56,691 nt of DNA. It comes from Desulfobacteraceae bacterium (GTDB lineage: Bacteria; Desulfobacterota; DSM-4660; Desulfatiglandales; Desulfatiglandaceae). The notes under the pieces are model-generated. The model was not told the DNA's origin and searched no databases. It saw only the letters and a list, made by a program, of their open reading frames with translations. The position numbers were made by a program, and so were the translations under genes. Location of the stretch: NCBI GenBank assembly GCA_030613055.1, contig JAUWMR010000025.1:1-56691 (forward strand), given 5' to 3'. Positions 1-56,691 of this stretch are shown piece after piece (positions within the stretch are counted from its first letter, which is position 1; each line of letters begins with the position of its first letter).

Positions 1-135
1 TCCACTGTAAGCATACTCCTTTCACCTCCGGCAAGTGGTTTTGACATGTCAAATACCTTTTACCAGAAGTCAGCTTCGGGTGGGTCAATTTTGGGTTAGC
101 GTTTGCCCTTTAGGTGGGTCAATTTTAGGTTAGCA
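1..135. repeat. Window edge with two direct repeats, likely end of a second mobile element
   Basis: Two near-identical copies of a 22-bp unit with core GGTGGGTCAATTTT lie at 79-100 and 113-134, and the second abuts the point where the IS1-type transposase coding sequence breaks off. Multiple short direct repeats near a terminus are known for IS21-like elements, so an element lying mostly left of the window may have inserted into the transposase gene; that is inference because no second transposase is visible. A perfect palindrome, TTGACATGTCAA, lies at about 44-55. No gene is seen here. Confidence 0.4.
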
Positions 136-575
136 AAACCATCAAGATAAGCTTTATGACCATCTGTTGTAAGCTGTACCTTGTTCTTTAATCTTGATGC
201 CAGATCCTTAATAAATACTGTAGCTGTATCAATAGTCCTATCACCAACAAACCATGAAGGAACAAGCTTAGTATCTGCATCGATAGCCGTCCAAGTCCAT
301 ACATCACCATATCCAAACTGACCTTTAAATTTTTCAGGAACATTCTTTTCTTTGGCATAACAAAAAGACCAAATTTCATCACATTGAATTTTTTTAGAAG
401 TGAGATTATGAAAAGCCTTGTCTTGATATTCAGAACATTTCTTCCCTACGTCTCTGAGAAGCTTAAGTACTGTGTTTTTTGACACGTCATTAATGCGAGA
501 AGTTGCATTAATACCCATACCTTCTACAAGGCATCTAAGGATTTGCGCTCTCCGCTCTGTGCTTAATTTATTCAT
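96..575 (-). pseudogene. IS1-family transposase, C-terminally truncated
   Basis: The 159-residue frame begins with a helix-turn-helix-like N-terminus (residues about 5-45) and continues into an IS1-type DDE catalytic domain, with a first acidic residue in CDEIWSF and a second in TTDGHKAY. Full IS1-family proteins of this long type continue for roughly another hundred residues and carry the last catalytic acid there; here homology-like sequence stops after AYLDG and the final residues are encoded by the repeat at the window edge. It should therefore be inactive. The start ATG is preceded by a GAGGTG ribosome site. The element seems broken by a later insertion. It marks the left end of an accessory patch reaching about 1.8 kb. 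Confidence 0.75.
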
Positions 576-708
576 GGCACACCTCTTTTTTGATTGTTGG
601 TTGTGACCATTATGCTTGAGCGGTTAAGCTTTGTCAAGTAAAAAATGCACCTTGTTAAAAAAAATAGATTGACAAAAATCTTTCCCTGTACTATCTTGTA
701 TAAACCAA

Positions 709-784
709 TGGAGCCGCTACCGGGAATCGAACCCGGATAAAAGACTTGACGAGGGTCTTTACTTTTCCATAAAGCTATAGCGGC
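709..784 (-). tRNA. tRNA-Thr-like gene, anticodon CGU, with aberrant anticodon arm
   Basis: A 76-nt cloverleaf can be drawn: a perfect 7-bp acceptor stem (GCCGCTA with TAGCGGC), discriminator U73 and encoded CCA, a 4-bp D stem with a short GG-containing loop, and a perfect T arm (CCGGG, TTCGATT, CCCGG). The start and acceptor resemble bacterial tRNA-Thr. The anticodon arm is odd: either a 9-nt loop on a 5-bp stem, or a 7-nt loop closed by a C-A mismatch with one extra base before the stem. With U33 in place the anticodon reads CGU (codon ACG), followed by C37 where a purine is normal. It lies 4 nt downstream of the class II tRNA on the same strand, so the two are probably cotranscribed. It may be degenerate or specialised. 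Confidence 0.6.
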
Positions 785-788
785 TCTT

Positions 789-882
789 TGGAGGAGACGA
801 AGGGATTCGAACCCTTGGTAGGTGTTGCAGCACCTACATCCGATTATAAGTCGGGTCCTTTAAACCGCTCAGGCACGTCTCC
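789..882 (-). tRNA. Class II tRNA-like gene, Ser-like body with anticodon UAU
   Basis: A 94-nt class II cloverleaf: a perfect 7-bp acceptor stem (GGAGACG with CGTCTCC), discriminator U73 and encoded CCA, a 3-bp D stem with a Ser/Leu-like loop, a perfect T stem and loop (AAGGG, TTCGAAT, CCCTT), and a long variable arm of 7 perfect pairs (GTAGGTG with CACCTAC). The anticodon loop is CTTATAA, giving anticodon UAU, which would read AUA (Ile). The anticodon stem and flanks match tRNA-Ser(GCU), as if GCU had been replaced by UAU. Normal bacterial tRNA-Ile is class I, and tRNA-Ser normally has G73. Charging identity is unknown. The stop codon of the upstream 165-residue gene lies in this anticodon loop. 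Confidence 0.65.
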
Positions 883-1341
883 TGTATCACCATTAGACTC
901 TGTCTCATCCATATGGGGGACAGAGTCTTTATTTTCATTTTGTTTTATTTTATATCTTTTCAATTCTTTTCCTTCTTTTATAGCAATAATTTCCCCCCTA
1001 TTTTCTAATGTTTTTAACCTACCATATATATCTGACTTAATAGATTTTGAGTTTGACCGGAAGCCGTTCTCTGATAATTCCTTTAATAATTGATCTCTTG
1101 TCATTTCCCCCTTATCAGTTAAGGCTAATAAAAGTGCTTGAGGCCAAGTCATATTATAATACTTATTGTTTTTGACAGTTATATCGGTAATGGGGGAAGT
1201 TTCCCCACTAGATATAACCCCTTCATTAAGCATTTCAAATGCTTCTTGCAGAACATCCCTTTTGTGTTTTGAATCTGCTAGTTCTTTTTCTAGTACCGAA
1301 ATCTTATCATTATATTGGGTAAGTAAAGTTTGTAAATCCAT
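844..1341 (-). CDS. Coiled-coil plus winged-helix protein ending inside a tRNA gene
   Basis: A 165-residue protein of unrecognised family. Residues about 1-45 look like a coiled coil rich in K, E and L. Residues about 65-135 look like a winged-helix domain (a PQALLLALTDKG start, a central SIKSDIYGRLKTL helix and a basic wing), similar in pattern to HARE-type or transcription-factor-like helix-turn-helix domains. A strong AGGAGG site precedes the ATG. The last dozen or so residues are translated from the 5' half of the downstream class II tRNA, and the TAA stop is in its anticodon loop, a 39-nt overlap on the same strand. The original C-terminus may have been lost when the tRNA-bearing DNA joined. 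It may belong to the accessory patch at the left edge. Function unknown; DNA binding is inferred. Confidence 0.7.
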   Translation of the reverse strand: MDLQTLLTQYNDKISVLEKELADSKHKRDVLQEAFEMLNEGVISSGETSPITDITVKNNKYYNMTWPQALLLALTDKGEMTRDQLLKELSENGFRSNSKSIKSDIYGRLKTLENRGEIIAIKEGKELKRYKIKQNENKDSVPHMDETESNGDTGDVPERFKGPDL

Positions 1342-1536
1342 GAGGTATCCTCCTGTTAGGATTTGTATTTTATGCTACTTATTCTAGTGATTTATTTGAA
1401 TATGTCAATAGAAAAGTAGAAAGATTACTACAGGTTCTATTAAGATATTAGAAATAAAGATAGTATGGATTTACAATATATAATAAATTCAATAAGATAT
1501 TGTAGCAGGAGGGATTATTAAAAAATTTATAGAATA

Positions 1537-1785
1537 TTATTTTTTAGTATTTTCCCAACGGACTTTGGCAGCTTTACGGGCAATCTCACTTCTTTTCCTC
1601 TCGGAAAGCTTTTTAGCTCTGGCTGGTCCGCCCTTAAGACCACCAAGGCGACCAAGGGCAACAGCATGGGGGTTTTTATCGGAAGGTGTTTCCTTAATAG
1701 GATTTTTACCTGTAACCTGTTGAACTATACTATAAGCAAGTTCATTTAGGTCTTTTCTTTTTTTGATAGGTTTTTTATCAGTCAT
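1537..1785 (-). CDS. Small basic protein with GGLKGG repeat-like motif
   Basis: An 82-residue, strongly basic protein. The C-terminal half carries the motif series GRLGGLKGGPARAKKLS, then an RxxIARKAAKVRW-like segment. This motif combination recurs in many small bacterial proteins of unknown role on chromosomes and mobile elements; nucleic acid binding is often supposed because of the charge. The N-terminus is lysine-rich (KKPIKKRKDL). No clear ribosome site precedes the ATG, so the start is less certain. It is flanked by AT-rich DNA without genes (1342-1536 and 1786-1929). It lies between the accessory patch and ftsH and has no obvious operon partner. Confidence 0.65.
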   Translation of the reverse strand: MTDKKPIKKRKDLNELAYSIVQQVTGKNPIKETPSDKNPHAVALGRLGGLKGGPARAKKLSERKRSEIARKAAKVRWENTKK

Positions 1786-1929
1786 GAAATAATAGTATCA
1801 TAACTGATTGATAATTTCAATATAGATTTATTTCAAAGTGAACCAGTACCTATTTCCTCGGGAAGGGGCCTTTGATGAAATGGGTTAGTTTGCCTGATTA
1901 CAGCCTATTTTAAGGGCATAAGCCCCTTT

Positions 1930-3747
1930 TCAAGATGTCTTGGCGCCTGTTTCTTCCGGTAAGGGCTTTTCTCTGCCGGCCATTATTCCATCGATATCAC
2001 TTCTGTCCAACGTCTCCTTCTCCAAAAGGGCAGTAGCCGTCTTATGGAGGATATCCAGGTTATCCTTAATAAGCTGAGAGGCCTTTTTATAGGCGCCCGT
2101 GACGATATCCCTGACCTCCTCATCAATCTTTTGGGCTGTCAACTCGCTGTAATCCCTGTGCTGGGCAATCTCCCTTCCCAGGAATATCTGTTCCTCCTTT
2201 TTGCCGAAGGTCAAAGGGCCTAAGTTCTCACTCATACCGTACTCACAGACCATCTTCCTTGCCAGATCAGATGCCTTCTCAATATCGTTCTCTGCGCCGG
2301 TTGTCTGGGTATTGAGTACAATCTCTTCTGCAGACCTGCCACCCATCAATATACGTATATTATTCTGCAAGTAATCTTTAGGGTATGTATGTTTTTCGTC
2401 TATTGGCAGTTGCTGGGTCAGGCCAAGGGACCGACCCCGTGGAATGATGGTTACCTTGTGAATGGGGTCTGTACCGGGAAGAAGCACTGCCACAAGTGCA
2501 TGACCCGCCTCATGATAGGCCGTCGTCCTTTTCTCCTCATCACTGATAATCATGCTTTTCCGCTCAGTTCCCATCATGACCTTATCCTTGGCATCCTCGA
2601 AATCGATCATCTCCACTCTATCTTTTTCACGCCTGGCAGCCTTGAGGGCTGCCTCATTTACCATATTTTCCAGGTCAGCGCCGGTAAACCCCGGGGTCCC
2701 CCTGGCAAGCATGGCAATATCCACATCATCCTTCAAAACTATTTTTTTGACATGGACTCTCAGGATTCCTTCCCTGCCCTTTATGTCTGGAACAGGCACA
2801 ACAACCTGTCTATCAAATCGTCCAGCTCTCAATAGAGCAGGATCAAGGACATCAGGCCTATTCGTGGCTGAGATGAGGATAACTCCCTCATTAGACTCAA
2901 AGCCGTCCATCTCCACAAGAAGCTGGTTGAGGGTCTGCTCTTTTTCATCGTGCCCTCCACCCAATCCAGCACCCCTGTGACGACCGACAGCGTCTATCTC
3001 ATCCATAAATATGATACAAGGGGCATTCTTTTTGCCCTGCACAAAAAGGTCTCTGACCCTTGAAGCACCGATGCCAACAAACATCTCAACAAAATCCGAT
3101 CCGCTTATGCTGAAAAAGGGGACCCCCGCCTCCCCGGCTATAGCCCTGGCCAGAAGGGTTTTCCCTGTCCCTGGGGCACCTACCAGGAGAACACCTTTGG
3201 GTATCCTTCCGCCTAATCGAGTAAATTTCTTGGGGTCACTGAGAAACTCAATAATTTCCTGTAATTCTTCCTTGGCCTCATCGATACCCGCCACGTCATC
3301 AAAAGTGACTTTGTCCTGGGCATCACTCATGAGTCTTGCCTTGCTTTTCCCGAAGGATAGCGGATTCCCTCCCCCTCCCTGCATTCGCTGCATGAAAAAT
3401 ATCCAGACACCTATAAGCAACAGCATGGGAACCCAGGAGAGAAAGATATGGAACCATGACGAATCATCTTCGGGTTTTGCAGATATCTTGACTTCTTTGC
3501 TCCTCAACAGTTTGATCAGTTCAGGATCTTTGGGAGCGAATGTCTTAAATGGTCCCTGGGCGGACATGCCGGATATATTGTCTCCCTGAATGGTGACCTG
3601 AGTGACACTTTGGCTCTCCACCATGCTTAAGAAATCACTGTAACTGACAGAGACGCTGCTTCCAGGCTGTTTAAATCTCTGAAAAAGCATGATCATCATA
3701 AGGCAGATCACAAGCAAAACAGCGATGTTTTTATAGTGCAGCTTCAA
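1930..3747 (-). CDS. ftsH: ATP-dependent zinc metalloprotease FtsH
   Basis: Membrane-anchored AAA+ protease that degrades misfolded and short-lived membrane and cytosolic proteins as a hexamer. The 605-residue sequence shows an N-terminal membrane segment (about 8-23), a periplasmic region, a second membrane segment (about 102-121), Walker A GAPGTGKT (190-197), Walker [10 protein letters not shown] (about 244-252), the second region of homology near [11 protein letters not shown], and the zinc site HEAGH (412-416) with a later aspartate in [11 protein letters not shown]. Length is close to the usual 610-650. The start codon is TTG with no good ribosome site, so the N-terminus could differ by some residues. 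recA lies 115 nt upstream on the same strand. Identity is certain. Confidence 0.97.
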
Positions 3748-3862
3748 TTTAATGTATTTTTCATTAAATTAGTATACTTTTAATTTATTCAAACGCCATG
3801 AAGAAAGGAACCATAATAGTTGCCATTATCACTGATAAAGAAAAAGAACAAAGCAGTTTAAT

Positions 3863-4882
3863 TTATAGTTCAACCGTTTCTTTATGTGCCACCCCAAGCG
3901 CATCCCGAAGTTTTTCCAGGACGCGGGCAGACACATCAGGGTTTTCCTTCAGAAAGTCCTTGGCGTTCTCCCTGCCCTGGCCAATCCGTTCCTCGTCAAA
4001 GGAATACCAGGCCCCGCTCTTGTCGATGACTTCCTTTTGAACAGCCATGTCCAGAAGATCACCGGCTGTGGATATTCCCTCACCATACATGATATCAAAT
4101 TCTGCTTCTTTGAAAGGTGGCGACACCTTGTTCTTCACCACCTTCACGCGGGTCCGACTCCCAATAACCTCCTGTCCGTCTTTGATGCTTCCAATCCTTC
4201 GGATGTCAAGTCTGATCGAGGAGTAGAACTTAAGAGCCTTTCCCCCGGGCGTAGTCTCAGGGTTCCCAAACATGACCCCGATTTTCATACGAATCTGATT
4301 GATAAAGATAACGGCCGGCATCGACTTGCTGATACTTGCAGCCAACTTCCTTAATGCCTGCGACATAAGTCTGGCCTGAAGACCCATGTGGACATCTCCC
4401 ATGTCGCCTTCAATCTCTGCCCTCGGCACCAGCGCTGCCACCGAATCAATAACCACCACATCCATGGCGCCACTGCGGACCAAAACCTCGGTAATCTCCA
4501 GGGCCTGTTCACCAGTATCTGGTTGAGAAACCAGCAGATTATCGAAGTTCACACCCAGCTTTTTGGCATACATGACATCCAGGGCATGTTCAGCATCGAT
4601 GAAGGCTGCAAGACCATCCCGCTTCTGTGCTTCGGCCATGATGTGAAGGGCCAGGGTGGTCTTGCCTCCGGACTCCGGCCCAAAGATTTCAGTGACCCGA
4701 CCTCGCGGTATGCCCCCCACTCCCAGGGCATGGTCCAAGGCAAGTGAGCCGGTTGGGATAACAGGAACGTCCTCAATCACCCGGCCACCCAATTGCATGA
4801 TGGAGCCCTTGCCGAACTGGCGCTCTATCTGGTCCATCGCCAGTTGGACCGCTTTCTGCTTGTCCACCGATATGCTACCCAC
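3863..4882 (-). CDS. recA: Recombinase RecA
   Basis: ATP-dependent strand-exchange protein that coats single-stranded DNA, drives homologous recombination and triggers LexA self-cleavage. The 339 residues contain Walker A GPESGGKT (68-75), the catalytic glutamate region [20 protein letters not shown], the L1/L2 DNA-binding loops around [15 protein letters not shown] and the [13 protein letters not shown] segment, and a short acidic-poor C-terminus. The gene starts with GTG at 4882, supported by a GAGGGAG ribosome site about 8 nt upstream. No convincing SOS box could be recognised in the upstream 150 nt, although a weak GGTT-GACC palindrome lies near 4940-4965. Followed by ftsH on the same strand. 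Confidence 0.98.
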
Positions 4883-5120
4883 AGATATTCTCCCTCATTG
4901 ATAATAACAATTTTCCTACATCCTTCTGCCTTTTTCCCTTTACAGGTCAGGACATGAACCGGACAAAAATTGCATGCTGGGATAGCGAATGGACAATAAA
5001 CGTTGCCCTTGAGTTGTAGGGGGTTTTCCTGGCCCAAGATAGATGGACCACCTTAATATGGAGGTCTCCCAGGTTAAGCCAGCCCCAAAGCTAATTTTCG
5101 GTTCCATATCAAGGCACAAA

Positions 5121-5450
5121 CTAAATCTGTGTGTTTGCACTATACTCCTCAGGGCCGTATTCGTTTGATAGTCTTGAATGGCATGCTTTACAATAGAATC
5201 TGTTTGCACCTTTGTCTCTTCCACAAATTATGCACGGATTATTTGCGCTTTTCTTTTGTTCATTTCTTTCGGCTGATCGTTTTGCTCGCTCTTTTATTCT
5301 TTCATGCTGCTTTTTTTGACATTCAAGATTATCACAGCAAACTCTCCTTTTATCACCTTCAAATGTTCCTTTACAAAAGATACATGTGAAATCTTCAAAG
5401 AAAGGGCTAGTGCATCGCTTGGTCTGGCATCTACGGTAATCTCCTTGCCC
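5121..5450 (-). other. Open frame with zinc-ribbon modules and no start codon, overlapping DUF151
   Basis: In the -1 frame relative to the DUF151 gene, an uninterrupted frame runs from after a TAA at 5451-5453 to a TAG at 5121-5123. From 5396 downward it encodes two cysteine modules: CIFC followed by a CC-x4-C cluster, then a long basic helix (KKQHERIKERAKRSAERN), then CIICGRDKG with YCKAC. This arrangement is typical of small zinc-ribbon proteins of mobile elements and phages. No ATG, GTG or TTG is in frame, so expression would need a frameshift from DUF151 (a run of seven A lies at 5311-5317), a non-canonical start, or a corrected sequence. It may instead be a 5'-truncated remnant. The protein-like character is seen in the sequence; its expression is unproven. 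Confidence 0.45.
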
Positions 5451-5734
5451 TTATGCGTGATATGGATTAAGGCATAATATGTATTATTTTTCAGATCACA
5501 GACTTCTACTTTATTCACCTTGGCATCTATCAACTCCAAGATATCCTTGAGTAGATCGTGAGTCATTGGTCTGGACATTTTGATGCCCTCCAACTCGCTG
5601 GCAATGGCACTGGCTTCAAGCATCCCTATCCATATGGGTAATCTTCTTTCCCCGTCAACCTCTTTCAGAATGACAATGGGACTTTTTGTTGAAGGATCAA
5701 CTGCCAATACCGATATCATCATAGGCCTTAACAT
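5294..5734 (-). CDS. DUF151 bifunctional nuclease family protein
   Basis: Member of the DUF151 (BFN domain) family, small proteins reported to have DNase/RNase activity in some organisms. The 146 residues contain the family blocks VDPSTKSPIVILKE, RRLPIWIGMLEASAIA, SRPMTHDLLKDIL and the hallmark DARPSDALAL. Family members of this group usually carry about 15-20 further C-terminal residues; here the protein stops after ILNVKKSSMKE while another frame with zinc-ribbon features overlaps the last third, so the C-terminus may be altered. The ATG lies 2 nt after the stop of the 63-residue gene upstream, suggesting translational coupling. In vivo substrate unknown. Confidence 0.85.
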   Translation of the reverse strand: MLRPMMISVLAVDPSTKSPIVILKEVDGERRLPIWIGMLEASAIASELEGIKMSRPMTHDLLKDILELIDAKVNKVEVCDLKNNTYYALIHITHKGKEITVDARPSDALALSLKISHVSFVKEHLKVIKGEFAVIILNVKKSSMKE

Positions 5735-5736
5735 GA

Positions 5737-5928
5737 TTATGCTTCCTTACGATCTCGTTGTTCTCCTTTCATGCGCTCAATTATTTGGCTTTGCAGGGAA
5801 ATGGTGGTTGTAATCTCTTCTCCTCTCTCCCAACGGATGCGCATAGTATTTCGATCGATGGAAAGGACTTCGTAAACTCCCTTCATATTTTCGTACTTCT
5901 TGCCGACTTCAAATTTCACATCAGTCAT
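5737..5928 (-). CDS. Small conserved protein, possible SH3-like fold
   Basis: A 63-residue protein with the segments VGKKYENMKGVYEVLSI and MRIRWERGEEITTTISLQ, which read as alternating beta strands of a small barrel (SH3/Tudor-like), and a basic C-terminal tail. Similar short sequences are known as hypothetical proteins in related bacteria; no function is established. An AAGGAGG site about 9 nt before the ATG supports the start. Its stop is 2 nt before the DUF151 start, so the two genes form a tight pair. The upstream 70-200 nt hold an inverted-repeat region that could be a leader or a separate RNA. Confidence 0.75.
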   Translation of the reverse strand: MTDVKFEVGKKYENMKGVYEVLSIDRNTMRIRWERGEEITTTISLQSQIIERMKGEQRDRKEA

Positions 5929-6021
5929 TTATGTAAACCTCCTTGCATGTCTACTCTCTTCCCTACCGCCTATAGGTCTTTAATGAATGAACGACATTTT
6001 CCACGCCTCCATAGATAAGAT

Positions 6022-6128
6022 GGCAGGTACCTAATAGAGCCTGCCGGTGGATTGTAGGTTATCCCTCTGCTCTCTTGGTAGCTAACCTTTGTCGGGACGA
6101 AATTGAACTCCCAACAGAGTAGAGAACC
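6022..6128. ncRNA. Candidate structured RNA with long imperfect helix
   Basis: Two segments, 6057-6078 and 6111-6128, can form a long imperfect helix (GGTT with AACC at the base, TCTG with CAGA in the middle, TTGG with CCAA at the top), enclosing a further hairpin at about 6094-6112 (GGGA with TCCC). A second hairpin with six perfect pairs (GGCAGG with CCTGCC) lies at 6022-6045. The rod-like layout with internal bulges recalls 6S RNA, but no decisive 6S sequence signature was recognised. The strand is unknown; the minus strand would place it upstream of the 63-residue gene. It could also be a decayed repeat. Confidence 0.35.
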
Positions 6129-6189
6129 CTTTTTCAGAAGCAAGGCGGGCACATTTTGAGCTGTTTTTCCATGGGGTAACCCCATAAAT

Positions 6190-7364
6190 AGAGGTTAGAT
6201 GGTTGAAGGAAAATCCTTATTTTATGCAACGACAAAAAGCCTTCCAAGTCAAGGGCAATCGACTGGTAGAATCGCCTCAGAATTAACGATTTTAGGCTAA
6301 CGAAGGGAAAGGTAAGACCAAAATATGTTGGGGTCGGCTCTCCAAGCCAATAATTTCAGTATTGCCAAACCCTAATTTCTTAAAAAGTGAAGGATTGTGA
6401 TGCCAGTTGTAAGAATTCAGGAAAGTTTTTGTTCCAGCATTTTTTAAATATCATAAAATCCCAAAAGGCACCAATATTCAACTGGGATAAGAAGGTCATG
6501 CGTTCAGCTTGGCACGTTAACATTGATACCAGACGGTTTTCTGACAGTTTTTCCAATCAGCTTTCGACTACCAGAGGTAACATTCACATTCGGCGAGCCT
6601 TCGTTTTCGCATGGGATGGGAAAGAAACTTGGCGGGTTTTGAATTGAAGGATGCTTGACATAGTCAATTCTTTGATTTTATTAAACTTTTATCAAGATTA
6701 CAAATATAAGTCATAAGTTTTTCGGCTTTGAAATTGTAACAGAACCCAGCAAACTTTTAAATCCGCATAAACTGCATGATCCTTGCATACTGAAGTTTCT
6801 CCAAATTTTAGTATACCATACCATTTGTTGACTATTTTGCAACCTTAGAACTGAATCCCATTTGCCTTATTCTTTACTTTTCCCGTGTTCAAGTATTCTG
6901 TATAAATCTTTTCGACACAGGAAAATCAAGTATACGTCTGGTGGTGACCAAAAACCAGCCGTGATTTGGGTACAAGGTTTGCTTGCCATAGCTGATTCTC
7001 GATTTTGTAGAAATATAATAGTGTCAGACCTGCACAATTCACAAAATTATTTTCTTTTCTATTGCCTTAATGGTTTTCCTCAGTTTTTTATCTTTGAATG
7101 CGTTTATTTCGATTCTCCGCCTTGCCCTGGTTACACGCGATTTTCCAATCCGAATTGAAAGACGCTTTCCTTTAGCAGGGTTTCAGTAGCTTCCAAAAGC
7201 AACTTTATCTTAAATACATTTTTGTCATCTGTGTAGGCCTGATACCCTATATTTTTTATTCTAAACCAAATTTGATGAATTCATAAAAAGTCATTTTAAA
7301 GCCTGGATACCCGCCTACGCGGGTATGACGGCTATCATATCTACTTGATATTAAATGCTTTATT
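6190..7364. other. Gene-poor stretch, possible decayed coding remnants
   Basis: No credible complete gene is visible. Short open frames on the plus strand (about 6387-6647 and 6862-7158) have unconvincing composition and no ribosome site. On the minus strand, 7131-7283 encodes a helix-like segment (FKIKLLLEATETLLKES) and an overlapping second frame, 7039-7160, reads RLSIRIGKSRVTRARRRIE; together they may be one frameshifted pseudogene. A small palindrome, CCCGCCTACGCGGG, sits at about 7309-7322. Base composition is AT-rich in the first kilobase. Confidence 0.3.
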
Positions 7365-7500
7365 GTCATTCCCGCCTCGCATCAAGTGCGGGATAAACTA
7401 CGGCGGGAATCCAGTGATTTCAGACAATTATGGACTCCCGCCCTGCCTGTCGGAGTGAAGCGTAGATCCCGCTATCGGGGCCGTCTTGCGGTCAGGTCCA
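7365..7500. repeat. Dispersed palindromic repeat R3, copy a
   Basis: A GC-rich repeat beginning GTCATTCCCGCC, containing GAATCCAGTGATTTC followed by ACAATTATGGACTCCCGC within the next 25 nt, and ending in a CCCGC-rich arm. A second copy lies at 13714-13830 with the same central block. Both consist of imperfect inverted arms (CATTCCCGC against GCGGGAAT), so transcripts would fold into hairpins. Lies between the gene-poor stretch and the 3' end of der. Confidence 0.75.
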
Positions 7501-7627
7501 AATTTCAAGTGTTTTTCATTGGGCATTGGTTATTGATAATTGGACATTGGATATTTTTGCACTCTCTCCCTTCGTGTACTTCGTGGTAAGAATCATACCC
7601 CCGAAATATTGATCTGTTACGTGAAAA

Positions 7628-8938
7628 TCAACCCCTTTTTTTTAATTTAAGCTTTATGGGCGTATGATTGAGCTTGAAGTGCTCCCTCAACTGATTTATC
7701 AGGAAACGCTCGTAGGAGAAATGGACCATATCAGGCCGGTTTACAAACGCTACAAAGGTGGGAGGCCGGACCCGGGCCTGTGTCGCGTAAAAAAACTTCA
7801 GTCTTCCTCTGCCAGCGACCGGGGGCGGGTGTTTTTCAATCATCTTCTGTATGGCCTTGTTGACTGAGGACGTGCTGATCCTGCGCGAAAACTGATCATA
7901 GACCAGATCGATTTTATTGAAAAGCTTCATGACCCGCTCGCCTGTGAGTGCAGACAGGTTAATCCTCGGGGCAAATGAAATGAATTGCAATTGCCGGTCT
8001 ATGGCATTATCAAGTTGTTTCTTTTTTTCGGCGTCACCTTTAAGCAGGTCCCATTTGTTTACGACCAGAACAACACCCCTGCCCCGTTCAAGGGCATAAC
8101 CGCAAATGTGGGCGTCCTGCTCCGAAACCCCTTCGGCGGCATCTATGAGAATCGCGGCCACGTGGCAGCGATCAAGACTCTTTAAGGCCTTGATCACGGA
8201 AAATTTCTCTATTTTTTTCTTGACCTTTCCCTTTCTGCGAATGCCCGCCGTATCAATCAACAGATAATCCTTCTCGTTGTAGGAAAAAGGAGTATCCACT
8301 GCGTCACGGGTAGTTCCGGGGATTTCACTGACAACCAGCCGGTCTAATCCGAGAATCCGGTTAATAAGAGACGATTTGCCGCAGTTGGGCCTTCCGAGAA
8401 CAGCCACTCGTATACGGCCTTCATCCTCTCTTTCTTTTGCAGATTCCGTAAGATTTGTGACCAGTCCCTCCATAAGTGACCTGATCCCATATCCATGGGC
8501 CGCAGAGACAGGGTAGACGGATGCAACGCCAAGCCTGTAAAAATCATGTATCAGATGGTCAAGTTCCGGGCCGTCAATCTTGTTGACCGCAAGGAGCACC
8601 TCCCTTTGGCCTCGGCGCAAGAGGCCGGCGATCTCTTCATCTCCCGGCATTATTCCCTGCCGCCCATCTACCACCAGGATCACCCTGTCGGCCTCTTCAA
8701 TAGCCATTTTCACCTGATCTTTCACCTTTTTTATCAGGGGGTCCTGTCCCAATTCCTCGAATCCTCCCGTGTCAACAAGCGGCAAAGGAATCCCATCATG
8801 GTTTATTGACGCATAGAGGCGGTCCCTTGTAATGCCCGGGCGGTCATCTACCAGCGCGTTCCTGGATTTTGTGATCCGGTTGAACAGGGTGGATTTGCCC
8901 ACATTGGGCCTTCCCACTATAACGATGGTTGCAGTCAT
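7628..8938 (-). CDS. der: Ribosome biogenesis GTPase Der (EngA)
   Basis: Tandem GTPase that helps mature the 50S ribosomal subunit. The 436 residues carry two complete G domains: the first with GRPNVGKS (9-16), DTGG and NKID, the second with GRPNCGKS (182-189), DTAGI and NKWD, followed by a KH-like C-terminal domain ending in a basic tail (KLKLKKRG). Length matches the family (about 435-490). The ATG at 8938 has no strong ribosome site. The gene is divergent from pyrG, with a copy of repeat R1 in the 308-nt gap. Identity is secure. Confidence 0.97.
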   Translation of the reverse strand: MTATIVIVGRPNVGKSTLFNRITKSRNALVDDRPGITRDRLYASINHDGIPLPLVDTGGFEELGQDPLIKKVKDQVKMAIEEADRVILVVDGRQGIMPGDEEIAGLLRRGQREVLLAVNKIDGPELDHLIHDFYRLGVASVYPVSAAHGYGIRSLMEGLVTNLTESAKEREDEGRIRVAVLGRPNCGKSSLINRILGLDRLVVSEIPGTTRDAVDTPFSYNEKDYLLIDTAGIRRKGKVKKKIEKFSVIKALKSLDRCHVAAILIDAAEGVSEQDAHICGYALERGRGVVLVVNKWDLLKGDAEKKKQLDNAIDRQLQFISFAPRINLSALTGERVMKLFNKIDLVYDQFSRRISTSSVNKAIQKMIEKHPPPVAGRGRLKFFYATQARVRPPTFVAFVNRPDMVHFSYERFLINQLREHFKLNHTPIKLKLKKRG

Positions 8939-9013
8939 GGAATAAGTCCTGATCTGGAATCTACACTACTGTTGCATAAACCCTTTAGTTGCATAAATAA
9001 AATGGTTAACATT

Positions 9014-9080
9014 AATAAAGAATCCACGCCCATCGAAGATCCCGCTATGCGGGGAAGGACATGTTTTAAAATCGAAATAA
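9014..9080 (+). repeat. Dispersed repeat R1, copy a
   Basis: A 67-bp unit that starts AATAAAGAATCCACGCC, holds a GC hairpin (CCCGCTATGCGGGG) in the middle and ends ATCGAAATAA. Near-identical copies lie at 35196-35263 and 43362-43429, all in plus orientation, and a split copy frames a larger core at 50909-51240. Located between der and pyrG. The rest of the 8939-9246 gap shows no gene; AT-rich DNA before pyrG may hold its promoter. Confidence 0.9.
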
Positions 9081-9246
9081 AAACCCCCTATCCCATATCC
9101 TAAAACAGGGGTCAAGGTGATTTCTTTGTTGCCGGCATGAACCGGGGCTTTCTTCCACTATTATATGACTTGACTAATGATATGAATGCGGATAAATTTT
9201 CTTTATTAATTAGCTCAATCCCGTAATTATACTAAATTTATACGAA

Positions 9247-10827
9247 ATGCCTACAAAATACATCATTGTAACAGGTGGCGTCCTTTCAGGTCTGGGCAAA
9301 GGAATTGCTGCCGCCTCCATCGGCCACCTTCTTTCCTCAAGACTTAAAATCATCCCGATAAAGTGTGACGGTTATCTTAATGTGGATCCGGGCACCATGA
9401 ACCCTTTTGAGCACGGAGAGGTCTTCGTATTGGATGACGGGGGCGAGGTGGATATGGATTTTGGTCATTATGAAAGGTTTTTTGGGGTGACCTGTAAATC
9501 CAAATGGAACCTGACCATGGGTAAGGTATTTGACATGGTGCGAAAAAAGGAAAGAAGAGGAGACTACTTAGGTAAAACGGTTCAGTACATACCACATGTA
9601 ACGGATATGATAAAAAACCACATATTTGAAATATCCGGAGAAGAGAAGCCGGACCTCTTATTTGTGGAGATAGGAGGGACGGTGGGGGACATCGAGAACG
9701 AGCTTTTCTTGGAGTCCATGCGTCAAATGAAAGAAGATGTGGGCAGGGAAAATATTATTTATATTCATCTGACCTATGTGCCTATTCCCTATGGTGTGAG
9801 TGAACAGAAATCCAAGCCCACACAGCAAAGCGTGAACCTGCTTAAACAGCGGGGCATTTTTCCTGATATCATCATTGGCCGTTGTTCGGAGTTCCTGACA
9901 AAGGAGATTAAGGCAAAAATTTCCAATTTCTGTGATGTCCACCCTGAGGCTGTAATTACAGGGCTGGATGTGGAAGACATCTACGAAATCCCGCTCATTT
10001 TTGAGCAGGAAGGCCTACCCGAGATTATTCACAAAAAGCTCAATATCTACAGCCCCCCCGATCTCAGGAAGTGGAAAGAACTGGTAGAGAATATCAGGAA
10101 TCCAAAATTTGAAATCACGGTGGCAATGTGCGGGAAGTATACAAAATTAGAGGACTCCTATGCCTCGATCATCGAGTCTTTCAACCATTGCTCAGCACAT
10201 TTAGGTTGCAAGATCAACCTTGAATGGGTTGAAACAACCGATTTAAAAGACACATCTTTTCTGGATGGGGTAGATGGTGTGGTAGTGCCCGGTGGATTCG
10301 GTTCTCGGGGCACGGAAGGAAAAATCGAGGTAATCCGTCTGGCCAGGGAGAGGAATATCCCATTTCTTGGCCTTTGTTTAGGATTACAGTTGGGTGTAAT
10401 TGAGTTTGCAAGAAATGTTTGCAAATTAAATGGCGCAAATTCTACTGAGATAGATCCTGATACGCCTCATGCGGTTATTGATATTCTTCCCGAACAGAGG
10501 AAGGTCAGCGAGAAAGGCGGAACCATGAGGCTCGGGGCCTATCCTGCTGTTCTGAAAGAAGGCACTTTTGTCCGTTCTCTTTACGGGACGGCAGAGGTCT
10601 CGGAGCGGCACAGACATCGGTATGAGGTGAATCCCGAATATCATTCTATACTTGTGGAGAATGGGATGGTGTTTTCCGGGACGTCACGGGACGGGAGGCT
10701 GGTAGAATTTATTGAATTGCCTGATCTGAAATATTTTGCAGCCACCCAGGCGCATCCTGAATTGAAATCACGAATGGAAAAACCCGCCCCGCTCTTCTAC
10801 GGTTTTGTAAAGGCATGTCTGAGTTAA
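9247..10827 (+). CDS. pyrG: CTP synthase
   Basis: Makes CTP from UTP, ATP and glutamine, the last step of pyrimidine nucleotide synthesis. The 526 residues show the synthase domain (GGVLSGLGKG near residue 10, VDPGTMNPFEHGEV near 47) and a C-terminal class I glutaminase domain with nucleophile motif FLGLCLGLQ and the catalytic QAHPE near the end. Compared with the common form, the substrate segment reads KCDGYLNVDPG rather than KFDPYINVDPG, and the catalytic histidine segment differs slightly, so this is a divergent member, perhaps acquired laterally; that is inference. No Shine-Dalgarno site precedes the ATG. pyrE lies 1.2 kb downstream. Confidence 0.95.
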   Translation: MPTKYIIVTGGVLSGLGKGIAAASIGHLLSSRLKIIPIKCDGYLNVDPGTMNPFEHGEVFVLDDGGEVDMDFGHYERFFGVTCKSKWNLTMGKVFDMVRKKERRGDYLGKTVQYIPHVTDMIKNHIFEISGEEKPDLLFVEIGGTVGDIENELFLESMRQMKEDVGRENIIYIHLTYVPIPYGVSEQKSKPTQQSVNLLKQRGIFPDIIIGRCSEFLTKEIKAKISNFCDVHPEAVITGLDVEDIYEIPLIFEQEGLPEIIHKKLNIYSPPDLRKWKELVENIRNPKFEITVAMCGKYTKLEDSYASIIESFNHCSAHLGCKINLEWVETTDLKDTSFLDGVDGVVVPGGFGSRGTEGKIEVIRLARERNIPFLGLCLGLQLGVIEFARNVCKLNGANSTEIDPDTPHAVIDILPEQRKVSEKGGTMRLGAYPAVLKEGTFVRSLYGTAEVSERHRHRYEVNPEYHSILVENGMVFSGTSRDGRLVEFIELPDLKYFAATQAHPELKSRMEKPAPLFYGFVKACLS

Positions 10828-10871
10828 CGCCCATCTTTCAACGCTTTATGGGTACTATTATATAGGATTTT

Positions 10872-11046
10872 GTTGACTACTCACGTACTCAGGCTGAAGG
10901 GGAGAGAGAACCGAAATAGTTCTTTTCAGGGATAAAGCAGTTACAAGTAATACAATAATAGGAACCCCATGTGTACCACGTTCAGCCCTTTACTAATCCC
11001 GCGTTCCGCGGGACCTTCAGCCTAAATAACCTGAGTAGTTACGGAT
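10872..11046. repeat. Inverted-repeat element R5, copy a
   Basis: A 175-bp element with imperfect terminal inverted repeats: the left end has GACTACTC, TACTCAGG and GGCTGAAGG, and the right end has CCTTCAGCC, then CCTGAGTAGTTACG. The middle contains a GC hairpin (CCCGCGTTCCGCGGG). Related ends occur at 11961-11996 and 46218-46327, and fragments near 39930 and 50083, mostly just before plus-strand genes. The layout is that of a small non-autonomous element. The next start codon is 10 nt further on, so the element supplies the leader of that gene. Confidence 0.7.
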
Positions 11047-11055
11047 TTTAAAAAA

Positions 11056-11595
11056 ATGTCGCAGGTTATTAATTTAAAAGAAAGCCGGTTTCTCTTTGCA
11101 GTAAAAAGAGGTTTTAGAAACTGGGAGAGCCGGTTTAATGAGCATTTCGGCCCGGACACACGTTTCTCCAAAATATCTCTGAGGACACTTTCCTATCTTG
11201 CCCAGGGCAAGGACAAAGGGACTTTTCATATCTATGACCTGATAATGAATCTTCAGGGCCTGGGATCAGGATTTGAGTTTAACGAATTAAGTCCAAAAAA
11301 GAAGATGGCCGTTATTGACCAGTACCTTTTTTTGTTAGACCAGATTCGTTTTGAATGCATGAAAAGATTAGGCTGGCTTGAGAGCTATCCCGGTGAGGAA
11401 TTCACGTTAGTGGAACTTATTGCAAATTTTGAAAAGCTGGCCCCGGGCCTCCAGGCAAAAATCCCTATGCTGAGCCGGAACCATCCCGGATATGAGAACT
11501 ACGCGGCCATGACCACTTACGATAAAGAGGGTTTTGTAAGAAAACTGATACCAACGCTCTTAGAAGAGATGCAGGGTTACTCCACAACCTTATAG
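11056..11595 (+). CDS. Conserved protein of unknown function
   Basis: A 179-residue protein not assigned to a named family. It is soluble by appearance, with no signal peptide or membrane segment, and mostly helical. Notable stretches are NWESRFNEHFGPDTRF near the start, ELSPKKKMAVIDQYLFLLDQ in the middle and NHPGYENYAAMTTYDKEGF near the end. The ATG follows repeat R5a by 10 nt and lacks a clear ribosome site. Its last 19 nt overlap the 3' end of the convergent EF-Tu-domain-like gene. Coding appearance is strong (consistent codon use, no competing frame), but the role is unknown. Confidence 0.75.
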   Translation: MSQVINLKESRFLFAVKRGFRNWESRFNEHFGPDTRFSKISLRTLSYLAQGKDKGTFHIYDLIMNLQGLGSGFEFNELSPKKKMAVIDQYLFLLDQIRFECMKRLGWLESYPGEEFTLVELIANFEKLAPGLQAKIPMLSRNHPGYENYAAMTTYDKEGFVRKLIPTLLEEMQGYSTTL

Positions 11596-11834
11596 ACTTT
11601 ATCGTTTTCCCTGACCCTTTCCTTCACCTTCACTCCCACAAGATCGCCTGGTCTGGCTTCACTGACTATTTGATTGTCTATCTCCATACTGGTGATCTCT
11701 TCGGTAAAATCCGTGGTGTGACCCTTGTATCTTAAAACATCCCCTGCTTTTATACTGCCGTTTGTCACTTCCAGGGCAGCAACGCTGGGCTTGGCGAAAA
11801 ACTTTACGATTACAGCAACCTGCTCTTCGGGCAT
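11577..11834 (-). CDS. Translation elongation factor-like mini protein (EF-Tu domain 2-like)
   Basis: An 85-residue protein that resembles the beta-barrel domain 2 of EF-Tu/IF2 GTPases standing alone: VAVIVKFFAKPSVAALEV, then GSIKAGDVLRYKG, and RPGDLVGVKVKERVRENDKVYKV. Such free-standing proteins are annotated in anaerobes, often near U32 peptidase genes, without an established function. An AAGGAGG-like site (GGAGGTGCAGTC) precedes the ATG. Its final codons overlap the convergent gene upstream by 19 nt. No GTPase domain is present, so it cannot act as a GTPase; a role in binding RNA or a modification enzyme is conjecture. Confidence 0.8.
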   Translation of the reverse strand: MPEEQVAVIVKFFAKPSVAALEVTNGSIKAGDVLRYKGHTTDFTEEITSMEIDNQIVSEARPGDLVGVKVKERVRENDKVYKVVE

Positions 11835-11960
11835 GACTGCACCTCCTTATTAAAAATGAAAGTAACTAAGGTTAACTTATTAAATATCGCCTTTTCATGC
11901 AATTGTCAAGAAATCGTTTGTACCGCTTACGCAAAGGCGCAAAGTCGCTAAGGGATTTGC

Positions 11961-11996
11961 TACTCAGTCTTCAACCTAAATACCTGAGTAATTACG
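11961..11996 (+). repeat. R5 right-end fragment before pyrE
   Basis: A fragment with TACTCAG, TCTTCAACCTAAA and CCTGAGTAATTACG, matching the right end of R5 copy a. It ends exactly at the annotated pyrE ATG. It may carry or alter the pyrE promoter or leader. No left arm is seen nearby. Confidence 0.6.
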
Positions 11997-12809
11997 ATGA
12001 CCCATAAATATATTGTTGAACAGGCAGGATATATTTTTTATAATAATGTTATGGAAGACTACAAGAAACGACTGGCCCGGGCTTTAGCCGAGACCGGCGC
12101 GCTCTTTTTTGACCGGAATCTTGTCCTTAAGGACGGGCGCCCAACGCCTTACTTCATTAACATGGCCATGTTCAAAACCGGACGCCTGAGTCTTGAGTTA
12201 GGGTCTTTTTTTGCGGGGATGATGGTGTCTAAGGACATTGCCAGGGAAACGGATATCATTTTAGGACCGTCATATAAGGGAAGCTCCATTGCCCTGGCGG
12301 CCTCGATCTCCCTCTGGAAGGATCATGGTATTGATCTGTTCTTTGACTATGATCGAAAAGAGGCCAAGACCCATGGGGAGGCGAGCGCCTTAAAGAGCGT
12401 GTTTGTAAACCGCACCTTTTTTGACGGGTGCCGGGTATTCGTGGTGGACGATGTGGCCACGTCCATGGGCACAAAATATGATCTCCTTGAAAAGATCCGG
12501 GCCGAGGCCGAAATGCAGGATATGACCATCCATATCAAAGGCATTGGAATCGGCATTGACAGGGAACAGACCACCGCGGTGCATGATAAGGACGGAAAAA
12601 TGACTCCAGGGCAAAAGGGAGAAAACACAATCCGGGATTTTGTATCAAAAAGTGGTGTTCCTGTTTACTCTGTGGCCGGAATAAAGGAGGTCATCGACTA
12701 TCTTTGTAGCGAAAAAATTCCGGTGATGATTCAAGGCAAGCGTGTCCCAATCGATGAAAAGACAAAAGAAGATTTTGATGAATATCTCAGGGTATACGGG
12801 GTTGAGTAA
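11997..12809 (+). CDS. pyrE: Orotate phosphoribosyltransferase
   Basis: Transfers ribose phosphate from PRPP to orotate, giving OMP. The frame of 270 residues contains the phosphoribosyltransferase core: substrate segment DGRPTPYFINMAMF, the flexible-loop region DRKEAKTHGE, and the PRPP-binding motif VFVVDDVATSMGT. It is longer than the usual 210-230 residues because of an extended C-terminus (about 60 residues) and possibly an N-terminal extension. An internal ATG at 12051 would give a more typical N-terminus (MEDYKKRLARAL); neither start has a clear ribosome site. The first ATG is directly against an R5 fragment. The Nudix gene follows 8 nt later, suggesting cotranscription. Confidence 0.88.
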   Translation: MTHKYIVEQAGYIFYNNVMEDYKKRLARALAETGALFFDRNLVLKDGRPTPYFINMAMFKTGRLSLELGSFFAGMMVSKDIARETDIILGPSYKGSSIALAASISLWKDHGIDLFFDYDRKEAKTHGEASALKSVFVNRTFFDGCRVFVVDDVATSMGTKYDLLEKIRAEAEMQDMTIHIKGIGIGIDREQTTAVHDKDGKMTPGQKGENTIRDFVSKSGVPVYSVAGIKEVIDYLCSEKIPVMIQGKRVPIDEKTKEDFDEYLRVYGVE

Positions 12810-12817
12810 CACCTTCT

Positions 12818-13435
12818 ATGAATATACAAGATGAAAAGAACCTTCCCTGCCTGATAAAAGAGATTTTGGGTGTCAGGGAACCGAAGCGTGTCCGTAACGG
12901 GCGGAATTCTTACAGACAGTCGAGTGTTCTTATCCCGCTTCTTAAGGATGATGGGATTCACAAGATCCTCTTTACAAAAAGGACCGATTATGTTGAACAC
13001 CACAAGGGCCAGATCTCATTTCCCGGCGGTTCTGTTGATAAAGAGGACGGTTCCCTTTTGGAAACGGCCTTGAGGGAGTCCGAGGAGGAGATCGGGCTTT
13101 CGAGGGAAGATGTTGAAATCCTGGGCAGGTTAGATGACATACTGACAATGGCGTCTGACTTCATTGTGTATCCCTTTGTTGGCCTTGTTCCGTATCCTTA
13201 CAATTTTATAATCAACAATATAGAGGTTGAAAGGCTCATTACTGTTCCGCTGGATGTTTTTCAATCTGAGAATACAGGGGCCAAAATATATACGGTGGAA
13301 TCTGAAGGAATGGTCTTTCATACCCATGGCTTTGAATACAACGGGGACCTGATCTGGGGGGCAACCGCCAGGATGATGGAAAATTTTATCGGTATTTTAA
13401 ACGACAGATTGGGCTTGCCGAACGAAAAAAAATAG
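12818..13435 (+). CDS. Nudix hydrolase, CoA pyrophosphatase type
   Basis: A 205-residue Nudix protein. The Nudix box is readable as GGSVDKEDGSLLETALRE with SEEEIGL following, which fits Gx5Ex7REUxEExGU with metal-binding glutamates. Upstream of the box, LFTKRTDYVEHHKGQISFPGG matches the signature of the CoA/coenzyme-A-derivative pyrophosphatase subgroup (YeaB/NudL-like), so cleavage of CoA to 3',5'-ADP and phosphopantetheine is the best guess; other nucleotide diphosphate substrates are possible. It is 8 nt behind pyrE and 18 nt before tRNA-Pro. No ribosome site is obvious. Confidence 0.85.
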   Translation: MNIQDEKNLPCLIKEILGVREPKRVRNGRNSYRQSSVLIPLLKDDGIHKILFTKRTDYVEHHKGQISFPGGSVDKEDGSLLETALRESEEEIGLSREDVEILGRLDDILTMASDFIVYPFVGLVPYPYNFIINNIEVERLITVPLDVFQSENTGAKIYTVESEGMVFHTHGFEYNGDLIWGATARMMENFIGILNDRLGLPNEKK

Positions 13436-13453
13436 GCTATATGTACAAAAAGT

Positions 13454-13530
13454 CGGGACGTGGCTCAGCCTGGTAGAGCACCGCGTTCGGGACGCGGGAG
13501 TCGCTGGTTCAAATCCAGTCGTCCCGACCA
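13454..13530 (+). tRNA. tRNA-Pro (anticodon CGG)
   Basis: A complete 77-nt cloverleaf: acceptor CGGGACG with CGTCCCG, discriminator A and encoded CCA, D arm GCTC-GAGC, anticodon stem CCGCG-CGCGG with loop TTCGGGA (anticodon CGG, reading CCG), and T arm GCTGG-CCAGT with TTCAAAT. All stems pair well. A rho-independent terminator follows 12 nt later. Confidence 0.97.
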
Positions 13531-13542
13531 TCCAGTATCAAT

Positions 13543-13574
13543 AAAAAAGCCGCTTCTAATAATAGCGGCTTTTT
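13543..13574 (+). terminator. Rho-independent terminator after tRNA-Pro
   Basis: A six-pair stem (GCCGCT with AGCGGC) around a 9-nt loop, preceded by an A run and followed by TTTTT. It closes the pyrE-Nudix-tRNA-Pro transcription unit and, with the A tract on the other side, could act in both directions. Confidence 0.85.
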
Positions 13575-13713
13575 CCTTTTCGCCTGTCCATGCGATTGTG
13601 ATATATTCCCTGAGCAGCATGGCCATGGATTGAAATAGCCGACATCCGGCTATCAATTTTTTTCATTGACTCAATTGGGATGACATCGTAAAAAGTCGGA
13701 TTTGACATTATCT

Positions 13714-13830
13714 GTCATTCCTGCGAAACCTGCCCGCCGGACGGCAGGCGGGGCAGGAATCCAGTGATTTCGAGCAATTATGGACTCCCGCTGTAGTTTA
13801 TCCCGCACTTGATGCGGGGCGGGAGTGACG
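13714..13830. repeat. Dispersed palindromic repeat R3, copy b
   Basis: A second copy of the element at 7365-7500: it begins GTCATTCCTGC, carries CAGGAATCCAGTGATTTC, the AATTATGGACTCCCGC block and ends GGGCGGGAGTGACG. Flanking arms are inverted (CATTCC with GGGAGTGAC). Together with flanking AT-rich DNA it fills the 13575-13905 gap, where no gene is seen. Confidence 0.75.
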
Positions 13831-13905
13831 TGATTTTGACTTTTTACGAGTTTATCAATTGGGTATAATATAAATGTCAAACCAATAAAAAAGGGGGAAT
13901 GAACT

Positions 13906-14676
13906 ATGAAAAAATGGATCCTGATCGGCAGTGGCGCGCTCGTTGTCATTATTGTTGTTGTGGTGGTTATAGGGCTTTCCAACCTCGGCCCCATAATCAA
14001 AAATGCGGTCAACACGTATGGCCCGGAGATGACGAAGACAGAGGTTCGTCTGGGAGATGTAGATGTATCCATATTTACCGCGGAGGCCGAACTCAAGGAC
14101 TTTTTTCTTGGTAATCCCAAGGGCTTCAACGCACCTCAGGCTATGAACGTGGGCTCTGTTTACGTAAATGTAGATGAGAAATCTCTGACCGGGGACACGA
14201 TCATTATCGATAAGATCGAGGTGGTTCGCCCGGAATTTACCTATGAGAAGAAGCGTGGTACCGACAACTTCCAAACGATTTTAAATAACATAAAAAGGGC
14301 TACGGGCAGTAGCGAAGCTTCGAAAAAACAGGCCGGGGAAAAAGAGAAGGGAAAGAAAATCATAATAAAAGATTTTATTGTAAAGGACGGAAAGGTAAAC
14401 CTGTCCATGTCAGCACTTGGTGGCAGGAGTATAAGCGCATCACTGCCGGACATTCACCTCAAGGACATTGGAAAGAAAAAGGGTGGCGCATCCCCTGCCG
14501 AGGCATTTAAGGAAATATTTGCTGCGCTACACAAAAAGATCACCTCTCCTGCTGTAACGGATACCCTGAACAAGGGGCTTAAGGCGCTCGGTTCGAGCGT
14601 AGAGTCGGTTGGGGGTGCGGCTAAGGAAGGAGCCAAGGCCGTTACGGACAAGGTAAAGGGGTTGTTCGGCAAATAA
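13906..14676 (+). CDS. Membrane-anchored AsmA/DUF748-like periplasmic protein
   Basis: A 256-residue protein with an N-terminal membrane anchor (residues about 4-26, very rich in V and I), then a domain with VYVNVDEKSLTGDTIIIDKIEVVRPEF and FIVKDGKVNLSMS, phrases typical of AsmA/DUF748-type repeats that form beta-rich bridges between membranes. A lysine-rich linker (about 140-155) and an alanine-rich amphipathic C-terminus (VESVGGAAKEGAKAV) follow. It is much shorter than true AsmA proteins. A good AAGGGGGAA ribosome site precedes the ATG. Likely on the outer face of the inner membrane; exact role unknown. Confidence 0.7.
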   Translation: MKKWILIGSGALVVIIVVVVVIGLSNLGPIIKNAVNTYGPEMTKTEVRLGDVDVSIFTAEAELKDFFLGNPKGFNAPQAMNVGSVYVNVDEKSLTGDTIIIDKIEVVRPEFTYEKKRGTDNFQTILNNIKRATGSSEASKKQAGEKEKGKKIIIKDFIVKDGKVNLSMSALGGRSISASLPDIHLKDIGKKKGGASPAEAFKEIFAALHKKITSPAVTDTLNKGLKALGSSVESVGGAAKEGAKAVTDKVKGLFGK

Positions 14677-14714
14677 CTTTCAATCCGCCAAAGGCGGACA
14701 AGCCAGCCAGAGGC

Positions 14715-14790
14715 AGGCAAGGGTTAATTCCCCGCAGCTTGTCGGAGCGTAACGGAGATCCCGCCTAAGCGGGGCTGCGAGGTAGTTCAT
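14715..14790. repeat. Dispersed repeat R2, copy a
   Basis: A 76-bp repeat with AGGCAAGGGTTAAT, then TGTCGGAGCGTAACGGAGAT, a GC hairpin CCCGCCTAAGCGGGG and GCTGCGAGG. The other clear copy (35959-36034) lies inside a coding frame. Located between convergent genes. Confidence 0.8.
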
Positions 14791-14837
14791 TTTTGAGCGT
14801 TTTCGCGCAATTGAGGTAATGCGGCATTTGTATTCCC

Positions 14838-15473
14838 TTAGATCTCAATAATCCTTCCCGCGCCTCCCTCTTCATATTTGCCGGGATAAAGGGATTTTAT
14901 TTCCCGCTTATACTGGGTGCAATGGGTGGGACAAATCATTTCAAGGTCTTCGATTAGATTGAATTCATTAAAACCGTGCAGGCCCCCTATGAGCGCTGTA
15001 ACGCTGCCATGCGGGGCTGCCGCTTCGAGAATTTTTCCGACGCCGGGATGAGAACACCCCGCGATCACAACAGGACCGGTCTCTGTATTAATAATAAGAG
15101 ACTGTTCAATGCCGCTGAGCTCTCCCGTTGAATAAATATCTTCGTGCATTTTGAGGGGAGCTTTGACCTTTATTATTTCACCCCGGCCGGCGGGTGCCGA
15201 ACATGACAAAGGAATATATACCCTGCATGGGTTGATGCTTAGAAAATCGAGCAACCCGCCCATATGATCGAAATGGGAGTGGGATATGAAGACCTCATCA
15301 ATCTTGCGGGGGTCTATGTCCAGTTTTATCATATTCCCGAGCAGGATACGACCATTTGCGCCGGTATCAAAGAGTATGGCCTTGCCATAGACCTCTACAA
15401 GGCAGGAAAACCCCCAGTCAGGTTTAAGGCCTGTTTGCCATACATCGTTGTCATATATGATAGTAATTTTCAT
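14838..15473 (-). CDS. MBL-fold metallohydrolase, RFA-P synthase-like
   Basis: A 211-residue metallo-beta-lactamase fold protein. The metal motif HSHFDHMGG gives HxHxDH, and a later IAGCSHPG provides another histidine; LIGGLHGF near the C-terminus fits the fold. This subgroup resembles proteins named after 4-(beta-ribofuranosyl)aminobenzene 5'-phosphate (methanopterin) synthesis, but in bacteria the substrate is generally unknown. The ATG overlaps the stop of the preceding TrmO-like gene as TAATG, so the two are translationally coupled. Cytoplasmic by appearance. Confidence 0.82.
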   Translation of the reverse strand: MKITIIYDNDVWQTGLKPDWGFSCLVEVYGKAILFDTGANGRILLGNMIKLDIDPRKIDEVFISHSHFDHMGGLLDFLSINPCRVYIPLSCSAPAGRGEIIKVKAPLKMHEDIYSTGELSGIEQSLIINTETGPVVIAGCSHPGVGKILEAAAPHGSVTALIGGLHGFNEFNLIEDLEMICPTHCTQYKREIKSLYPGKYEEGGAGRIIEI

Positions 15474-16003
15474 TATACATGATTCATTTTTTTTGGAGGA
15501 AGGTCCAGCGCACTGAGCTTGAGTTTTATATCAAGAACAGGACTTCCGTCCATTGCGTCAAGCCCCTCCACGTAGAGGCTGGTTTCTTCTATCCTGAGCA
15601 GTTTAACGTCTTGAATCGCAATCATGGAAAGCCTGTGAGGGGTCCGTGAGGCAAAAACCCCAACATGCTTTCCGTCAATGCGCCTGTTAAACACCGTTTT
15701 TATCGATGTCACCTTGTGCAGGTAATACACAATGGTCAGAAAGGCCTCCTCATCCAGCCTATACATAAACTGCTTTTGCGACGGAAAAAGCTCGACACAT
15801 GAAATGCCCCCCTGAGCGGTCGGAAGGCCGTCTAATTCATCAGGGCGCAATCCTGTTCTCACCTTGCCGATAGGATAAATCTCAACCGGTTTTGCGTCGC
15901 CGTACATACAGACGTAGCAGACAGGTCTGTCATCAATAACGCAGATCTTCCGTTTTTTAACTTCGTTACCGCATTCCGAACAAACAACACTATCATTTTT
16001 CAT
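15473..16003 (-). CDS. Divergent TrmO/TsaA-like protein with N-terminal zinc ribbon
   Basis: A 176-residue protein with two parts. Residues about 8-35 form a zinc ribbon (CSECG, later CYVC). Residues about 42-165 resemble the TrmO/TsaA (UPF0066) beta-barrel methyltransferase domain: IYPIGKVRTGL at its start, HVGVFASRTPHR, and MDGSPVLDIK near the end. In canonical members the third block reads RxPxRPNPIG; here it is RTPHRLSMIA, so key binding residues are changed and tRNA N6-threonylcarbamoyladenosine methylation should not be assumed. Coupled to the MBL-fold gene downstream. No clear ribosome site precedes the ATG. Confidence 0.68.
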   Translation of the reverse strand: MKNDSVVCSECGNEVKKRKICVIDDRPVCYVCMYGDAKPVEIYPIGKVRTGLRPDELDGLPTAQGGISCVELFPSQKQFMYRLDEEAFLTIVYYLHKVTSIKTVFNRRIDGKHVGVFASRTPHRLSMIAIQDVKLLRIEETSLYVEGLDAMDGSPVLDIKLKLSALDLPPKKMNHV

Positions 16004-16098
16004 ATGGGTTTACCTTACTGCCGTCCTCCCCGGGGGGGCAGGCAGGCATACAGGTGCAGTTGAATTTGAGAAAAAACTTCTTCAACAGGTCTCAATCA

Positions 16099-16629
16099 TC
16101 ATTTGTCAAGTTGTTCGCGAATTACCTGTATGAGCTTACGGATGTCTTCTGGTTCCAGCTTGCCGTCTTTTCTAAAGATGAGTTTTCCATGTTTATCAAA
16201 GGCCAGGACATTATTGTTATTATCGGATAGTTCCCACTTTTTCACGAGGACCTTTTTGTAGTCACGCACATAAATAGTCGTAGGATAGCGCTTCTGCTTT
16301 TCCTTCAGGGAAGATGTGATTGCAAAATTGGGCATCCATGTCGCGGCCATATTGATAATGGCGAACGATTGATATTTTTCCAGAGGAAACTTCTCTTTTT
16401 TCAATGCCTCGCTGGCGTCATTATTGAGGTCCTTTACATCAGGATCGACGTAAAACAGAGTAGAAACCTTACCCTTAAACTCTTCACTGCTCCATTCCCT
16501 CATATCCAGATGGCCTCCAAGTTTTCCTTCCAGCACAATTTTTTCAGGCTCCTGGCCCATTTCCAATCCGGCCCAGGCAGTTACGGACACAAGGCACAGC
16601 AACATCAAAAGAACTGACAAATATTTCAT
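16099..16629 (-). CDS. YtfJ-family secreted thioredoxin-like protein
   Basis: A 176-residue exported protein of the YtfJ family. The chosen ATG at 16629 has a GAGGAGG site six bases upstream; a longer frame from 16644 would translate the ribosome site itself. A signal peptide (about 1-20, cleavage near AWA-GLEM) is followed by a thioredoxin-like fold without a CxxC: KGKVSTLFYVDPDVKDLN, NMAATWMPNFAI, YPTTIYVRDYKKVLVKKW and a C-terminal LAFDKHGKLIFRKDGKL. Family members are periplasmic and of unknown function. A stand-alone gene. Confidence 0.82.
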   Translation of the reverse strand: MKYLSVLLMLLCLVSVTAWAGLEMGQEPEKIVLEGKLGGHLDMREWSSEEFKGKVSTLFYVDPDVKDLNNDASEALKKEKFPLEKYQSFAIINMAATWMPNFAITSSLKEKQKRYPTTIYVRDYKKVLVKKWELSDNNNNVLAFDKHGKLIFRKDGKLEPEDIRKLIQVIREQLDK

Positions 16630-16859
16630 TTCGCACCTCCTCACAAATTTTTAAAGTCATTTCCAGTAAGACGCCATCTTACATCATTTCACAACCATAT
16701 CAACCCCTCAATACCAGTTTTTGCTCAGTTACGAATCAACAAGTCAATTATTTGACATATACGTGGATTCCGGTCAAATTTTGCGTCATCCCGCATTCTG
16801 ATTCCTTCCCAGATAAGTCCAATTACTTGTAATTATTATAATATTATCTGCTCATCATT

Positions 16860-16877
16860 TTGGCATGATTTCTGCTA
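16860..16877 (+). promoter_or_regulatory. Sigma-54-type promoter
   Basis: The sequence TTGGCATGATTTCTGCTA fits the -24/-12 consensus: GG at 16862-16863 and GC at 16874-16875 with the obligatory ten bases between. It lies about 65 nt before the SH3-domain gene on the same strand, leaving room for a short leader. An activator site was not identified. Supported by consensus only. Confidence 0.6.
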
Positions 16878-16943
16878 AGTTAATATGGACACGAGTGTAA
16901 ATAGCACCTGTACTTTTTTTGAGCAAACGAAAAGGGGTTTATT

Positions 16944-17720
16944 ATGGGTAAAAAGCCGTTACTATTTCTTTTCCTATCCTTGGCTATCTGCTGGACAGCA
17001 AAACCTGGACATGCTTTTGAGTCCTGGAATGGAGAAGTCACCAAAAATATTAATCTAAGAAAACTCCCGGGGCTAAATGGGGAAATTATTACAGGCTTAC
17101 AGAAAGGAGATAAAGTTGTCATAAAAAGCAAGCACGGGGACTGGTATAAAATTGTTCTCGAAAGAGGAATTTATGGCTGTAAAGGATGGGTGTATGGAGA
17201 ATACATAAAGAAAATCGATGAAGAACAAAAAATAGAAGAAGAGTCTTTTTCAGAAAAAGGAAAAATAAAAACTCGCCTTGATGGATTGCTACAAGAGGGG
17301 CCTTCAGAAATAAAAACCGGAAAAGAGCAGCAACATAACAGGGAATCAAGTAATAAATTTCTGTCCAAGGTGAATATTCCGGTAGCCGTGGAAGGGAAAA
17401 AAGGGGAACCCTTGAAGGAAGGAATGACGAAAATCTCAGAAAAGTCATTCCCTGAGGGCCCGCAGGAGAGGGAAGAGACGAATCCCGCATTTGTTTTTCA
17501 GTATCCGGAAAAAACGCCTGACGAGGAGAGCACCTTTTTGGTCAAGGAAGCAGGAAAAGAGGAACAACTGCTTATGAATGACAAAAAAGATTTCAATAGC
17601 CCTCAAAATATAAGAATGATAATAAGCCTTTTATCCAGACTATTGCCGGTCCTCCTGTCTTGCCTTGCCCTAATATTTTCCTATAAAGCCTTTCAATTAG
17701 CAAAAGGGCCTCAGAGATGA
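16944..17720 (+). CDS. Exported bacterial SH3-domain protein with C-terminal membrane anchor
   Basis: A 258-residue protein: a signal peptide (about 1-24), an SH3b domain (about 27-92; NINLRKLPGLNGEIITGLQKGDKV and WYKIVLERGIYGCKGWVYGEYI), a long charged low-complexity linker rich in E and K (about 93-220), and a C-terminal membrane segment (about 224-250). The layout resembles SH3-plus-anchor proteins that bind cell-wall peptides and tether to the inner membrane. The ATG has an upstream AAAAGGGG ribosome site. A sigma-54-like promoter precedes it. Precise role unknown. Confidence 0.75.
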   Translation: MGKKPLLFLFLSLAICWTAKPGHAFESWNGEVTKNINLRKLPGLNGEIITGLQKGDKVVIKSKHGDWYKIVLERGIYGCKGWVYGEYIKKIDEEQKIEEESFSEKGKIKTRLDGLLQEGPSEIKTGKEQQHNRESSNKFLSKVNIPVAVEGKKGEPLKEGMTKISEKSFPEGPQEREETNPAFVFQYPEKTPDEESTFLVKEAGKEEQLLMNDKKDFNSPQNIRMIISLLSRLLPVLLSCLALIFSYKAFQLAKGPQR

Positions 17721-17907
17721 TCAATATATTCTATTTCTTTCAATTCTGAGAAACTTACCTGTAGGATTAAAAAATCGGCCTTTTGTATCTATAAAACCAT
17801 CCAAGCACAGCAAAGTAAAAATTGATTGTCATTCCTGATCTTACCGGATATGATGCCTTCGTCTGTTATTTGGATCTTGATGACCTTGAGCATTAGGAGA
17901 GATTGCA

Positions 17908-18627
17908 ATGCATCTTAAAAGAGTTGATCTTCACCCGGAAAAATACCCAACCACAGAACATTACCCTTTCAACCTGAATATCTTCCATAAGACCAAAGGT
18001 ATTACATTTGATTCACCGGTGATATTTTTCGTAGGAGAAAACGGTACAGGGAAATCCACTTTACTGGAAGCCTTGACTCACAGATGCGGTATATATATAT
18101 GGGGAAACGTTGAGCGAAGACGCTTCAAAGTCAACCTCTATGAGCAAAGATTGTGGGAGGCTATAGATGTTGAATGGACTAACGGTCCTGTGCGAGGGTC
18201 ATTTTTTGCATCCCAGGTATTCCGGAACTTCGCTCAAATTTTAGACGAATGGGCATCAGCAGATCCTGGAGCACTTGAATATTTCGGGGGGAAATCTCTT
18301 GTAACCCAATCCCATGGCCAGTCCCTCATGTCATATTTCAAGGCCCGCTTCAAAATCAAAGGGATTTACTTTATGGACGAACCAGAGACAGCTCTTTCAC
18401 CAAAAACCCAGTTGGATTTGCTAAAGTTGCTAAAGGAGATGAGCCAGGCAGGGCACGCCCAATTTATCATCGCTTCTCACTCTCCAATACTCCTGGCATG
18501 TCCCGGGGCAAAGATTTATTGCTTCGACCATGCGCCTGTAAAACAAATTGATTACGAAGACACAGAACAATTCCAGGTCTACAAAGATTTCATGGAGGAC
18601 AGGAACAAATACCTGGATGGAATTTAA
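17908..18627 (+). CDS. AAA/ABC-type ATPase (COG3910-like), orphan
   Basis: A 239-residue ABC-type ATPase of the small single-domain class: Walker A GENGTGKST (43-51), a signature-like GQSLMSYFKARF stretch, Walker B with FMDEPETALSP, and the His-switch segment FIIASHSPILL. No membrane segment or transporter partner is adjacent. Such proteins resemble RecF/SMC-type heads and are found alone or in defence loci; here no partner nuclease is visible. A GGAGAG ribosome site supports the start. Function unproven. Confidence 0.82.
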   Translation: MHLKRVDLHPEKYPTTEHYPFNLNIFHKTKGITFDSPVIFFVGENGTGKSTLLEALTHRCGIYIWGNVERRRFKVNLYEQRLWEAIDVEWTNGPVRGSFFASQVFRNFAQILDEWASADPGALEYFGGKSLVTQSHGQSLMSYFKARFKIKGIYFMDEPETALSPKTQLDLLKLLKEMSQAGHAQFIIASHSPILLACPGAKIYCFDHAPVKQIDYEDTEQFQVYKDFMEDRNKYLDGI

Positions 18628-19060
18628 GAAAAATTCTGTTTGACTTAAAAGACTAAAAACATTAGCATTCAAATTTGCCAATTAATATTCATTGGGCCAG
18701 TCCCAACTGGTCAGGATTAGCGACAATCCTCCTTGACAGGGAAGTTAATAAATGAGCAACTTCCTTTTAAACTCGAGATTTCAACATTCTTCGCATCCGC
18801 TCTGCGATACTCAGGCCACCCCTTCGGGGCGGGTTGTCAGTTTCCAGCGTTCCATTTTTCTATGTTCGCAGCAGAACGTCAGGTCTCCATATCTCATTAT
18901 TTTCAACGAGTTAAGCAAATTGCGAGACGTAATTACAAGGTGCTTAAGGACATCCTAATTTAAGGAGGTGAATTTAGGTTTACTGTGTTGTGGCAGTGGC
19001 TCCAAATGGGGCCAAAAGGAACCAGGAACTAACCTACAATCTATAGACAAGGAGGGGAAA
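18628..19060. other. Intergenic leader region of the trpB2-ior cluster
   Basis: A 433-nt gap without a credible gene. It contains a GC palindrome at about 18820-18835 (CACCCCTTCGGGGCGGG) and a Shine-Dalgarno-like TAAGGAGGTG at 18961-18970, which precedes only a short in-frame extension of trpB2. A GTG at 18968 would add 31 residues to the enzyme, but the extension has no family resemblance. No tryptophan leader peptide with repeated Trp codons and no T-box features were recognised. Confidence 0.4.
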
Positions 19061-20428
19061 ATGAAGAAAGCGATGTTTTTTCTTGACCAAAAGGACATGC
19101 CGACTCACTGGTATAACATCCAGGCCGATTTGCCGGAGCCCTTACCACCGGTTTTACACCCGGGAACAGGGCAGCCGGTAACCCCCGATGACCTGGCACC
19201 TCTGTTTCCTATGGAGCTTATCATGCAGGAGGTCAGCACCGAGCGTTGGATTGAAATCCCCGAGGAGCTACAGGATATCTACTGCACCTGGAGACCAACA
19301 GTGCTGCACCGGGCATATCGGCTGGAAAAGGCCTTAGATACTCCAGCAAAGATTTTCTATAAATATGAAGGAACAAACCAGGCTGGCAGCCACAAGCCCA
19401 ATACGGCTGTAGCCCAGTGCTACTATAATATGAAGGAGGGCATCAAACGCATAACCACCGAGACCGGCGCCGGGCAGTGGGGGAGCGCCCTGTCCATGGC
19501 CGGTGCGTTCTTCGATGTTGAGATCAAGGTCTATATGGTCAGGATCAGTTATGACCAAAAGCCATATCGCCGTATCGCAATGGAGGTTTGGGGGGGCAAA
19601 TGTATTCCCAGCCCCAGCACGGAAACCCAGGCAGGACGAGACATGTTAGAGAAATGGCCCGATTGTCCCGGCAGCCTGGGGCTCGCTATAAGTGAGGCAG
19701 TTGAGGAATGCGTAGGTCGTGATGATACCCACTACTCACTGGGCAGTGTGCTCAACCATGTCCTCCTTCACCAGACCATCATAGGGCAGGAAACCATGAA
19801 GCAGATGGAGATGGCAGATGCCTATCCTGATATTATTGTAGGTAACGTAGGCGGAGGCTCCAACTACGCCGGCCAATTCCTGCCCTGGATCAGGGATAAA
19901 ATCAGCGGAAAAAAGCCGGATCTGCGTATCATATGCGTCGAGCCCGAAAGTTGCCCTACCATGACCAGGGGGCTATATGCCTATGATTTTGGTGATACAG
20001 TGGGGCTGACGCCCCTGCTCAAAATGCATACCCTGGGACACACCTTTATCCCGCCCCCGGTTCACGCCGGAGGCTTGCGTTATCATGGGATGGCACCAAT
20101 AATAAGCCATCTCCTTGAACTGGGACTGGTTGAAGCAGTAGCCCAGCACCAGACTGGCACCTTTGAGGCCGGAATACAATTTGCCCGCACTGAGGGAATT
20201 ATTACCGGCCCTGAGCCATGCCACAACGTAAAGGTAGCTATTGATGAAGCCCTTAAGTGTAAAGAATCCGGCGAAGCAAAAACAATCCTGATAGCCCATA
20301 GTGGACATGGGCACTTCGACCTGTCCGCATATGATAAGTTCATGTCAGGCCAACTGGTGGATTATGCTTTTCCCGAGGAAGACATAAAGAAGGCGCAGGC
20401 TGACCTGCCAAAGGTTCCAGGGGCCTAA
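19061..20428 (+). CDS. Tryptophan synthase beta chain-like protein, TrpB2 class
   Basis: PLP-dependent enzyme of the TrpB2 group, which condenses indole with serine or a related donor, typically without TrpA. The 455-residue protein from the ATG at 19061 has [16 protein letters not shown] with the Schiff-base lysine, the substrate motif [11 protein letters not shown], and a glycine-rich phosphate loop [12 protein letters not shown]. Length suits TrpB2 (about 430-455) rather than TrpB1 (about 400). The ATG is preceded by a strong GGAGGGG site. No other trp gene is near; instead iorA and iorB follow, so indole salvage or an aromatic amino acid role is plausible. A hairpin follows the stop. Confidence 0.9.
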
Positions 20429-20484
20429 GACCTGCCCGGATCACCGAAAACAGTTAAAGTGCACTGGTGGTCTGGTTCTTTAAC

Positions 20485-20527
20485 GGCGCACTCGCAGCCT
20501 TCATTCCTTCAATGCTGCGGGTGTGCC
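20485..20527 (+). promoter_or_regulatory. Strong intercistronic hairpin
   Basis: A 14-pair stem (GGCGCACTCGCAGC with GCTGCGGGTGTGCC, two G-T pairs) around a 15-nt loop, between trpB2 and the small Cys-rich gene. No T tract follows, so it is probably not a standard terminator; it could protect or process the transcript or slow polymerase. The ribosome site of the next gene starts about 11 nt later. Confidence 0.6.
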
Positions 20528-20552
20528 GCCCTTACTATGGGAGGTGAACATA

Positions 20553-20819
20553 TTGATAGAGCAGTACGACGACAAAACGATTAGGTGTCCCAGGGTGGGC
20601 GGTGACGTCAATTTTATGTACTGCCGCTCCGAGAACAAAATGTTTCCCTGTGGATGGATAGTCGGTTGCTGGCAGGAGCGGATGGATATTAACAAGTTTC
20701 TGGAAGACCACTACTCCAATAATGAGCGCGACCGAATATTTGTCCCGCCAAGGCCTAAAGTTGAAAGCTTGGTGAACTTGATTGAACAGGCCAAAAAGAG
20801 GACAAAAGAAGAGACATGA
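20553..20819 (+). CDS. Small Cys-rich protein linked to iorA
   Basis: An 88-residue protein read from TTG at 20553, which has a GGGAGGTG site at good spacing; a longer frame exists but lacks support. The N-terminal half has four to five cysteines in a compact pattern (CPRVGG, then YCR, PCG and GCW), likely binding a metal or an iron-sulfur cluster. The C-terminal half is helical and charged (VESLVNLIEQAKKRTKE). Its stop overlaps the start of iorA (ATGA), so the two are translationally coupled. It may be a partner or assembly protein for the oxidoreductase; this is inferred from context. Confidence 0.72.
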   Translation: MIEQYDDKTIRCPRVGGDVNFMYCRSENKMFPCGWIVGCWQERMDINKFLEDHYSNNERDRIFVPPRPKVESLVNLIEQAKKRTKEET

Positions 20820-22675
20820 TGCGAGAAGAGATTTTTTTAGGAAACGGGGCCGTTGCCTTAGGGCTTGTTGAGGCCGGCTGCCAGGTGGTGACCTCTTATC
20901 CGGGCACGCCCAGTTCCGAGATCCTGCCCGAGGTGGTTCGTCTGGTCAAATCGGAAGGTCTCGACACCTATGTTGAATGGTCCACCAATGAGAAGGTGGC
21001 CCTTGATAATGCATATGCCGCGGCTATTTCCGGGAAAAGGGCGGCCTGCTGCATGAAACAGGTAGGGCTAAACGTGGCTGCCGATTCCCTCATGAGCGCC
21101 GCTTATATCGGCACGACCGGGGCCCTTGTGATTGTTTCCTGTGATGATCCGGGTCCCCATTCGTCCCAGACCGAGCAGGACACCCGTCTCATGGCCCGTC
21201 TTGCAAAGGTCCCCGTGCTGGATCCCTCCAATCCGCAGGAAGCGCGGGAAATGGCCAAATTGGCCTTTGACCTTTCAGAGGAATTCAAGATCCCGGTCAT
21301 CCTCAGGCCGGCCATCAGGGTATGTCACGCGCGACAGAATCTCACATATGGCCCGCTCAAAAGCAGTGACAAAAAGGCATCCTTTAAAAAGGATCCCGGC
21401 AGGTGGGCGGCAACACCACGGTTCCGTTTCATCCTCCACGGCGAATTGAATGAAAAATTAAGGAAAATTGCACGCAGATTCGAAACCCTGGCGGCATATA
21501 ACTTTCACGATCTTGAGCCCGGGAAAAAATATCCGTTAGGCATCATTGCAGGAGGCGTCCCTTACTCTGTAATGCGGGATATCCTGACAGAAGAAGACAG
21601 AAAGGACATTCCCCTGCTCAAGATCGGCACCCCGTATCCTTTTCCCGAAGGCCTGGCCCTCGAGTTCATGGCAGCATGCGAAAAGGTGATGGTTATTGAG
21701 GAAACCGATACGGTGATCGAGTACTTCTTAAGAGACAGGGAAAAAGTCCTGGGTCGTCTCTCAGGCCATGTCCCTTCTGAAGGTGAGTTAGTGCCGCAAG
21801 TAATTTACGGTCTGGTCAGTAACGTGCTCAAAGAACTCGATTTAAAACCTCTTACGGGCGATGGAGACCAGGAGGCATTTGAACTGGTGAAGGGCCTGGA
21901 CCTGCCGATCCGCAGACCCACCCTCTGCGCGGGTTGCCCGCACAGGGCCTCGTTTTTTGCCATTCGCAAGGGCAGGGCAAAGGCAATATTCACCTCTGAT
22001 ATCGGCTGTTACACCCTGGGCCTTAATCTGGGTGGCGTTGATACCTGCTTGGACATGGGCGCTGCAATAACCATGGCATCCGGCTTTTACCATGCCTTTG
22101 CCCAGGATCATGTTGAGCAGCCTATTGTGGCAACCATAGGAGATTCCACCTTTTTTCATTCCGGCACCGCGGGGTTGTTGAATGCGGTGTACAATAAATC
22201 ACGGTTTATACTGGTGATCCTGGACAATGAGATAACGGCCATGACCGGCATGCAGCCGACACCGGGTATAGGCATAAGGGCGGACGGAAGCAAGGGAAAT
22301 GCCATTTCACTGGAAAGGGTGGTTGCCGGCTGCGGGGTTGACTTCATCGAGGTGGTTGATCCCTATGACATCAAGTCCATGTCAGGGATATTAAAAAAGG
22401 CTACCAAATACGTGAAGGACCCTGCAGGAGGCGTTGCAGTTATTATCGCGCGGCACCCATGTGTTATTGCTAACAGGAAAGAGGCAATTCCCGAGCCAAT
22501 AAAGGTAACGGTGACAGAAGATTGTGTGGAATGTAGTTTCTGCCTTGACCGGTTTGAATGCCCCGCCCTGTATAAGGACGAGGAACTGGGACATACGGCT
22601 GTCAACGAGATCCTGTGCACCGGCTGCGGTGTCTGCCTGGAAATCTGCCCCAAAGGGGCGATTGTGGAGGCGTAA
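20816..22675 (+). CDS. iorA: Indolepyruvate ferredoxin oxidoreductase, alpha subunit
   Basis: Oxidises aryl pyruvates (indolepyruvate, phenylpyruvate) with CoA, passing electrons to ferredoxin; anaerobic. The 619 residues show an N-terminal pyrimidine-binding domain (GNGAVALGLVEAG, TSYPGTPSSEI), a C-terminal thiamine diphosphate domain (TIGDSTFFHSG and ILDNEITAMTGMQ), and two ferredoxin-type cysteine clusters at the end (CVECSFC and CTGCGVCLEICPKG). The start overlaps the small Cys-rich gene; a second ATG follows immediately. The beta subunit gene lies 242 nt downstream behind a repeat. Identity is secure at the level of the IorA family; exact substrate is inferred. Confidence 0.95.
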   Translation: MMREEIFLGNGAVALGLVEAGCQVVTSYPGTPSSEILPEVVRLVKSEGLDTYVEWSTNEKVALDNAYAAAISGKRAACCMKQVGLNVAADSLMSAAYIGTTGALVIVSCDDPGPHSSQTEQDTRLMARLAKVPVLDPSNPQEAREMAKLAFDLSEEFKIPVILRPAIRVCHARQNLTYGPLKSSDKKASFKKDPGRWAATPRFRFILHGELNEKLRKIARRFETLAAYNFHDLEPGKKYPLGIIAGGVPYSVMRDILTEEDRKDIPLLKIGTPYPFPEGLALEFMAACEKVMVIEETDTVIEYFLRDREKVLGRLSGHVPSEGELVPQVIYGLVSNVLKELDLKPLTGDGDQEAFELVKGLDLPIRRPTLCAGCPHRASFFAIRKGRAKAIFTSDIGCYTLGLNLGGVDTCLDMGAAITMASGFYHAFAQDHVEQPIVATIGDSTFFHSGTAGLLNAVYNKSRFILVILDNEITAMTGMQPTPGIGIRADGSKGNAISLERVVAGCGVDFIEVVDPYDIKSMSGILKKATKYVKDPAGGVAVIIARHPCVIANRKEAIPEPIKVTVTEDCVECSFCLDRFECPALYKDEELGHTAVNEILCTGCGVCLEICPKGAIVEA

Positions 22676-22705
22676 ATTTAATAACGTTATAGGTCGTTGT
22701 AATTT

Positions 22706-22813
22706 AGATTGCTTCGTCGTCACGCCTTGGCGTGACTCCTCGCAATGACATTGAGATGCTGATTTTGTCATTGCGATCTCCGCATAGCGGGATAAACTCC
22801 GCGAAGCAATCTC
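22706..22813. repeat. Inverted repeat R6 between iorA and iorB
   Basis: Imperfect inverted repeat with ends AGATTGCTTCGTCG and CGAAGCAATCTC and inner arms CTCGCAATGACA and TGTCATTGCGA. This type of repeat, with GATTGCTTCG and GCAATGAC modules, is widespread in intergenic DNA of several phyla. It separates two subunit genes of one enzyme and would fold into a long hairpin in their mRNA. Confidence 0.85.
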
Positions 22814-22917
22814 AAAAAAGGAAATTCCTAAACAATCAAGTTGCGAGTTATGAGGCAGGATGTTTTGAGGCTTTTAACCCGCAACGCGGAACACGCATCA
22901 GTTAAGAGAAAAAATCC

Positions 22918-23484
22918 ATGGAGACAGTGAATTTCGTTTTAGGTGGATTGGGTGGCCAGGGAATCTTGTTCATGACCAAGGTGCTGGCTCAGGCTGCAAT
23001 GAAAAAAGGATTGAGGGCCATGGGGGCAGAGACTCATGGCATGGCCCAGAGGGGAGGGTCGGTCATTTCCCACCTCAGGCTCGGGGATGTGGAAAGCAGC
23101 CTGGTGAGGACCGGCTCGGCCCGTTTTTTGCTGGCCCTGGAAGAAAACGAGGCATATCGTAATATCCCCTTTCTTATCAGGGGCGGGAGCATATATGCCA
23201 ATGCCAAAAAAGACCATTTTCCCAGGCCCGAAGTGAAACCTTACCTGGACAAAAAGGGAATTATCTACCGCTCCGTGCCGGCCGAGGAGATAGCCATGAG
23301 CCTGGGAACCCCCATGTCTTCAAACTTGGCCCTGCTCGGTTTTTTCTCCGCTTTCAGGGAAGGGCCGCTTACCTATGAAGAACTCAGGGAGACTATAGAT
23401 CAGGTAAGCCCCGACCGCTTTAAGGAAATGAATTTCAAAGTCTTTGATACAGGTTATAAAGAGGGATCAAAAGAAAGGTCATAA
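22918..23484 (+). CDS. iorB: Indolepyruvate ferredoxin oxidoreductase, beta subunit
   Basis: The gamma-type subunit of 2-oxoacid ferredoxin oxidoreductases; with IorA it forms the complete enzyme. The 188 residues have the family opening FVLGGLGGQGILFMTKVLAQA, the conserved THGMAQRGGSVISHLR stretch and AEEIAMSLGTPMSSNLALLG. Length is typical. The next gene begins 12 nt after its stop. The gap to iorA holds repeat R6, so the two subunits may not be expressed equally; that is inference. Confidence 0.93.
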   Translation: METVNFVLGGLGGQGILFMTKVLAQAAMKKGLRAMGAETHGMAQRGGSVISHLRLGDVESSLVRTGSARFLLALEENEAYRNIPFLIRGGSIYANAKKDHFPRPEVKPYLDKKGIIYRSVPAEEIAMSLGTPMSSNLALLGFFSAFREGPLTYEELRETIDQVSPDRFKEMNFKVFDTGYKEGSKERS

Positions 23485-23496
23485 GACAGGCAAACC

Positions 23497-24120
23497 ATGA
23501 CCCAGGCTGGGGAAAGTGTAGCGGGCATTGTCCTTGCCGCAGGGGAGTCAACCCGGATGGGTAGGCCAAAGCAATTGCTTCCAGCGGGAGGGGGAACGCT
23601 CCTTGAGCGCATACTCGATGAAGCACTGAGGTCTGATCTGGACGAGGTAGTCCTGGTTTTAGGCCATCAATCTGAAGAGATTCGAGCCGTACTGGGACAA
23701 GTACTTCAGCACCAGAAACTTAAGCTCATCGAAAACCGGCAGTATAAGCAGGGTATAAGTTCTTCCATTATAGTCGGATTGTCGGCAGTTGAGATGAGTC
23801 ATAATCATGTAATGATCCTCCTGGCCGACATGCCCTTTGTCGATACAAATCTTATCAATCTCCTCATCAGGCGATATTTAAATTCCGGCCTGCCCCTTGG
23901 GGCTATTAAAATCAAATCAAATCGATCCCATCCAGTCATCATCTGCAGCGAGCTATACCATGAACTTCATAAGATAAGAGGCGACGTGGGGGCCAGGGGT
24001 CTGTTTGATAAATACGTCGACAGGGTCTGTCTTGTTGAGCCGGAAGGTCTCTATGATAACAGGGATATTGACAGGCCAGAGGATTATATTCGATATAAGA
24101 AGTGCCTGGATAAGAGATGA
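23497..24120 (+). CDS. MobA/MocA-like nucleotidyltransferase
   Basis: A 207-residue NTP-transferase-fold protein. The nucleotide-binding motif is VLAAGESTRMGRPKQLLP at the N-terminus, and the metal site is in ILLADMPFVD. This pattern is typical of molybdenum cofactor cytidylyl- or guanylyltransferases and of similar proteins near molybdenum hydroxylases, though no molybdoenzyme is in this window. It follows iorB by 12 nt and so may be in the same operon. The role in the ior context is unknown. The convergent response regulator gene ends 2 nt later. Confidence 0.82.
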   Translation: MTQAGESVAGIVLAAGESTRMGRPKQLLPAGGGTLLERILDEALRSDLDEVVLVLGHQSEEIRAVLGQVLQHQKLKLIENRQYKQGISSSIIVGLSAVEMSHNHVMILLADMPFVDTNLINLLIRRYLNSGLPLGAIKIKSNRSHPVIICSELYHELHKIRGDVGARGLFDKYVDRVCLVEPEGLYDNRDIDRPEDYIRYKKCLDKR

Positions 24121-24122
24121 GT

Positions 24123-24944
24123 CTATTGGCCGGGGGGTTCATCCCGGTCGATCTCCGGATCTTTCTTTTCCAAAGTGATTATCCATCCTGCTATCTCACC
24201 ATTAATTCTGAAGGCCGAAACAATCATTCGAATTTCTCCATACTCTGTGGCTACAGTAAGTGTGATCTTTCGTAATTCCTGGTCAAGGATGACTTTTTTA
24301 AGCGAACCGATCAATTTTGTTTTCTCACTCTTTGGAAATATATCAGTAATATGACGGTTTAATAACTTCTCAAGAGGTTTGTTCATTATACCAAGGGACT
24401 GTGAGTTGGCACTTAAGATCCTGACATCTTTGTCAACGACAATGATTCCTATCCCGACACTTTCAATGATTGATTTTTCAAAATTCAGGCTGCTAATCAA
24501 TTCACCTGTTAATTCCCTGGGAGCGAGTTCAGCCTGTTCAAGAATATTATCGCCTGTTGGAGGGGGGAAAGGCTGGTTTTCCACCCTGTCTAAAAAATCG
24601 TTTATCTTAACACCCATTTCCTCCATCGGGCCTTTTGAAATATAATAGTCTGCTCCAATACTATTAATCCCGTCCATTTGCTCGACAAAGGCGCCTGACA
24701 TGGCAATAATCGGAAAAGGAGATTCGGAAAATTTATTGCGGGTATATTCTATGACCTGTTTCCCGTCTATTTTGGGCATTATAATATCCAGGAAAAGGTA
24801 ATCAACGGGTCCCTCCTCTAATTTTAATATGGCCTCCTTGCCGTCATATGCCTTAACAATCTCATATCCCCGTTTCTCAAGTAATTCCGTCATAAATTCT
24901 ACAAAGAAAAAATCATTATCCACTACTAAAGCTTTCTTAGACAT
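24123..24944 (-). CDS. Response regulator with receiver and PAS domains
   Basis: A 273-residue protein. Residues 1-125 form a receiver domain with acidic pair in VVDNDFFF, phosphoacceptor aspartate in YLFLDIIMPKIDG, and lysine in YYISKGPMEE. Residues about 155-270 form a PAS domain (SIIESVGIGIIVVDKDVRILSANSQSLGIMN ... split by loops). No DNA-binding or enzymatic output is present, so it probably acts by protein contact, perhaps with the ATPase gene 13 nt upstream. The shared neighbourhood with the GspE-like gene suggests a joint role in signalling to a motility or secretion machine. Confidence 0.85.
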   Translation of the reverse strand: MSKKALVVDNDFFFVEFMTELLEKRGYEIVKAYDGKEAILKLEEGPVDYLFLDIIMPKIDGKQVIEYTRNKFSESPFPIIAMSGAFVEQMDGINSIGADYYISKGPMEEMGVKINDFLDRVENQPFPPPTGDNILEQAELAPRELTGELISSLNFEKSIIESVGIGIIVVDKDVRILSANSQSLGIMNKPLEKLLNRHITDIFPKSEKTKLIGSLKKVILDQELRKITLTVATEYGEIRMIVSAFRINGEIAGWIITLEKKDPEIDRDEPPGQ

Positions 24945-24957
24945 TTGATTTCCCTAT

Positions 24958-27312
24958 TTAATTAATACAAACCCTGCGAATTTCATCAATATCGGTCAAT
25001 CCCTGGAGAACTTTTTCAATTCCATCCTGTTTTAACGTAGTCATGCCGTCTTTCGATGCCTGTGTAAAGAGTTCTTCGGAAGTTGCCTGGTTTTTTATCA
25101 TTTTTTTCAGTTGTGGCGTTCCTTCCATTAATTCGTGTATCCCCATACGTCCCTTATAGCCGGTTCCTGAACATATCTCACAACCTTTAGGGCGGTAAAG
25201 GGAAACCTTGGATGTAAATCCCATTCGTAAGGCCTTAAAGCTTTCTTTTCCATACACTTTAACAAGGTCTTCAAATTCCTCCTCAGACGGATGGTATTTT
25301 TCGCGGCAGTTAGTACATAACCTCCTGACCAGCCGCTGGGCAAGGACACCCAAAAATGCATCAGAGAAATTGAGAGGGTTCAATCCCATATCCAGCAGCC
25401 TGGTTACAGTCTCAGGGGCGCTGTTTGTATGAAGTGTGGAAAAAACGAGATGACCTGTCAGCGAGGCCTCAATTCCCGTGGAAGCGGTTTCATAATCCCG
25501 CATCTCTCCTATCATAATGACATCAGGATCGAGCCTTAAGAAGGAGCGCATAACCCTGGCAAAATCAAGCCCGATCTTGGATTTTACTTCAACCTGTCTC
25601 AATCCGGGCTGGGATATTTCCACAGGATCCTCCGCGGTCCATATTTTAACGCCCGGCTTATTGATATTACCAAGGGCAGCGTGCAGGGTCGTGGTTTTGC
25701 CTGAACCGGTAGGTCCCACAACAAGTACCAGCCCATAGGGCAGGGAAATAATCTTCTTCATTACTGCCATGTTGCGTTCAGCCAACCCCATTTCATCGAG
25801 ATTCATGGCCCCGGCCTTGGCCAAAATCCTCAATACTGCATCCTCGAACCCGCCTGTTGTTGGCATGGTGGCCAGTCTTAGCTCAAAGCCCGGGATACCC
25901 TTGCGTTTAAATTTGATTTTTCCGTCCTGGGGCAGTCGTCTTTCAGCAATGTCAAGCCCTGCCATGATCTTAATCCTTGAAACCAATGCCCTTGCCATGG
26001 AAAGGGGAACATGAATATATTCCTGGCAGACACCATCCATTCGGAAGCGAATTTCAGTCTTTCTGGATATTGGTGAAGGCTCTATATGGATATCGGATAC
26101 ATTATTTCGGTAGGCAGTTACGAGAAACTGATCGACGAGCCTCACTACCTGGCTGGATGATTCATCAAGGGTATCTATTTCCTCTTCAATGTCTATTTCT
26201 TCTTCCTCCTCAAAAGAGACATCTGGAATCATGTCGAGCCTTTCAACCATATCTTCAATCGGCTCTTCCGTCTTTGTCTGAAAAAAAAGCATGATGAATT
26301 GATCGATGTCCTCTTTGATCCCAACGGAGTAAATAATTTTACTGGTCTTAACAAGCCCCCTGATCTGGCCGGTTTTTCTCAGGTCCTTAGGGTCGTCAAT
26401 AAGTATCTCAACGCCACCTTTTCCCCATTTCATGGGGACCCAGACATCGTGAAGCAAAAAGGACCTTTTTATACTGCTCACAAGCTCAACAGGAACAGGA
26501 AATTTTGGATCAAACTCTCTAAAAGGACAGCCATAAAACAACGAGAGAGATTTTCCCACATCTTTTTTGTTCACTTTGAAATTGTCAATCAGGACAGACT
26601 CGACGCTTTTACCACTTTTTTTTGAAATGGATAGAGCCTTTTGCAACTGGTCAGAGGTTATTGTCTTCTTGTTAAGGAGGTAATCATATCGTGAACCGGA
26701 AGAGACACTGGATGCTAACTGGTTGAGCTTATCTCTGAACTCACTGTTTCCGGGATCAATGTCTGAAGCGGTTTCATATAGATCAAACGCCAGGCTTTTA
26801 AAGCCCTTCTTTTCTATTTCCATGCCAAGCAGGAATTTGATTTGGGCCGTTTCCTTGTCGCTCAAATCATGCTTTTTGACAGTGGCTTCTAGATGCTTTA
26901 TGACTTCATAGGGCGCGTGTATCTCCAAATGGCATTCGACAAGTTCAGGCACTATTTTCGTGACAGGACAGTCAGAGTGTAACAACTCCTCATACTTGCT
27001 AACGGCATCCTGAAAAAGGCCGAGTTCTTTAAGGGCCGAGGCGGCCTCCAGGGTTTCATTTATGCCTTCCGGAATTATGAGAGCCTTTTTAAGAATTGAA
27101 ATTTCTTTTGAGGATATTTTTTCAGATCGCTTTTTTTTGTTATTTTTTATCTCGCTCTTTAACATCTGGACCTTGCTGTTTAATGTCTTCATTTTGTGAG
27201 GTTCAGATTCAGAGAGAGTCAACGAAATCTCCTCGTAGATATCCAGAGACTCCTTGAGTAATCCCATAGCATGATAGGCATCTGCCTCTCTTATTTTAGA
27301 CTCTAAATCCAT
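24958..27312 (-). CDS. GspE/PilB-type secretion ATPase with N-terminal helical repeat region
   Basis: A 784-residue type II secretion/type IV pilus ATPase. The N-terminal 200 residues look like TPR-like helical repeats and coiled coil (SKYEELLHSDCP, AFDLYETASDIDPGNSEF), then a GspE N-terminal domain (about 205-330), an acidic linker, and the ATPase core with Walker A GPTGSGKT (533-540), Walker B DPDVIMIGEMRD (595-606) and a zinc knuckle (C666, C669, C711, C714). The N-terminal extension makes it longer than the usual 500-570. No pseudopilin or platform gene is adjacent, so it is an orphan in this window. The response regulator follows on the same strand. Confidence 0.9.
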   Translation of the reverse strand: MDLESKIREADAYHAMGLLKESLDIYEEISLTLSESEPHKMKTLNSKVQMLKSEIKNNKKKRSEKISSKEISILKKALIIPEGINETLEAASALKELGLFQDAVSKYEELLHSDCPVTKIVPELVECHLEIHAPYEVIKHLEATVKKHDLSDKETAQIKFLLGMEIEKKGFKSLAFDLYETASDIDPGNSEFRDKLNQLASSVSSGSRYDYLLNKKTITSDQLQKALSISKKSGKSVESVLIDNFKVNKKDVGKSLSLFYGCPFREFDPKFPVPVELVSSIKRSFLLHDVWVPMKWGKGGVEILIDDPKDLRKTGQIRGLVKTSKIIYSVGIKEDIDQFIMLFFQTKTEEPIEDMVERLDMIPDVSFEEEEEIDIEEEIDTLDESSSQVVRLVDQFLVTAYRNNVSDIHIEPSPISRKTEIRFRMDGVCQEYIHVPLSMARALVSRIKIMAGLDIAERRLPQDGKIKFKRKGIPGFELRLATMPTTGGFEDAVLRILAKAGAMNLDEMGLAERNMAVMKKIISLPYGLVLVVGPTGSGKTTTLHAALGNINKPGVKIWTAEDPVEISQPGLRQVEVKSKIGLDFARVMRSFLRLDPDVIMIGEMRDYETASTGIEASLTGHLVFSTLHTNSAPETVTRLLDMGLNPLNFSDAFLGVLAQRLVRRLCTNCREKYHPSEEEFEDLVKVYGKESFKALRMGFTSKVSLYRPKGCEICSGTGYKGRMGIHELMEGTPQLKKMIKNQATSEELFTQASKDGMTTLKQDGIEKVLQGLTDIDEIRRVCIN

Positions 27313-27445
27313 AGCTTTTCAATAATGTATCTGATTATACTAATGAAATCAACATGAAACTTCAAAAGAGCCCTCTTTTGTCAAATACAGGGATATCGGA
27401 GCAATGTAATAATGAATATCGAGCAATTCGTTAACAGATTTTTTT

Positions 27446-27517
27446 GTAATAGTTTAGCTCTTTTAAAAAAGAGATCCCCACGTACCATTCCTGTTTTCAA
27501 AGGGCTAAAGTGTTACG
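27446..27517. repeat. Small palindromic element R4, copy a
   Basis: A 72-bp imperfect palindrome with terminal inverted repeats GTAATAGTTTAGCTCTTT and (inverted) CGTAACACTTTAGCCCTT. The core shares the GATCCCCACGTACC stretch with larger copies at 35297-35592 and 44484-44572, as if the interior of those had been deleted. Lies between GspE-like gene and dnaE. The rest of this 256-nt gap shows no gene. Confidence 0.75.
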
Positions 27518-27568
27518 TTTTTTTTTAAACGAGTGTGTGACAAATACCGGATACTACCGGTGCCTCGC

Positions 27569-30500
27569 TCAGGTCAATTCATAGACCTTATTTCCAACAA
27601 GGGATTCGATTTCAGTGATGAGTTCGCTACACGGAAGCACATTGAAGCTTCTGTGCGCGGAAATAATCAGTTCCTTTCCATTAGACATATTCACTTTGAA
27701 GAGGATTTTGCAATTCCCTGGATATTTGTATGTGGCAATTTTCAAGTTCTCTAACAACTCCTTTGATATTTTTTCCTCATCGAGCTTGAGTTCGATGGCC
27801 TTTACAGCGCTTTGTCTGATGGAATCCAGAGTGACTATTTCCTGGGCAATAATCTTGGCAGAGCTTTCACTGATTTCCGCGCTACCTGTGATGAGCAAAG
27901 GTTCCTCGCTTTTAAGTAGGGGGGATGTCCGTGTGAAAACGTCGGGGAATATGACTACTTCAGTAGAGCCGGTTAGATCTTCAACATTGAGAATGGCCAT
28001 TTTATCGCCACGCCTTGTTCTTTTCATTTTAAAATCTTCTACAACAGCGGCAATTTTGACCGGACTTTTATCCTTCCGGCCTGGAAGGTCTTCAATTGAA
28101 CAGGTAGTAAATCGCTTTATCTCCCCACCAAACCTGGCTAAGGGATGCCCTGTAATATAGAACCCGAGGGCTTCTTTTTCCCTTCTCAACCTTTCCTTTT
28201 CCTCCCATTCGTCAATATCAGGGAGATCCAGAAGTCCGCCGTTTTCCCCGCTGTTAAAGCTCAGAGAACCGAACATATTTAGCTGGTTCGGATCGTGGTT
28301 AATGCCGCAGAATTTTATAACATCATCAAGGACTGCAAAGAGACTTGATCTGTAGATCCCCGTAAAATCAAACGCCCCGCAAAGGATCAGACCTTCAAGG
28401 ACCCGGCGGTTGACTTTGGTCCCTTCCACCCTTTTGCAAAACTCGAACAGATCACAAAATGGCCCTTTTTTTTCTCGTTCTTCAATAACAGACTCCACTG
28501 CCTTTAACCCAACGTTTTTGATGGCGGCGAGGCCGAAGCGGATTTTCTTCTCGACCACAGAAAAATCGGCCTGGCTTTCATTCACGTCAGGCGGAAGTAT
28601 CTCAATCCCCATGCCCTTGCACTCGGCAATATTCTTGATTGTTTTGTCCTGGTTCCCCATGTCCTGTGTCAGAAGGGCTGCCATAAATTGCACTGGATAA
28701 TGGGTCTTCAGATAGGCAGTCTGATAGGCAATCATTGCGTAGGCTGCGGAATGCGACTTGTTAAAGCCATATCCTCCAAATTTTTCTATCAGCATGAAAA
28801 GTTTTTTTGCGGTTTTTGGTTCAACCCCATTTTCTTTTGCGCCGTCAATAAACCGGGCATTGTGTTTTGCCATAACCTCCGGTTTTTTCTTTCCAATAGC
28901 CTTTCTGAGTTCATCTGCCTCGGCCAGGGAATAATTCGCGAGGAGCTGGGCAATTTTCATGACCTGTTCCTGGTATAATATTACCCCATAAGTTTCCTTT
29001 AAAATGGGCTCGAGCTGGGAAACAAAATATCTTATCTTGACCTTTCCATGTTTTCCATCAACAAATTCGTTGACCATATTGCTGCCTAAAGGCCCTGGCC
29101 TGTAAAGGGCCACTAAGGCAATCATGTCCTCAAAAACCTCCGGTTTCAGCCTTCTCAAGAGGTCTTTCATCCCTGAGCTTTCTAACTGGAATACACCGGT
29201 CGTTTTTCCTTCACTTACGAGGTGATATGTCGCTTCATCATTTAAAGGAATCTTGTCAATGTTTAGCTTTTGACCTGTGGTCTCTTCAATAATCCTGAGC
29301 GCCTGCTTAATAACCGTAAGGGTCTTCAACCCTAAGAAATCAAATTTGATGAGACCCAGTTGTTCGATCCTGTCCATGGTGAACTGGGTCATGATTTCAT
29401 CTCGACTCCCTTTAAAGAGAGGCAGGTATTCAACAAGCGGCCTGTCAGAGATGACCACACCTGATGCATGAGTGGATGCATGTCTGGTAAGACCCTCAAG
29501 GGCCCTGGATATTGACAGGAGTTTTTTTGCCGGCCCTTCCCCTTCTTCCAGTTGTCTCAGCTCCGGTTCTTCTCTGATGGCTCTTTCCAGGCTGATATTG
29601 GGGCCTTCAGGGACCAGTTTGGCAATACGATCAACCTCCCCAAGCGGTATATTGAGGGTTCGGCCCACGTCTCTTATGACGGCCCTGGCCTTCATGGTGC
29701 CGAATGTAATGATCTGGCTCACATTATCCCTGCCGTACTTTTCGGCTACATACTGGATTACTTCATCCCTGCCGTTGATACAGAAATCAATGTCAATGTC
29801 GGGCATGCTTATTCGCTGTGGGTTCAGAAATCTCTCGAAAAGAAGGCCATATTTTATCGGGTCGATAGTTGTAATATCCAGGCAGTAGGCCACAAGTGAG
29901 CCTGCGACCGATCCACGGCCGGGTCCTACAGGGATATCGCGACTGCGGGCATGGGCAATGAAATCGGCGACGATCAAAAAGTATCCTGAAAATCCCATCT
30001 CATGAATGGTCTTAAGCTCAAAATCGAGCCTGTCTTTGTATTCTCTGACTACCTCTGCCGCTAAAGTCCCGTTTCTTTCTTCTTTTTCGCTCAATCTCCT
30101 ATCGAGCCCGCTCAGCGCAGCTTCCGTCAATATATCATCCAGGCTCCTGTTCCCCGGGACATTAAACACAGGATATTTATAATGACCGAATTCCATCTTA
30201 TAGTTGCAGCGACCGGCAACCTGAACGGTATTATCAAGGGCATCTTCAAACCCGGAAAGAGCCTGCTCCATTTCGGAACGGGATTTAAAATAGAATTCGT
30301 TCGTGGAAAACCTGAGCCGTTTTTCATCTTCAATGGTTTTGCCTGTCTGAATACAGAGAAGCACATCATGTGCCTCCGCGTCTTCACGGTTCAGATAATG
30401 ACAGTCGTTTGTAGCCACCAGGGGAATTGAAAGGTCCTTTGATATTTCTTTAAGAGCGGTATTCACGCTTATCTGGTCAGGCAGGTTGTTTGCCTGCACT

Positions 30501-31039
30501 TCAAGGTAAAACCGGTCGTCGTCGAAAATAGCAGCCAGTTCTCTGGCCTTGTCCCTGGCAGTTTCCATGCGCCCGGTCCTGATATAATATGGAACAATAC
30601 CCTTAAGACAGGCCGAAAGTGCGATAAGACCGCTGTTGTACTTTCTCAGGAGGTCCATATCTATCCGGGGATGGTAATAGAAACCTTCAAGATGACCTAA
30701 TGTGACCAGTTTGCTCAGATTCATGTATCCGTCGTCGTTCATCACCAAAAGGATCAGGTGGTATGCATTAGGGCTTCCATCAGATGATGGAGACCGGTCG
30801 CGCCTGTCACCTGGTGCCATGTATATTTCACATCCAATGATCGGTTTGACCCCTGCCTTTTCAGCCTGCCTGTGAAATTGTGGGACCCCGAACATATTGC
30901 CATGGTCTGTGATGGCAACGGCATCTAAGCCGAGTCTTTTTGATTTATCGAGCATTTGATCAATGCGGATAGCCCCGTCTAAGAGGCTGTATTCGGTGTG
31001 GACATGAAGGTGTACAAACGGTGAATTGTTATCGGTCAC
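27569..31039 (-). CDS. dnaE: DNA polymerase III alpha subunit
   Basis: The replicative polymerase. The 1156 residues show an N-terminal PHP domain (LHVHTEYSLLDGA near residue 10 and ITDHGNMFG), the polymerase core with catalytic aspartates in SMPDIDIDF, the palm and finger region around KPEVMAKHN, GYGFNKSHSAAYA, tandem helix-hairpin-helix motifs, and an OB-fold (KMAILNVEDLTGSTEVVIFP). Several PHP metal-ligand-like histidines are kept, unlike in enteric DnaE, so residual PHP activity is possible. Length is normal. It is a single gene with R4 copy a after its stop. Confidence 0.97.
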   Translation of the reverse strand: MTDNNSPFVHLHVHTEYSLLDGAIRIDQMLDKSKRLGLDAVAITDHGNMFGVPQFHRQAEKAGVKPIIGCEIYMAPGDRRDRSPSSDGSPNAYHLILLVMNDDGYMNLSKLVTLGHLEGFYYHPRIDMDLLRKYNSGLIALSACLKGIVPYYIRTGRMETARDKARELAAIFDDDRFYLEVQANNLPDQISVNTALKEISKDLSIPLVATNDCHYLNREDAEAHDVLLCIQTGKTIEDEKRLRFSTNEFYFKSRSEMEQALSGFEDALDNTVQVAGRCNYKMEFGHYKYPVFNVPGNRSLDDILTEAALSGLDRRLSEKEERNGTLAAEVVREYKDRLDFELKTIHEMGFSGYFLIVADFIAHARSRDIPVGPGRGSVAGSLVAYCLDITTIDPIKYGLLFERFLNPQRISMPDIDIDFCINGRDEVIQYVAEKYGRDNVSQIITFGTMKARAVIRDVGRTLNIPLGEVDRIAKLVPEGPNISLERAIREEPELRQLEEGEGPAKKLLSISRALEGLTRHASTHASGVVISDRPLVEYLPLFKGSRDEIMTQFTMDRIEQLGLIKFDFLGLKTLTVIKQALRIIEETTGQKLNIDKIPLNDEATYHLVSEGKTTGVFQLESSGMKDLLRRLKPEVFEDMIALVALYRPGPLGSNMVNEFVDGKHGKVKIRYFVSQLEPILKETYGVILYQEQVMKIAQLLANYSLAEADELRKAIGKKKPEVMAKHNARFIDGAKENGVEPKTAKKLFMLIEKFGGYGFNKSHSAAYAMIAYQTAYLKTHYPVQFMAALLTQDMGNQDKTIKNIAECKGMGIEILPPDVNESQADFSVVEKKIRFGLAAIKNVGLKAVESVIEEREKKGPFCDLFEFCKRVEGTKVNRRVLEGLILCGAFDFTGIYRSSLFAVLDDVIKFCGINHDPNQLNMFGSLSFNSGENGGLLDLPDIDEWEEKERLRREKEALGFYITGHPLARFGGEIKRFTTCSIEDLPGRKDKSPVKIAAVVEDFKMKRTRRGDKMAILNVEDLTGSTEVVIFPDVFTRTSPLLKSEEPLLITGSAEISESSAKIIAQEIVTLDSIRQSAVKAIELKLDEEKISKELLENLKIATYKYPGNCKILFKVNMSNGKELIISAHRSFNVLPCSELITEIESLVGNKVYELT

Positions 31040-31259
31040 TTTTTTCTCGGTTCGATGTCTTTCATTTCTCTACAATTGCTTTATCTGTTGTAACATAACA
31101 GGAGAATATGATACGTTATGTAGTAAAGATCATCAAGAGAGATTTTTTTTGTTTAATTAATTTGTTGCGCCATTGAATGGTTAAATAAAAAAAATACTAT
31201 CAATATCAGCCCGTTAAATCTAACGATGACGGCTTATAAATAAGTTGAGGAAAATACGA

Positions 31260-32858
31260 ATGACCGCGAGACAGGATAGGGCGCTGGAAAACAGTATTGA
31301 AAAGCTCAAAAACCAAACCCGGATACTGAGGGAAAAGTTGGCCGCTCTCAGGAAGGAGAATAAATCGCTCCAAAATACATTAGAGGCCACTCAAAGACTT
31401 CTCAACAAAATTCCAGGGAGTGTTGTTCTTATCCAGGATGGCAAAATCATTTACACAAATGAAATTCTCTTGATGCAATTGGGATATTCCAAAGAAGAAA
31501 TGATCGGAAAAGATTTTATTAAGATCATTCATCCGCGCTCAAGGGAATTCGTATTGAATATTTATGAGAGAAAAATTTCCGGAAAATCGGCCCCCGATGA
31601 ATACGAGACCTATCTGGCCGCAAAAAACGGCGAGACCCTGTGTTGTGAGGTCAGGGTAAATAAGATCCGGCATAAGGGCCGGTCCGCCTTCCTGTTCAAT
31701 ATAATCGGACTGGATGACAAGAAGCGAAAAGAAAAGCAACAGTCCCAGTCTCATAAGAGAAAAACCCTGGCGCGTATGGCCTCAGGGTTGAGTCGAGAAT
31801 TTGAGGATTGCCTGAAGATTGTTGATGAACAATTTCTAAATATTAAAGCTATTGAATATGCTAAAAATTCAGGCCATATTGAATCGTTAAAAAGGCTTGA
31901 GACTGCCATCGGAAAAGGGTATTCCATCGTTCGCCAGTTAGACAGCCTGGCTGACTTTGAAAGGCAAAGACCGGGTGCCGTCCTTTTCGACCTGAGAAAA
32001 GCCGTTAAAGATGCCGTTGCACTGGCTCGGCAGAACTGGAAAGAGCAACCTGAGGATCCAGGAGACAGGACACAGCTCAAGACATATCTGAGGACAATCT
32101 CGCCCGTGGAAGGACACCCGGAAGAGATAAGGGATGCCATTGTGAGCATTATCCTGAATGCCGTAGACGCGCTGCCCGCAGGGGGTGAGATCTATTTGAC
32201 TATGGAGGAGAACGCAGGTTTCGCCCACATTTACCTTCAGGATAACGGGGAAGGTATTGACGGGGAGATACAGGACAAAATATTCGACCCTTTCTTTACT
32301 ACCAAAGGGGGCCTTCGTCCGGGTCTGGGTTTGAGCCTGGCCCTGGCCGTAATTACCCGGCATGGAGGAGAAATTGAATTCGTGACTTTGGAGGGTCAGG
32401 GAGCTACATGTTCAATAAAGCTCCCACTTGCCCGGAAAACACATTTGTCTAAGGTCAAGGGATCCAGGAACAGGATAAACAATTCACGTATCTTAATCAT
32501 TACTGAGGAAGGTGTGGTTAAGGATATACTTGCCCCGTTGTTTGTGAGTAAAGGTGGCAAGGTAACAGTTGTTTCTACAGCCGGAAAAGGTCTCAAGGTG
32601 TTGAGAAAACACAAATTTGATCTTGCTATTGCCGACCTGAATACACCAGCCATAGAACCAATAAAAATAATTCCGAAAATTAAAAAAACAAACCAGTCTT
32701 TGCCTCTCGCGCTTGTGAATGCAGAAAAAGGAGGAAAGTCATCCCATGCTTTTGAAAAAATGGGGGCAGACCTGATAATCAGCAAACCTCTGGATATGGA
32801 CAGGGTTGTGTCTCTTGTGTCCGGGTTATTGGCCAGAAATAGCAGTTCGCCAACCTGA
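31260..32858 (+). CDS. PAS-containing histidine kinase-like protein lacking the phosphoacceptor histidine
   Basis: A 532-residue protein from the ATG at 31260, which follows a GAGG site. It has a coiled-coil N-terminus (about 8-48), a PAS domain (about 50-150), a degenerate dimerisation region, an ATPase domain (N box IVSIILNAVDA about 293-303, DNGEGI 328-333, G2 loop GLRPGLGLSLA 351-361), and a degenerate receiver-like C-terminus with FDLAIADLN and SKPLDMD. Where related kinases have a histidine in a motif like GxAHxFNN, this one has GLSREFED, with Arg at about 179. Autophosphorylation there is unlikely. Probably cytoplasmic. It may bind ATP as a sensor or act with another kinase. Confidence 0.85.
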   Translation: MTARQDRALENSIEKLKNQTRILREKLAALRKENKSLQNTLEATQRLLNKIPGSVVLIQDGKIIYTNEILLMQLGYSKEEMIGKDFIKIIHPRSREFVLNIYERKISGKSAPDEYETYLAAKNGETLCCEVRVNKIRHKGRSAFLFNIIGLDDKKRKEKQQSQSHKRKTLARMASGLSREFEDCLKIVDEQFLNIKAIEYAKNSGHIESLKRLETAIGKGYSIVRQLDSLADFERQRPGAVLFDLRKAVKDAVALARQNWKEQPEDPGDRTQLKTYLRTISPVEGHPEEIRDAIVSIILNAVDALPAGGEIYLTMEENAGFAHIYLQDNGEGIDGEIQDKIFDPFFTTKGGLRPGLGLSLALAVITRHGGEIEFVTLEGQGATCSIKLPLARKTHLSKVKGSRNRINNSRILIITEEGVVKDILAPLFVSKGGKVTVVSTAGKGLKVLRKHKFDLAIADLNTPAIEPIKIIPKIKKTNQSLPLALVNAEKGGKSSHAFEKMGADLIISKPLDMDRVVSLVSGLLARNSSSPT

Positions 32859-32866
32859 TGGTCTGT

Positions 32867-32888
32867 CTCCTGACGGAGCGGTTTTTTT
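32867..32888 (+). terminator. Weak intrinsic terminator
   Basis: CTCC, a TGAC loop, GGAG, then CGG and seven T. The stem is short (about 4-5 pairs), so efficiency is doubtful. It lies just after the kinase-like gene. Confidence 0.4.
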
Positions 32889-32962
32889 CGTAATCAGCGT
32901 GTTTTATGCTATGCAAAAGACGCTGGTAAATTCTCCCAGCAATCAGCTATGCATGTGGAATA

Positions 32963-34264
32963 ATGAAGTCCGTGGAAAATTTCAAAGCCCCCTTAGCTGA
33001 AAGGATGAGACCTGAAAAATTCGAGGACATAGTAGGCCAGGAACACCTTATCGGTCCAGGCTCCCTCCTTTCCAGGGCCCTGAACAGCGGTCGCGTATTT
33101 TCGGTAATTTTTTGGGGACCTCCCGGCTCAGGCAAAACAACTTTAGCCAGGCTGATGGGTGAACACATCGGGCTTCCCTTTCATGCATTTTCCGCGGTCA
33201 CCTCCGGCATTAAGGAACTGAGAAACGTTATTGAAGAGGCAAAAAGGTCAAAAGCCAGCCTTGGTAAGCCTGCTATCCTTTTTGTTGATGAGATACACCG
33301 GTTTAATAAGGCCCAGCAGGATGCCTTCCTGCCACACGTTGAAAGCGGCCTTATCGTTCTGATGGGGGCGACAACGCAAAATCCTTCCTTTGAGGTTATC
33401 CCGCCGCTTCTTTCAAGGACCAGGGTAATGGTTCTTAACCCGTTAGGAAAAGAGGATTTAAGGACCATTTTACTCCGGGCTTTAAGGGATGAGAAGCACG
33501 GGTTAGGGAAACTGGATATTGAAATAATACCAGAGGCAATAGAACTCCTGCTTGAACTATCCGGAGGGGATGCCAGGGTAGCCCTGAATAATCTTGAAGC
33601 AGCGGTTTTTTATACGCTGGACAGCGGGGAAGAGGCACAACTCAGGATAGATCTGAAAATCATTGAAAAGGCCTTGAGCAGGAAGGCCCTTGCCTATGAC
33701 AAGGACGGGGAGGAGCACTACAATCAGATATCGGCATTTCACAAGAGCCTGAGGGGTAGTGATGCCCAGGCTTCCGTCTACTGGCTTTACAGGATGCTGG
33801 AAGCCGGAGAGGACCCGCTTTTTATTTCCCGGAGGATGATACGGTTTGCCACCGAGGATGTAGGTCTGGCTGATCCAAACGCCTTACAGATAGCGCTTAA
33901 CGCTTTCGAATCCTGGCAAAAGGTTGGGCCGCCGGAAGCTGGACTTGCCTTAGCGCAGGCAGCCGTATATCTGGCCGCTGCACCCAAGAGCAACGCCCTT
34001 TACCTGACGGAAAAGGCCGTTAAAAAAGAAATCGAATCATCCGGCGCGCAGCCCGTTCCATTGCACATAAGGAATGCACCTACCGCCTTAATGAAAAAGT
34101 TAGGCTACAGCCGTGGGTATCTCTATCCCCATAATTATCCCGGTGGCCGGGTTGAACAGGAATACCTGCCGAAGGACATCAAAAGCCGCGTTTTTTACAG
34201 GCCCACCGACCGGGGCTTTGAGAGGGAGATCCAAAAAAGAATGGGAAAGAGGAAAAAGCAATAG
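32963..34264 (+). CDS. rarA: Replication-associated recombination protein RarA (MgsA)
   Basis: A clamp-loader-like AAA+ ATPase that acts at stalled replication forks. The 433 residues show MRPEKFEDIVGQEHLIG at the start, Walker A GPPGSGKT (52-59), Walker B with FVDEIHRFNKAQQD (about 107-120), the sensor GATTQNPSFEV, and the C-terminal tetramerisation domain with HYNQISAFHKSLRGSD and DPLFISRRMIRFATED. Length is typical. No strong ribosome site precedes the ATG. Convergent with the J-domain gene. Confidence 0.96.
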   Translation: MKSVENFKAPLAERMRPEKFEDIVGQEHLIGPGSLLSRALNSGRVFSVIFWGPPGSGKTTLARLMGEHIGLPFHAFSAVTSGIKELRNVIEEAKRSKASLGKPAILFVDEIHRFNKAQQDAFLPHVESGLIVLMGATTQNPSFEVIPPLLSRTRVMVLNPLGKEDLRTILLRALRDEKHGLGKLDIEIIPEAIELLLELSGGDARVALNNLEAAVFYTLDSGEEAQLRIDLKIIEKALSRKALAYDKDGEEHYNQISAFHKSLRGSDAQASVYWLYRMLEAGEDPLFISRRMIRFATEDVGLADPNALQIALNAFESWQKVGPPEAGLALAQAAVYLAAAPKSNALYLTEKAVKKEIESSGAQPVPLHIRNAPTALMKKLGYSRGYLYPHNYPGGRVEQEYLPKDIKSRVFYRPTDRGFEREIQKRMGKRKKQ

Positions 34265-34335
34265 GGCAAATTTGTTTTATCTTAAAGAGCTGTGTCTTGT
34301 GGGAGTGAATTTTTTCTAATTTTCGCTCAGTCGAT

Positions 34336-35190
34336 TTACAGGGGAGGAGACCAGCGGCTGGTAACGCCGTCATAAGACCAGCAATCCTGAAGCGCCCTTC
34401 TGGAAGCATATTGGGGATTTTCAGTCCACAGGAGCATCTGCTTGTGGGCCTCGTTCAATTGTTTGAACTTTTCAGTATCTCCACCCATATCGGGATGGTG
34501 CAGCTTGGCCATTCTTTTATACGAGGCCTTTATTTTGACCACATGCTCGTCAGAGGACAGGTCTTTCCTGTCAAGCTCAAGGATTTTCAGACTCTCCTTC
34601 TCATGTTTAGTGAGCCGCAGGCTGGCTTTTCTGTCAGGTTTGATGTTTTTAGGATTGATGCTTTCTTTATGGTTTTTTTCTAACAGAGAAAGGGACGCAA
34701 AGCTTTTTGAGGTGTTATTATCCACCATCTGATACCATTCTCTTCCCGCCTGCAGGATAAGATTTTTCAGATCTTCCGCGGGCTTGTTCCCGAACGTTCT
34801 TTTGCAAATAAACCTGGAAATAACTTTTGACCATACCGGTAGCACGTCGAGTATCACATGATTGCGGGTAAAGGAAAAGGCGGCATATCTTGCATTAAAG
34901 GTTCTGAGCAGCCCCTTTGAAAGAGAAAGGACCCAATTGATTTGCTGTCGACACTGCCTGGAGCAATACCGCCTGCCCGGTTTTATCCGATCCGTTCCGC
35001 AAGAAAGGCATTTTAACTGTTTGGCAGGAGTTGTGTAGCGGACAACTCCATTTTCGGATAGCTGTTCTGCTGAAGTCTTCATGAATTTTATCCATCTGCC
35101 GGTAGTATTTCTGAACAAGCGGAAGTTCATGCTCGATGCCGCATGGAATCGCTTGGATGACAATATATCCTTAAATGAGCAAATAATCAA
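34336..35190 (-). CDS. C-terminal J-domain protein with zinc-ribbon-like N-terminus
   Basis: A 284-residue frame. Near residue 60 a CLSCGTD with YCSRQC forms a zinc-ribbon-like site. The central part has no recognised fold. The C-terminal 80 residues form a J-domain with the HPD triad in LHHPDMGGD, preceded by a charged helix (KASYKRMAK), so it should stimulate a DnaK ATPase. The true start is uncertain: the ATG at 35190 and internal ATGs near 35130 and 35082 lack good ribosome sites, and the zinc motif would be kept from any of them. The DnaK partner and client are unknown. Repeat R1 copy b lies just upstream of the start. Confidence 0.75.
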   Translation of the reverse strand: MIICSFKDILSSKRFHAASSMNFRLFRNTTGRWIKFMKTSAEQLSENGVVRYTTPAKQLKCLSCGTDRIKPGRRYCSRQCRQQINWVLSLSKGLLRTFNARYAAFSFTRNHVILDVLPVWSKVISRFICKRTFGNKPAEDLKNLILQAGREWYQMVDNNTSKSFASLSLLEKNHKESINPKNIKPDRKASLRLTKHEKESLKILELDRKDLSSDEHVVKIKASYKRMAKLHHPDMGGDTEKFKQLNEAHKQMLLWTENPQYASRRALQDCWSYDGVTSRWSPPL

Positions 35191-35195
35191 TAACT

Positions 35196-35263
35196 AATAA
35201 AGAATCCACGCCCATCGAAGATCCCGCTATGCGGGGAAGGACATGGTTTTAAAATCGAAATAA
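35196..35263 (+). repeat. Dispersed repeat R1, copy b
   Basis: A 68-bp copy nearly identical to the one at 9014-9080, with one extra G before the TTTTAAAATCG block. It starts 6 nt upstream of the J-domain frame. Together with R4 copy b it fills the 35191-35593 gap, where no gene is seen. Confidence 0.9.
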
Positions 35264-35296
35264 CCTTCCCTTGAGCTTTTTTGCGGGGGTTTAAAT

Positions 35297-35592
35297 GTAT
35301 TAGTTTAGCTCTTTGAAAACAGGAATGGTACATGGGGATCTCTTTTTTAAAAGCCGCATATGCTTATATCATTACATGGCACGGCAGTTAGGCCCTGAAA
35401 TTCAAGCAACGGACAGCCCCATGTAGAAATCTTCATGATTAAGATCGCCATCCCTGCCTTCTCCGAGCCAATGGTCAAAGCCCAGGGGGCGTGTTGCTGG
35501 CATTAGGTGAATTTGTGATGCGGCTTTTAAAAAAGAGATCCCCACGTACCCCCAGACAATGAATGATTTTTTCAAAAAGCTAAAATGATACG
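35297..35592. repeat. Large palindromic element R4, copy b
   Basis: A 296-bp element with arms of about 63 and 76 bp in inverted orientation around a 157-bp centre. The outer ends are GTATTAGTTTAGCTCTTTG and, inverted, CGTATCATTTTAGCTTTTTG; the inner parts of both arms share GGGGATCTCTTTTTTAAAAG and then CCGCAT. The centre has no gene. Copy a looks like the same element with its centre removed, and copy c shares one arm. This is the expected form of a non-autonomous inverted-repeat element. Confidence 0.8.
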
Positions 35593-35593
35593 T

Positions 35594-36091
35594 TTAAATT
35601 ACCTTTCTAAGAATGCCTGATTGTATGAATCGCAGCAGTTTTGTATCAAAGGATTTCGTGAGTGTAGATTTTAATACGATATAGAATCCGCAGGCAATGA
35701 TGATCGGAAAGAAGAAATACTTGATAATGATAAGGCAGGTGTATTCAATTAGTATCCGCGTCAGCTTCAAGGACAGTTCTTTAACAAATGCGCCAGCCGA
35801 CCGAATAGAATCCCTGACTTTTTTTAAGGAAATATCTTTCTTAAAAGACTCCCAGTCGCTGAGTATATTGTTAAGCTGGCCATCCAGATCCCTTTCAATA
35901 TGCTTAACAAAAAAATCGCATGAATGAAAAGATATAATGGTAGTGATCGGAATAAAGAAGGCAAGGGTTAATCCCTCGCAGATTGTCGGAGCGTAACGGA
36001 GATCCCGCCTGAGCGGGGCTGCGAGGCAGTTCATTCGTGGAATTAAAACTAAAATATCCTGAAATAATCGAATAATCAAGCATGAGGGCAC
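35594..36091 (-). CDS. Putative membrane protein with an in-frame repeat insertion
   Basis: A 165-residue frame starting with GTG at 36091, which overlaps the epmA stop as TAGTG, so it is translationally coupled. The segment NCLAAPLRRDLRYAPTICEG is the translation of repeat R2 (35959-36034) inserted in frame, right before the first membrane segment (about LTLAFFIPITTIISF). A helical, charged middle region follows, and a second membrane segment lies near IIIKYFFFPIIIACGFYIVL. No family recognised. The repeat may have created a new N-terminus or disrupted the gene; the downstream part still looks coding. Confidence 0.55.
   Translation of the reverse strand: MPSCLIIRLFQDILVLIPRMNCLAAPLRRDLRYAPTICEGLTLAFFIPITTIISFHSCDFFVKHIERDLDGQLNNILSDWESFKKDISLKKVRDSIRSAGAFVKELSLKLTRILIEYTCLIIIKYFFFPIIIACGFYIVLKSTLTKSFDTKLLRFIQSGILRKVI
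35959..36034. repeat. Dispersed repeat R2, copy b, inside a coding frame
   Basis: A copy of the element at 14715-14790, about 90% identical by eye, with the same TGTCGGAGCGTAACGGAGAT block and GC hairpin. Its reading frame has no stop on the minus strand, so the host frame stays open. Confidence 0.85.
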
Positions 36092-37044
36092 TATGATTCC
36101 TCGGGAGTAAAGGAGACCACGTAATCGATCCTGGAGCTATTCGTAAATATCATGGCTAACCTGTCTACTCCAAGGGCAATACCTGCTGTTTCGGGCATAT
36201 GTTCAAGTGAATTTAAAAATCTTTCAGGCATTGGATACACCTGCCTGCCTGAATTTTGTCTCTGATGTTGATCCCTTTCAAACCTTGCTCTTTGCTCTTC
36301 CGGATCTGTCAATTCGGAAAACCCGTTGGCCAATTCCAGACCCCCGATATAAATCTCAAATCTCTCGGCAAATTCAGGATTTTCAGGTTTCAATCTGGCA
36401 AGTGCCGCTAATGAGGCAGGATAGTCATAAAGAAATGTAGGTCTGTTTATGCCTAAATGCGGTTCAATATCTCCCACCATTACATCGTCAAAACATCCCT
36501 TCTCAACGGCCTTTTCAAGTGTGAAGGATGTATAACGAGCAAAGGCGTCGCTTACGGTAATTCTTTCCCATGGGGGTTTTAGGATGATATCCATGTCCCT
36601 GTAACGGATATTTTCTCCCATTTCAAGACTGCGTGATACCCATATAAAGAGCCTCTCACACTCCTTCATAAGGCCATTATAATCGGTCCCTGTTTGATAC
36701 CATTCAAGAAGGGTAAACTCAGGAAGGTGAAGAGTGCCACGTTCTCCCCGGCGGAAGCACTTACTTATCTGAAACATTTTAGGATAACCCGCACTCAATA
36801 ACCGCTTCATGCATATTTCGGGAGACGTCTGCAGGTAAAGATCGCCGGCGCAGATAGCATCTATATGAGTTTCGGGAACCGGTGAGGGAATGAGTTGTGG
36901 AGTTTCGACCTCCAGATAGCCCCTGTTAACGAAGAACAGCCTGATAGCCTGCACCATCCGGGCACGCAGCAGCAGATGCTGCCTCCGGCCGGACAACCGG
37001 CGTTGCTCATCCGGAAAGGATTTATTCTTTGACCCGGGTGACAT
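36091..37044 (-). CDS. epmA: EF-P--(R)-beta-lysine ligase EpmA (PoxA/GenX)
   Basis: A lysyl-tRNA synthetase-like enzyme without an anticodon-binding domain that attaches beta-lysine to elongation factor P. The 317 residues show class II motifs: ETPQLIPSPVPETHID, motif 2 FRRGERGTLHLPEFTLLEWY and motif 3 GIALGVDRLAMIF. The start overlaps the last 23 nt of efp, and the stop overlaps the next gene. The aminomutase EpmB is not in this window. Identity is secure. Confidence 0.94.
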   Translation of the reverse strand: MSPGSKNKSFPDEQRRLSGRRQHLLLRARMVQAIRLFFVNRGYLEVETPQLIPSPVPETHIDAICAGDLYLQTSPEICMKRLLSAGYPKMFQISKCFRRGERGTLHLPEFTLLEWYQTGTDYNGLMKECERLFIWVSRSLEMGENIRYRDMDIILKPPWERITVSDAFARYTSFTLEKAVEKGCFDDVMVGDIEPHLGINRPTFLYDYPASLAALARLKPENPEFAERFEIYIGGLELANGFSELTDPEEQRARFERDQHQRQNSGRQVYPMPERFLNSLEHMPETAGIALGVDRLAMIFTNSSRIDYVVSFTPEES

Positions 37045-37585
37045 ATTCCCCGGTTCGTGTGTCTATGGTTATCCTGCTGCCCTCCTCAACAAATGGAGGG
37101 ACGCGGAGGACGTAACCGGTTTCGATGGTTACTGGCTTTGTGTCTCCGGTAACGGAATCGCCCTTTGCCCATGGGTCCGCTTTTGTAACTGTTAACCCTA
37201 CAAAGTTTGGCAGGATTATATCGATTGCCTTGCCCTCAAAAAGGAGGATTTTCACCTCAAGATTATCAGTTAAAAAATTATTTGACTCGCCGGCCTGTTC
37301 AGTAGTCAGGAATGTCTGTTCATAATTCTCCACGTCCATGAAGCAGACTTCGTTTTCCTGGGAATAAAGGTACTGCATCCTGCGCTCTTCCAAATTGGCC
37401 GTTTGAAATGTATCGCCCGAACGGTAGGTCCTGTCAATAATAACCCCTGTTATCATGTTTTTCAGTTTGCAGCGGTAAAGGGATTGGCCTTTTCCGGGTT
37501 TAGAAAACTGAAATTCCGTAATGACATACGGTTCGTTATCAATCTGGACCTTCAAGCCCTTCCTCAAGTCACTTGCGTTATACAT
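37022..37585 (-). CDS. efp: Elongation factor P
   Basis: Relieves ribosome stalling at polyproline stretches. The 187 residues have the KOW-like N-domain with the modification loop SKPGKGQS; Lys32 is the expected target for EpmA. The later MDVENYEQTFL and the C-terminal VPPFVEEGSRITIDTRTGEY are typical. Length is normal (185-190). It is the first gene of an overlapping efp-epmA-membrane protein unit. About 20-50 nt upstream is a fragment (GTAACAATTTAGTTCTTTT) resembling an R4 end. Confidence 0.97.
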   Translation of the reverse strand: MYNASDLRKGLKVQIDNEPYVITEFQFSKPGKGQSLYRCKLKNMITGVIIDRTYRSGDTFQTANLEERRMQYLYSQENEVCFMDVENYEQTFLTTEQAGESNNFLTDNLEVKILLFEGKAIDIILPNFVGLTVTKADPWAKGDSVTGDTKPVTIETGYVLRVPPFVEEGSRITIDTRTGEYVTRVKE

Positions 37586-37635
37586 ATTACCCGTCCTTTT
37601 TCCGTAACAATTTAGTTCTTTTCAAGAGGTTTATA

Positions 37636-38553
37636 TTATAAAAGGCTATAAGCAAATTTTTCAAAAACATTCCTGCTGAACTTCCCTGATTCAACATCTT
37701 GTTTAATCAGATTTAAACATCTTAATGGATCCATTGCATTCCTGTATGGCCTGTCGTCATTTGTAAGCGCTTCATAGCAATCAACAAAGCCTATTACTTG
37801 AGCTACTTCTGATATACGGGTTGTTCCATTTGGATAACCACTTCCATCCATTTTTTCGTGATGCTGCAAAGCCGAGAGTGAAATCTCTTTATTACCAAAG
37901 TTACACTTGTTTAAAATATTATAGCCCAGGGTTGTATGTCGCTTAATTTCTTTAAATTCTTCATCAGTTAGTCTTCTTGGAGCCGCCAGTAGTTTAGTAT
38001 CTATTTTTGTTTTTCCAACATCATGCAGCAGTGCGCTTAACCCCAAGACTTTTTTTTCAGCCAGAGAACAATTAATATGGAAAGCATAATTAAGAACAAG
38101 GGCCATCACATTAATTGAATGCATTACTGTTGAATAATCTTTATCTGATACACTCAGCAAATTTTTTATTACATCAGACTCTTTAGTATATTCTCTTACC
38201 AGGATATTTATTGTTTCTGAAACACCTTCAAGACTCCCGCTTCTTGGTTCTGCCAGTGTTTCCTGGACGATGTTTACAAGTGTCTCTTTTATTTTTTCAG
38301 GGTTTTTAGAGCGAACATCTTCCTTTAGCTGGTTGTTAAATACTTTTTGGACTTCCTGAATCCCCCTGATTTTATCCTCCTGTTTTATGTACAACTTGTC
38401 AGGGAGCAGCCCTTTTTCAATCCGAATTTCTTCTATAGTTTTTCCAGAAGGCTTGTACAACATAAGTTTTATCCCTCTGGCTTGATAATAAAGAGGAATG
38501 TTTTTATAAAATTTCAAACGAGTTTTTTTTGCCTGAATATATCCCCGCATCAT
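37636..38553 (-). CDS. HD-GYP domain protein
   Basis: A 305-residue protein. The C-terminal half is an HD-GYP phosphodiesterase domain: HSINVMALVL, the metal-binding LLHDVGKTKID, RHTTLGYNIL, then the HHEKMDGSGYP signature and IGFVDCYEALTNDRPYR-like region. The N-terminal 110 residues are an unrecognised sensory or linking region. These proteins usually hydrolyse cyclic di-GMP; the complete metal motif supports activity. No receiver domain is present. An AGGAT site precedes two adjacent ATGs. Confidence 0.88.
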   Translation of the reverse strand: MMRGYIQAKKTRLKFYKNIPLYYQARGIKLMLYKPSGKTIEEIRIEKGLLPDKLYIKQEDKIRGIQEVQKVFNNQLKEDVRSKNPEKIKETLVNIVQETLAEPRSGSLEGVSETINILVREYTKESDVIKNLLSVSDKDYSTVMHSINVMALVLNYAFHINCSLAEKKVLGLSALLHDVGKTKIDTKLLAAPRRLTDEEFKEIKRHTTLGYNILNKCNFGNKEISLSALQHHEKMDGSGYPNGTTRISEVAQVIGFVDCYEALTNDDRPYRNAMDPLRCLNLIKQDVESGKFSRNVFEKFAYSLL

Positions 38554-38606
38554 TTTTATCCTTGTATTTTTAATCTCTTTGGGTCTAATTCCCCGAAGCT
38601 TGCTTC

Positions 38607-38664
38607 GTCATTCCCGCGGAAGCGGGAATCCACAGTAATAGACTCCTGCTTTCGCAGGAGTGAC
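38607..38664. repeat. Double palindromic repeat
   Basis: Two GC palindromes in a row: CATTCCCGCGGAAGCGGGAAT and CTCCTGCTTTCGCAGGAG (each with an inner loop), ending GTGAC. Related to R3 and the small palindromes at about 7309 and 39818. It probably folds into two hairpins in RNA. Lies between the HD-GYP and Cys-rich genes. Confidence 0.7.
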
Positions 38665-38738
38665 ATTATAGATACGCCATAGCTTGCTGCGGGGAGGTTC
38701 ATTCCGCAGGTGGACCTGACTGGAGTGAAAGCCATGAT

Positions 38739-39092
38739 TCAGTACCCGGTGCAGCATTTGAGGCTGTGGCGATATCCGATGTCATAAGGAATATCCGACA
38801 CGTTCTGGCGTCTGCCTTGTTCACATTTTTGAGTGGAATATATACTATGGTCAATGCAGCAATCCAAAAAGGCATCGTGACAACCCTCAATACATTCCGC
38901 TTTTTCTTGTTTCACTTTGTCGTTATTTCCTGCATACTTCTGGCTGCACCATGTTTTACAATCCGATAGGCAGTCTCCATAGGCCGTGTTGTTAAACGAA
39001 AAAAATAATATGAAAATAACACTGATTATGAGCGGGTACAACCTGAGATTATTGCAATGTAGTAACCATAATGAATCATTGCGATATTTCAT
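38739..39092 (-). CDS. Cysteine-rich secreted protein
   Basis: A 117-residue protein with an N-terminal signal (about 18-40: YPLIISVIFILFFSFNNTAYG) and then a cysteine-rich domain with motifs GDCLSDCKTWC, ECIEGCHDAFLDCC and a later KCEQG and LKCC. This spacing suggests several disulfide bonds or metal binding in the periplasm. The family was not recognised. The last 25 residues have less biased composition, so the C-terminus may be altered. The gap after its start (39093-39396) is AT-rich and shows no gene. Confidence 0.6.
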   Translation of the reverse strand: MKYRNDSLWLLHCNNLRLYPLIISVIFILFFSFNNTAYGDCLSDCKTWCSQKYAGNNDKVKQEKAECIEGCHDAFLDCCIDHSIYSTQKCEQGRRQNVSDIPYDIGYRHSLKCCTGY

Positions 39093-39396
39093 GGTCTCCT
39101 CCTTATGCCCAAATTTCGTCTGTCATAAATTGCTGAGTTGATAGAACTTCCTTTTTTGTGTGGGGAGTATAGTTGAATTGGCCTTATGCGTCAAGGATAG
39201 TACCCTGCTCAGGATGTTGTGGCCGCTGTTTTATTCCCAAACAAAGAAAAGCCCGGAAAGAGTCTTCATTCTTGACAAAGAGGCATTACGTTGCGAAAAA
39301 TGGAAAATATGTGGAAAATGAAGAACCCGCTCTCAATTTTTTATAGAAATAAGCAAACTCATCGCAAGGCACAAGGCTTTTGGAGGTAGAAGTCGT

Positions 39397-39753
39397 ATGG
39401 AAACTCAAGAGGCACTAATGGCATTTTCGCAAAGCGAAAAGATCAAATCCGGGCTTATCTGGGTCTCCCAGGCACTTGAATTGCTCAGGGGCCTTTCCGG
39501 GCCGGAAAGACAGGGTGGAGAAAAGGTGATCAAGGCTATAATTGGCATGATTGTCCAGGATGTCCGGCTTGCCGGAAATCTGACTGGCGACAGTCTCTGG
39601 AAAGATATTGAAAGGCAGATTGATCAAGCGATAGTCATGATCAATTCAGGGGTGGGCCCCGATTCAGTGACGCATCTCACCCAGGCCTTAAGTCAGGTTA
39701 CGACCATAGGGCATCGGTCCATGGCATTTTTAAAGGAGAAAGGACTCCTTTAG
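39397..39753 (+). CDS. Small helical protein of unknown function
   Basis: A 118-residue, likely all-helical soluble protein with a strong GGAGG ribosome site. Segments KSGLIWVSQALELLRGL, EKVIKAIIGMIVQDVRLAG and SVTHLTQALSQVTTIGHRSM suggest an amphipathic bundle. No catalytic motif or membrane segment is seen. Not recognised; conserved-hypothetical by appearance. Upstream and downstream DNA is repeat-rich. Confidence 0.72.
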   Translation: METQEALMAFSQSEKIKSGLIWVSQALELLRGLSGPERQGGEKVIKAIIGMIVQDVRLAGNLTGDSLWKDIERQIDQAIVMINSGVGPDSVTHLTQALSQVTTIGHRSMAFLKEKGLL

Positions 39754-39782
39754 CCCTCATGATAAGAAAAGACATCAAGACC

Positions 39783-39911
39783 GTATCTGCTCAATAAATC
39801 AGGGCAACGACTCCTGGATTCCCGCCTTCGCGGGAATCCATAAAAAGCCTGCCCCCGCGAAGTCGTAGGGTGGCTTCGTCAGGGATTTACCTCAACTTAT
39901 TGAGCAGATAC
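39783..39911. repeat. Element R7 with perfect 15-bp terminal inverted repeats
   Basis: GTATCTGCTCAATAA at 39783-39797 and its exact reverse complement at 39897-39911 frame a 129-bp element with a GC palindrome inside (GATTCCCGCCTTCGCGGGAATC). A right-end relative (TTTTTGAGCAGATACG) lies at about 46407-46422. A fragment of R5 (GAGTAGTTACGGG) follows at about 39932. The 39754-40104 gap otherwise shows no gene. Confidence 0.8.
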
Positions 39912-40104
39912 TCAAGACCCTTATACACTGTGAGTAGTTACGGGCTTTTCAGGAGTTTCTGGTGAAATTAGGGCAGAAGGGGGTCAATGCTGGCCAATAA
40001 ATGGAAAGTCCATAAAAACTTGATTTATGCCTCTCTTCAAACTACTATAATAGCCGAATTAACTGAAATAAAATACGTTTTTTGTGTATGTGAGGAGACT
40101 TATT

Positions 40105-40584
40105 GTGCAGGTCCTGATTTTGTATTTTTCAAAGGGAGGCAATACCAGAAAGCTAGCCCAGGCCATTGCAAAGGGCGTTGAAGATGTAAAGGGTGTGAGC
40201 GCTGTCTTGAAAAAGACCTCTGAAGTCACAAAGGATGATTTCTTGGAGTCAGATGGTGTCATTGCAGGTTCTCCGGTCTATTTCGGTGTCATGGCAGCGG
40301 AACTGAAAAAGGTTTTCGACGATTTTGTGGGCGTGCGAAAAAAGATGGAGGGCAAGGTTGGGGCAGCCTTTGCCACATCAGGGGACCCCACGGGCGGTAA
40401 GGAAACCACCATGATGTCTATTATCCAGGCCATGTTGATTTACGGCATGGTTATAATCGGAGATCCAATGTCCGCTACCGGTCACTTCGGAGTGGCCTGC
40501 GTTGGGGCGCCGGACAGCAAAACTGAAGAAAATGCCATGAAATTAGGCATAAGGGTAGCAGAACTGGCGCAAAAAATAAAATAA
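40105..40584 (+). CDS. Flavodoxin-like/NAD(P)H-dependent FMN protein
   Basis: A 159-residue flavodoxin-fold protein. The FMN phosphate loop is YFSKGGNTRKLAQ at the N-terminus; GSPVYFGVMAAELKKVFDD is the second FMN-contact segment, and ATSGDPTGGKETTM is the third. The GTG at 40105 is chosen because a GAGGAG site lies 7 nt upstream; a longer frame from 40084 adds residues before the first beta strand. Likely a small electron carrier or WrbA-like flavoprotein. larB follows 12 nt later. Confidence 0.84.
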   Translation: MQVLILYFSKGGNTRKLAQAIAKGVEDVKGVSAVLKKTSEVTKDDFLESDGVIAGSPVYFGVMAAELKKVFDDFVGVRKKMEGKVGAAFATSGDPTGGKETTMMSIIQAMLIYGMVIIGDPMSATGHFGVACVGAPDSKTEENAMKLGIRVAELAQKIK

Positions 40585-40596
40585 CAAGGACGAGGT

Positions 40597-41355
40597 TTGC
40601 AGGCATTGGATCAGGATATACTGAAAGATCTTCTGAGCAGATTAAAGAAAGGTGAGATCACCGTTGAAGCGACCCTTGAAAGGCTGAAGACTCTGCCCTT
40701 TGAAAACTTAGGGTTTGCCCAGATTGACCACCACAGGAGCTTGAGGAGAGGTCTCTCAGAGGTTGTTTTTGGTGAAGGCAAAGAGATGTCGGAAATCGTA
40801 ACGATCATGGAACGGATGATCGGACAGGAAGAAAATATTCTTGTGACGCGTCTTTCAGCAGAGAAAGCTAAAGCGGTCCTGAGCAGATTTCCAGAAAGCA
40901 TCTACTATAAAAAAGCAAGGATGCTGACTTTGATCAAGAATCCTGTGAAAATTAACGGCAGAGGAAAAATCCTTGTGATGACTGCGGGGACATCCGATAT
41001 TCCCGTGGCAGAGGAGGCCGCAATAACCGCCAGTTTCATGGGAAATGAGGTGGATACAATTTATGATGTGGGTATTGCTGGGTTGCACAGGATTTTGAGT
41101 TACAGGAAAAAGATCATGGGGGCCTCTGTGCTTGTGGTTGTGGCCGGAATGGAAGGGGCGCTTCCGAGTGTTGTGGGCGGACTGGTTGACAGGCCGGTGA
41201 TCGCGGTACCGACAAGCGTGGGTTACGGGGCCAGTTATCTTGGTATTGCCGCGCTTTTGGGTATGCTCAATTCCTGTGCCGCCGGAGTGACCGTTGTGAA
41301 TATCGACAACGGCTTTGGCGCGGGCTATGCCGCCAGTGTTATCAATAGGAAATGA
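40597..41355 (+). CDS. larB: Nickel pincer cofactor biosynthesis protein LarB
   Basis: Carboxylates nicotinic acid adenine dinucleotide, the first step to the nickel-pincer nucleotide cofactor of lactate racemase-type enzymes. The 252 residues show an N-terminal region (TLPFENLGFAQIDHHRSLR) and a C-terminal PurE-like domain with MTAGTSDIPVAEEA, GIAGLHRIL, VVVAGMEGALPSVVGGLV and PTSVGYGASYLG. It starts with TTG after a GGACGAGG site. LarC and LarE are not in this window, so the pathway is incomplete here. A long inverted repeat follows the stop. Confidence 0.9.
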   Translation: MQALDQDILKDLLSRLKKGEITVEATLERLKTLPFENLGFAQIDHHRSLRRGLSEVVFGEGKEMSEIVTIMERMIGQEENILVTRLSAEKAKAVLSRFPESIYYKKARMLTLIKNPVKINGRGKILVMTAGTSDIPVAEEAAITASFMGNEVDTIYDVGIAGLHRILSYRKKIMGASVLVVVAGMEGALPSVVGGLVDRPVIAVPTSVGYGASYLGIAALLGMLNSCAAGVTVVNIDNGFGAGYAASVINRK

Positions 41356-41399
41356 CGATTGAGGGACCATATTCCGGTTCCGTTCTTTGAAATGACTCT

Positions 41400-41450
41400 G
41401 ACAGGATGAGTTTAGGTTTTATTAACCCTGAATATCGTGCTAATCCTGTC
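41400..41450. other. Long-loop inverted repeat with T/A tracts
   Basis: GACAGGAT at 41400-41407 and its complement ATCCTGTC at 41443-41450, followed by AAAAAAA and then TCTTTT. Related GACAGGATAACAGG units occur at about 49727 and 50067. It may act as a weak terminator between larB and the convergent radical SAM gene. Confidence 0.5.
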
Positions 41451-41483
41451 AAAAAAATCTTTTAAAGCCCTTGAAATGTTACA

Positions 41484-42836
41484 TTATTTACAATTTTGCC
41501 GGATTTCCAGAACACGCTTTTTCAAAGCTGAGAGTTTATCTTTCCGGGAATCATCCCAGCATGGAAGCAGTGTGTTGTTGTGAAAAAGGGGCTCTGAGAC
41601 AAGATCATATTGGGAATGATTTACTGCCTTTTTCCAAAGGCGCGTGTGTGGAATGGGAGAATATTCGGAAAGAAAGGGCAAAGCACCTGTCCCCGCTACG
41701 AAATTGATGGTATCAAACACAGAATCTACGGATTGCCCCGGCAAACCGATCAGGATATAGGCCCCGATTTGATTGCTTGTAAAACCGGCCTTAAGGAGGT
41801 TGTTTACTGCCCGCTCAAAGTCGCCTTCAGCGATCTTATTGTCCAGATCGCGATGAATGGAAAAGTCAGAGGTCTCCAGCCCGAGACGTATGGTAATAAA
41901 TCCGGTCTGTTTAAGGAGCATAGCTATTTCCAGTGTGATTTCTTTTACATGCAGGGCATTAGGCGTATGAAATCTGAGGTCCAGGCCAAGCCGCGCAAGT
42001 CGTTCAAGAAGCACCACAAGATGGGTATCACAATCTATCAGAAGGGCATCATCGTAAAACGCAAAGTCGCGGATGCCGAAATCTTTGTGCCAGTAAATAA
42101 TCTCCTCTAAGATTTCTTCAGGGTCTCTCCGGACAAGTTCAGGTTGCAGGAAATGGCTGGCACAATATCCGCATCGGTAAGGACAACCTGTTGAAGTGAG
42201 AATGCAGATATAGTCATTTTTGGTCAACAGATCAAAGCCGGGATAGAGCGCTTTGCCGGAATAAGGAAGTTGTGCCGGAGCCGTGATGTTATAGTGAGCA
42301 AGAATTTTCAGGATGGACACAGGGTTGTTTTCGGCCACAACATGGTCCGCCCCAAGATTTTCCAGGGCATGCTCATGACAGAGACGGGTATAAATACCGC
42401 CTGATATGATTGGTACACCCGGATGAATCTTTTTGGCCAGATTGATGACCTCCTTGACACCCGGATACCAGTAAGTCATGAGTGAGGTTACAAGAATCGC
42501 TGCCGGTTTTTGGACACTTTCTAACTCTTCTACTAAGACCTTTCGAGAAAGACCATACCGGCTGTATGGCCTTGGGATATCCTTCAGGGGCGGGGGCAAG
42601 AGGACCTTTTTGCGCCAGTATTTTCCAGTGCCATATGAGCGTCTAACAGGCGTTTTCATGGATGGAGAGGAAATCATTTTTGGGTGATGTACGTCTAAAC
42701 AATCAATCAGATGGATGTTGAAGCCGGAGTGCCTGAGATAACCTGCAAGATAGAGGAGCCCGAGTGGCTTGGACCAGAGGTCATAGGCCGCGAAATCGTA
42801 AATCCAGGGATTAATGAGGATAAGTGTAGGAGGCAT
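41484..42836 (-). CDS. Cobalamin-binding-domain radical SAM protein
   Basis: A 450-residue radical SAM enzyme with a B12-binding-like N-terminal domain (residues about 1-170: LGLLYLAGYLRHSGFNIHLID, PIISGGIYTRLC), and a radical SAM domain with cluster motif CPYRCGYC near residue 205. RLGLETSDFSIHRDLDNK and GAYILIGLPGQS are typical of later strands. The usual DxHxxG cobalamin motif is not obvious, so cobalamin binding is uncertain. The gene is divergent from dtd across 71 nt. Substrate unknown. Confidence 0.85.
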   Translation of the reverse strand: MPPTLILINPWIYDFAAYDLWSKPLGLLYLAGYLRHSGFNIHLIDCLDVHHPKMISSPSMKTPVRRSYGTGKYWRKKVLLPPPLKDIPRPYSRYGLSRKVLVEELESVQKPAAILVTSLMTYWYPGVKEVINLAKKIHPGVPIISGGIYTRLCHEHALENLGADHVVAENNPVSILKILAHYNITAPAQLPYSGKALYPGFDLLTKNDYICILTSTGCPYRCGYCASHFLQPELVRRDPEEILEEIIYWHKDFGIRDFAFYDDALLIDCDTHLVVLLERLARLGLDLRFHTPNALHVKEITLEIAMLLKQTGFITIRLGLETSDFSIHRDLDNKIAEGDFERAVNNLLKAGFTSNQIGAYILIGLPGQSVDSVFDTINFVAGTGALPFLSEYSPIPHTRLWKKAVNHSQYDLVSEPLFHNNTLLPCWDDSRKDKLSALKKRVLEIRQNCK

Positions 42837-42907
42837 TTGACAGCGAAATCCTTTAACGCTGGGAAGCGAAGCAAATATTTATTAAAAACTGTGAAGGGCT
42901 GCTGCAC

Positions 42908-43357
42908 ATGAGAGCTGTTGTTCAGAGGGTAAAAGAGTCAAAAGTAGAAGTCAAGAGCGAGACCATTGGTGCCATTGGCACGGGATTGCTGATTTTTTTA
43001 GGTGTGGGGGAGGACGATTCTGGAAAAGACTGTGAATACCTGGCAAACAAGATCGTACATCTGAGGATTTTTCCTGATGAAAAAGACCTTATGAACCTGT
43101 CCCTAATTGATGTAGGCGGGGCAGCCCTTGTGGTTTCTCAATTTACATTGTGGGGTGACTGCCGGAAAGGACGAAGGCCCTCTTTTGTCAAAGCTGCCCG
43201 GCCAGAACATGCAAAGCATCTTTATGAGCATTTCGTACGGCTCTTAAAAAAAAATGGTATACATGTGGAAACCGGCCAATTCCAGGAGATGATGGATGTC
43301 TTTCTAATCAATGACGGCCCTGTCACATTGATGCTTGATAGCCGTAAAATTTTTTAA
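42908..43357 (+). CDS. dtd: D-aminoacyl-tRNA deacylase
   Basis: Proofreads D-amino acids wrongly attached to tRNA. The 149 residues show [15 protein letters not shown] at the start, [17 protein letters not shown] (active-site region) and the C-terminal [11 protein letters not shown], the GxPVTL-type cross-subunit motif. Length is typical. Repeat R1 copy c starts 5 nt after the stop. Confidence 0.96.
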
Positions 43358-43361
43358 TTAT

Positions 43362-43429
43362 AGTAAAGAATCCACGCCCATCGAAGATCCCGCTATGCGG
43401 GGAAGGACATGGTTTTAAAAACGAAATAA
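43362..43429 (+). repeat. Dispersed repeat R1, copy c
   Basis: A 68-bp copy of the R1 element, starting AGTAAAGAATCCACGCCC and ending AACGAAATAA. It fills the gap between dtd and plsC and ends 14 nt before the plsC start, next to its ribosome site. Confidence 0.9.
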
Positions 43430-43443
43430 GGGGGACGGGCCAA

Positions 43444-44184
43444 ATGAAACAGGTGCTGCACATACTTTATCAGCCTTATAAGTGGCTTATATTTGTCCCC
43501 TGTGTCGTGTTATCCACCCTTTTTTTTGGTTCTCTGACAGTATTTCTGGTTTTTGTTACAAATCCAAAAATAGCGAGTTTCATAGGCGGGGCGACATGGG
43601 CAAGACTGAACAGTTACCTGACGCCAATGTTCGTTAAGGTTGTTGGCAGGGAAAATGTTGACAAGAAGCAATCTTATGTCATTATCTGTAATCACCAGAG
43701 CCTGTATGACATATTTGTGCTTTACGGCTGGTTGGGAGTGGATTTCAGATGGATTCTAAAACAGGAATTGAGAAAAATTCCAGGGCTTGGAATCGGATGT
43801 GAAAAAATTGGGCACATATTTATTGACAGGTCCGATACAAAGGCGGCGCTGGCTTCAATAAATGCGGCCAAGAAACAGATCGTAGACGGCACATCGGTTT
43901 TATTTTTCCCGGAAGGTTCAAGAAGCAAAAACGGTGAATTAGGCAAATTCAAAAAAGGCGCATTTAGGATGGCCATTGATCTTAATATTTCTGTGTTACC
44001 GGTTACGATTATTGGCACAAGATATATTTTGCCGTCCAAAACGATTGATCTTTTCCCTGGGACGGTCAAGATGATTATTCATAGACCGATTGATATTGCA
44101 GGATATAATGATGACAATATCCGGGAGCTGATGGAAAAGGCGAGGTCGGTAATTCAATCGGGGCTTATTAGCCCAAAAGAATAA
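43444..44184 (+). CDS. plsC: 1-acyl-sn-glycerol-3-phosphate acyltransferase
   Basis: Makes phosphatidic acid in phospholipid synthesis. The 246 residues have an N-terminal hydrophobic anchor (about 12-37), the catalytic NHQSLYD (HX4D), the KKIGHIFIDRSD-like block, FPEGSRSKNG, and a later VLPVTIIGTRYILP. A GGGGGACGGG ribosome site precedes the ATG, at the end of R1 copy c. Inner membrane protein. A small gene on the opposite strand follows. Confidence 0.92.
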   Translation: MKQVLHILYQPYKWLIFVPCVVLSTLFFGSLTVFLVFVTNPKIASFIGGATWARLNSYLTPMFVKVVGRENVDKKQSYVIICNHQSLYDIFVLYGWLGVDFRWILKQELRKIPGLGIGCEKIGHIFIDRSDTKAALASINAAKKQIVDGTSVLFFPEGSRSKNGELGKFKKGAFRMAIDLNISVLPVTIIGTRYILPSKTIDLFPGTVKMIIHRPIDIAGYNDDNIRELMEKARSVIQSGLISPKE

Positions 44185-44238
44185 AAGGTTTTTGAGAATA
44201 CCGCAAAATTTGTTATTCTACTCAAGGAGACGGATATA

Positions 44239-44385
44239 TCAGTCCATTTCCAGTTCTTTTTCCAGCGTTTTTATTCGGCTTATTATATTCTTTTGCTCTT
44301 TTGGATCTGCCTGTCCATTTTTCAGGCGTAGTTTTAGACTGAGGAGTTCCATTGATTTACGGTGGTCCTGGCAGTTGACTTTCAT
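44239..44385 (-). CDS. Very small charged coiled-coil protein (48 residues)
   Basis: A short frame with clear protein character: MKVNCQDHRKSMELLSL, then KLRLKNGQADPKEQKN and IISRIKTLEKELEMD. It is amphipathic, helical, and ends in a coiled-coil-like segment; the DPKEQKNIISRIKTLEKEL pattern resembles short C-terminal helical modules of other proteins. The opposite frame is low-complexity S/F/R and is not convincing. No strong ribosome site precedes the ATG. Not recognised; could be a toxin-like, regulatory or cryptic peptide. Confidence 0.5.
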   Translation of the reverse strand: MKVNCQDHRKSMELLSLKLRLKNGQADPKEQKNIISRIKTLEKELEMD

Positions 44386-44483
44386 TACGGCTAAACCTCA
44401 AATTAGGGATCCATCTAACTTTATTCAGCATTGAAAAACAGCTAAACCCCATTTCCTATAAACAAAAACCAGATCATCTGTCT

Positions 44484-44572
44484 ATAAAAAAAAGATCCCC
44501 ATGTCCTGCCCGCAGTACGGCAGGCGGGCCCTACATGCTATAATTGATTTTTTCAGAGAGCTAAACTATTAC
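44484..44572. repeat. Palindromic element R4, copy c
   Basis: A third R4 copy: it has AAAAAAGATCCCCATGT and, at the other end, GAGAGCTAAACTATTAC, the inverted R4 terminus. A GC palindrome lies inside (CCTGCCCGCAGTACGGCAGGCGGG). A related degenerate fragment precedes it at about 44386-44455. The 44386-44734 gap holds no gene other than this and the next repeat. Confidence 0.7.
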
Positions 44573-44585
44573 AAGGCAATTAATT

Positions 44586-44656
44586 ACCACGAAGGTCACG
44601 AAGAACACGAAGAACTATATTTGAACGGGGAACGCCCCTTTTTGTGCTTTTCGTGG
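44586..44656. repeat. CACGAAG inverted repeat
   Basis: ACCACGAAGGTCACGAAG at the left and TGTGCTTTTCGTGG at the right form imperfect inverted arms; a similar CTTCGTGTACTTCGTGGTA unit is at about 7571-7589. This kind of repeat is common in intergenic DNA of many environmental bacteria. It is followed by the promoter region of the radical SAM gene. Confidence 0.6.
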
Positions 44657-44734
44657 AAAAAATTAAACTCTGGAATATTGAGCTGTCACACTTTTTATGC
44701 TTAACTTAAGAAACCGCGGAACAAGGAGATTAAA

Positions 44735-46216
44735 ATGAAAATACTTATGGTTTACCCGAATTATCCTGATACCTTCTGGAGTTTTAAATATGCCCTGAAA
44801 TTTATTTCAAAAAAGGCAACTCACCCGCCATTGGGACTGTTGACAGTGGCGGCAATGCTTCCAAAGGAATGGGAGAAAAAAATTGTAGACTTGAATGTGA
44901 CCATACTGAAGGATAAAGATCTTGAGTGGGCTGATCTTGTTTTTCTCAGTGCCATGTCTGTCCAGAAAGTATCAGTAAAGGAAGTAATCAACAGATGCAA
45001 AAACATAGGTGTCAGGATTGTGGCTGGTGGCCCGCTTTTCACAACCGGATATGAAGAATTTAATGACGTGGATCATTTTGTCCTTAATGAGGCCGAAGTC
45101 ACACTTCCACCTTTTTTGGAAGATTTGAAAAATGGGTTCGCAAAACACATTTATACATCGAAAGAATCGCCAGACATTGAAAACACACCGGTTCCACTCT
45201 GGGAAATTCTCAACATGAAAAAATATGCCTCTATGAATATGCAGTATTCCAGGGGGTGCCCTTTCGATTGCGAGTTTTGTGATATCTCGGTGCTTTACGG
45301 GCATAAAGTGCGCACAAAGAGTAAAGACCAGATATTAGCCGAATTAGACTCTCTACTTTCCCAGGGCTGGAGGGGCAATGTATTTTTTGTCGATGATAAC
45401 TTCATCGGCAACAGGAAAAAGTTGAAAAATGAAGTTCTGCCCGCGATTATTGAATGGATGGAAACAAAAAGACATCCTTTTGCCTTTAATACTGAAGCAT
45501 CCATAAATCTCTCTGATGATATAGAACTTATGCAACTCATGGTCAGGGCCGGGTTTGAGTCGGTATTTGTCGGCATTGAGACAGTGAACGAGGAAAGCTT
45601 AGCGGAATGTAGTAAGATTCAGAACAGAAATCGTGATCTTATTGCCTGCGTAAAAAAAATCCAGAGGTGCGGCTTACAGGTGCAGGGTGGATTTATTGTG
45701 GGTTTTGATAATGATAACCCTCCGGTTTTTGAAAGGCTCAGTGCCTTTATTCAGGAAAGCGGGATTGTCACGGCCATGGTTGGTTTATTGAATGCTCCAT
45801 GCGGGACCAGACTATACCAGCGTCTTGTAAAGGAGGGCAGGATATTGAAGGATATTACTGGTGACAATACTGATTTTTCAATCAACTTTATCCCAAAGAT
45901 GGATTATGATGTGCTCATCAATGGTTACAAAAAAATTATCAGCGGGATCTATTCCCCAAAACCTTACTATGAGCGGGTCAGGAAGTTTCTAAAAGAATAC
46001 AGGCCGTTAAAAAAGAAGGTGTTTCGCTTCCGGATCAGCGATTCCCGGGCGCTTGTTAAATCCATATTGTTTTTGGGTATAATAGGAAAAGAAAGGCTAC
46101 ATTATTGGAAACTCTTTTTCTGGACCATGTTGAGACGTCCGCGGCTTTTCCCGCTGGCAATGACCCTTGCGATTTATGGCGCGCATTTTCGAAGGGTCTT
46201 CGAAACTTGCTTGTGA
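44735..46216 (+). CDS. B12-binding-domain radical SAM protein with DUF4070-like C-terminus
   Basis: A 493-residue enzyme: a cobalamin-binding-like N-terminal domain (about 1-140; THPPLGLLTVAAMLP, VRIVAGGPLFTTGYEE), a radical SAM core with CPFDCEFC near residue 173, and a C-terminal region (about 360-490) of the DUF4070 type, ending with a hydrophobic helix. Family members include hopanoid methylase-like proteins (HpnP/HpnR), but no squalene-hopene genes are near, so the substrate is undetermined. A strong AAGGAG site supports the start. Confidence 0.86.
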   Translation: MKILMVYPNYPDTFWSFKYALKFISKKATHPPLGLLTVAAMLPKEWEKKIVDLNVTILKDKDLEWADLVFLSAMSVQKVSVKEVINRCKNIGVRIVAGGPLFTTGYEEFNDVDHFVLNEAEVTLPPFLEDLKNGFAKHIYTSKESPDIENTPVPLWEILNMKKYASMNMQYSRGCPFDCEFCDISVLYGHKVRTKSKDQILAELDSLLSQGWRGNVFFVDDNFIGNRKKLKNEVLPAIIEWMETKRHPFAFNTEASINLSDDIELMQLMVRAGFESVFVGIETVNEESLAECSKIQNRNRDLIACVKKIQRCGLQVQGGFIVGFDNDNPPVFERLSAFIQESGIVTAMVGLLNAPCGTRLYQRLVKEGRILKDITGDNTDFSINFIPKMDYDVLINGYKKIISGIYSPKPYYERVRKFLKEYRPLKKKVFRFRISDSRALVKSILFLGIIGKERLHYWKLFFWTMLRRPRLFPLAMTLAIYGAHFRRVFETCL

Positions 46217-46217
46217 T

Positions 46218-46327
46218 ATGGTAACTACTTAGGTGGATAGACTGAAGGCTGAAGACTGTTAGATCACTTCAGTCCCGCCTGCCGTCGGGCGGGCAGGCTT
46301 CGGTCTTCAGCCTAACGACCTGCTAAT
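46218..46327. repeat. Inverted-repeat element R5, copy b
   Basis: GTAACTACTTAGG and GGCTGAAGACTG at the left with CAGCCTAACGACC and CAGCTAAG at the right; the inner GGCTGAAGAC/GTCTTCAGCC arms are exact complements. A GC palindrome (CCGCCTGCCGTCGGGCGGGCAGG) is inside. Lies 1 nt after the radical SAM stop. A fragment of R7 (GAGCAGATACG) follows at 46412, near the YdcF-like start. Confidence 0.65.
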
Positions 46328-46450
46328 CAGCTAAGTTTGTCGAAGAGTGCGGGGTTCTTGCGCAACCAGGATTTATCTCTGCTTGAACCAAAGGAGTTAC
46401 CCCAACTTTTTGAGCAGATACGCTAAATTTGCAAAAAAAGGATATTGACG

Positions 46451-47254
46451 ATGGATATGCGGTCACTACTGAACATGGGCCTCGGTAACGTGTTTGCCCC
46501 CAAAGATATTTCGAGATGGAAAAGCGAGGAAGAAGCCATGGGCAATTCGGATGAAGATAATGGGCAATTGGAACCTTATTTAGACAACAGGCCGATAGAA
46601 CCGGAAGGAAAAAAACTTAACCGACCGAGTATTATTAAGTGGGCACTGTTCCTTTTGTTTGTTGTCTACCTCTTGATTTCCTATTATCATGCCCCGATTC
46701 TCACTTATCTTGGGGGCTATCTGATTGTGGAACATCCCCTGAAAAAGGCCGATCTCATTGTGTGCCTGTCGGGCAGCCCGGTTGAGCGAGGCCTTGGGGC
46801 TGCCGGGCTTTACAAAAAAGGCATGGCACCACGGATTTTCGTGAGCAGAGAACCCCTTCCTGATGGAAACGAGGTATTAAAAAGAAAAGGGATACATTAT
46901 CCGGAGACAAGGGGCCTTTTGCTTATGATACTTAAGGGTCTCGGGGTACCGAGATCTGCCTGCCACACCAGTGACAGTATAGCCAGAAGCACAATCGAGG
47001 AGGCTATGGTGGTCAGGGAATACGCAAAAAAGAGAGGATATCGTTCTTTAATCATTGTCACATCGCCGATACATACCAGACGCGCCTGGTTGTGTTACAG
47101 GCAGGTATTCGGAAGGGATAAAGTCAAAATTATAATGGCTCCTACACGGTATTCTAATTTCAGGACAAATGACTGGTGGAAGACAAGGCGGTATGTTAAG
47201 GCGGTGATCATCGAGTATCAGAAATTACTCTACTATTATATAAAATATTTTTAA
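46451..47254 (+). CDS. YdcF-family (DUF218) membrane protein
   Basis: A 267-residue protein from the ATG at 46451, which follows an AAGGA site; a TTG six nt earlier is less likely. A cytoplasmic, charged N-terminal tail (about 1-58) leads to one membrane segment (about 60-82). The DUF218 domain follows (KKADLIVCLSGSPVERGL, SDSIARSTIEEAMVVREYAKKRG, TSPIHTRRAWLCYRQVFG). DUF218 proteins have been linked to envelope and vancomycin-related processes, with unknown chemistry. Convergent with the CHASE2 cyclase. Confidence 0.84.
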   Translation: MDMRSLLNMGLGNVFAPKDISRWKSEEEAMGNSDEDNGQLEPYLDNRPIEPEGKKLNRPSIIKWALFLLFVVYLLISYYHAPILTYLGGYLIVEHPLKKADLIVCLSGSPVERGLGAAGLYKKGMAPRIFVSREPLPDGNEVLKRKGIHYPETRGLLLMILKGLGVPRSACHTSDSIARSTIEEAMVVREYAKKRGYRSLIIVTSPIHTRRAWLCYRQVFGRDKVKIIMAPTRYSNFRTNDWWKTRRYVKAVIIEYQKLLYYYIKYF

Positions 47255-47260
47255 CAAACA

Positions 47261-49519
47261 TTATTTGGTCTTCATGGTGTAACACCCGTCCCAGTCCGGC
47301 CTTGGCGGGTTTTCCTTCAGATCCTTACAGCGTTCCACATATACATTGGCGGCGTATATATCATTATCCAGCTTCCAGACTCCTTTGAAGAGCTTGATTG
47401 CATCATCCCACTTCTGCTGTTTGTATAACTGAATACCTCTTTGAAAATAGAAGATGGCCTTATCACATGTTTCGGAGACACGGGTATAAGCATGTAACTG
47501 GTAGATATTCACAGGCTGGGTTTTGCCCTTTACACGAACACTGTCTACTTCCATGCATACGAAATCATTCTTTACCCTCTCGTAGGTATATTCGCTTATG
47601 AGGATATTTGTCTTATAGTTTTTATTCGCGCCTTCCAGGCGTGACCCGAGATTTACCGCATCTCCCATTACCGTATAATCGAATCTCTGGTCAGAACCCA
47701 TATTTCCCACCATCATCATGCCCGTATTGATACCGATCCCTATATCCATCGGTTTTTTCCCCTCGAGAATCCATTTTTCGTTCAGCTTTTTGAGAGCTGT
47801 CATCATATCAAGGGCTGAATGGCAGGCCTTTGCCGGGTGGTCCGGCTGGTCAAGGGGAGCGCCATAGATTGCCATTATGGCATCCCCCATGTACTTATCG
47901 AGCGTGCCGTCGTATTTAAAGACAACATCCGTCATCACGGTCAGGTATTCATTTAAGAGCCGCACAAGGTCTTCAGGGCTGAGGCCTTCTGAAATGGTTG
48001 TAAAGCCTCTGATATCCGAAAAAAGAACGCTGAGGTCCTTTTTATCCCCCCCTAACTTCAGTCGATCCGGATATTTGAGCATTTCATTGACTACCGAGCT
48101 GGACACATAGTAGCTAAAGGCCCCTCTTATTTTCTTGCGTTCCCGCTCTTCGGTAAAATAATGATAGACCGTTAATGTGGTGTAAGTAAGTACAAGGGCG
48201 AGTATGGGATAGACAATATTTAACCAGATCCCGAAACCTACGAAAAGCCAGTCGGCAATTATTATTTGAGTAATGAAAAGACCGAAAGCAAAAAGTATTC
48301 CCTTTATGGCGCTCAAACGGGGAAGCAACAATCCGGTCAATACGCCTAAGAAAATGACTGCAAGAAGGTCATATATCGCAGTCCATTTAGGTTTGCTTAG
48401 AAAGTTTTTCCTAAGGATGTTGTCCGCGACCGTGGCGTGGATCTCTAATCCGGGGTAATTTGTGCTAAAAGGGGTAATCCGCAGGTCATAGAGGCCAACG
48501 GCCGTCGCGCCCACGATAACGATTTTATCCTTAAATGTTCCCGCTGGAAGATTTCCCTTAAGTATATCCGTTATCGAGAAGTGTGGAAAGGTCTTGGGGG
48601 GGCCTAAGAAGTTGAGGAGCATTTGACCTTGCTCATCAGTCGGCAGGAATCGTTCTCCCATCTGTATCCCTTCTACACCGTAAGGGGCAACCTTGACCAT
48701 TAGTTGTGGCCGATCCAGATAGTTCCAGGCACATTGCAGGGCCAGGGGAGGAAAGATATCTTCGCCGGACTGAATGATAAGAGGCATCCATCTTACAACG
48801 CCGTCTTGATCAGGCAACATGTTAAAAAAACCGGAAAAATCAGTCTGATTGGTAAGTATTTCAAGGTTGCCTTCAGGCGCATAGGCCGTAATAAAAGGAG
48901 CCTGGCTGATATTTTTGTCTTCATAAATAATTAAACGATATTTTGAAGTGCCGATTCGTTTGACCTGCTTGTCTATTTCCTCCCCGGCAATCCGGTAATC
49001 AAGTTGTGACTCGCTCAGGTGAAAGAAGTATCCAAGGACTACAGTGGCCTTGGAATTCTTGATAGCGTTCGCAAGGGCCAGATCATTATCAGCTTCTATC
49101 TTGCTTTTTTGTATAAAATCATCAAGACTTCTGTTTACTATCTTCAAGGTGGAGATTTTGTTGTCGAGTTGATTGACGAATTTCAGGTATGTGTTTTTAT
49201 CCGGCTCTAAAAATCCGATATCAAAACCTATTACCTTAGCCCCGTCCCTGGATAACTTATCCACAAGGGCGGCAATCTTGGATCTTGGCCAGGGCCAGCG
49301 GCCTTCCTCGTCGAGACTCTTTTCATCAATTACTGCCATGACGACCGACTGGGAGGCCTTGTGCTGCCCCCGTGACAGGAACCGCAGGTCGTAGGTCTTT
49401 AATTCAATCAGGTCCAGGAGCGGAACCCCAATCAGAAACAGTAAAACCGCAAGAAGGGTGGTGCAGAATGTGAGAGTAACCGTATTTATGGGGAAAATTG
49501 ACTTAAAGGATATTTTCAT
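47261..49519 (-). CDS. CHASE2-domain adenylate/guanylate cyclase with C-terminal repeats
   Basis: A 752-residue membrane receptor. Residues about 12-34 form a first membrane helix; about 40-330 a periplasmic CHASE2 sensor (DLRFLSRGQHK, DKIVIVGATAVGLYDLRITP); about 370-455 three further membrane helices; about 490-665 a class III cyclase domain (VLFSDIRGFTTISEGL, KYMGDAIMAIYGAP, FDYTVMGDAVNLGSRLEG); then a TPR-like tail (FQRGIQLYKQQKWDDAIKLF). The cyclase keeps metal-binding aspartates. ATP versus GTP preference cannot be called with confidence. Signal and effector are unknown. Confidence 0.93.
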   Translation of the reverse strand: MKISFKSIFPINTVTLTFCTTLLAVLLFLIGVPLLDLIELKTYDLRFLSRGQHKASQSVVMAVIDEKSLDEEGRWPWPRSKIAALVDKLSRDGAKVIGFDIGFLEPDKNTYLKFVNQLDNKISTLKIVNRSLDDFIQKSKIEADNDLALANAIKNSKATVVLGYFFHLSESQLDYRIAGEEIDKQVKRIGTSKYRLIIYEDKNISQAPFITAYAPEGNLEILTNQTDFSGFFNMLPDQDGVVRWMPLIIQSGEDIFPPLALQCAWNYLDRPQLMVKVAPYGVEGIQMGERFLPTDEQGQMLLNFLGPPKTFPHFSITDILKGNLPAGTFKDKIVIVGATAVGLYDLRITPFSTNYPGLEIHATVADNILRKNFLSKPKWTAIYDLLAVIFLGVLTGLLLPRLSAIKGILFAFGLFITQIIIADWLFVGFGIWLNIVYPILALVLTYTTLTVYHYFTEERERKKIRGAFSYYVSSSVVNEMLKYPDRLKLGGDKKDLSVLFSDIRGFTTISEGLSPEDLVRLLNEYLTVMTDVVFKYDGTLDKYMGDAIMAIYGAPLDQPDHPAKACHSALDMMTALKKLNEKWILEGKKPMDIGIGINTGMMMVGNMGSDQRFDYTVMGDAVNLGSRLEGANKNYKTNILISEYTYERVKNDFVCMEVDSVRVKGKTQPVNIYQLHAYTRVSETCDKAIFYFQRGIQLYKQQKWDDAIKLFKGVWKLDNDIYAANVYVERCKDLKENPPRPDWDGCYTMKTK

Positions 49520-50127
49520 TTTTATTGATCCGGCGCAAATTACGAGATTTGATAGGAATTTTTGATATTATCTTATATTAGAAGACCGTATCAAAGTCAA
49601 GCTGGCAAAAGGTAAAGGGGATATTTTGGTTGACAGGCAATTAGGGCGTTGTTAGCTTTTTTAAACAAACGAAAGCATATTTTTCTTATTCTATTTATTA
49701 CTATTCAGGCATCTCTTTTTTTTGACAGGATAACAGGATAAACAGGGATCTATTTTTTGTTAAGTCACAAACAAGCCCTTATTGTAATAATCCTGTAAAT
49801 CAAATAAAATATCCTGGTAATATACCTTAGAGATAAACTCTGAATAAGGAATTTAATATAATCTCTTTGCGCCTTTCTTAAATATGAAATGAATATTTAA
49901 AATAACTACCGATCAATGGGGAGAGCGGGTTAAATCAGATTATAATAGAAGGGTTTAACCCAAGCAATTACACATAAAGCAAGGAACGGTCTATCAGGAT
50001 ATCTTAAGGATTTACAGGAATTCAAAAAAATCAAGTTAATCTATGCCTGCCCCGCGGAACGCGGGGTTATCCTGTCTAATAAATACCTGTGTAGTTATTC
50101 CTATTTTAGAAATTTTGTTGCTGAAAA
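49520..50127. other. AT-rich gap with GACAGGATAACAGG repeats
   Basis: A 608-nt region without a credible gene. It holds GACAGGATAACAGGATAAAC at 49728-49747 and its inverted relative (GTTATCCTGTC) at about 50065-50075, a GC palindrome (CCCCGCGGAACGCGGGG), and a fragment of R5 (TACCTGTGTAGTTATT) at about 50083-50098, just before thiD. Promoters for the divergent cyclase and thiD should be here. No TPP riboswitch motif was found. Confidence 0.5.
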
Positions 50128-50910
50128 ATGATATATATACTCGATATAGCCGGTTCAGACTCATCCGGCGGTGCAGGTATCCAGGCAGATATAAAGACCG
50201 TCGCAAGCCTCCAGACCCATTGCCTGATTGCGGTTACTGCCGTCACCGCCCAGAATTCCCTTGGTGTTAATTCTGTTCATAAGGTTCCGGCCCGGCATAT
50301 TTCCAGACAGATTGAGACGATCCTGGATGATTTGATACCTGATGCGGTGAAGATTGGGATGTTGTATTCAGCGGCAGCGGTTAAACAAGTGGCCGGATTG
50401 CTCAGGAAGCATAGGCTGCCGCATGTTGTGATGGACCCTGTCTTTAGAGCTTCCACAGGGATGAGATTGCTGGAACCGGGAGCGGGCTCTGTTCTGAAAG
50501 AGGAGTTGCTTCCACTTGCGCATGTGGTTACACCGAATCTTGACGAGGCGCAAATCCTTGCAGGCAGAAAGGTCCGGGACATAAAGGAGATGGTCGAGGC
50601 TGCAAAGGTGATAAAGGCAATAGGCCCTGATGTGGTAATTACAGGAGGACATATGGAGGGCGAATGTGTGGATATCCTTTATGATGGAAAAAACATCCAT
50701 CAATTTCGTGGCTCAAGGATTGACACAAGGAATACTCACGGGAGCGGATGCGTTTTTTCAACAGCCCTGGCCGTGTTCTTAGCTAAGGGAAAAAGTCTTG
50801 TTAAAGCCACAAATCTGGCCCATGATTATACAAGACGTGCTATAATGGACGGGTACGCATGCGGCAGGGGTGCTGGACCGGTTAATTCTGGATGGGGGTT
50901 TAAAAAATAG
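50128..50910 (+). CDS. thiD: Hydroxymethylpyrimidine/phosphomethylpyrimidine kinase
   Basis: Phosphorylates HMP and HMP-P for thiamine synthesis. The 260 residues show IAGSDSSGGAGIQADIKT (substrate and nucleotide region), AVTAVTAQNSLGV, VMDPVFRASTGMRLL, VVTPNLDEAQIL and the catalytic GSGCVFSTALAVFLAKG near residue 205. It is a single-domain ThiD (no ThiE fusion). thiC lies 368 nt downstream, past a large hairpin-rich repeat. Identity is secure. Confidence 0.95.
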   Translation: MIYILDIAGSDSSGGAGIQADIKTVASLQTHCLIAVTAVTAQNSLGVNSVHKVPARHISRQIETILDDLIPDAVKIGMLYSAAAVKQVAGLLRKHRLPHVVMDPVFRASTGMRLLEPGAGSVLKEELLPLAHVVTPNLDEAQILAGRKVRDIKEMVEAAKVIKAIGPDVVITGGHMEGECVDILYDGKNIHQFRGSRIDTRNTHGSGCVFSTALAVFLAKGKSLVKATNLAHDYTRRAIMDGYACGRGAGPVNSGWGFKK

Positions 50911-51240
50911 TAAAGCATCCACGCCCAGAGGACGTGGCCTTGATTTACCCCTGGAAGGGGTTAAAGCGCTATGAAGAAAAAAGTGCCTAAAATGCCTAAA
51001 GTTTGAAGTGCCTAAAGTTGTGGTACGCCTTCGGCGTGCTATTTATAAAACAACGTCTCAGGGGTTTGTTCCCTTTTGTCGGCTAATTGGTGTCATAGAG
51101 TAATCTTTTTTAAAATAGCAGAATTCATTAACTTTAGGCATTTTAGGCACTTTAGATCACTTTAGGCACTTATGACTATTATAAGCAGACTCGATTGGCT
51201 CTGACCATGCTCAAAGGACATGGTTTTAAAATCAAAATAA
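50909..51240. repeat. R1-bounded element with long inverted core
   Basis: The left 19 bp (AGTAAAGCATCCACGCCCA) and right 27 bp (AAGGACATGGTTTTAAAATC and so on) match the two ends of R1, but about 286 bp replace the usual GC hairpin core. The core has long inverted arms: AAGTGCCTAAAATGCCTAAA at about 50980-50999 with GTGCCTAAAGTT following, and AACTTTAGGCATTTTAGGCA then ACTTTAGGCACTT at about 51129-51171. A small hairpin TACGCCTTCGGCGTGCT is inside. It sits between thiD and thiC. Confidence 0.75.
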
Positions 51241-51278
51241 ATATATGACAAGGCTGGTTGTTATACGAAAGGCATGAA

Positions 51279-52562
51279 ATGACCCAATTATCAAACGCAA
51301 GAGCCGGTGTAATCACGCCGGAAATGAGAACAGTCGCTGGAAAAGAGCAGGTGGATGTTGCTCTGCTCATGGAACAGATTGCAAATGGAAGGGTTGTAAT
51401 CCCTGCAAACGGCAGGCATGATCGGCTAATCCCCTGCGGTATTGGCGAGGGGCTTTTTGTAAAAGTAAATGCAAATATTGGCACCTCATCTGACAGGGCT
51501 ATACTTGAAGATGAACTGGAAAAGCTCAGGGTTTCCATCGGGGCCGGAGCTGACGCGGTGATGGACCTATCAACCGGTGGTGATATTGATGCCTGCCGGA
51601 GGGCTATTTTGGAGGAAGCGACCGTTCCGATCGGTACGGTTCCTGTTTATCAGGCCGTTATAGAAACCGTTGAAGAAACAGGGGCGTTGATTCACCTAAC
51701 AGTTGACAAGATTTTTAAGGTGATCGAAAGACAGGCAGAGGATGGAGTAGATTTCATAACAGTTCACTGCGGCCTGACGAGGTCGGCCCTTGAGATGTTG
51801 AGAAAGCAGGGGAGGGTTACGGATATTGTGAGCAGGGGAGGGGCTTTCCTGACCACGTGGATGCTGCATCATGACAGGGAAAATCCGCTTTATGAAAACT
51901 ACGACAGGCTTCTGTCCATCGCCAAAAAATACGATATAACCCTTAGCCTGGGAGACGGATTAAGACCCGGCTGCATAGCCGACGCAACGGACCGCGCCCA
52001 AATCCATGAACTAATGACGCTCGGACATCTTACCCAATTGGCCTGGGATGAAGATGTTCAGGTAATGATTGAGGGACCTGGACACGTGCCGCTGGACCAG
52101 ATTGAAGCAAATGTCATACTCCAGAAAAAACTCTGCCATCATGCGCCTTTCTATGTCCTGGGTCCCCTGGTCACTGATATTGCAGCCGGCTATGATCATG
52201 TGGCCTGCGCCATAGGAGGGGCCTTAGCAGGTGCGGCCGGCGCTGATTTTTTATGCTATGTGACGCCCTCGGAGCACCTCTGCCTGCCGGATGTCAGTGA
52301 TGTGAGAGAAGGTGTCGTGGTTACCAGGATCGCGGCCCATGCAGCAGATATCGCCAGAGGACACAAACTGGCCCTGGCCCGGGACAGGCAGATGTCCCTG
52401 GCACGAAAGAACCTGGACTGGGAAACCCAGATAAAACTGGCGATTGATCCTGAAAAGGCGAAAAGATACAGAGAACAGAATCCACCTGCCGAGAATGACG
52501 TCTGCACAATGTGCGGTAAGTACTGTGCTATTAAACAGGTGCAGGAGTATTTTCGGGAATAA
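51279..52562 (+). CDS. thiC: Phosphomethylpyrimidine synthase ThiC
   Basis: Radical SAM enzyme that rearranges aminoimidazole ribotide to HMP-P. The 427 residues from the ATG at 51279 (an in-frame TTG 21 nt earlier is less likely) contain the TIM-barrel blocks NANIGTSSDR, MDLSTGGDI, TVHCGLTRSA and LGDGLRPG, EGPGHVPLDQIE, and the C-terminal cluster motif CTMCGKYC. The spacing here is C-x2-C-x3-C, a form seen in some anaerobes, against C-x2-C-x4-C in enteric ThiC. The length is that of the short, anaerobic-type ThiC. No TPP riboswitch precedes it. Confidence 0.95.
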   Translation: MTQLSNARAGVITPEMRTVAGKEQVDVALLMEQIANGRVVIPANGRHDRLIPCGIGEGLFVKVNANIGTSSDRAILEDELEKLRVSIGAGADAVMDLSTGGDIDACRRAILEEATVPIGTVPVYQAVIETVEETGALIHLTVDKIFKVIERQAEDGVDFITVHCGLTRSALEMLRKQGRVTDIVSRGGAFLTTWMLHHDRENPLYENYDRLLSIAKKYDITLSLGDGLRPGCIADATDRAQIHELMTLGHLTQLAWDEDVQVMIEGPGHVPLDQIEANVILQKKLCHHAPFYVLGPLVTDIAAGYDHVACAIGGALAGAAGADFLCYVTPSEHLCLPDVSDVREGVVVTRIAAHAADIARGHKLALARDRQMSLARKNLDWETQIKLAIDPEKAKRYREQNPPAENDVCTMCGKYCAIKQVQEYFRE

Positions 52563-52598
52563 AACTTGAAAAAAAGCACGGGCAGGCCGCGCCCCTAT

Positions 52599-53990
52599 CT
52601 AATTACGGGGTAGAATATTTCTGATTATCCTTAATCGTTCAAGAAGAGAACCTCTTGTAGAACCCCGGCCCAGGTACAGATCAGTGAAAACCACGCGATT
52701 TATCTTTTGAATTCTATTGCCCTTACCGGCCGGACCGCGGTATGCCCAGGTCGCATGCATGACATATGGCCTATTATAGGCCATTCCCAAAAAAAGCATG
52801 ATATGACCCCTTAGATACAAAACGGAAATCCCGCCAACGGCTTTATGGGACAGAATCTCAAGCTTTTCCCTTTCTGAGCTGTTCTCATCAAATTCTCCTA
52901 TCAGGCGACCTACCTGAGCCTGATCAAAGGAGTTCCTTGGGAAAAATATCCCGGTAGTAGCAAAAACTTCCTGGATGAACCGTGAGCAATCCTGCTCACC
53001 ATACATACCTCCCCAGCCATAAGGTTCATTTAGCAATTCAAATGCCTGCTGAATGATATTTCGTGCGGTAAATTTATGATACCCTTCATGCACCATTTCT
53101 CTTCTCACATAGGCTGTTTTTTGTGCATAAGTCCCATCCGGTTTTCGAGAGGGAATAATAACCTGCACCGCTTTTGAATCCATTTCATGAAATGGCAACC
53201 TTACACCCATCCTCACATATTCATAATATTGTGTTAACGAGGAATCGAGATAAACCCCCGCCTTAGGCCGGGTAACTACCACAAATAATGAGTAATTCGT
53301 CAAACGCTTCAGCTCTTTTAAACTGCACAAGGCAACCTTTTCCACTTCCACCCAACCGGAACTCAGCGGACCAATGACATAATACCACTTCCTGTCCGTG
53401 CTTTGGTGCAGGATCGCCAGAGGCGTGCCCAGATCAAGGGCACTATTTTGTAATTCGTCAAAATCAGTATCATCAGGTTCAGCAAATAGACCATCCTCTG
53501 TTGGAAAAACGCGCTGGTCGGCATAGCGGACAATAAAGCCATACCTCAGTCGTATTTCGGAAGGGATTACATCGAGGGCCATCCGATTCCTTATTTTTTG
53601 ATAAAAGCTGAGGCTGGCTCTTTTCCCATTACTCAGATAAAGCCGCTTTTTACACGAACGATTCAGTTTTTTCTCCAGATATGAAATTAACTCCTTACCT
53701 GAATACAGGGGATCAAGCCCGGAGATGACCTTTTTTGTTTCAAGACCATGTTCAATGTGAGAATTTATTTTCTTGATCTGTGCAGGGTTGAGTATGACTT
53801 TGTCAGGAAAAGGATGGCGGCTAATCCAGAAACCGGGGCTTTTCATCTGGCGTTCTGTCCCCGGAAGAAGTGTTGGAGCGGCATAGCGTGGTCTTTCCTT
53901 AACACCGCATCCGGAAAATACCAGTAGGAATGAGAATATTAGAAAGGTCCTGAGAAACAGCGACCCTGTGGAGTTGCTTTCGGAATCCAT
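52599..53990 (-). CDS. SH3/NlpC-P60 cell wall hydrolase lipoprotein
   Basis: A 463-residue exported lipoprotein from the ATG at 53990 (an upstream TTG at 54014 is in frame but weak). The N-terminus has a signal peptide with lipobox-like VFSGC. Two SH3-type regions follow (about 170-220 and 235-300), then an NlpC/P60 peptidase domain with the catalytic Cys in GEQDCSRFIQ and His in LYLRGHIMLFLG. Such proteins cleave peptide stems of peptidoglycan, sometimes with regulated activity. Convergent with thiC. Confidence 0.86.
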   Translation of the reverse strand: MDSESNSTGSLFLRTFLIFSFLLVFSGCGVKERPRYAAPTLLPGTERQMKSPGFWISRHPFPDKVILNPAQIKKINSHIEHGLETKKVISGLDPLYSGKELISYLEKKLNRSCKKRLYLSNGKRASLSFYQKIRNRMALDVIPSEIRLRYGFIVRYADQRVFPTEDGLFAEPDDTDFDELQNSALDLGTPLAILHQSTDRKWYYVIGPLSSGWVEVEKVALCSLKELKRLTNYSLFVVVTRPKAGVYLDSSLTQYYEYVRMGVRLPFHEMDSKAVQVIIPSRKPDGTYAQKTAYVRREMVHEGYHKFTARNIIQQAFELLNEPYGWGGMYGEQDCSRFIQEVFATTGIFFPRNSFDQAQVGRLIGEFDENSSEREKLEILSHKAVGGISVLYLRGHIMLFLGMAYNRPYVMHATWAYRGPAGKGNRIQKINRVVFTDLYLGRGSTRGSLLERLRIIRNILPRN

Positions 53991-54079
53991 TGTTTTTCCA
54001 ATGATCCGGAACAAAGCCCGTCGCCTCCAGACATTCGAGGGGGCTTTTAGCAGGATCAGGGTTTGCCCGTCTTTAGCAA

Positions 54080-54901
54080 CTAATAGTTTTTACCTAATTC
54101 CACTGACCTCTTGCACGCAGCCCCAACCGCGTCTTTTGTCATTTCTTCAAGGCCCATATTATTAAATACAGATAGACCGGCAGCAGTTGTGCCGCCCGGA
54201 GATGTTACCATTTCTCTCAGCCGGGTCAGGGAATGATCGGACTCCTTTGCCAGATAAGCTGCGCCCAAAAAGGTCTGAATAACCAGTTCAAGTGATGTCT
54301 CGGGTTTGAGTCCCTCAGCCGTGCCAGCGTCCACCATACATTCCATCATTCTGAAGATATACCCGGGCCCGCTCCCTGACAATGCGGTAACCGCATCCAT
54401 CATGTCTTCCTGAACTTCCACCGTATCACCTACAGCGCCAAAAATCTTTTTTGCGATATTCATGTGTCCAAGTGTTACCAGATCCCCTCCGGCTAAGGCA
54501 CTTATCCCTTTTTGAACAAGCGCGGGCGTATTCGGCATCACACGAATAAGGGGGATATCCCTGTCAATAACGGAATGGATCATCTTGAGGGGGATCCCCG
54601 CGGCAATAGAGATTATCAGATGATCTTCCCTGATCTTATCAGACACTTCTTCTAAGATCTCTTTAATGTTTTGTGGCTTAACGCAGAGTATCACAACCGA
54701 GCTTTCGGCCACCATCTCGGCATTGGAAGCGTAACATTGAAGGCCGAATTGCTCAGAAATACTTTTTAATGCCTCTTTCCTGTTGTCAGAAGCCAGCAGT
54801 TGGTCAGAGCTATAAAGCCCGCTTTGAATGAGTCCCTTGATCAGGGCGGTAGCCATATTGCCCGCTCCTATAAAACCTGTCTTTTCGGATTTTGTATTCA
54901 T
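54080..54901 (-). CDS. proC: Pyrroline-5-carboxylate reductase
   Basis: Last step of proline synthesis. The 273 residues from ATG at 54901 (AAGGAGA site upstream; the longer frame adds six unlikely residues) begin with the Rossmann loop GFIGAGNMATALIKG, continue with VILCVKPQNI and IRVMPNTPALV, and end with the substrate-binding VTSPGGTTAAGL. Length is typical. Located between the NlpC/P60 lipoprotein and the cyclophilin gene, all on the minus strand. Confidence 0.96.
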   Translation of the reverse strand: MNTKSEKTGFIGAGNMATALIKGLIQSGLYSSDQLLASDNRKEALKSISEQFGLQCYASNAEMVAESSVVILCVKPQNIKEILEEVSDKIREDHLIISIAAGIPLKMIHSVIDRDIPLIRVMPNTPALVQKGISALAGGDLVTLGHMNIAKKIFGAVGDTVEVQEDMMDAVTALSGSGPGYIFRMMECMVDAGTAEGLKPETSLELVIQTFLGAAYLAKESDHSLTRLREMVTSPGGTTAAGLSVFNNMGLEEMTKDAVGAACKRSVELGKNY

Positions 54902-54955
54902 TGAATCTCCTTTCCGCATCGATTCGTTTCTCCAAAGAACCGATCACCCCCCACC

Positions 54956-55441
54956 TCATTTTTCACTCACAAGCATCTTTACTATTCTGTCCCCTTGCTG
55001 AATGGAATTTATAATCTCCTGATCACCGACAACCTTGCCGAAAACCGTGTGCATGCCATCTAAGTGCGGCTGCGGTGAATGCGTAATGAAAAACTGACTC
55101 CCATTCGTGTTCGGCCCTGAGTTTGCCATCGAGATCACCCCTGTCTCATGCCTTATCGGATTCTCATTAAGTTCGTCCTCAAACCGGTAACCGGGTCCTC
55201 CTCTCCCCGTACCCGTAGGGTCCCCTCCCTGGATCATAAAATCGCTTATCACCCGATGGAAAGTAGTGCCGTCGTAGAACTCTTCCTGGACCAGGAAAAC
55301 GAAGTTATTGACGGTTTTGGGCGCATTTTCAGGATAGAGTTCCAACTCGATATCGCCCCTGCTGGTTTCAATTGTTGCCCGATACGTTTTCTTCAGGTCA
55401 ATTCGCATTGCCGGCGGCTTATCCCATTGCTTCTCGGTCAT
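54956..55441 (-). CDS. Peptidyl-prolyl cis-trans isomerase, cyclophilin type
   Basis: A 161-residue cytosolic cyclophilin. The ATG at 55441 has a GAGGAGG site; the longer frame from 55525 adds 28 residues with no family support. Family blocks are [38 protein letters not shown] (with the catalytic Arg in the FHRV block), [20 protein letters not shown] and [12 protein letters not shown]. Protein folding role. It follows the small gene at 55462 by 20 nt. Confidence 0.93.
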
Positions 55442-55461
55442 TTTCCATTCCTCCTCTTGAT

Positions 55462-55635
55462 TTATCCTATTTGCCGTTTTTGGATCGGGCTGTGAAACGC
55501 GGGACTGTTTTTTGCCGTTTGCCACACAGGCCCAGTTACTAAACTACCTGATGGAATATCGGCCGCTTCCAACACCTTTTCGAATTCATCATAAAGGCTG
55601 TATCCCATTTCCGAAAGGTATTCATCTGTAGTCAT
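55462..55635 (-). CDS. Small protein of unknown function
   Basis: A 57-residue frame from ATG at 55635, which has an AAAGGAAAA site; an ATG 12 nt earlier is also possible. The N-terminal part is acidic and helical ([25 protein letters not shown]); the C-terminal part ([17 protein letters not shown]) is low-information and overlaps the leader of the cyclophilin gene. Not recognised. It lies next to an inverted repeat and an attC-like palindrome and could be a truncated cassette gene. Confidence 0.4.
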
Positions 55636-55671
55636 TTTTCCTTTCATTTCACTGTGAGAAACCTCGCCCCG

Positions 55672-55782
55672 TGGGTGTCGCCCTTTACCAATGGGCCGAA
55701 CGAAGGTTTAACCGGCGGTGGGTAAGTACCGAGGCGAACCCATACCCATTCTATACTAAACTGTAAAACTAAAGGGCGACCC
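55672..55782. repeat. Inverted repeat with 13-bp arms
   Basis: GGGTGTCGCCCTTTA (55672-55686) and TAAAGGGCGACCC (55770-55782) pair over about 110 bp, with inner complementary bits (TGGGTA and TACCCA). It overlaps nothing coding. It may be a separate small element next to the attC-like site. Confidence 0.55.
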
Positions 55783-55786
55783 AGTT

Positions 55787-55894
55787 CCCCTAACGCCAAA
55801 AATGAGCAGACACAAAAGCCAGCTTAATATTTGGATTTAAGAAAAAATCGGCTCGGCTTTTGTGGTCGGCTCAATTTTTTTGTTGGCGTTTAAT
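55787..55894 (-). repeat. attC-like palindrome after the toxin gene
   Basis: Read on the minus strand, ATTAAACGCC ... GGCGTTAGGG frames an imperfect palindrome of about 108 nt with inner paired blocks (TTGAGCC with GCTCA, CACAAAAGCC with GGCTTTTGTG). The outer cores differ by one base each from the integron RYYYAAC and GTTRRRY rule. The ParE stop codon lies inside the first core, as in compact cassettes. No integrase is in the window. It may be an integron cassette site or a look-alike repeat. Confidence 0.45.
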
Positions 55895-56180
55895 GCCTTG
55901 GTTGCTTTTGAAGCTGTGCACCATGCCATACCGCAATTATCCAAACAATATCGCCTTTGATTTTATAAAAAAAACGGTATGGCGATATAATCACCTCCCG
56001 GTAGGGAAGTTCTGGAAATTCTGGTATGATTCTTCCAGACTCAGGAAAGTCCTCAAGCCTTCGCAAAACTGTTTCGGAATGCTCTCGAAAACTGGTTGCT
56101 GCAGAAGGTTTATCCCGCCGAATATATGCGAGAGCAGACAGAAACTGGGATCTGGCAGAAGGCGTAAAGCGGACTTTCAC
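55890..56180 (-). CDS. RelE/ParE-family toxin
   Basis: A 96-residue toxin of the RelE/ParE superfamily: VRFTPSARSQFLSALAYIRRDKP at the start, FREHSETVLRRLEDFPESGRIIPE, and ELPYREVIISPYRFFYKIKGDIVWIIAVWHG at the end, the last typical of the ParE fold. Targets may be gyrase or mRNA; the RelE catalytic pattern is not clear, so ParE-like is favoured. It overlaps the antitoxin gene by 4 nt (ATGA). Confidence 0.88.
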   Translation of the reverse strand: MKVRFTPSARSQFLSALAYIRRDKPSAATSFREHSETVLRRLEDFPESGRIIPEFPELPYREVIISPYRFFYKIKGDIVWIIAVWHGAQLQKQPRH

Positions 56181-56458
56181 GATGGTTCCTGGGATAGGAT
56201 TAAATCGGCTTCAGCAAGAACAGTATCAAGATCATAACCCTCTCCTATTTCTATTTCCTTATCTCCCTTAGCCAAAAGCCGAAGGAGCTCTTTATCGTGT
56301 TCAGATTTTTCATACGCCTCGACACCGATTATGACGGCAGCTGCCCGACCTCTTTGTGTAATGATAATGGGTTCCTTGTTGTCTCGTAATTTTTTCAGGA
56401 CCTTGGCAGCGTCCTGCCTCAAATCGCTTATCGGAAGGATATTCATAAGTTTTCCCAT
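56177..56458 (-). CDS. Phd/YefM-family antitoxin
   Basis: A 93-residue antitoxin. The N-terminal domain (ILPISDLRQDAAKVLKKLRDNKEPIIITQRGRAAAVIIG) is the DNA-binding Phd/YefM fold; the C-terminal acidic tail (DTVLAEADLILSQEP) should wrap the toxin. A strong AGGAGG site precedes the ATG at 56458. It is first in the operon and likely autorepresses. The 56459-56691 edge is AT-rich and shows no gene. Confidence 0.9.
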   Translation of the reverse strand: MGKLMNILPISDLRQDAAKVLKKLRDNKEPIIITQRGRAAAVIIGVEAYEKSEHDKELLRLLAKGDKEIEIGEGYDLDTVLAEADLILSQEPS

Positions 56459-56691
56459 TGTGTACCTCCTATTGTATTTTTACATGTACCACCAATTGAG
56501 GTATAAAGCAAGCGTTTACTTGAATAATGACATGATATAGGTACGCCAACGAGTTTGTCGAAAAACTACTTCTAAAGTTATGATTCTTCTGGCAACAAAA
56601 TGAACTGTTAAAAAACAGCGATTCAGATTGATAATCGTTGCTGAGGAAATCCAATAGACTGAAATAGTTGCAATTGAGTACAGATATTATA

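Follow-up and report, generated by a model that had tools for sequence, protein, structure and literature searches.

The window considered here, i.e., the whole analysed stretch of 56,691 nucleotides from a Desulfobacteraceae bacterium (assembly GCA_030613055.1, contig JAUWMR010000025.1), contains three tRNAs recognised by ARAGORN: 709-784 (-), named 'Thr(cgt)', 789-882 (-), named 'Ile(tat)', and 13454-13530 (+), a tRNA-Pro. The first two, hereafter tRNA2 and tRNA1, are separated by a few bases and occur in a group of genes and predicted signals comprising the following features.

96..575, minus strand: truncated IS1-like transposase of 159 aa, downstream of tRNA2 and on the same strand
669..697, plus strand: antisense sigma-70-like promoter, TTGACA-N17-TATCTT, with a predicted start at about 704, shortly ahead of the tRNA2 3' end
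704..945, plus strand: antisense RNA of about 240 nt, predicted from the promoter above and the hairpin below, complementary to tRNA2 and tRNA1
709..784, minus strand: tRNA2, class I tRNA-like, with the 9-nt anticodon loop CCTCGTCAA
789..882, minus strand: tRNA1, class II, with a Ser-type body, anticodon UAU, 7/5 acceptor/T layout, U73 and an encoded CCA
844..1341, minus strand: ORF of 165 aa, with a predicted N-terminal coiled coil and C-terminal winged helix
895..928, plus strand: antisense terminator-like hairpin, located between tRNA1 and the body of the ORF, with a 12-bp stem (G-T allowed), a 10-nt loop and a T-rich tail
1381..1408, minus strand: sense sigma-70-like promoter preceding the ORF, TTGACA-N16-TAGAAT

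A basic ORF of 82 aa (HAVALGRLGGLKGGPARAKKLS...), without Pfam match, is located upstream of this group at 1537-1785 (-).

With respect to its structure, tRNA1 is covered by the Rfam model RF00005 from 882 to 792 with 56.9 bits (E 1.1e-9), above the gathering cut-off of 29. Watson-Crick pairs occupy 26/27 positions of its stems, including the whole of the acceptor (7/7), D (3/3), variable (7/7) and T (5/5) stems, and the sole break, C27.A43, occurs in the anticodon stem. Depending on the host tRNA used for comparison, identity reaches 72% with Ser(GCU), 71% with Ser(GGA), 69% with Tyr, 57-66% with Leu and 49-60% with Ile, so that the class II body is nearest to the host Ser tRNAs. Like canonical tRNA-Ser, tRNA1 possesses a 3-bp D stem, a long paired variable arm and a 7/5 acceptor, and its relatives share G73, but tRNA1 itself differs by U73, by the anticodon UAU in place of a Ser anticodon (NGA or GCU), by being extra to the host set and by its mobile context. 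The original prediction had described just such a molecule (class II, Ser-like body, UAU, U73, 7/5) with perfectly paired acceptor, T and variable arms, and this description is borne out by ARAGORN, Rfam, the stem pairing and the host comparison. However, its statement that the anticodon stem matches tRNA-Ser(GCU) fails for the host's own tRNA-Ser(GCU), the stem of which reads CTCGC/GCGAG. A class I re-fold with another anticodon, which it had named as a refutation, is rejected since both ARAGORN and Rfam return the class II fold. A phage origin was also discarded, no close match to a named phage being found and the best one, a Rhizobium phage tRNA-Ser(act), attaining only 74%.

Among 85 genomes of the class, a single homologous locus was identified, in a genome of the same family (G042, locus L286), with 75% identity over 242 bases and the same gene order: ORF, hairpin, class II UAU tRNA and 'Thr(cgt)'-like tRNA. 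The acceptor stems differ between the window and G042 by paired changes (GGAGACG/CGTCTCC versus GGAGGGT/ACCCTCC, and GCCGCTA/TAGCGGC versus GCCGCTG/CAGCGGC), and the T stems show similar compensatory differences. The two loci have essentially the same anticodon arms and share the 9-nt tRNA2 loop (AAGAC-CCTCGTCAA-GTCTT); the G042 homologue of tRNA1 carries G73. A search for homologues, suggested beforehand as a check on decay, thus yielded G042 and the wider family described below; because these homologues exist and keep their stems through compensatory changes, the decay envisaged in the original prediction did not materialise. Judging from the aligned sequences, the pattern is that of a conserved folded RNA and not of decay, and tRNA1 is to be regarded as a genuine tRNA gene, kept intact under evolution.

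Among long-variable-region tRNAs with the anticodon UAU, pattern scans distinguish two classes, A and B. Class B is of the Ser type with G73 and comprises nine relatives of tRNA1, found in Marinobacter iranensis (L263), an Acidobacteriaceae metagenome-assembled genome (MAG, L268/L369), a virus-classed contig (L315), genomes G772 (L365) and G515 (L366), three genomes from the family of the Acidobacteriaceae MAG (L375-L377) and G042 (L286). G73 occurs in 9/9 relatives, that is, in 9/10 sequences once the window is added, and the 7/5 pairing in 10/10, with stems totalling 245 Watson-Crick, 8 GU and 3 AC pairs. The tRNA-specific loop nucleotides T8, A14, G18 and the T-loop TTC-A are kept in the tRNA1 family (seven sequences). 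The constancy of UAU across class B is not a finding, because the anticodon was fixed in the searches. These tRNAs are rare, with 1/395 genomes of the phylum under a strict pattern and 1/245 in the order to which the Marinobacter genome belongs. Class A consists mostly of phage tRNA-Ile(UAU) with A73 and an additional hairpin inserted into the variable region; examples are L048-L166 and L307-L351 from IMG/VR, L178, L205, L216 and L225 from genomes and, for a named phage, Acinetobacter phage vB_AbaS_qsb1 (PV107591.1, 38075-38162). A YWGAUND motif occurs in 73/86 distinct class A variable regions, forming in 71/73 cases the 7-nt loop of a hairpin with a stem of 3 bp or more, where GAU, an Ile anticodon, occupies the position that the anticodon has in its own loop. 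This hairpin, of which no description was found in the literature searched, may serve IleRS as a second anticodon-like signal. The UAU anticodon and the long variable region are common to tRNA1 and these phage tRNAs, but the latter differ by A73, by the GAU loop of their insert and by their location in phage tRNA arrays.

The host genome yields 46 tRNA matches that add up to an ordinary set without gaps, among them four tRNA-Ser, tRNA-Ile(GAU) and three CAU tRNAs, one of them Ile2-like as judged by eye, and TilS is present above the cut-off. Owing to this full set, the Ile2-type CAU tRNA and TilS, tRNA1 is not required for AUA decoding, in line with the earlier view that it does not act as an ordinary Ile decoder. 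The inspection of AUA usage proposed at that stage gives, over 34 window ORFs, a frequency of 21.5 per 1000 codons, AUA making up 28% of the Ile codons; because AUA is common in these genes, an active Ser-tRNA(UAU) is expected to be harmful and to need control. In the ORFs of the module the AUA codons fall at Ile-like hydrophobic positions, and the idea that AUA stands for Ser in the element's own genes was rejected on that account.

The 165-aa ORF overlaps tRNA1, its stop codon TAA falling within the tRNA1 anticodon loop CTTATAA in both the window and G042. AlphaFold2 models it with a mean pLDDT of 69.8 as a helix 3-42 followed by an H-S-H-H-S-S succession at 66-132, and the top Foldseek matches are mostly winged-helix DNA-binding proteins, with E values no better than 3.5e-3; a coiled coil followed by a winged helix is thus predicted with moderate confidence. 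No Pfam or NCBIfam family matches the ORF above cut-off, and tblastn against plasmids gave a single weak match, near which no tRNA was found. An ORF of this coiled-coil/winged-helix type, the winged helix being read by eye, adjoins tRNA1 in 5/10 loci (window, G042, L315, L263 and L268); these ORFs are too diverged for BLAST, and the model of the L315 ORF is poor.

A tRNA2 with an enlarged anticodon loop adjoins tRNA1 in five loci, with loops of 9 nt in the window, 9 in G042, 8 in L268, 17 in L315 and about 55 in L376, the last three being assigned by eye. The 19-nt anticodon arm of the window tRNA2 is identical in G042 (L286 1619-1695), and this exact arm is absent from IMG/VR. On the reverse strand of L376, at about 1321-1450, this tRNA-like sequence lies between the UAU tRNA and an IS1595-type transposase, its normal D and T arms surrounding the some 55 nt that replace the anticodon loop. 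Two other virus-classed contigs (L399, L490) carry tRNA-like sequences whose anticodon loops are enlarged, with a promoter-like antisense site downstream. Enlarged anticodon loops are known from frameshift suppressors.

On the opposite strand, the antisense promoter of the window keeps 24/30 positions in G042 (TTGACA-17-TATATT), and comparable promoters occur in L315 (TTGACA-17-TATCTT) and L263 (TTGACA-17-AATAAT), in all four cases just past the last tRNA. Each of these four modules also has a T-tailed hairpin in the antisense direction before tRNA1, and the predicted antisense RNAs measure about 230-242 nt and begin near the 3' end of tRNA2. Promoter and terminator were found together, by one script, in the 4 modules versus 0/45 host tRNAs and 4/1173 phage tRNAs, according to criteria drawn up post hoc, after the pattern had been noticed in these loci. 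Because the window and G042 are homologous, the four modules represent three independent cases, and the predicted promoter-terminator association, although strong, is a post hoc one. No antisense promoter was found in the remaining six loci (the Acidobacteriaceae loci L268 and L375-L377, G772 and G515). In IMG/VR, a pattern combining the promoter with an anti-T-arm retrieved at least 120 stretches, and no new module was recognised among the few inspected. The original prediction, which does not mention tRNA2, is right in seeing an intact tRNA and is incomplete in that tRNA1 is one part of a mobile module also comprising tRNA2, the winged-helix ORF and the predicted antisense RNA.

The transposase of the window scores 63.6 bits with NCBIfam IS1, under the cut-off of 100, and matches Pfam DDE_Tnp_IS240 with E 2e-5, just below the cut-off. 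Two 27-nt direct repeats at 74-134, 89% identical and 34 bases apart, lie near the contig start and coincide with the early end of the transposase frame. A full-length relative of this transposase occurs in L315, where the order ORF, tRNA1, tRNA2, transposase is the same as in the window. In L369 the entire module is flanked by inverted repeats of 37 nt, about 3 kb from each other and with 86% complementarity, which also enclose an IS1595 transposase (188 bits); comparable repeats were looked for around the window and G042 modules, and none was convincing. The UAU tRNA directly follows a transposase in L376 and L377 and a transposase fragment in L375, these enzymes resembling the L268 one as judged by eye. 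In L375 and L377, strong hairpins whose loops share TTGGAC/GTCCAA separate the transposase or its remnant from the UAU tRNA. These loci represent a rare module, horizontally spread and often located beside or inside IS1/IS1595-type transposons.

In this respect, tRNA1 recalls the allo-tRNAs. According to the review PMC7609411, which relates here the work of Mukai et al. 2017, UAU ranks with the most predominant anticodons of the 8/4 allo-tRNAs, no other group is as abundant as allo-tRNA(UAU) in metagenomes from soil and sediment, an allo-tRNA(UAU) pseudogene of Edaphobacter C40 overlaps an ORF for a transposon-related protein, and polycistrons containing irregular tRNAs have been reported. The same review states that the allo-tRNA(UAU) group could not be used in E. 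coli translation and that two allo-tRNAs with non-serine anticodons insert serine in E. coli. The features shared with the group, as described there, are the Ser-like class II body, UAU, an overlapping ORF with a transposon-related gene close by (the IS1-like remnant of the window, IS1595 in L268, and the transposases of L375-L377), the accompanying irregular tRNAs and the presence of Acidobacteria among the hosts. However, the module tRNAs have a 7/5 and not an 8/4 or 9/3 acceptor branch, intact instead of disrupted stems and hosts beyond Acidobacteria, and the module adds the winged-helix ORF and the predicted antisense promoter and terminator. The 7/5 layout had been put forward as setting tRNA1 apart from the 8/4 and 9/3 allo-tRNAs; this holds structurally, but not in the sense of an unconnected molecule, since UAU is common among the 8/4 type and that group is tied to transposons. 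tRNA1 may be classed as an intact 7/5 variant of the transposon-associated allo-tRNA(UAU) kind. No description of the winged-helix ORF, the antisense promoter/terminator pair or the IS1595 inverted repeats was found in the literature searched.

The interpretation tentatively favoured, possible though well short of probable, is that of Ser-type miscoding tRNAs residing in a transposon-linked module and held in check by the predicted antisense RNA. The sense strand would provide a winged-helix DNA-binding protein, which may regulate the module, an AUA-reading Ser-type tRNA and an enlarged-loop tRNA-like RNA, while the opposite-strand promoter would give a short RNA complementary to both tRNAs, keeping them silent or unprocessed. 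SerRS does not read the anticodon; upon loss of the antisense RNA it would charge tRNA1, well for the G73 relatives and weakly for the U73 copy of the window, which may be attenuated, and serine would be placed at AUA codons, while tRNA2 may disturb the reading frame. Of the charging by serine or leucine initially proposed, only the serine part is retained, LeuRS being unlikely because all relatives have G73 and not A73. The points counted for miscoding are a tRNA1 extra to the host set, the frequency of AUA, the compensatory changes with G042, the recurring antisense signals, the nine G73 relatives, the ORF at five loci, the enlarged-loop partners, the inverted repeats of L369 and the serine incorporation by allo-tRNAs. 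Against it count the U73 of the window tRNA1, a poor SerRS determinant, the six loci missing the antisense promoter and the Ile-like positions of AUA in the module ORFs; the reported inability of the allo-tRNA(UAU) group to serve E. coli translation (PMC7609411) also argues against an active miscoding tRNA. Such an arrangement would resemble a type I toxin-antitoxin pair by its predicted convergent promoter and antisense RNA over a presumed effector, a likeness of sequence signals only, and would differ by having as toxin a miscoding tRNA pair instead of a small membrane peptide. That the whole is a transposon-spread toxin-antitoxin-like module, with an RNA effector (the AUA-miscoding Ser-tRNA and the enlarged-loop tRNA), an antisense RNA antidote and a winged-helix regulator, is rather unlikely.

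In the main rival reading, the RNAs work for the mobile element rather than in translation, their tRNA-like folds being scaffolds for processing or stability (RNase P/Z sites, anticodon-loop inserts) and the opposite-strand RNA perhaps the main product. It is hardly less probable than the favoured interpretation: the tRNA2 anticodon loops differ greatly in size and sequence, the modules lie in or beside IS1/IS1595 elements, the antisense promoter has its start where tRNA2 ends, and a UAU group unused for translation in E. coli is reported (PMC7609411). However, the retention in tRNA1 of its tRNA-specific loop nucleotides and the near-constant G73 speak against it, as does, weakly, the excess of GU over AC pairs (8 versus 3), which favours the sense strand; an exclusively antisense function was set aside on the same weak tilt. 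A decayed or functionless tRNA-Ser copy, merely spread by transposons, would account for U73, C27.A43, the enlarged loop of the partner, the truncated transposase and the sporadic occurrence, but this explanation, already weakened by the compensatory changes at 75% identity, the intact stems of ten tRNAs and the recurrence of the architecture in unrelated genomes, is unlikely.

It is quite improbable that tRNA1 serves as a sacrificial substrate, whose cleavage by an anticodon nuclease, or by some other defence directed at tRNAs, would be sensed. The anticodon arms of the window and G042, essentially identical while the bodies diverge, would suit such a decoy, and the winged-helix protein could relay the signal, but no such nuclease gene was apparent to the eye in those neighbourhoods that were read, and the anticodon arm of tRNA2 varies between distant modules. 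Nothing supports the primer role that the original prediction had also raised. A true AUA decoder charged with isoleucine, as the long-variable-region tRNA-Ile(UAU) commonly carried by phages appear to be, would explain the anticodon; this reading is highly improbable, given that the phage tRNAs combine A73 (105/116 long-variable-region UAU tRNAs) with the GAU hairpin, whereas the tRNA1 family has U73 or G73, a Ser-type body and no such loop, and that the host already has an Ile2-type CAU tRNA and TilS.

Transposon-linked UAU tRNAs are reported to be abundant in soil and sediment metagenomes without an accepted role. The definition of a module made of an ORF, two tRNAs and a predicted antisense RNA supplies testable parts and a candidate control element, and the question of whether these tRNAs are miscoding toxins, decoys or RNAs of the element would become answerable through expression and charging experiments.
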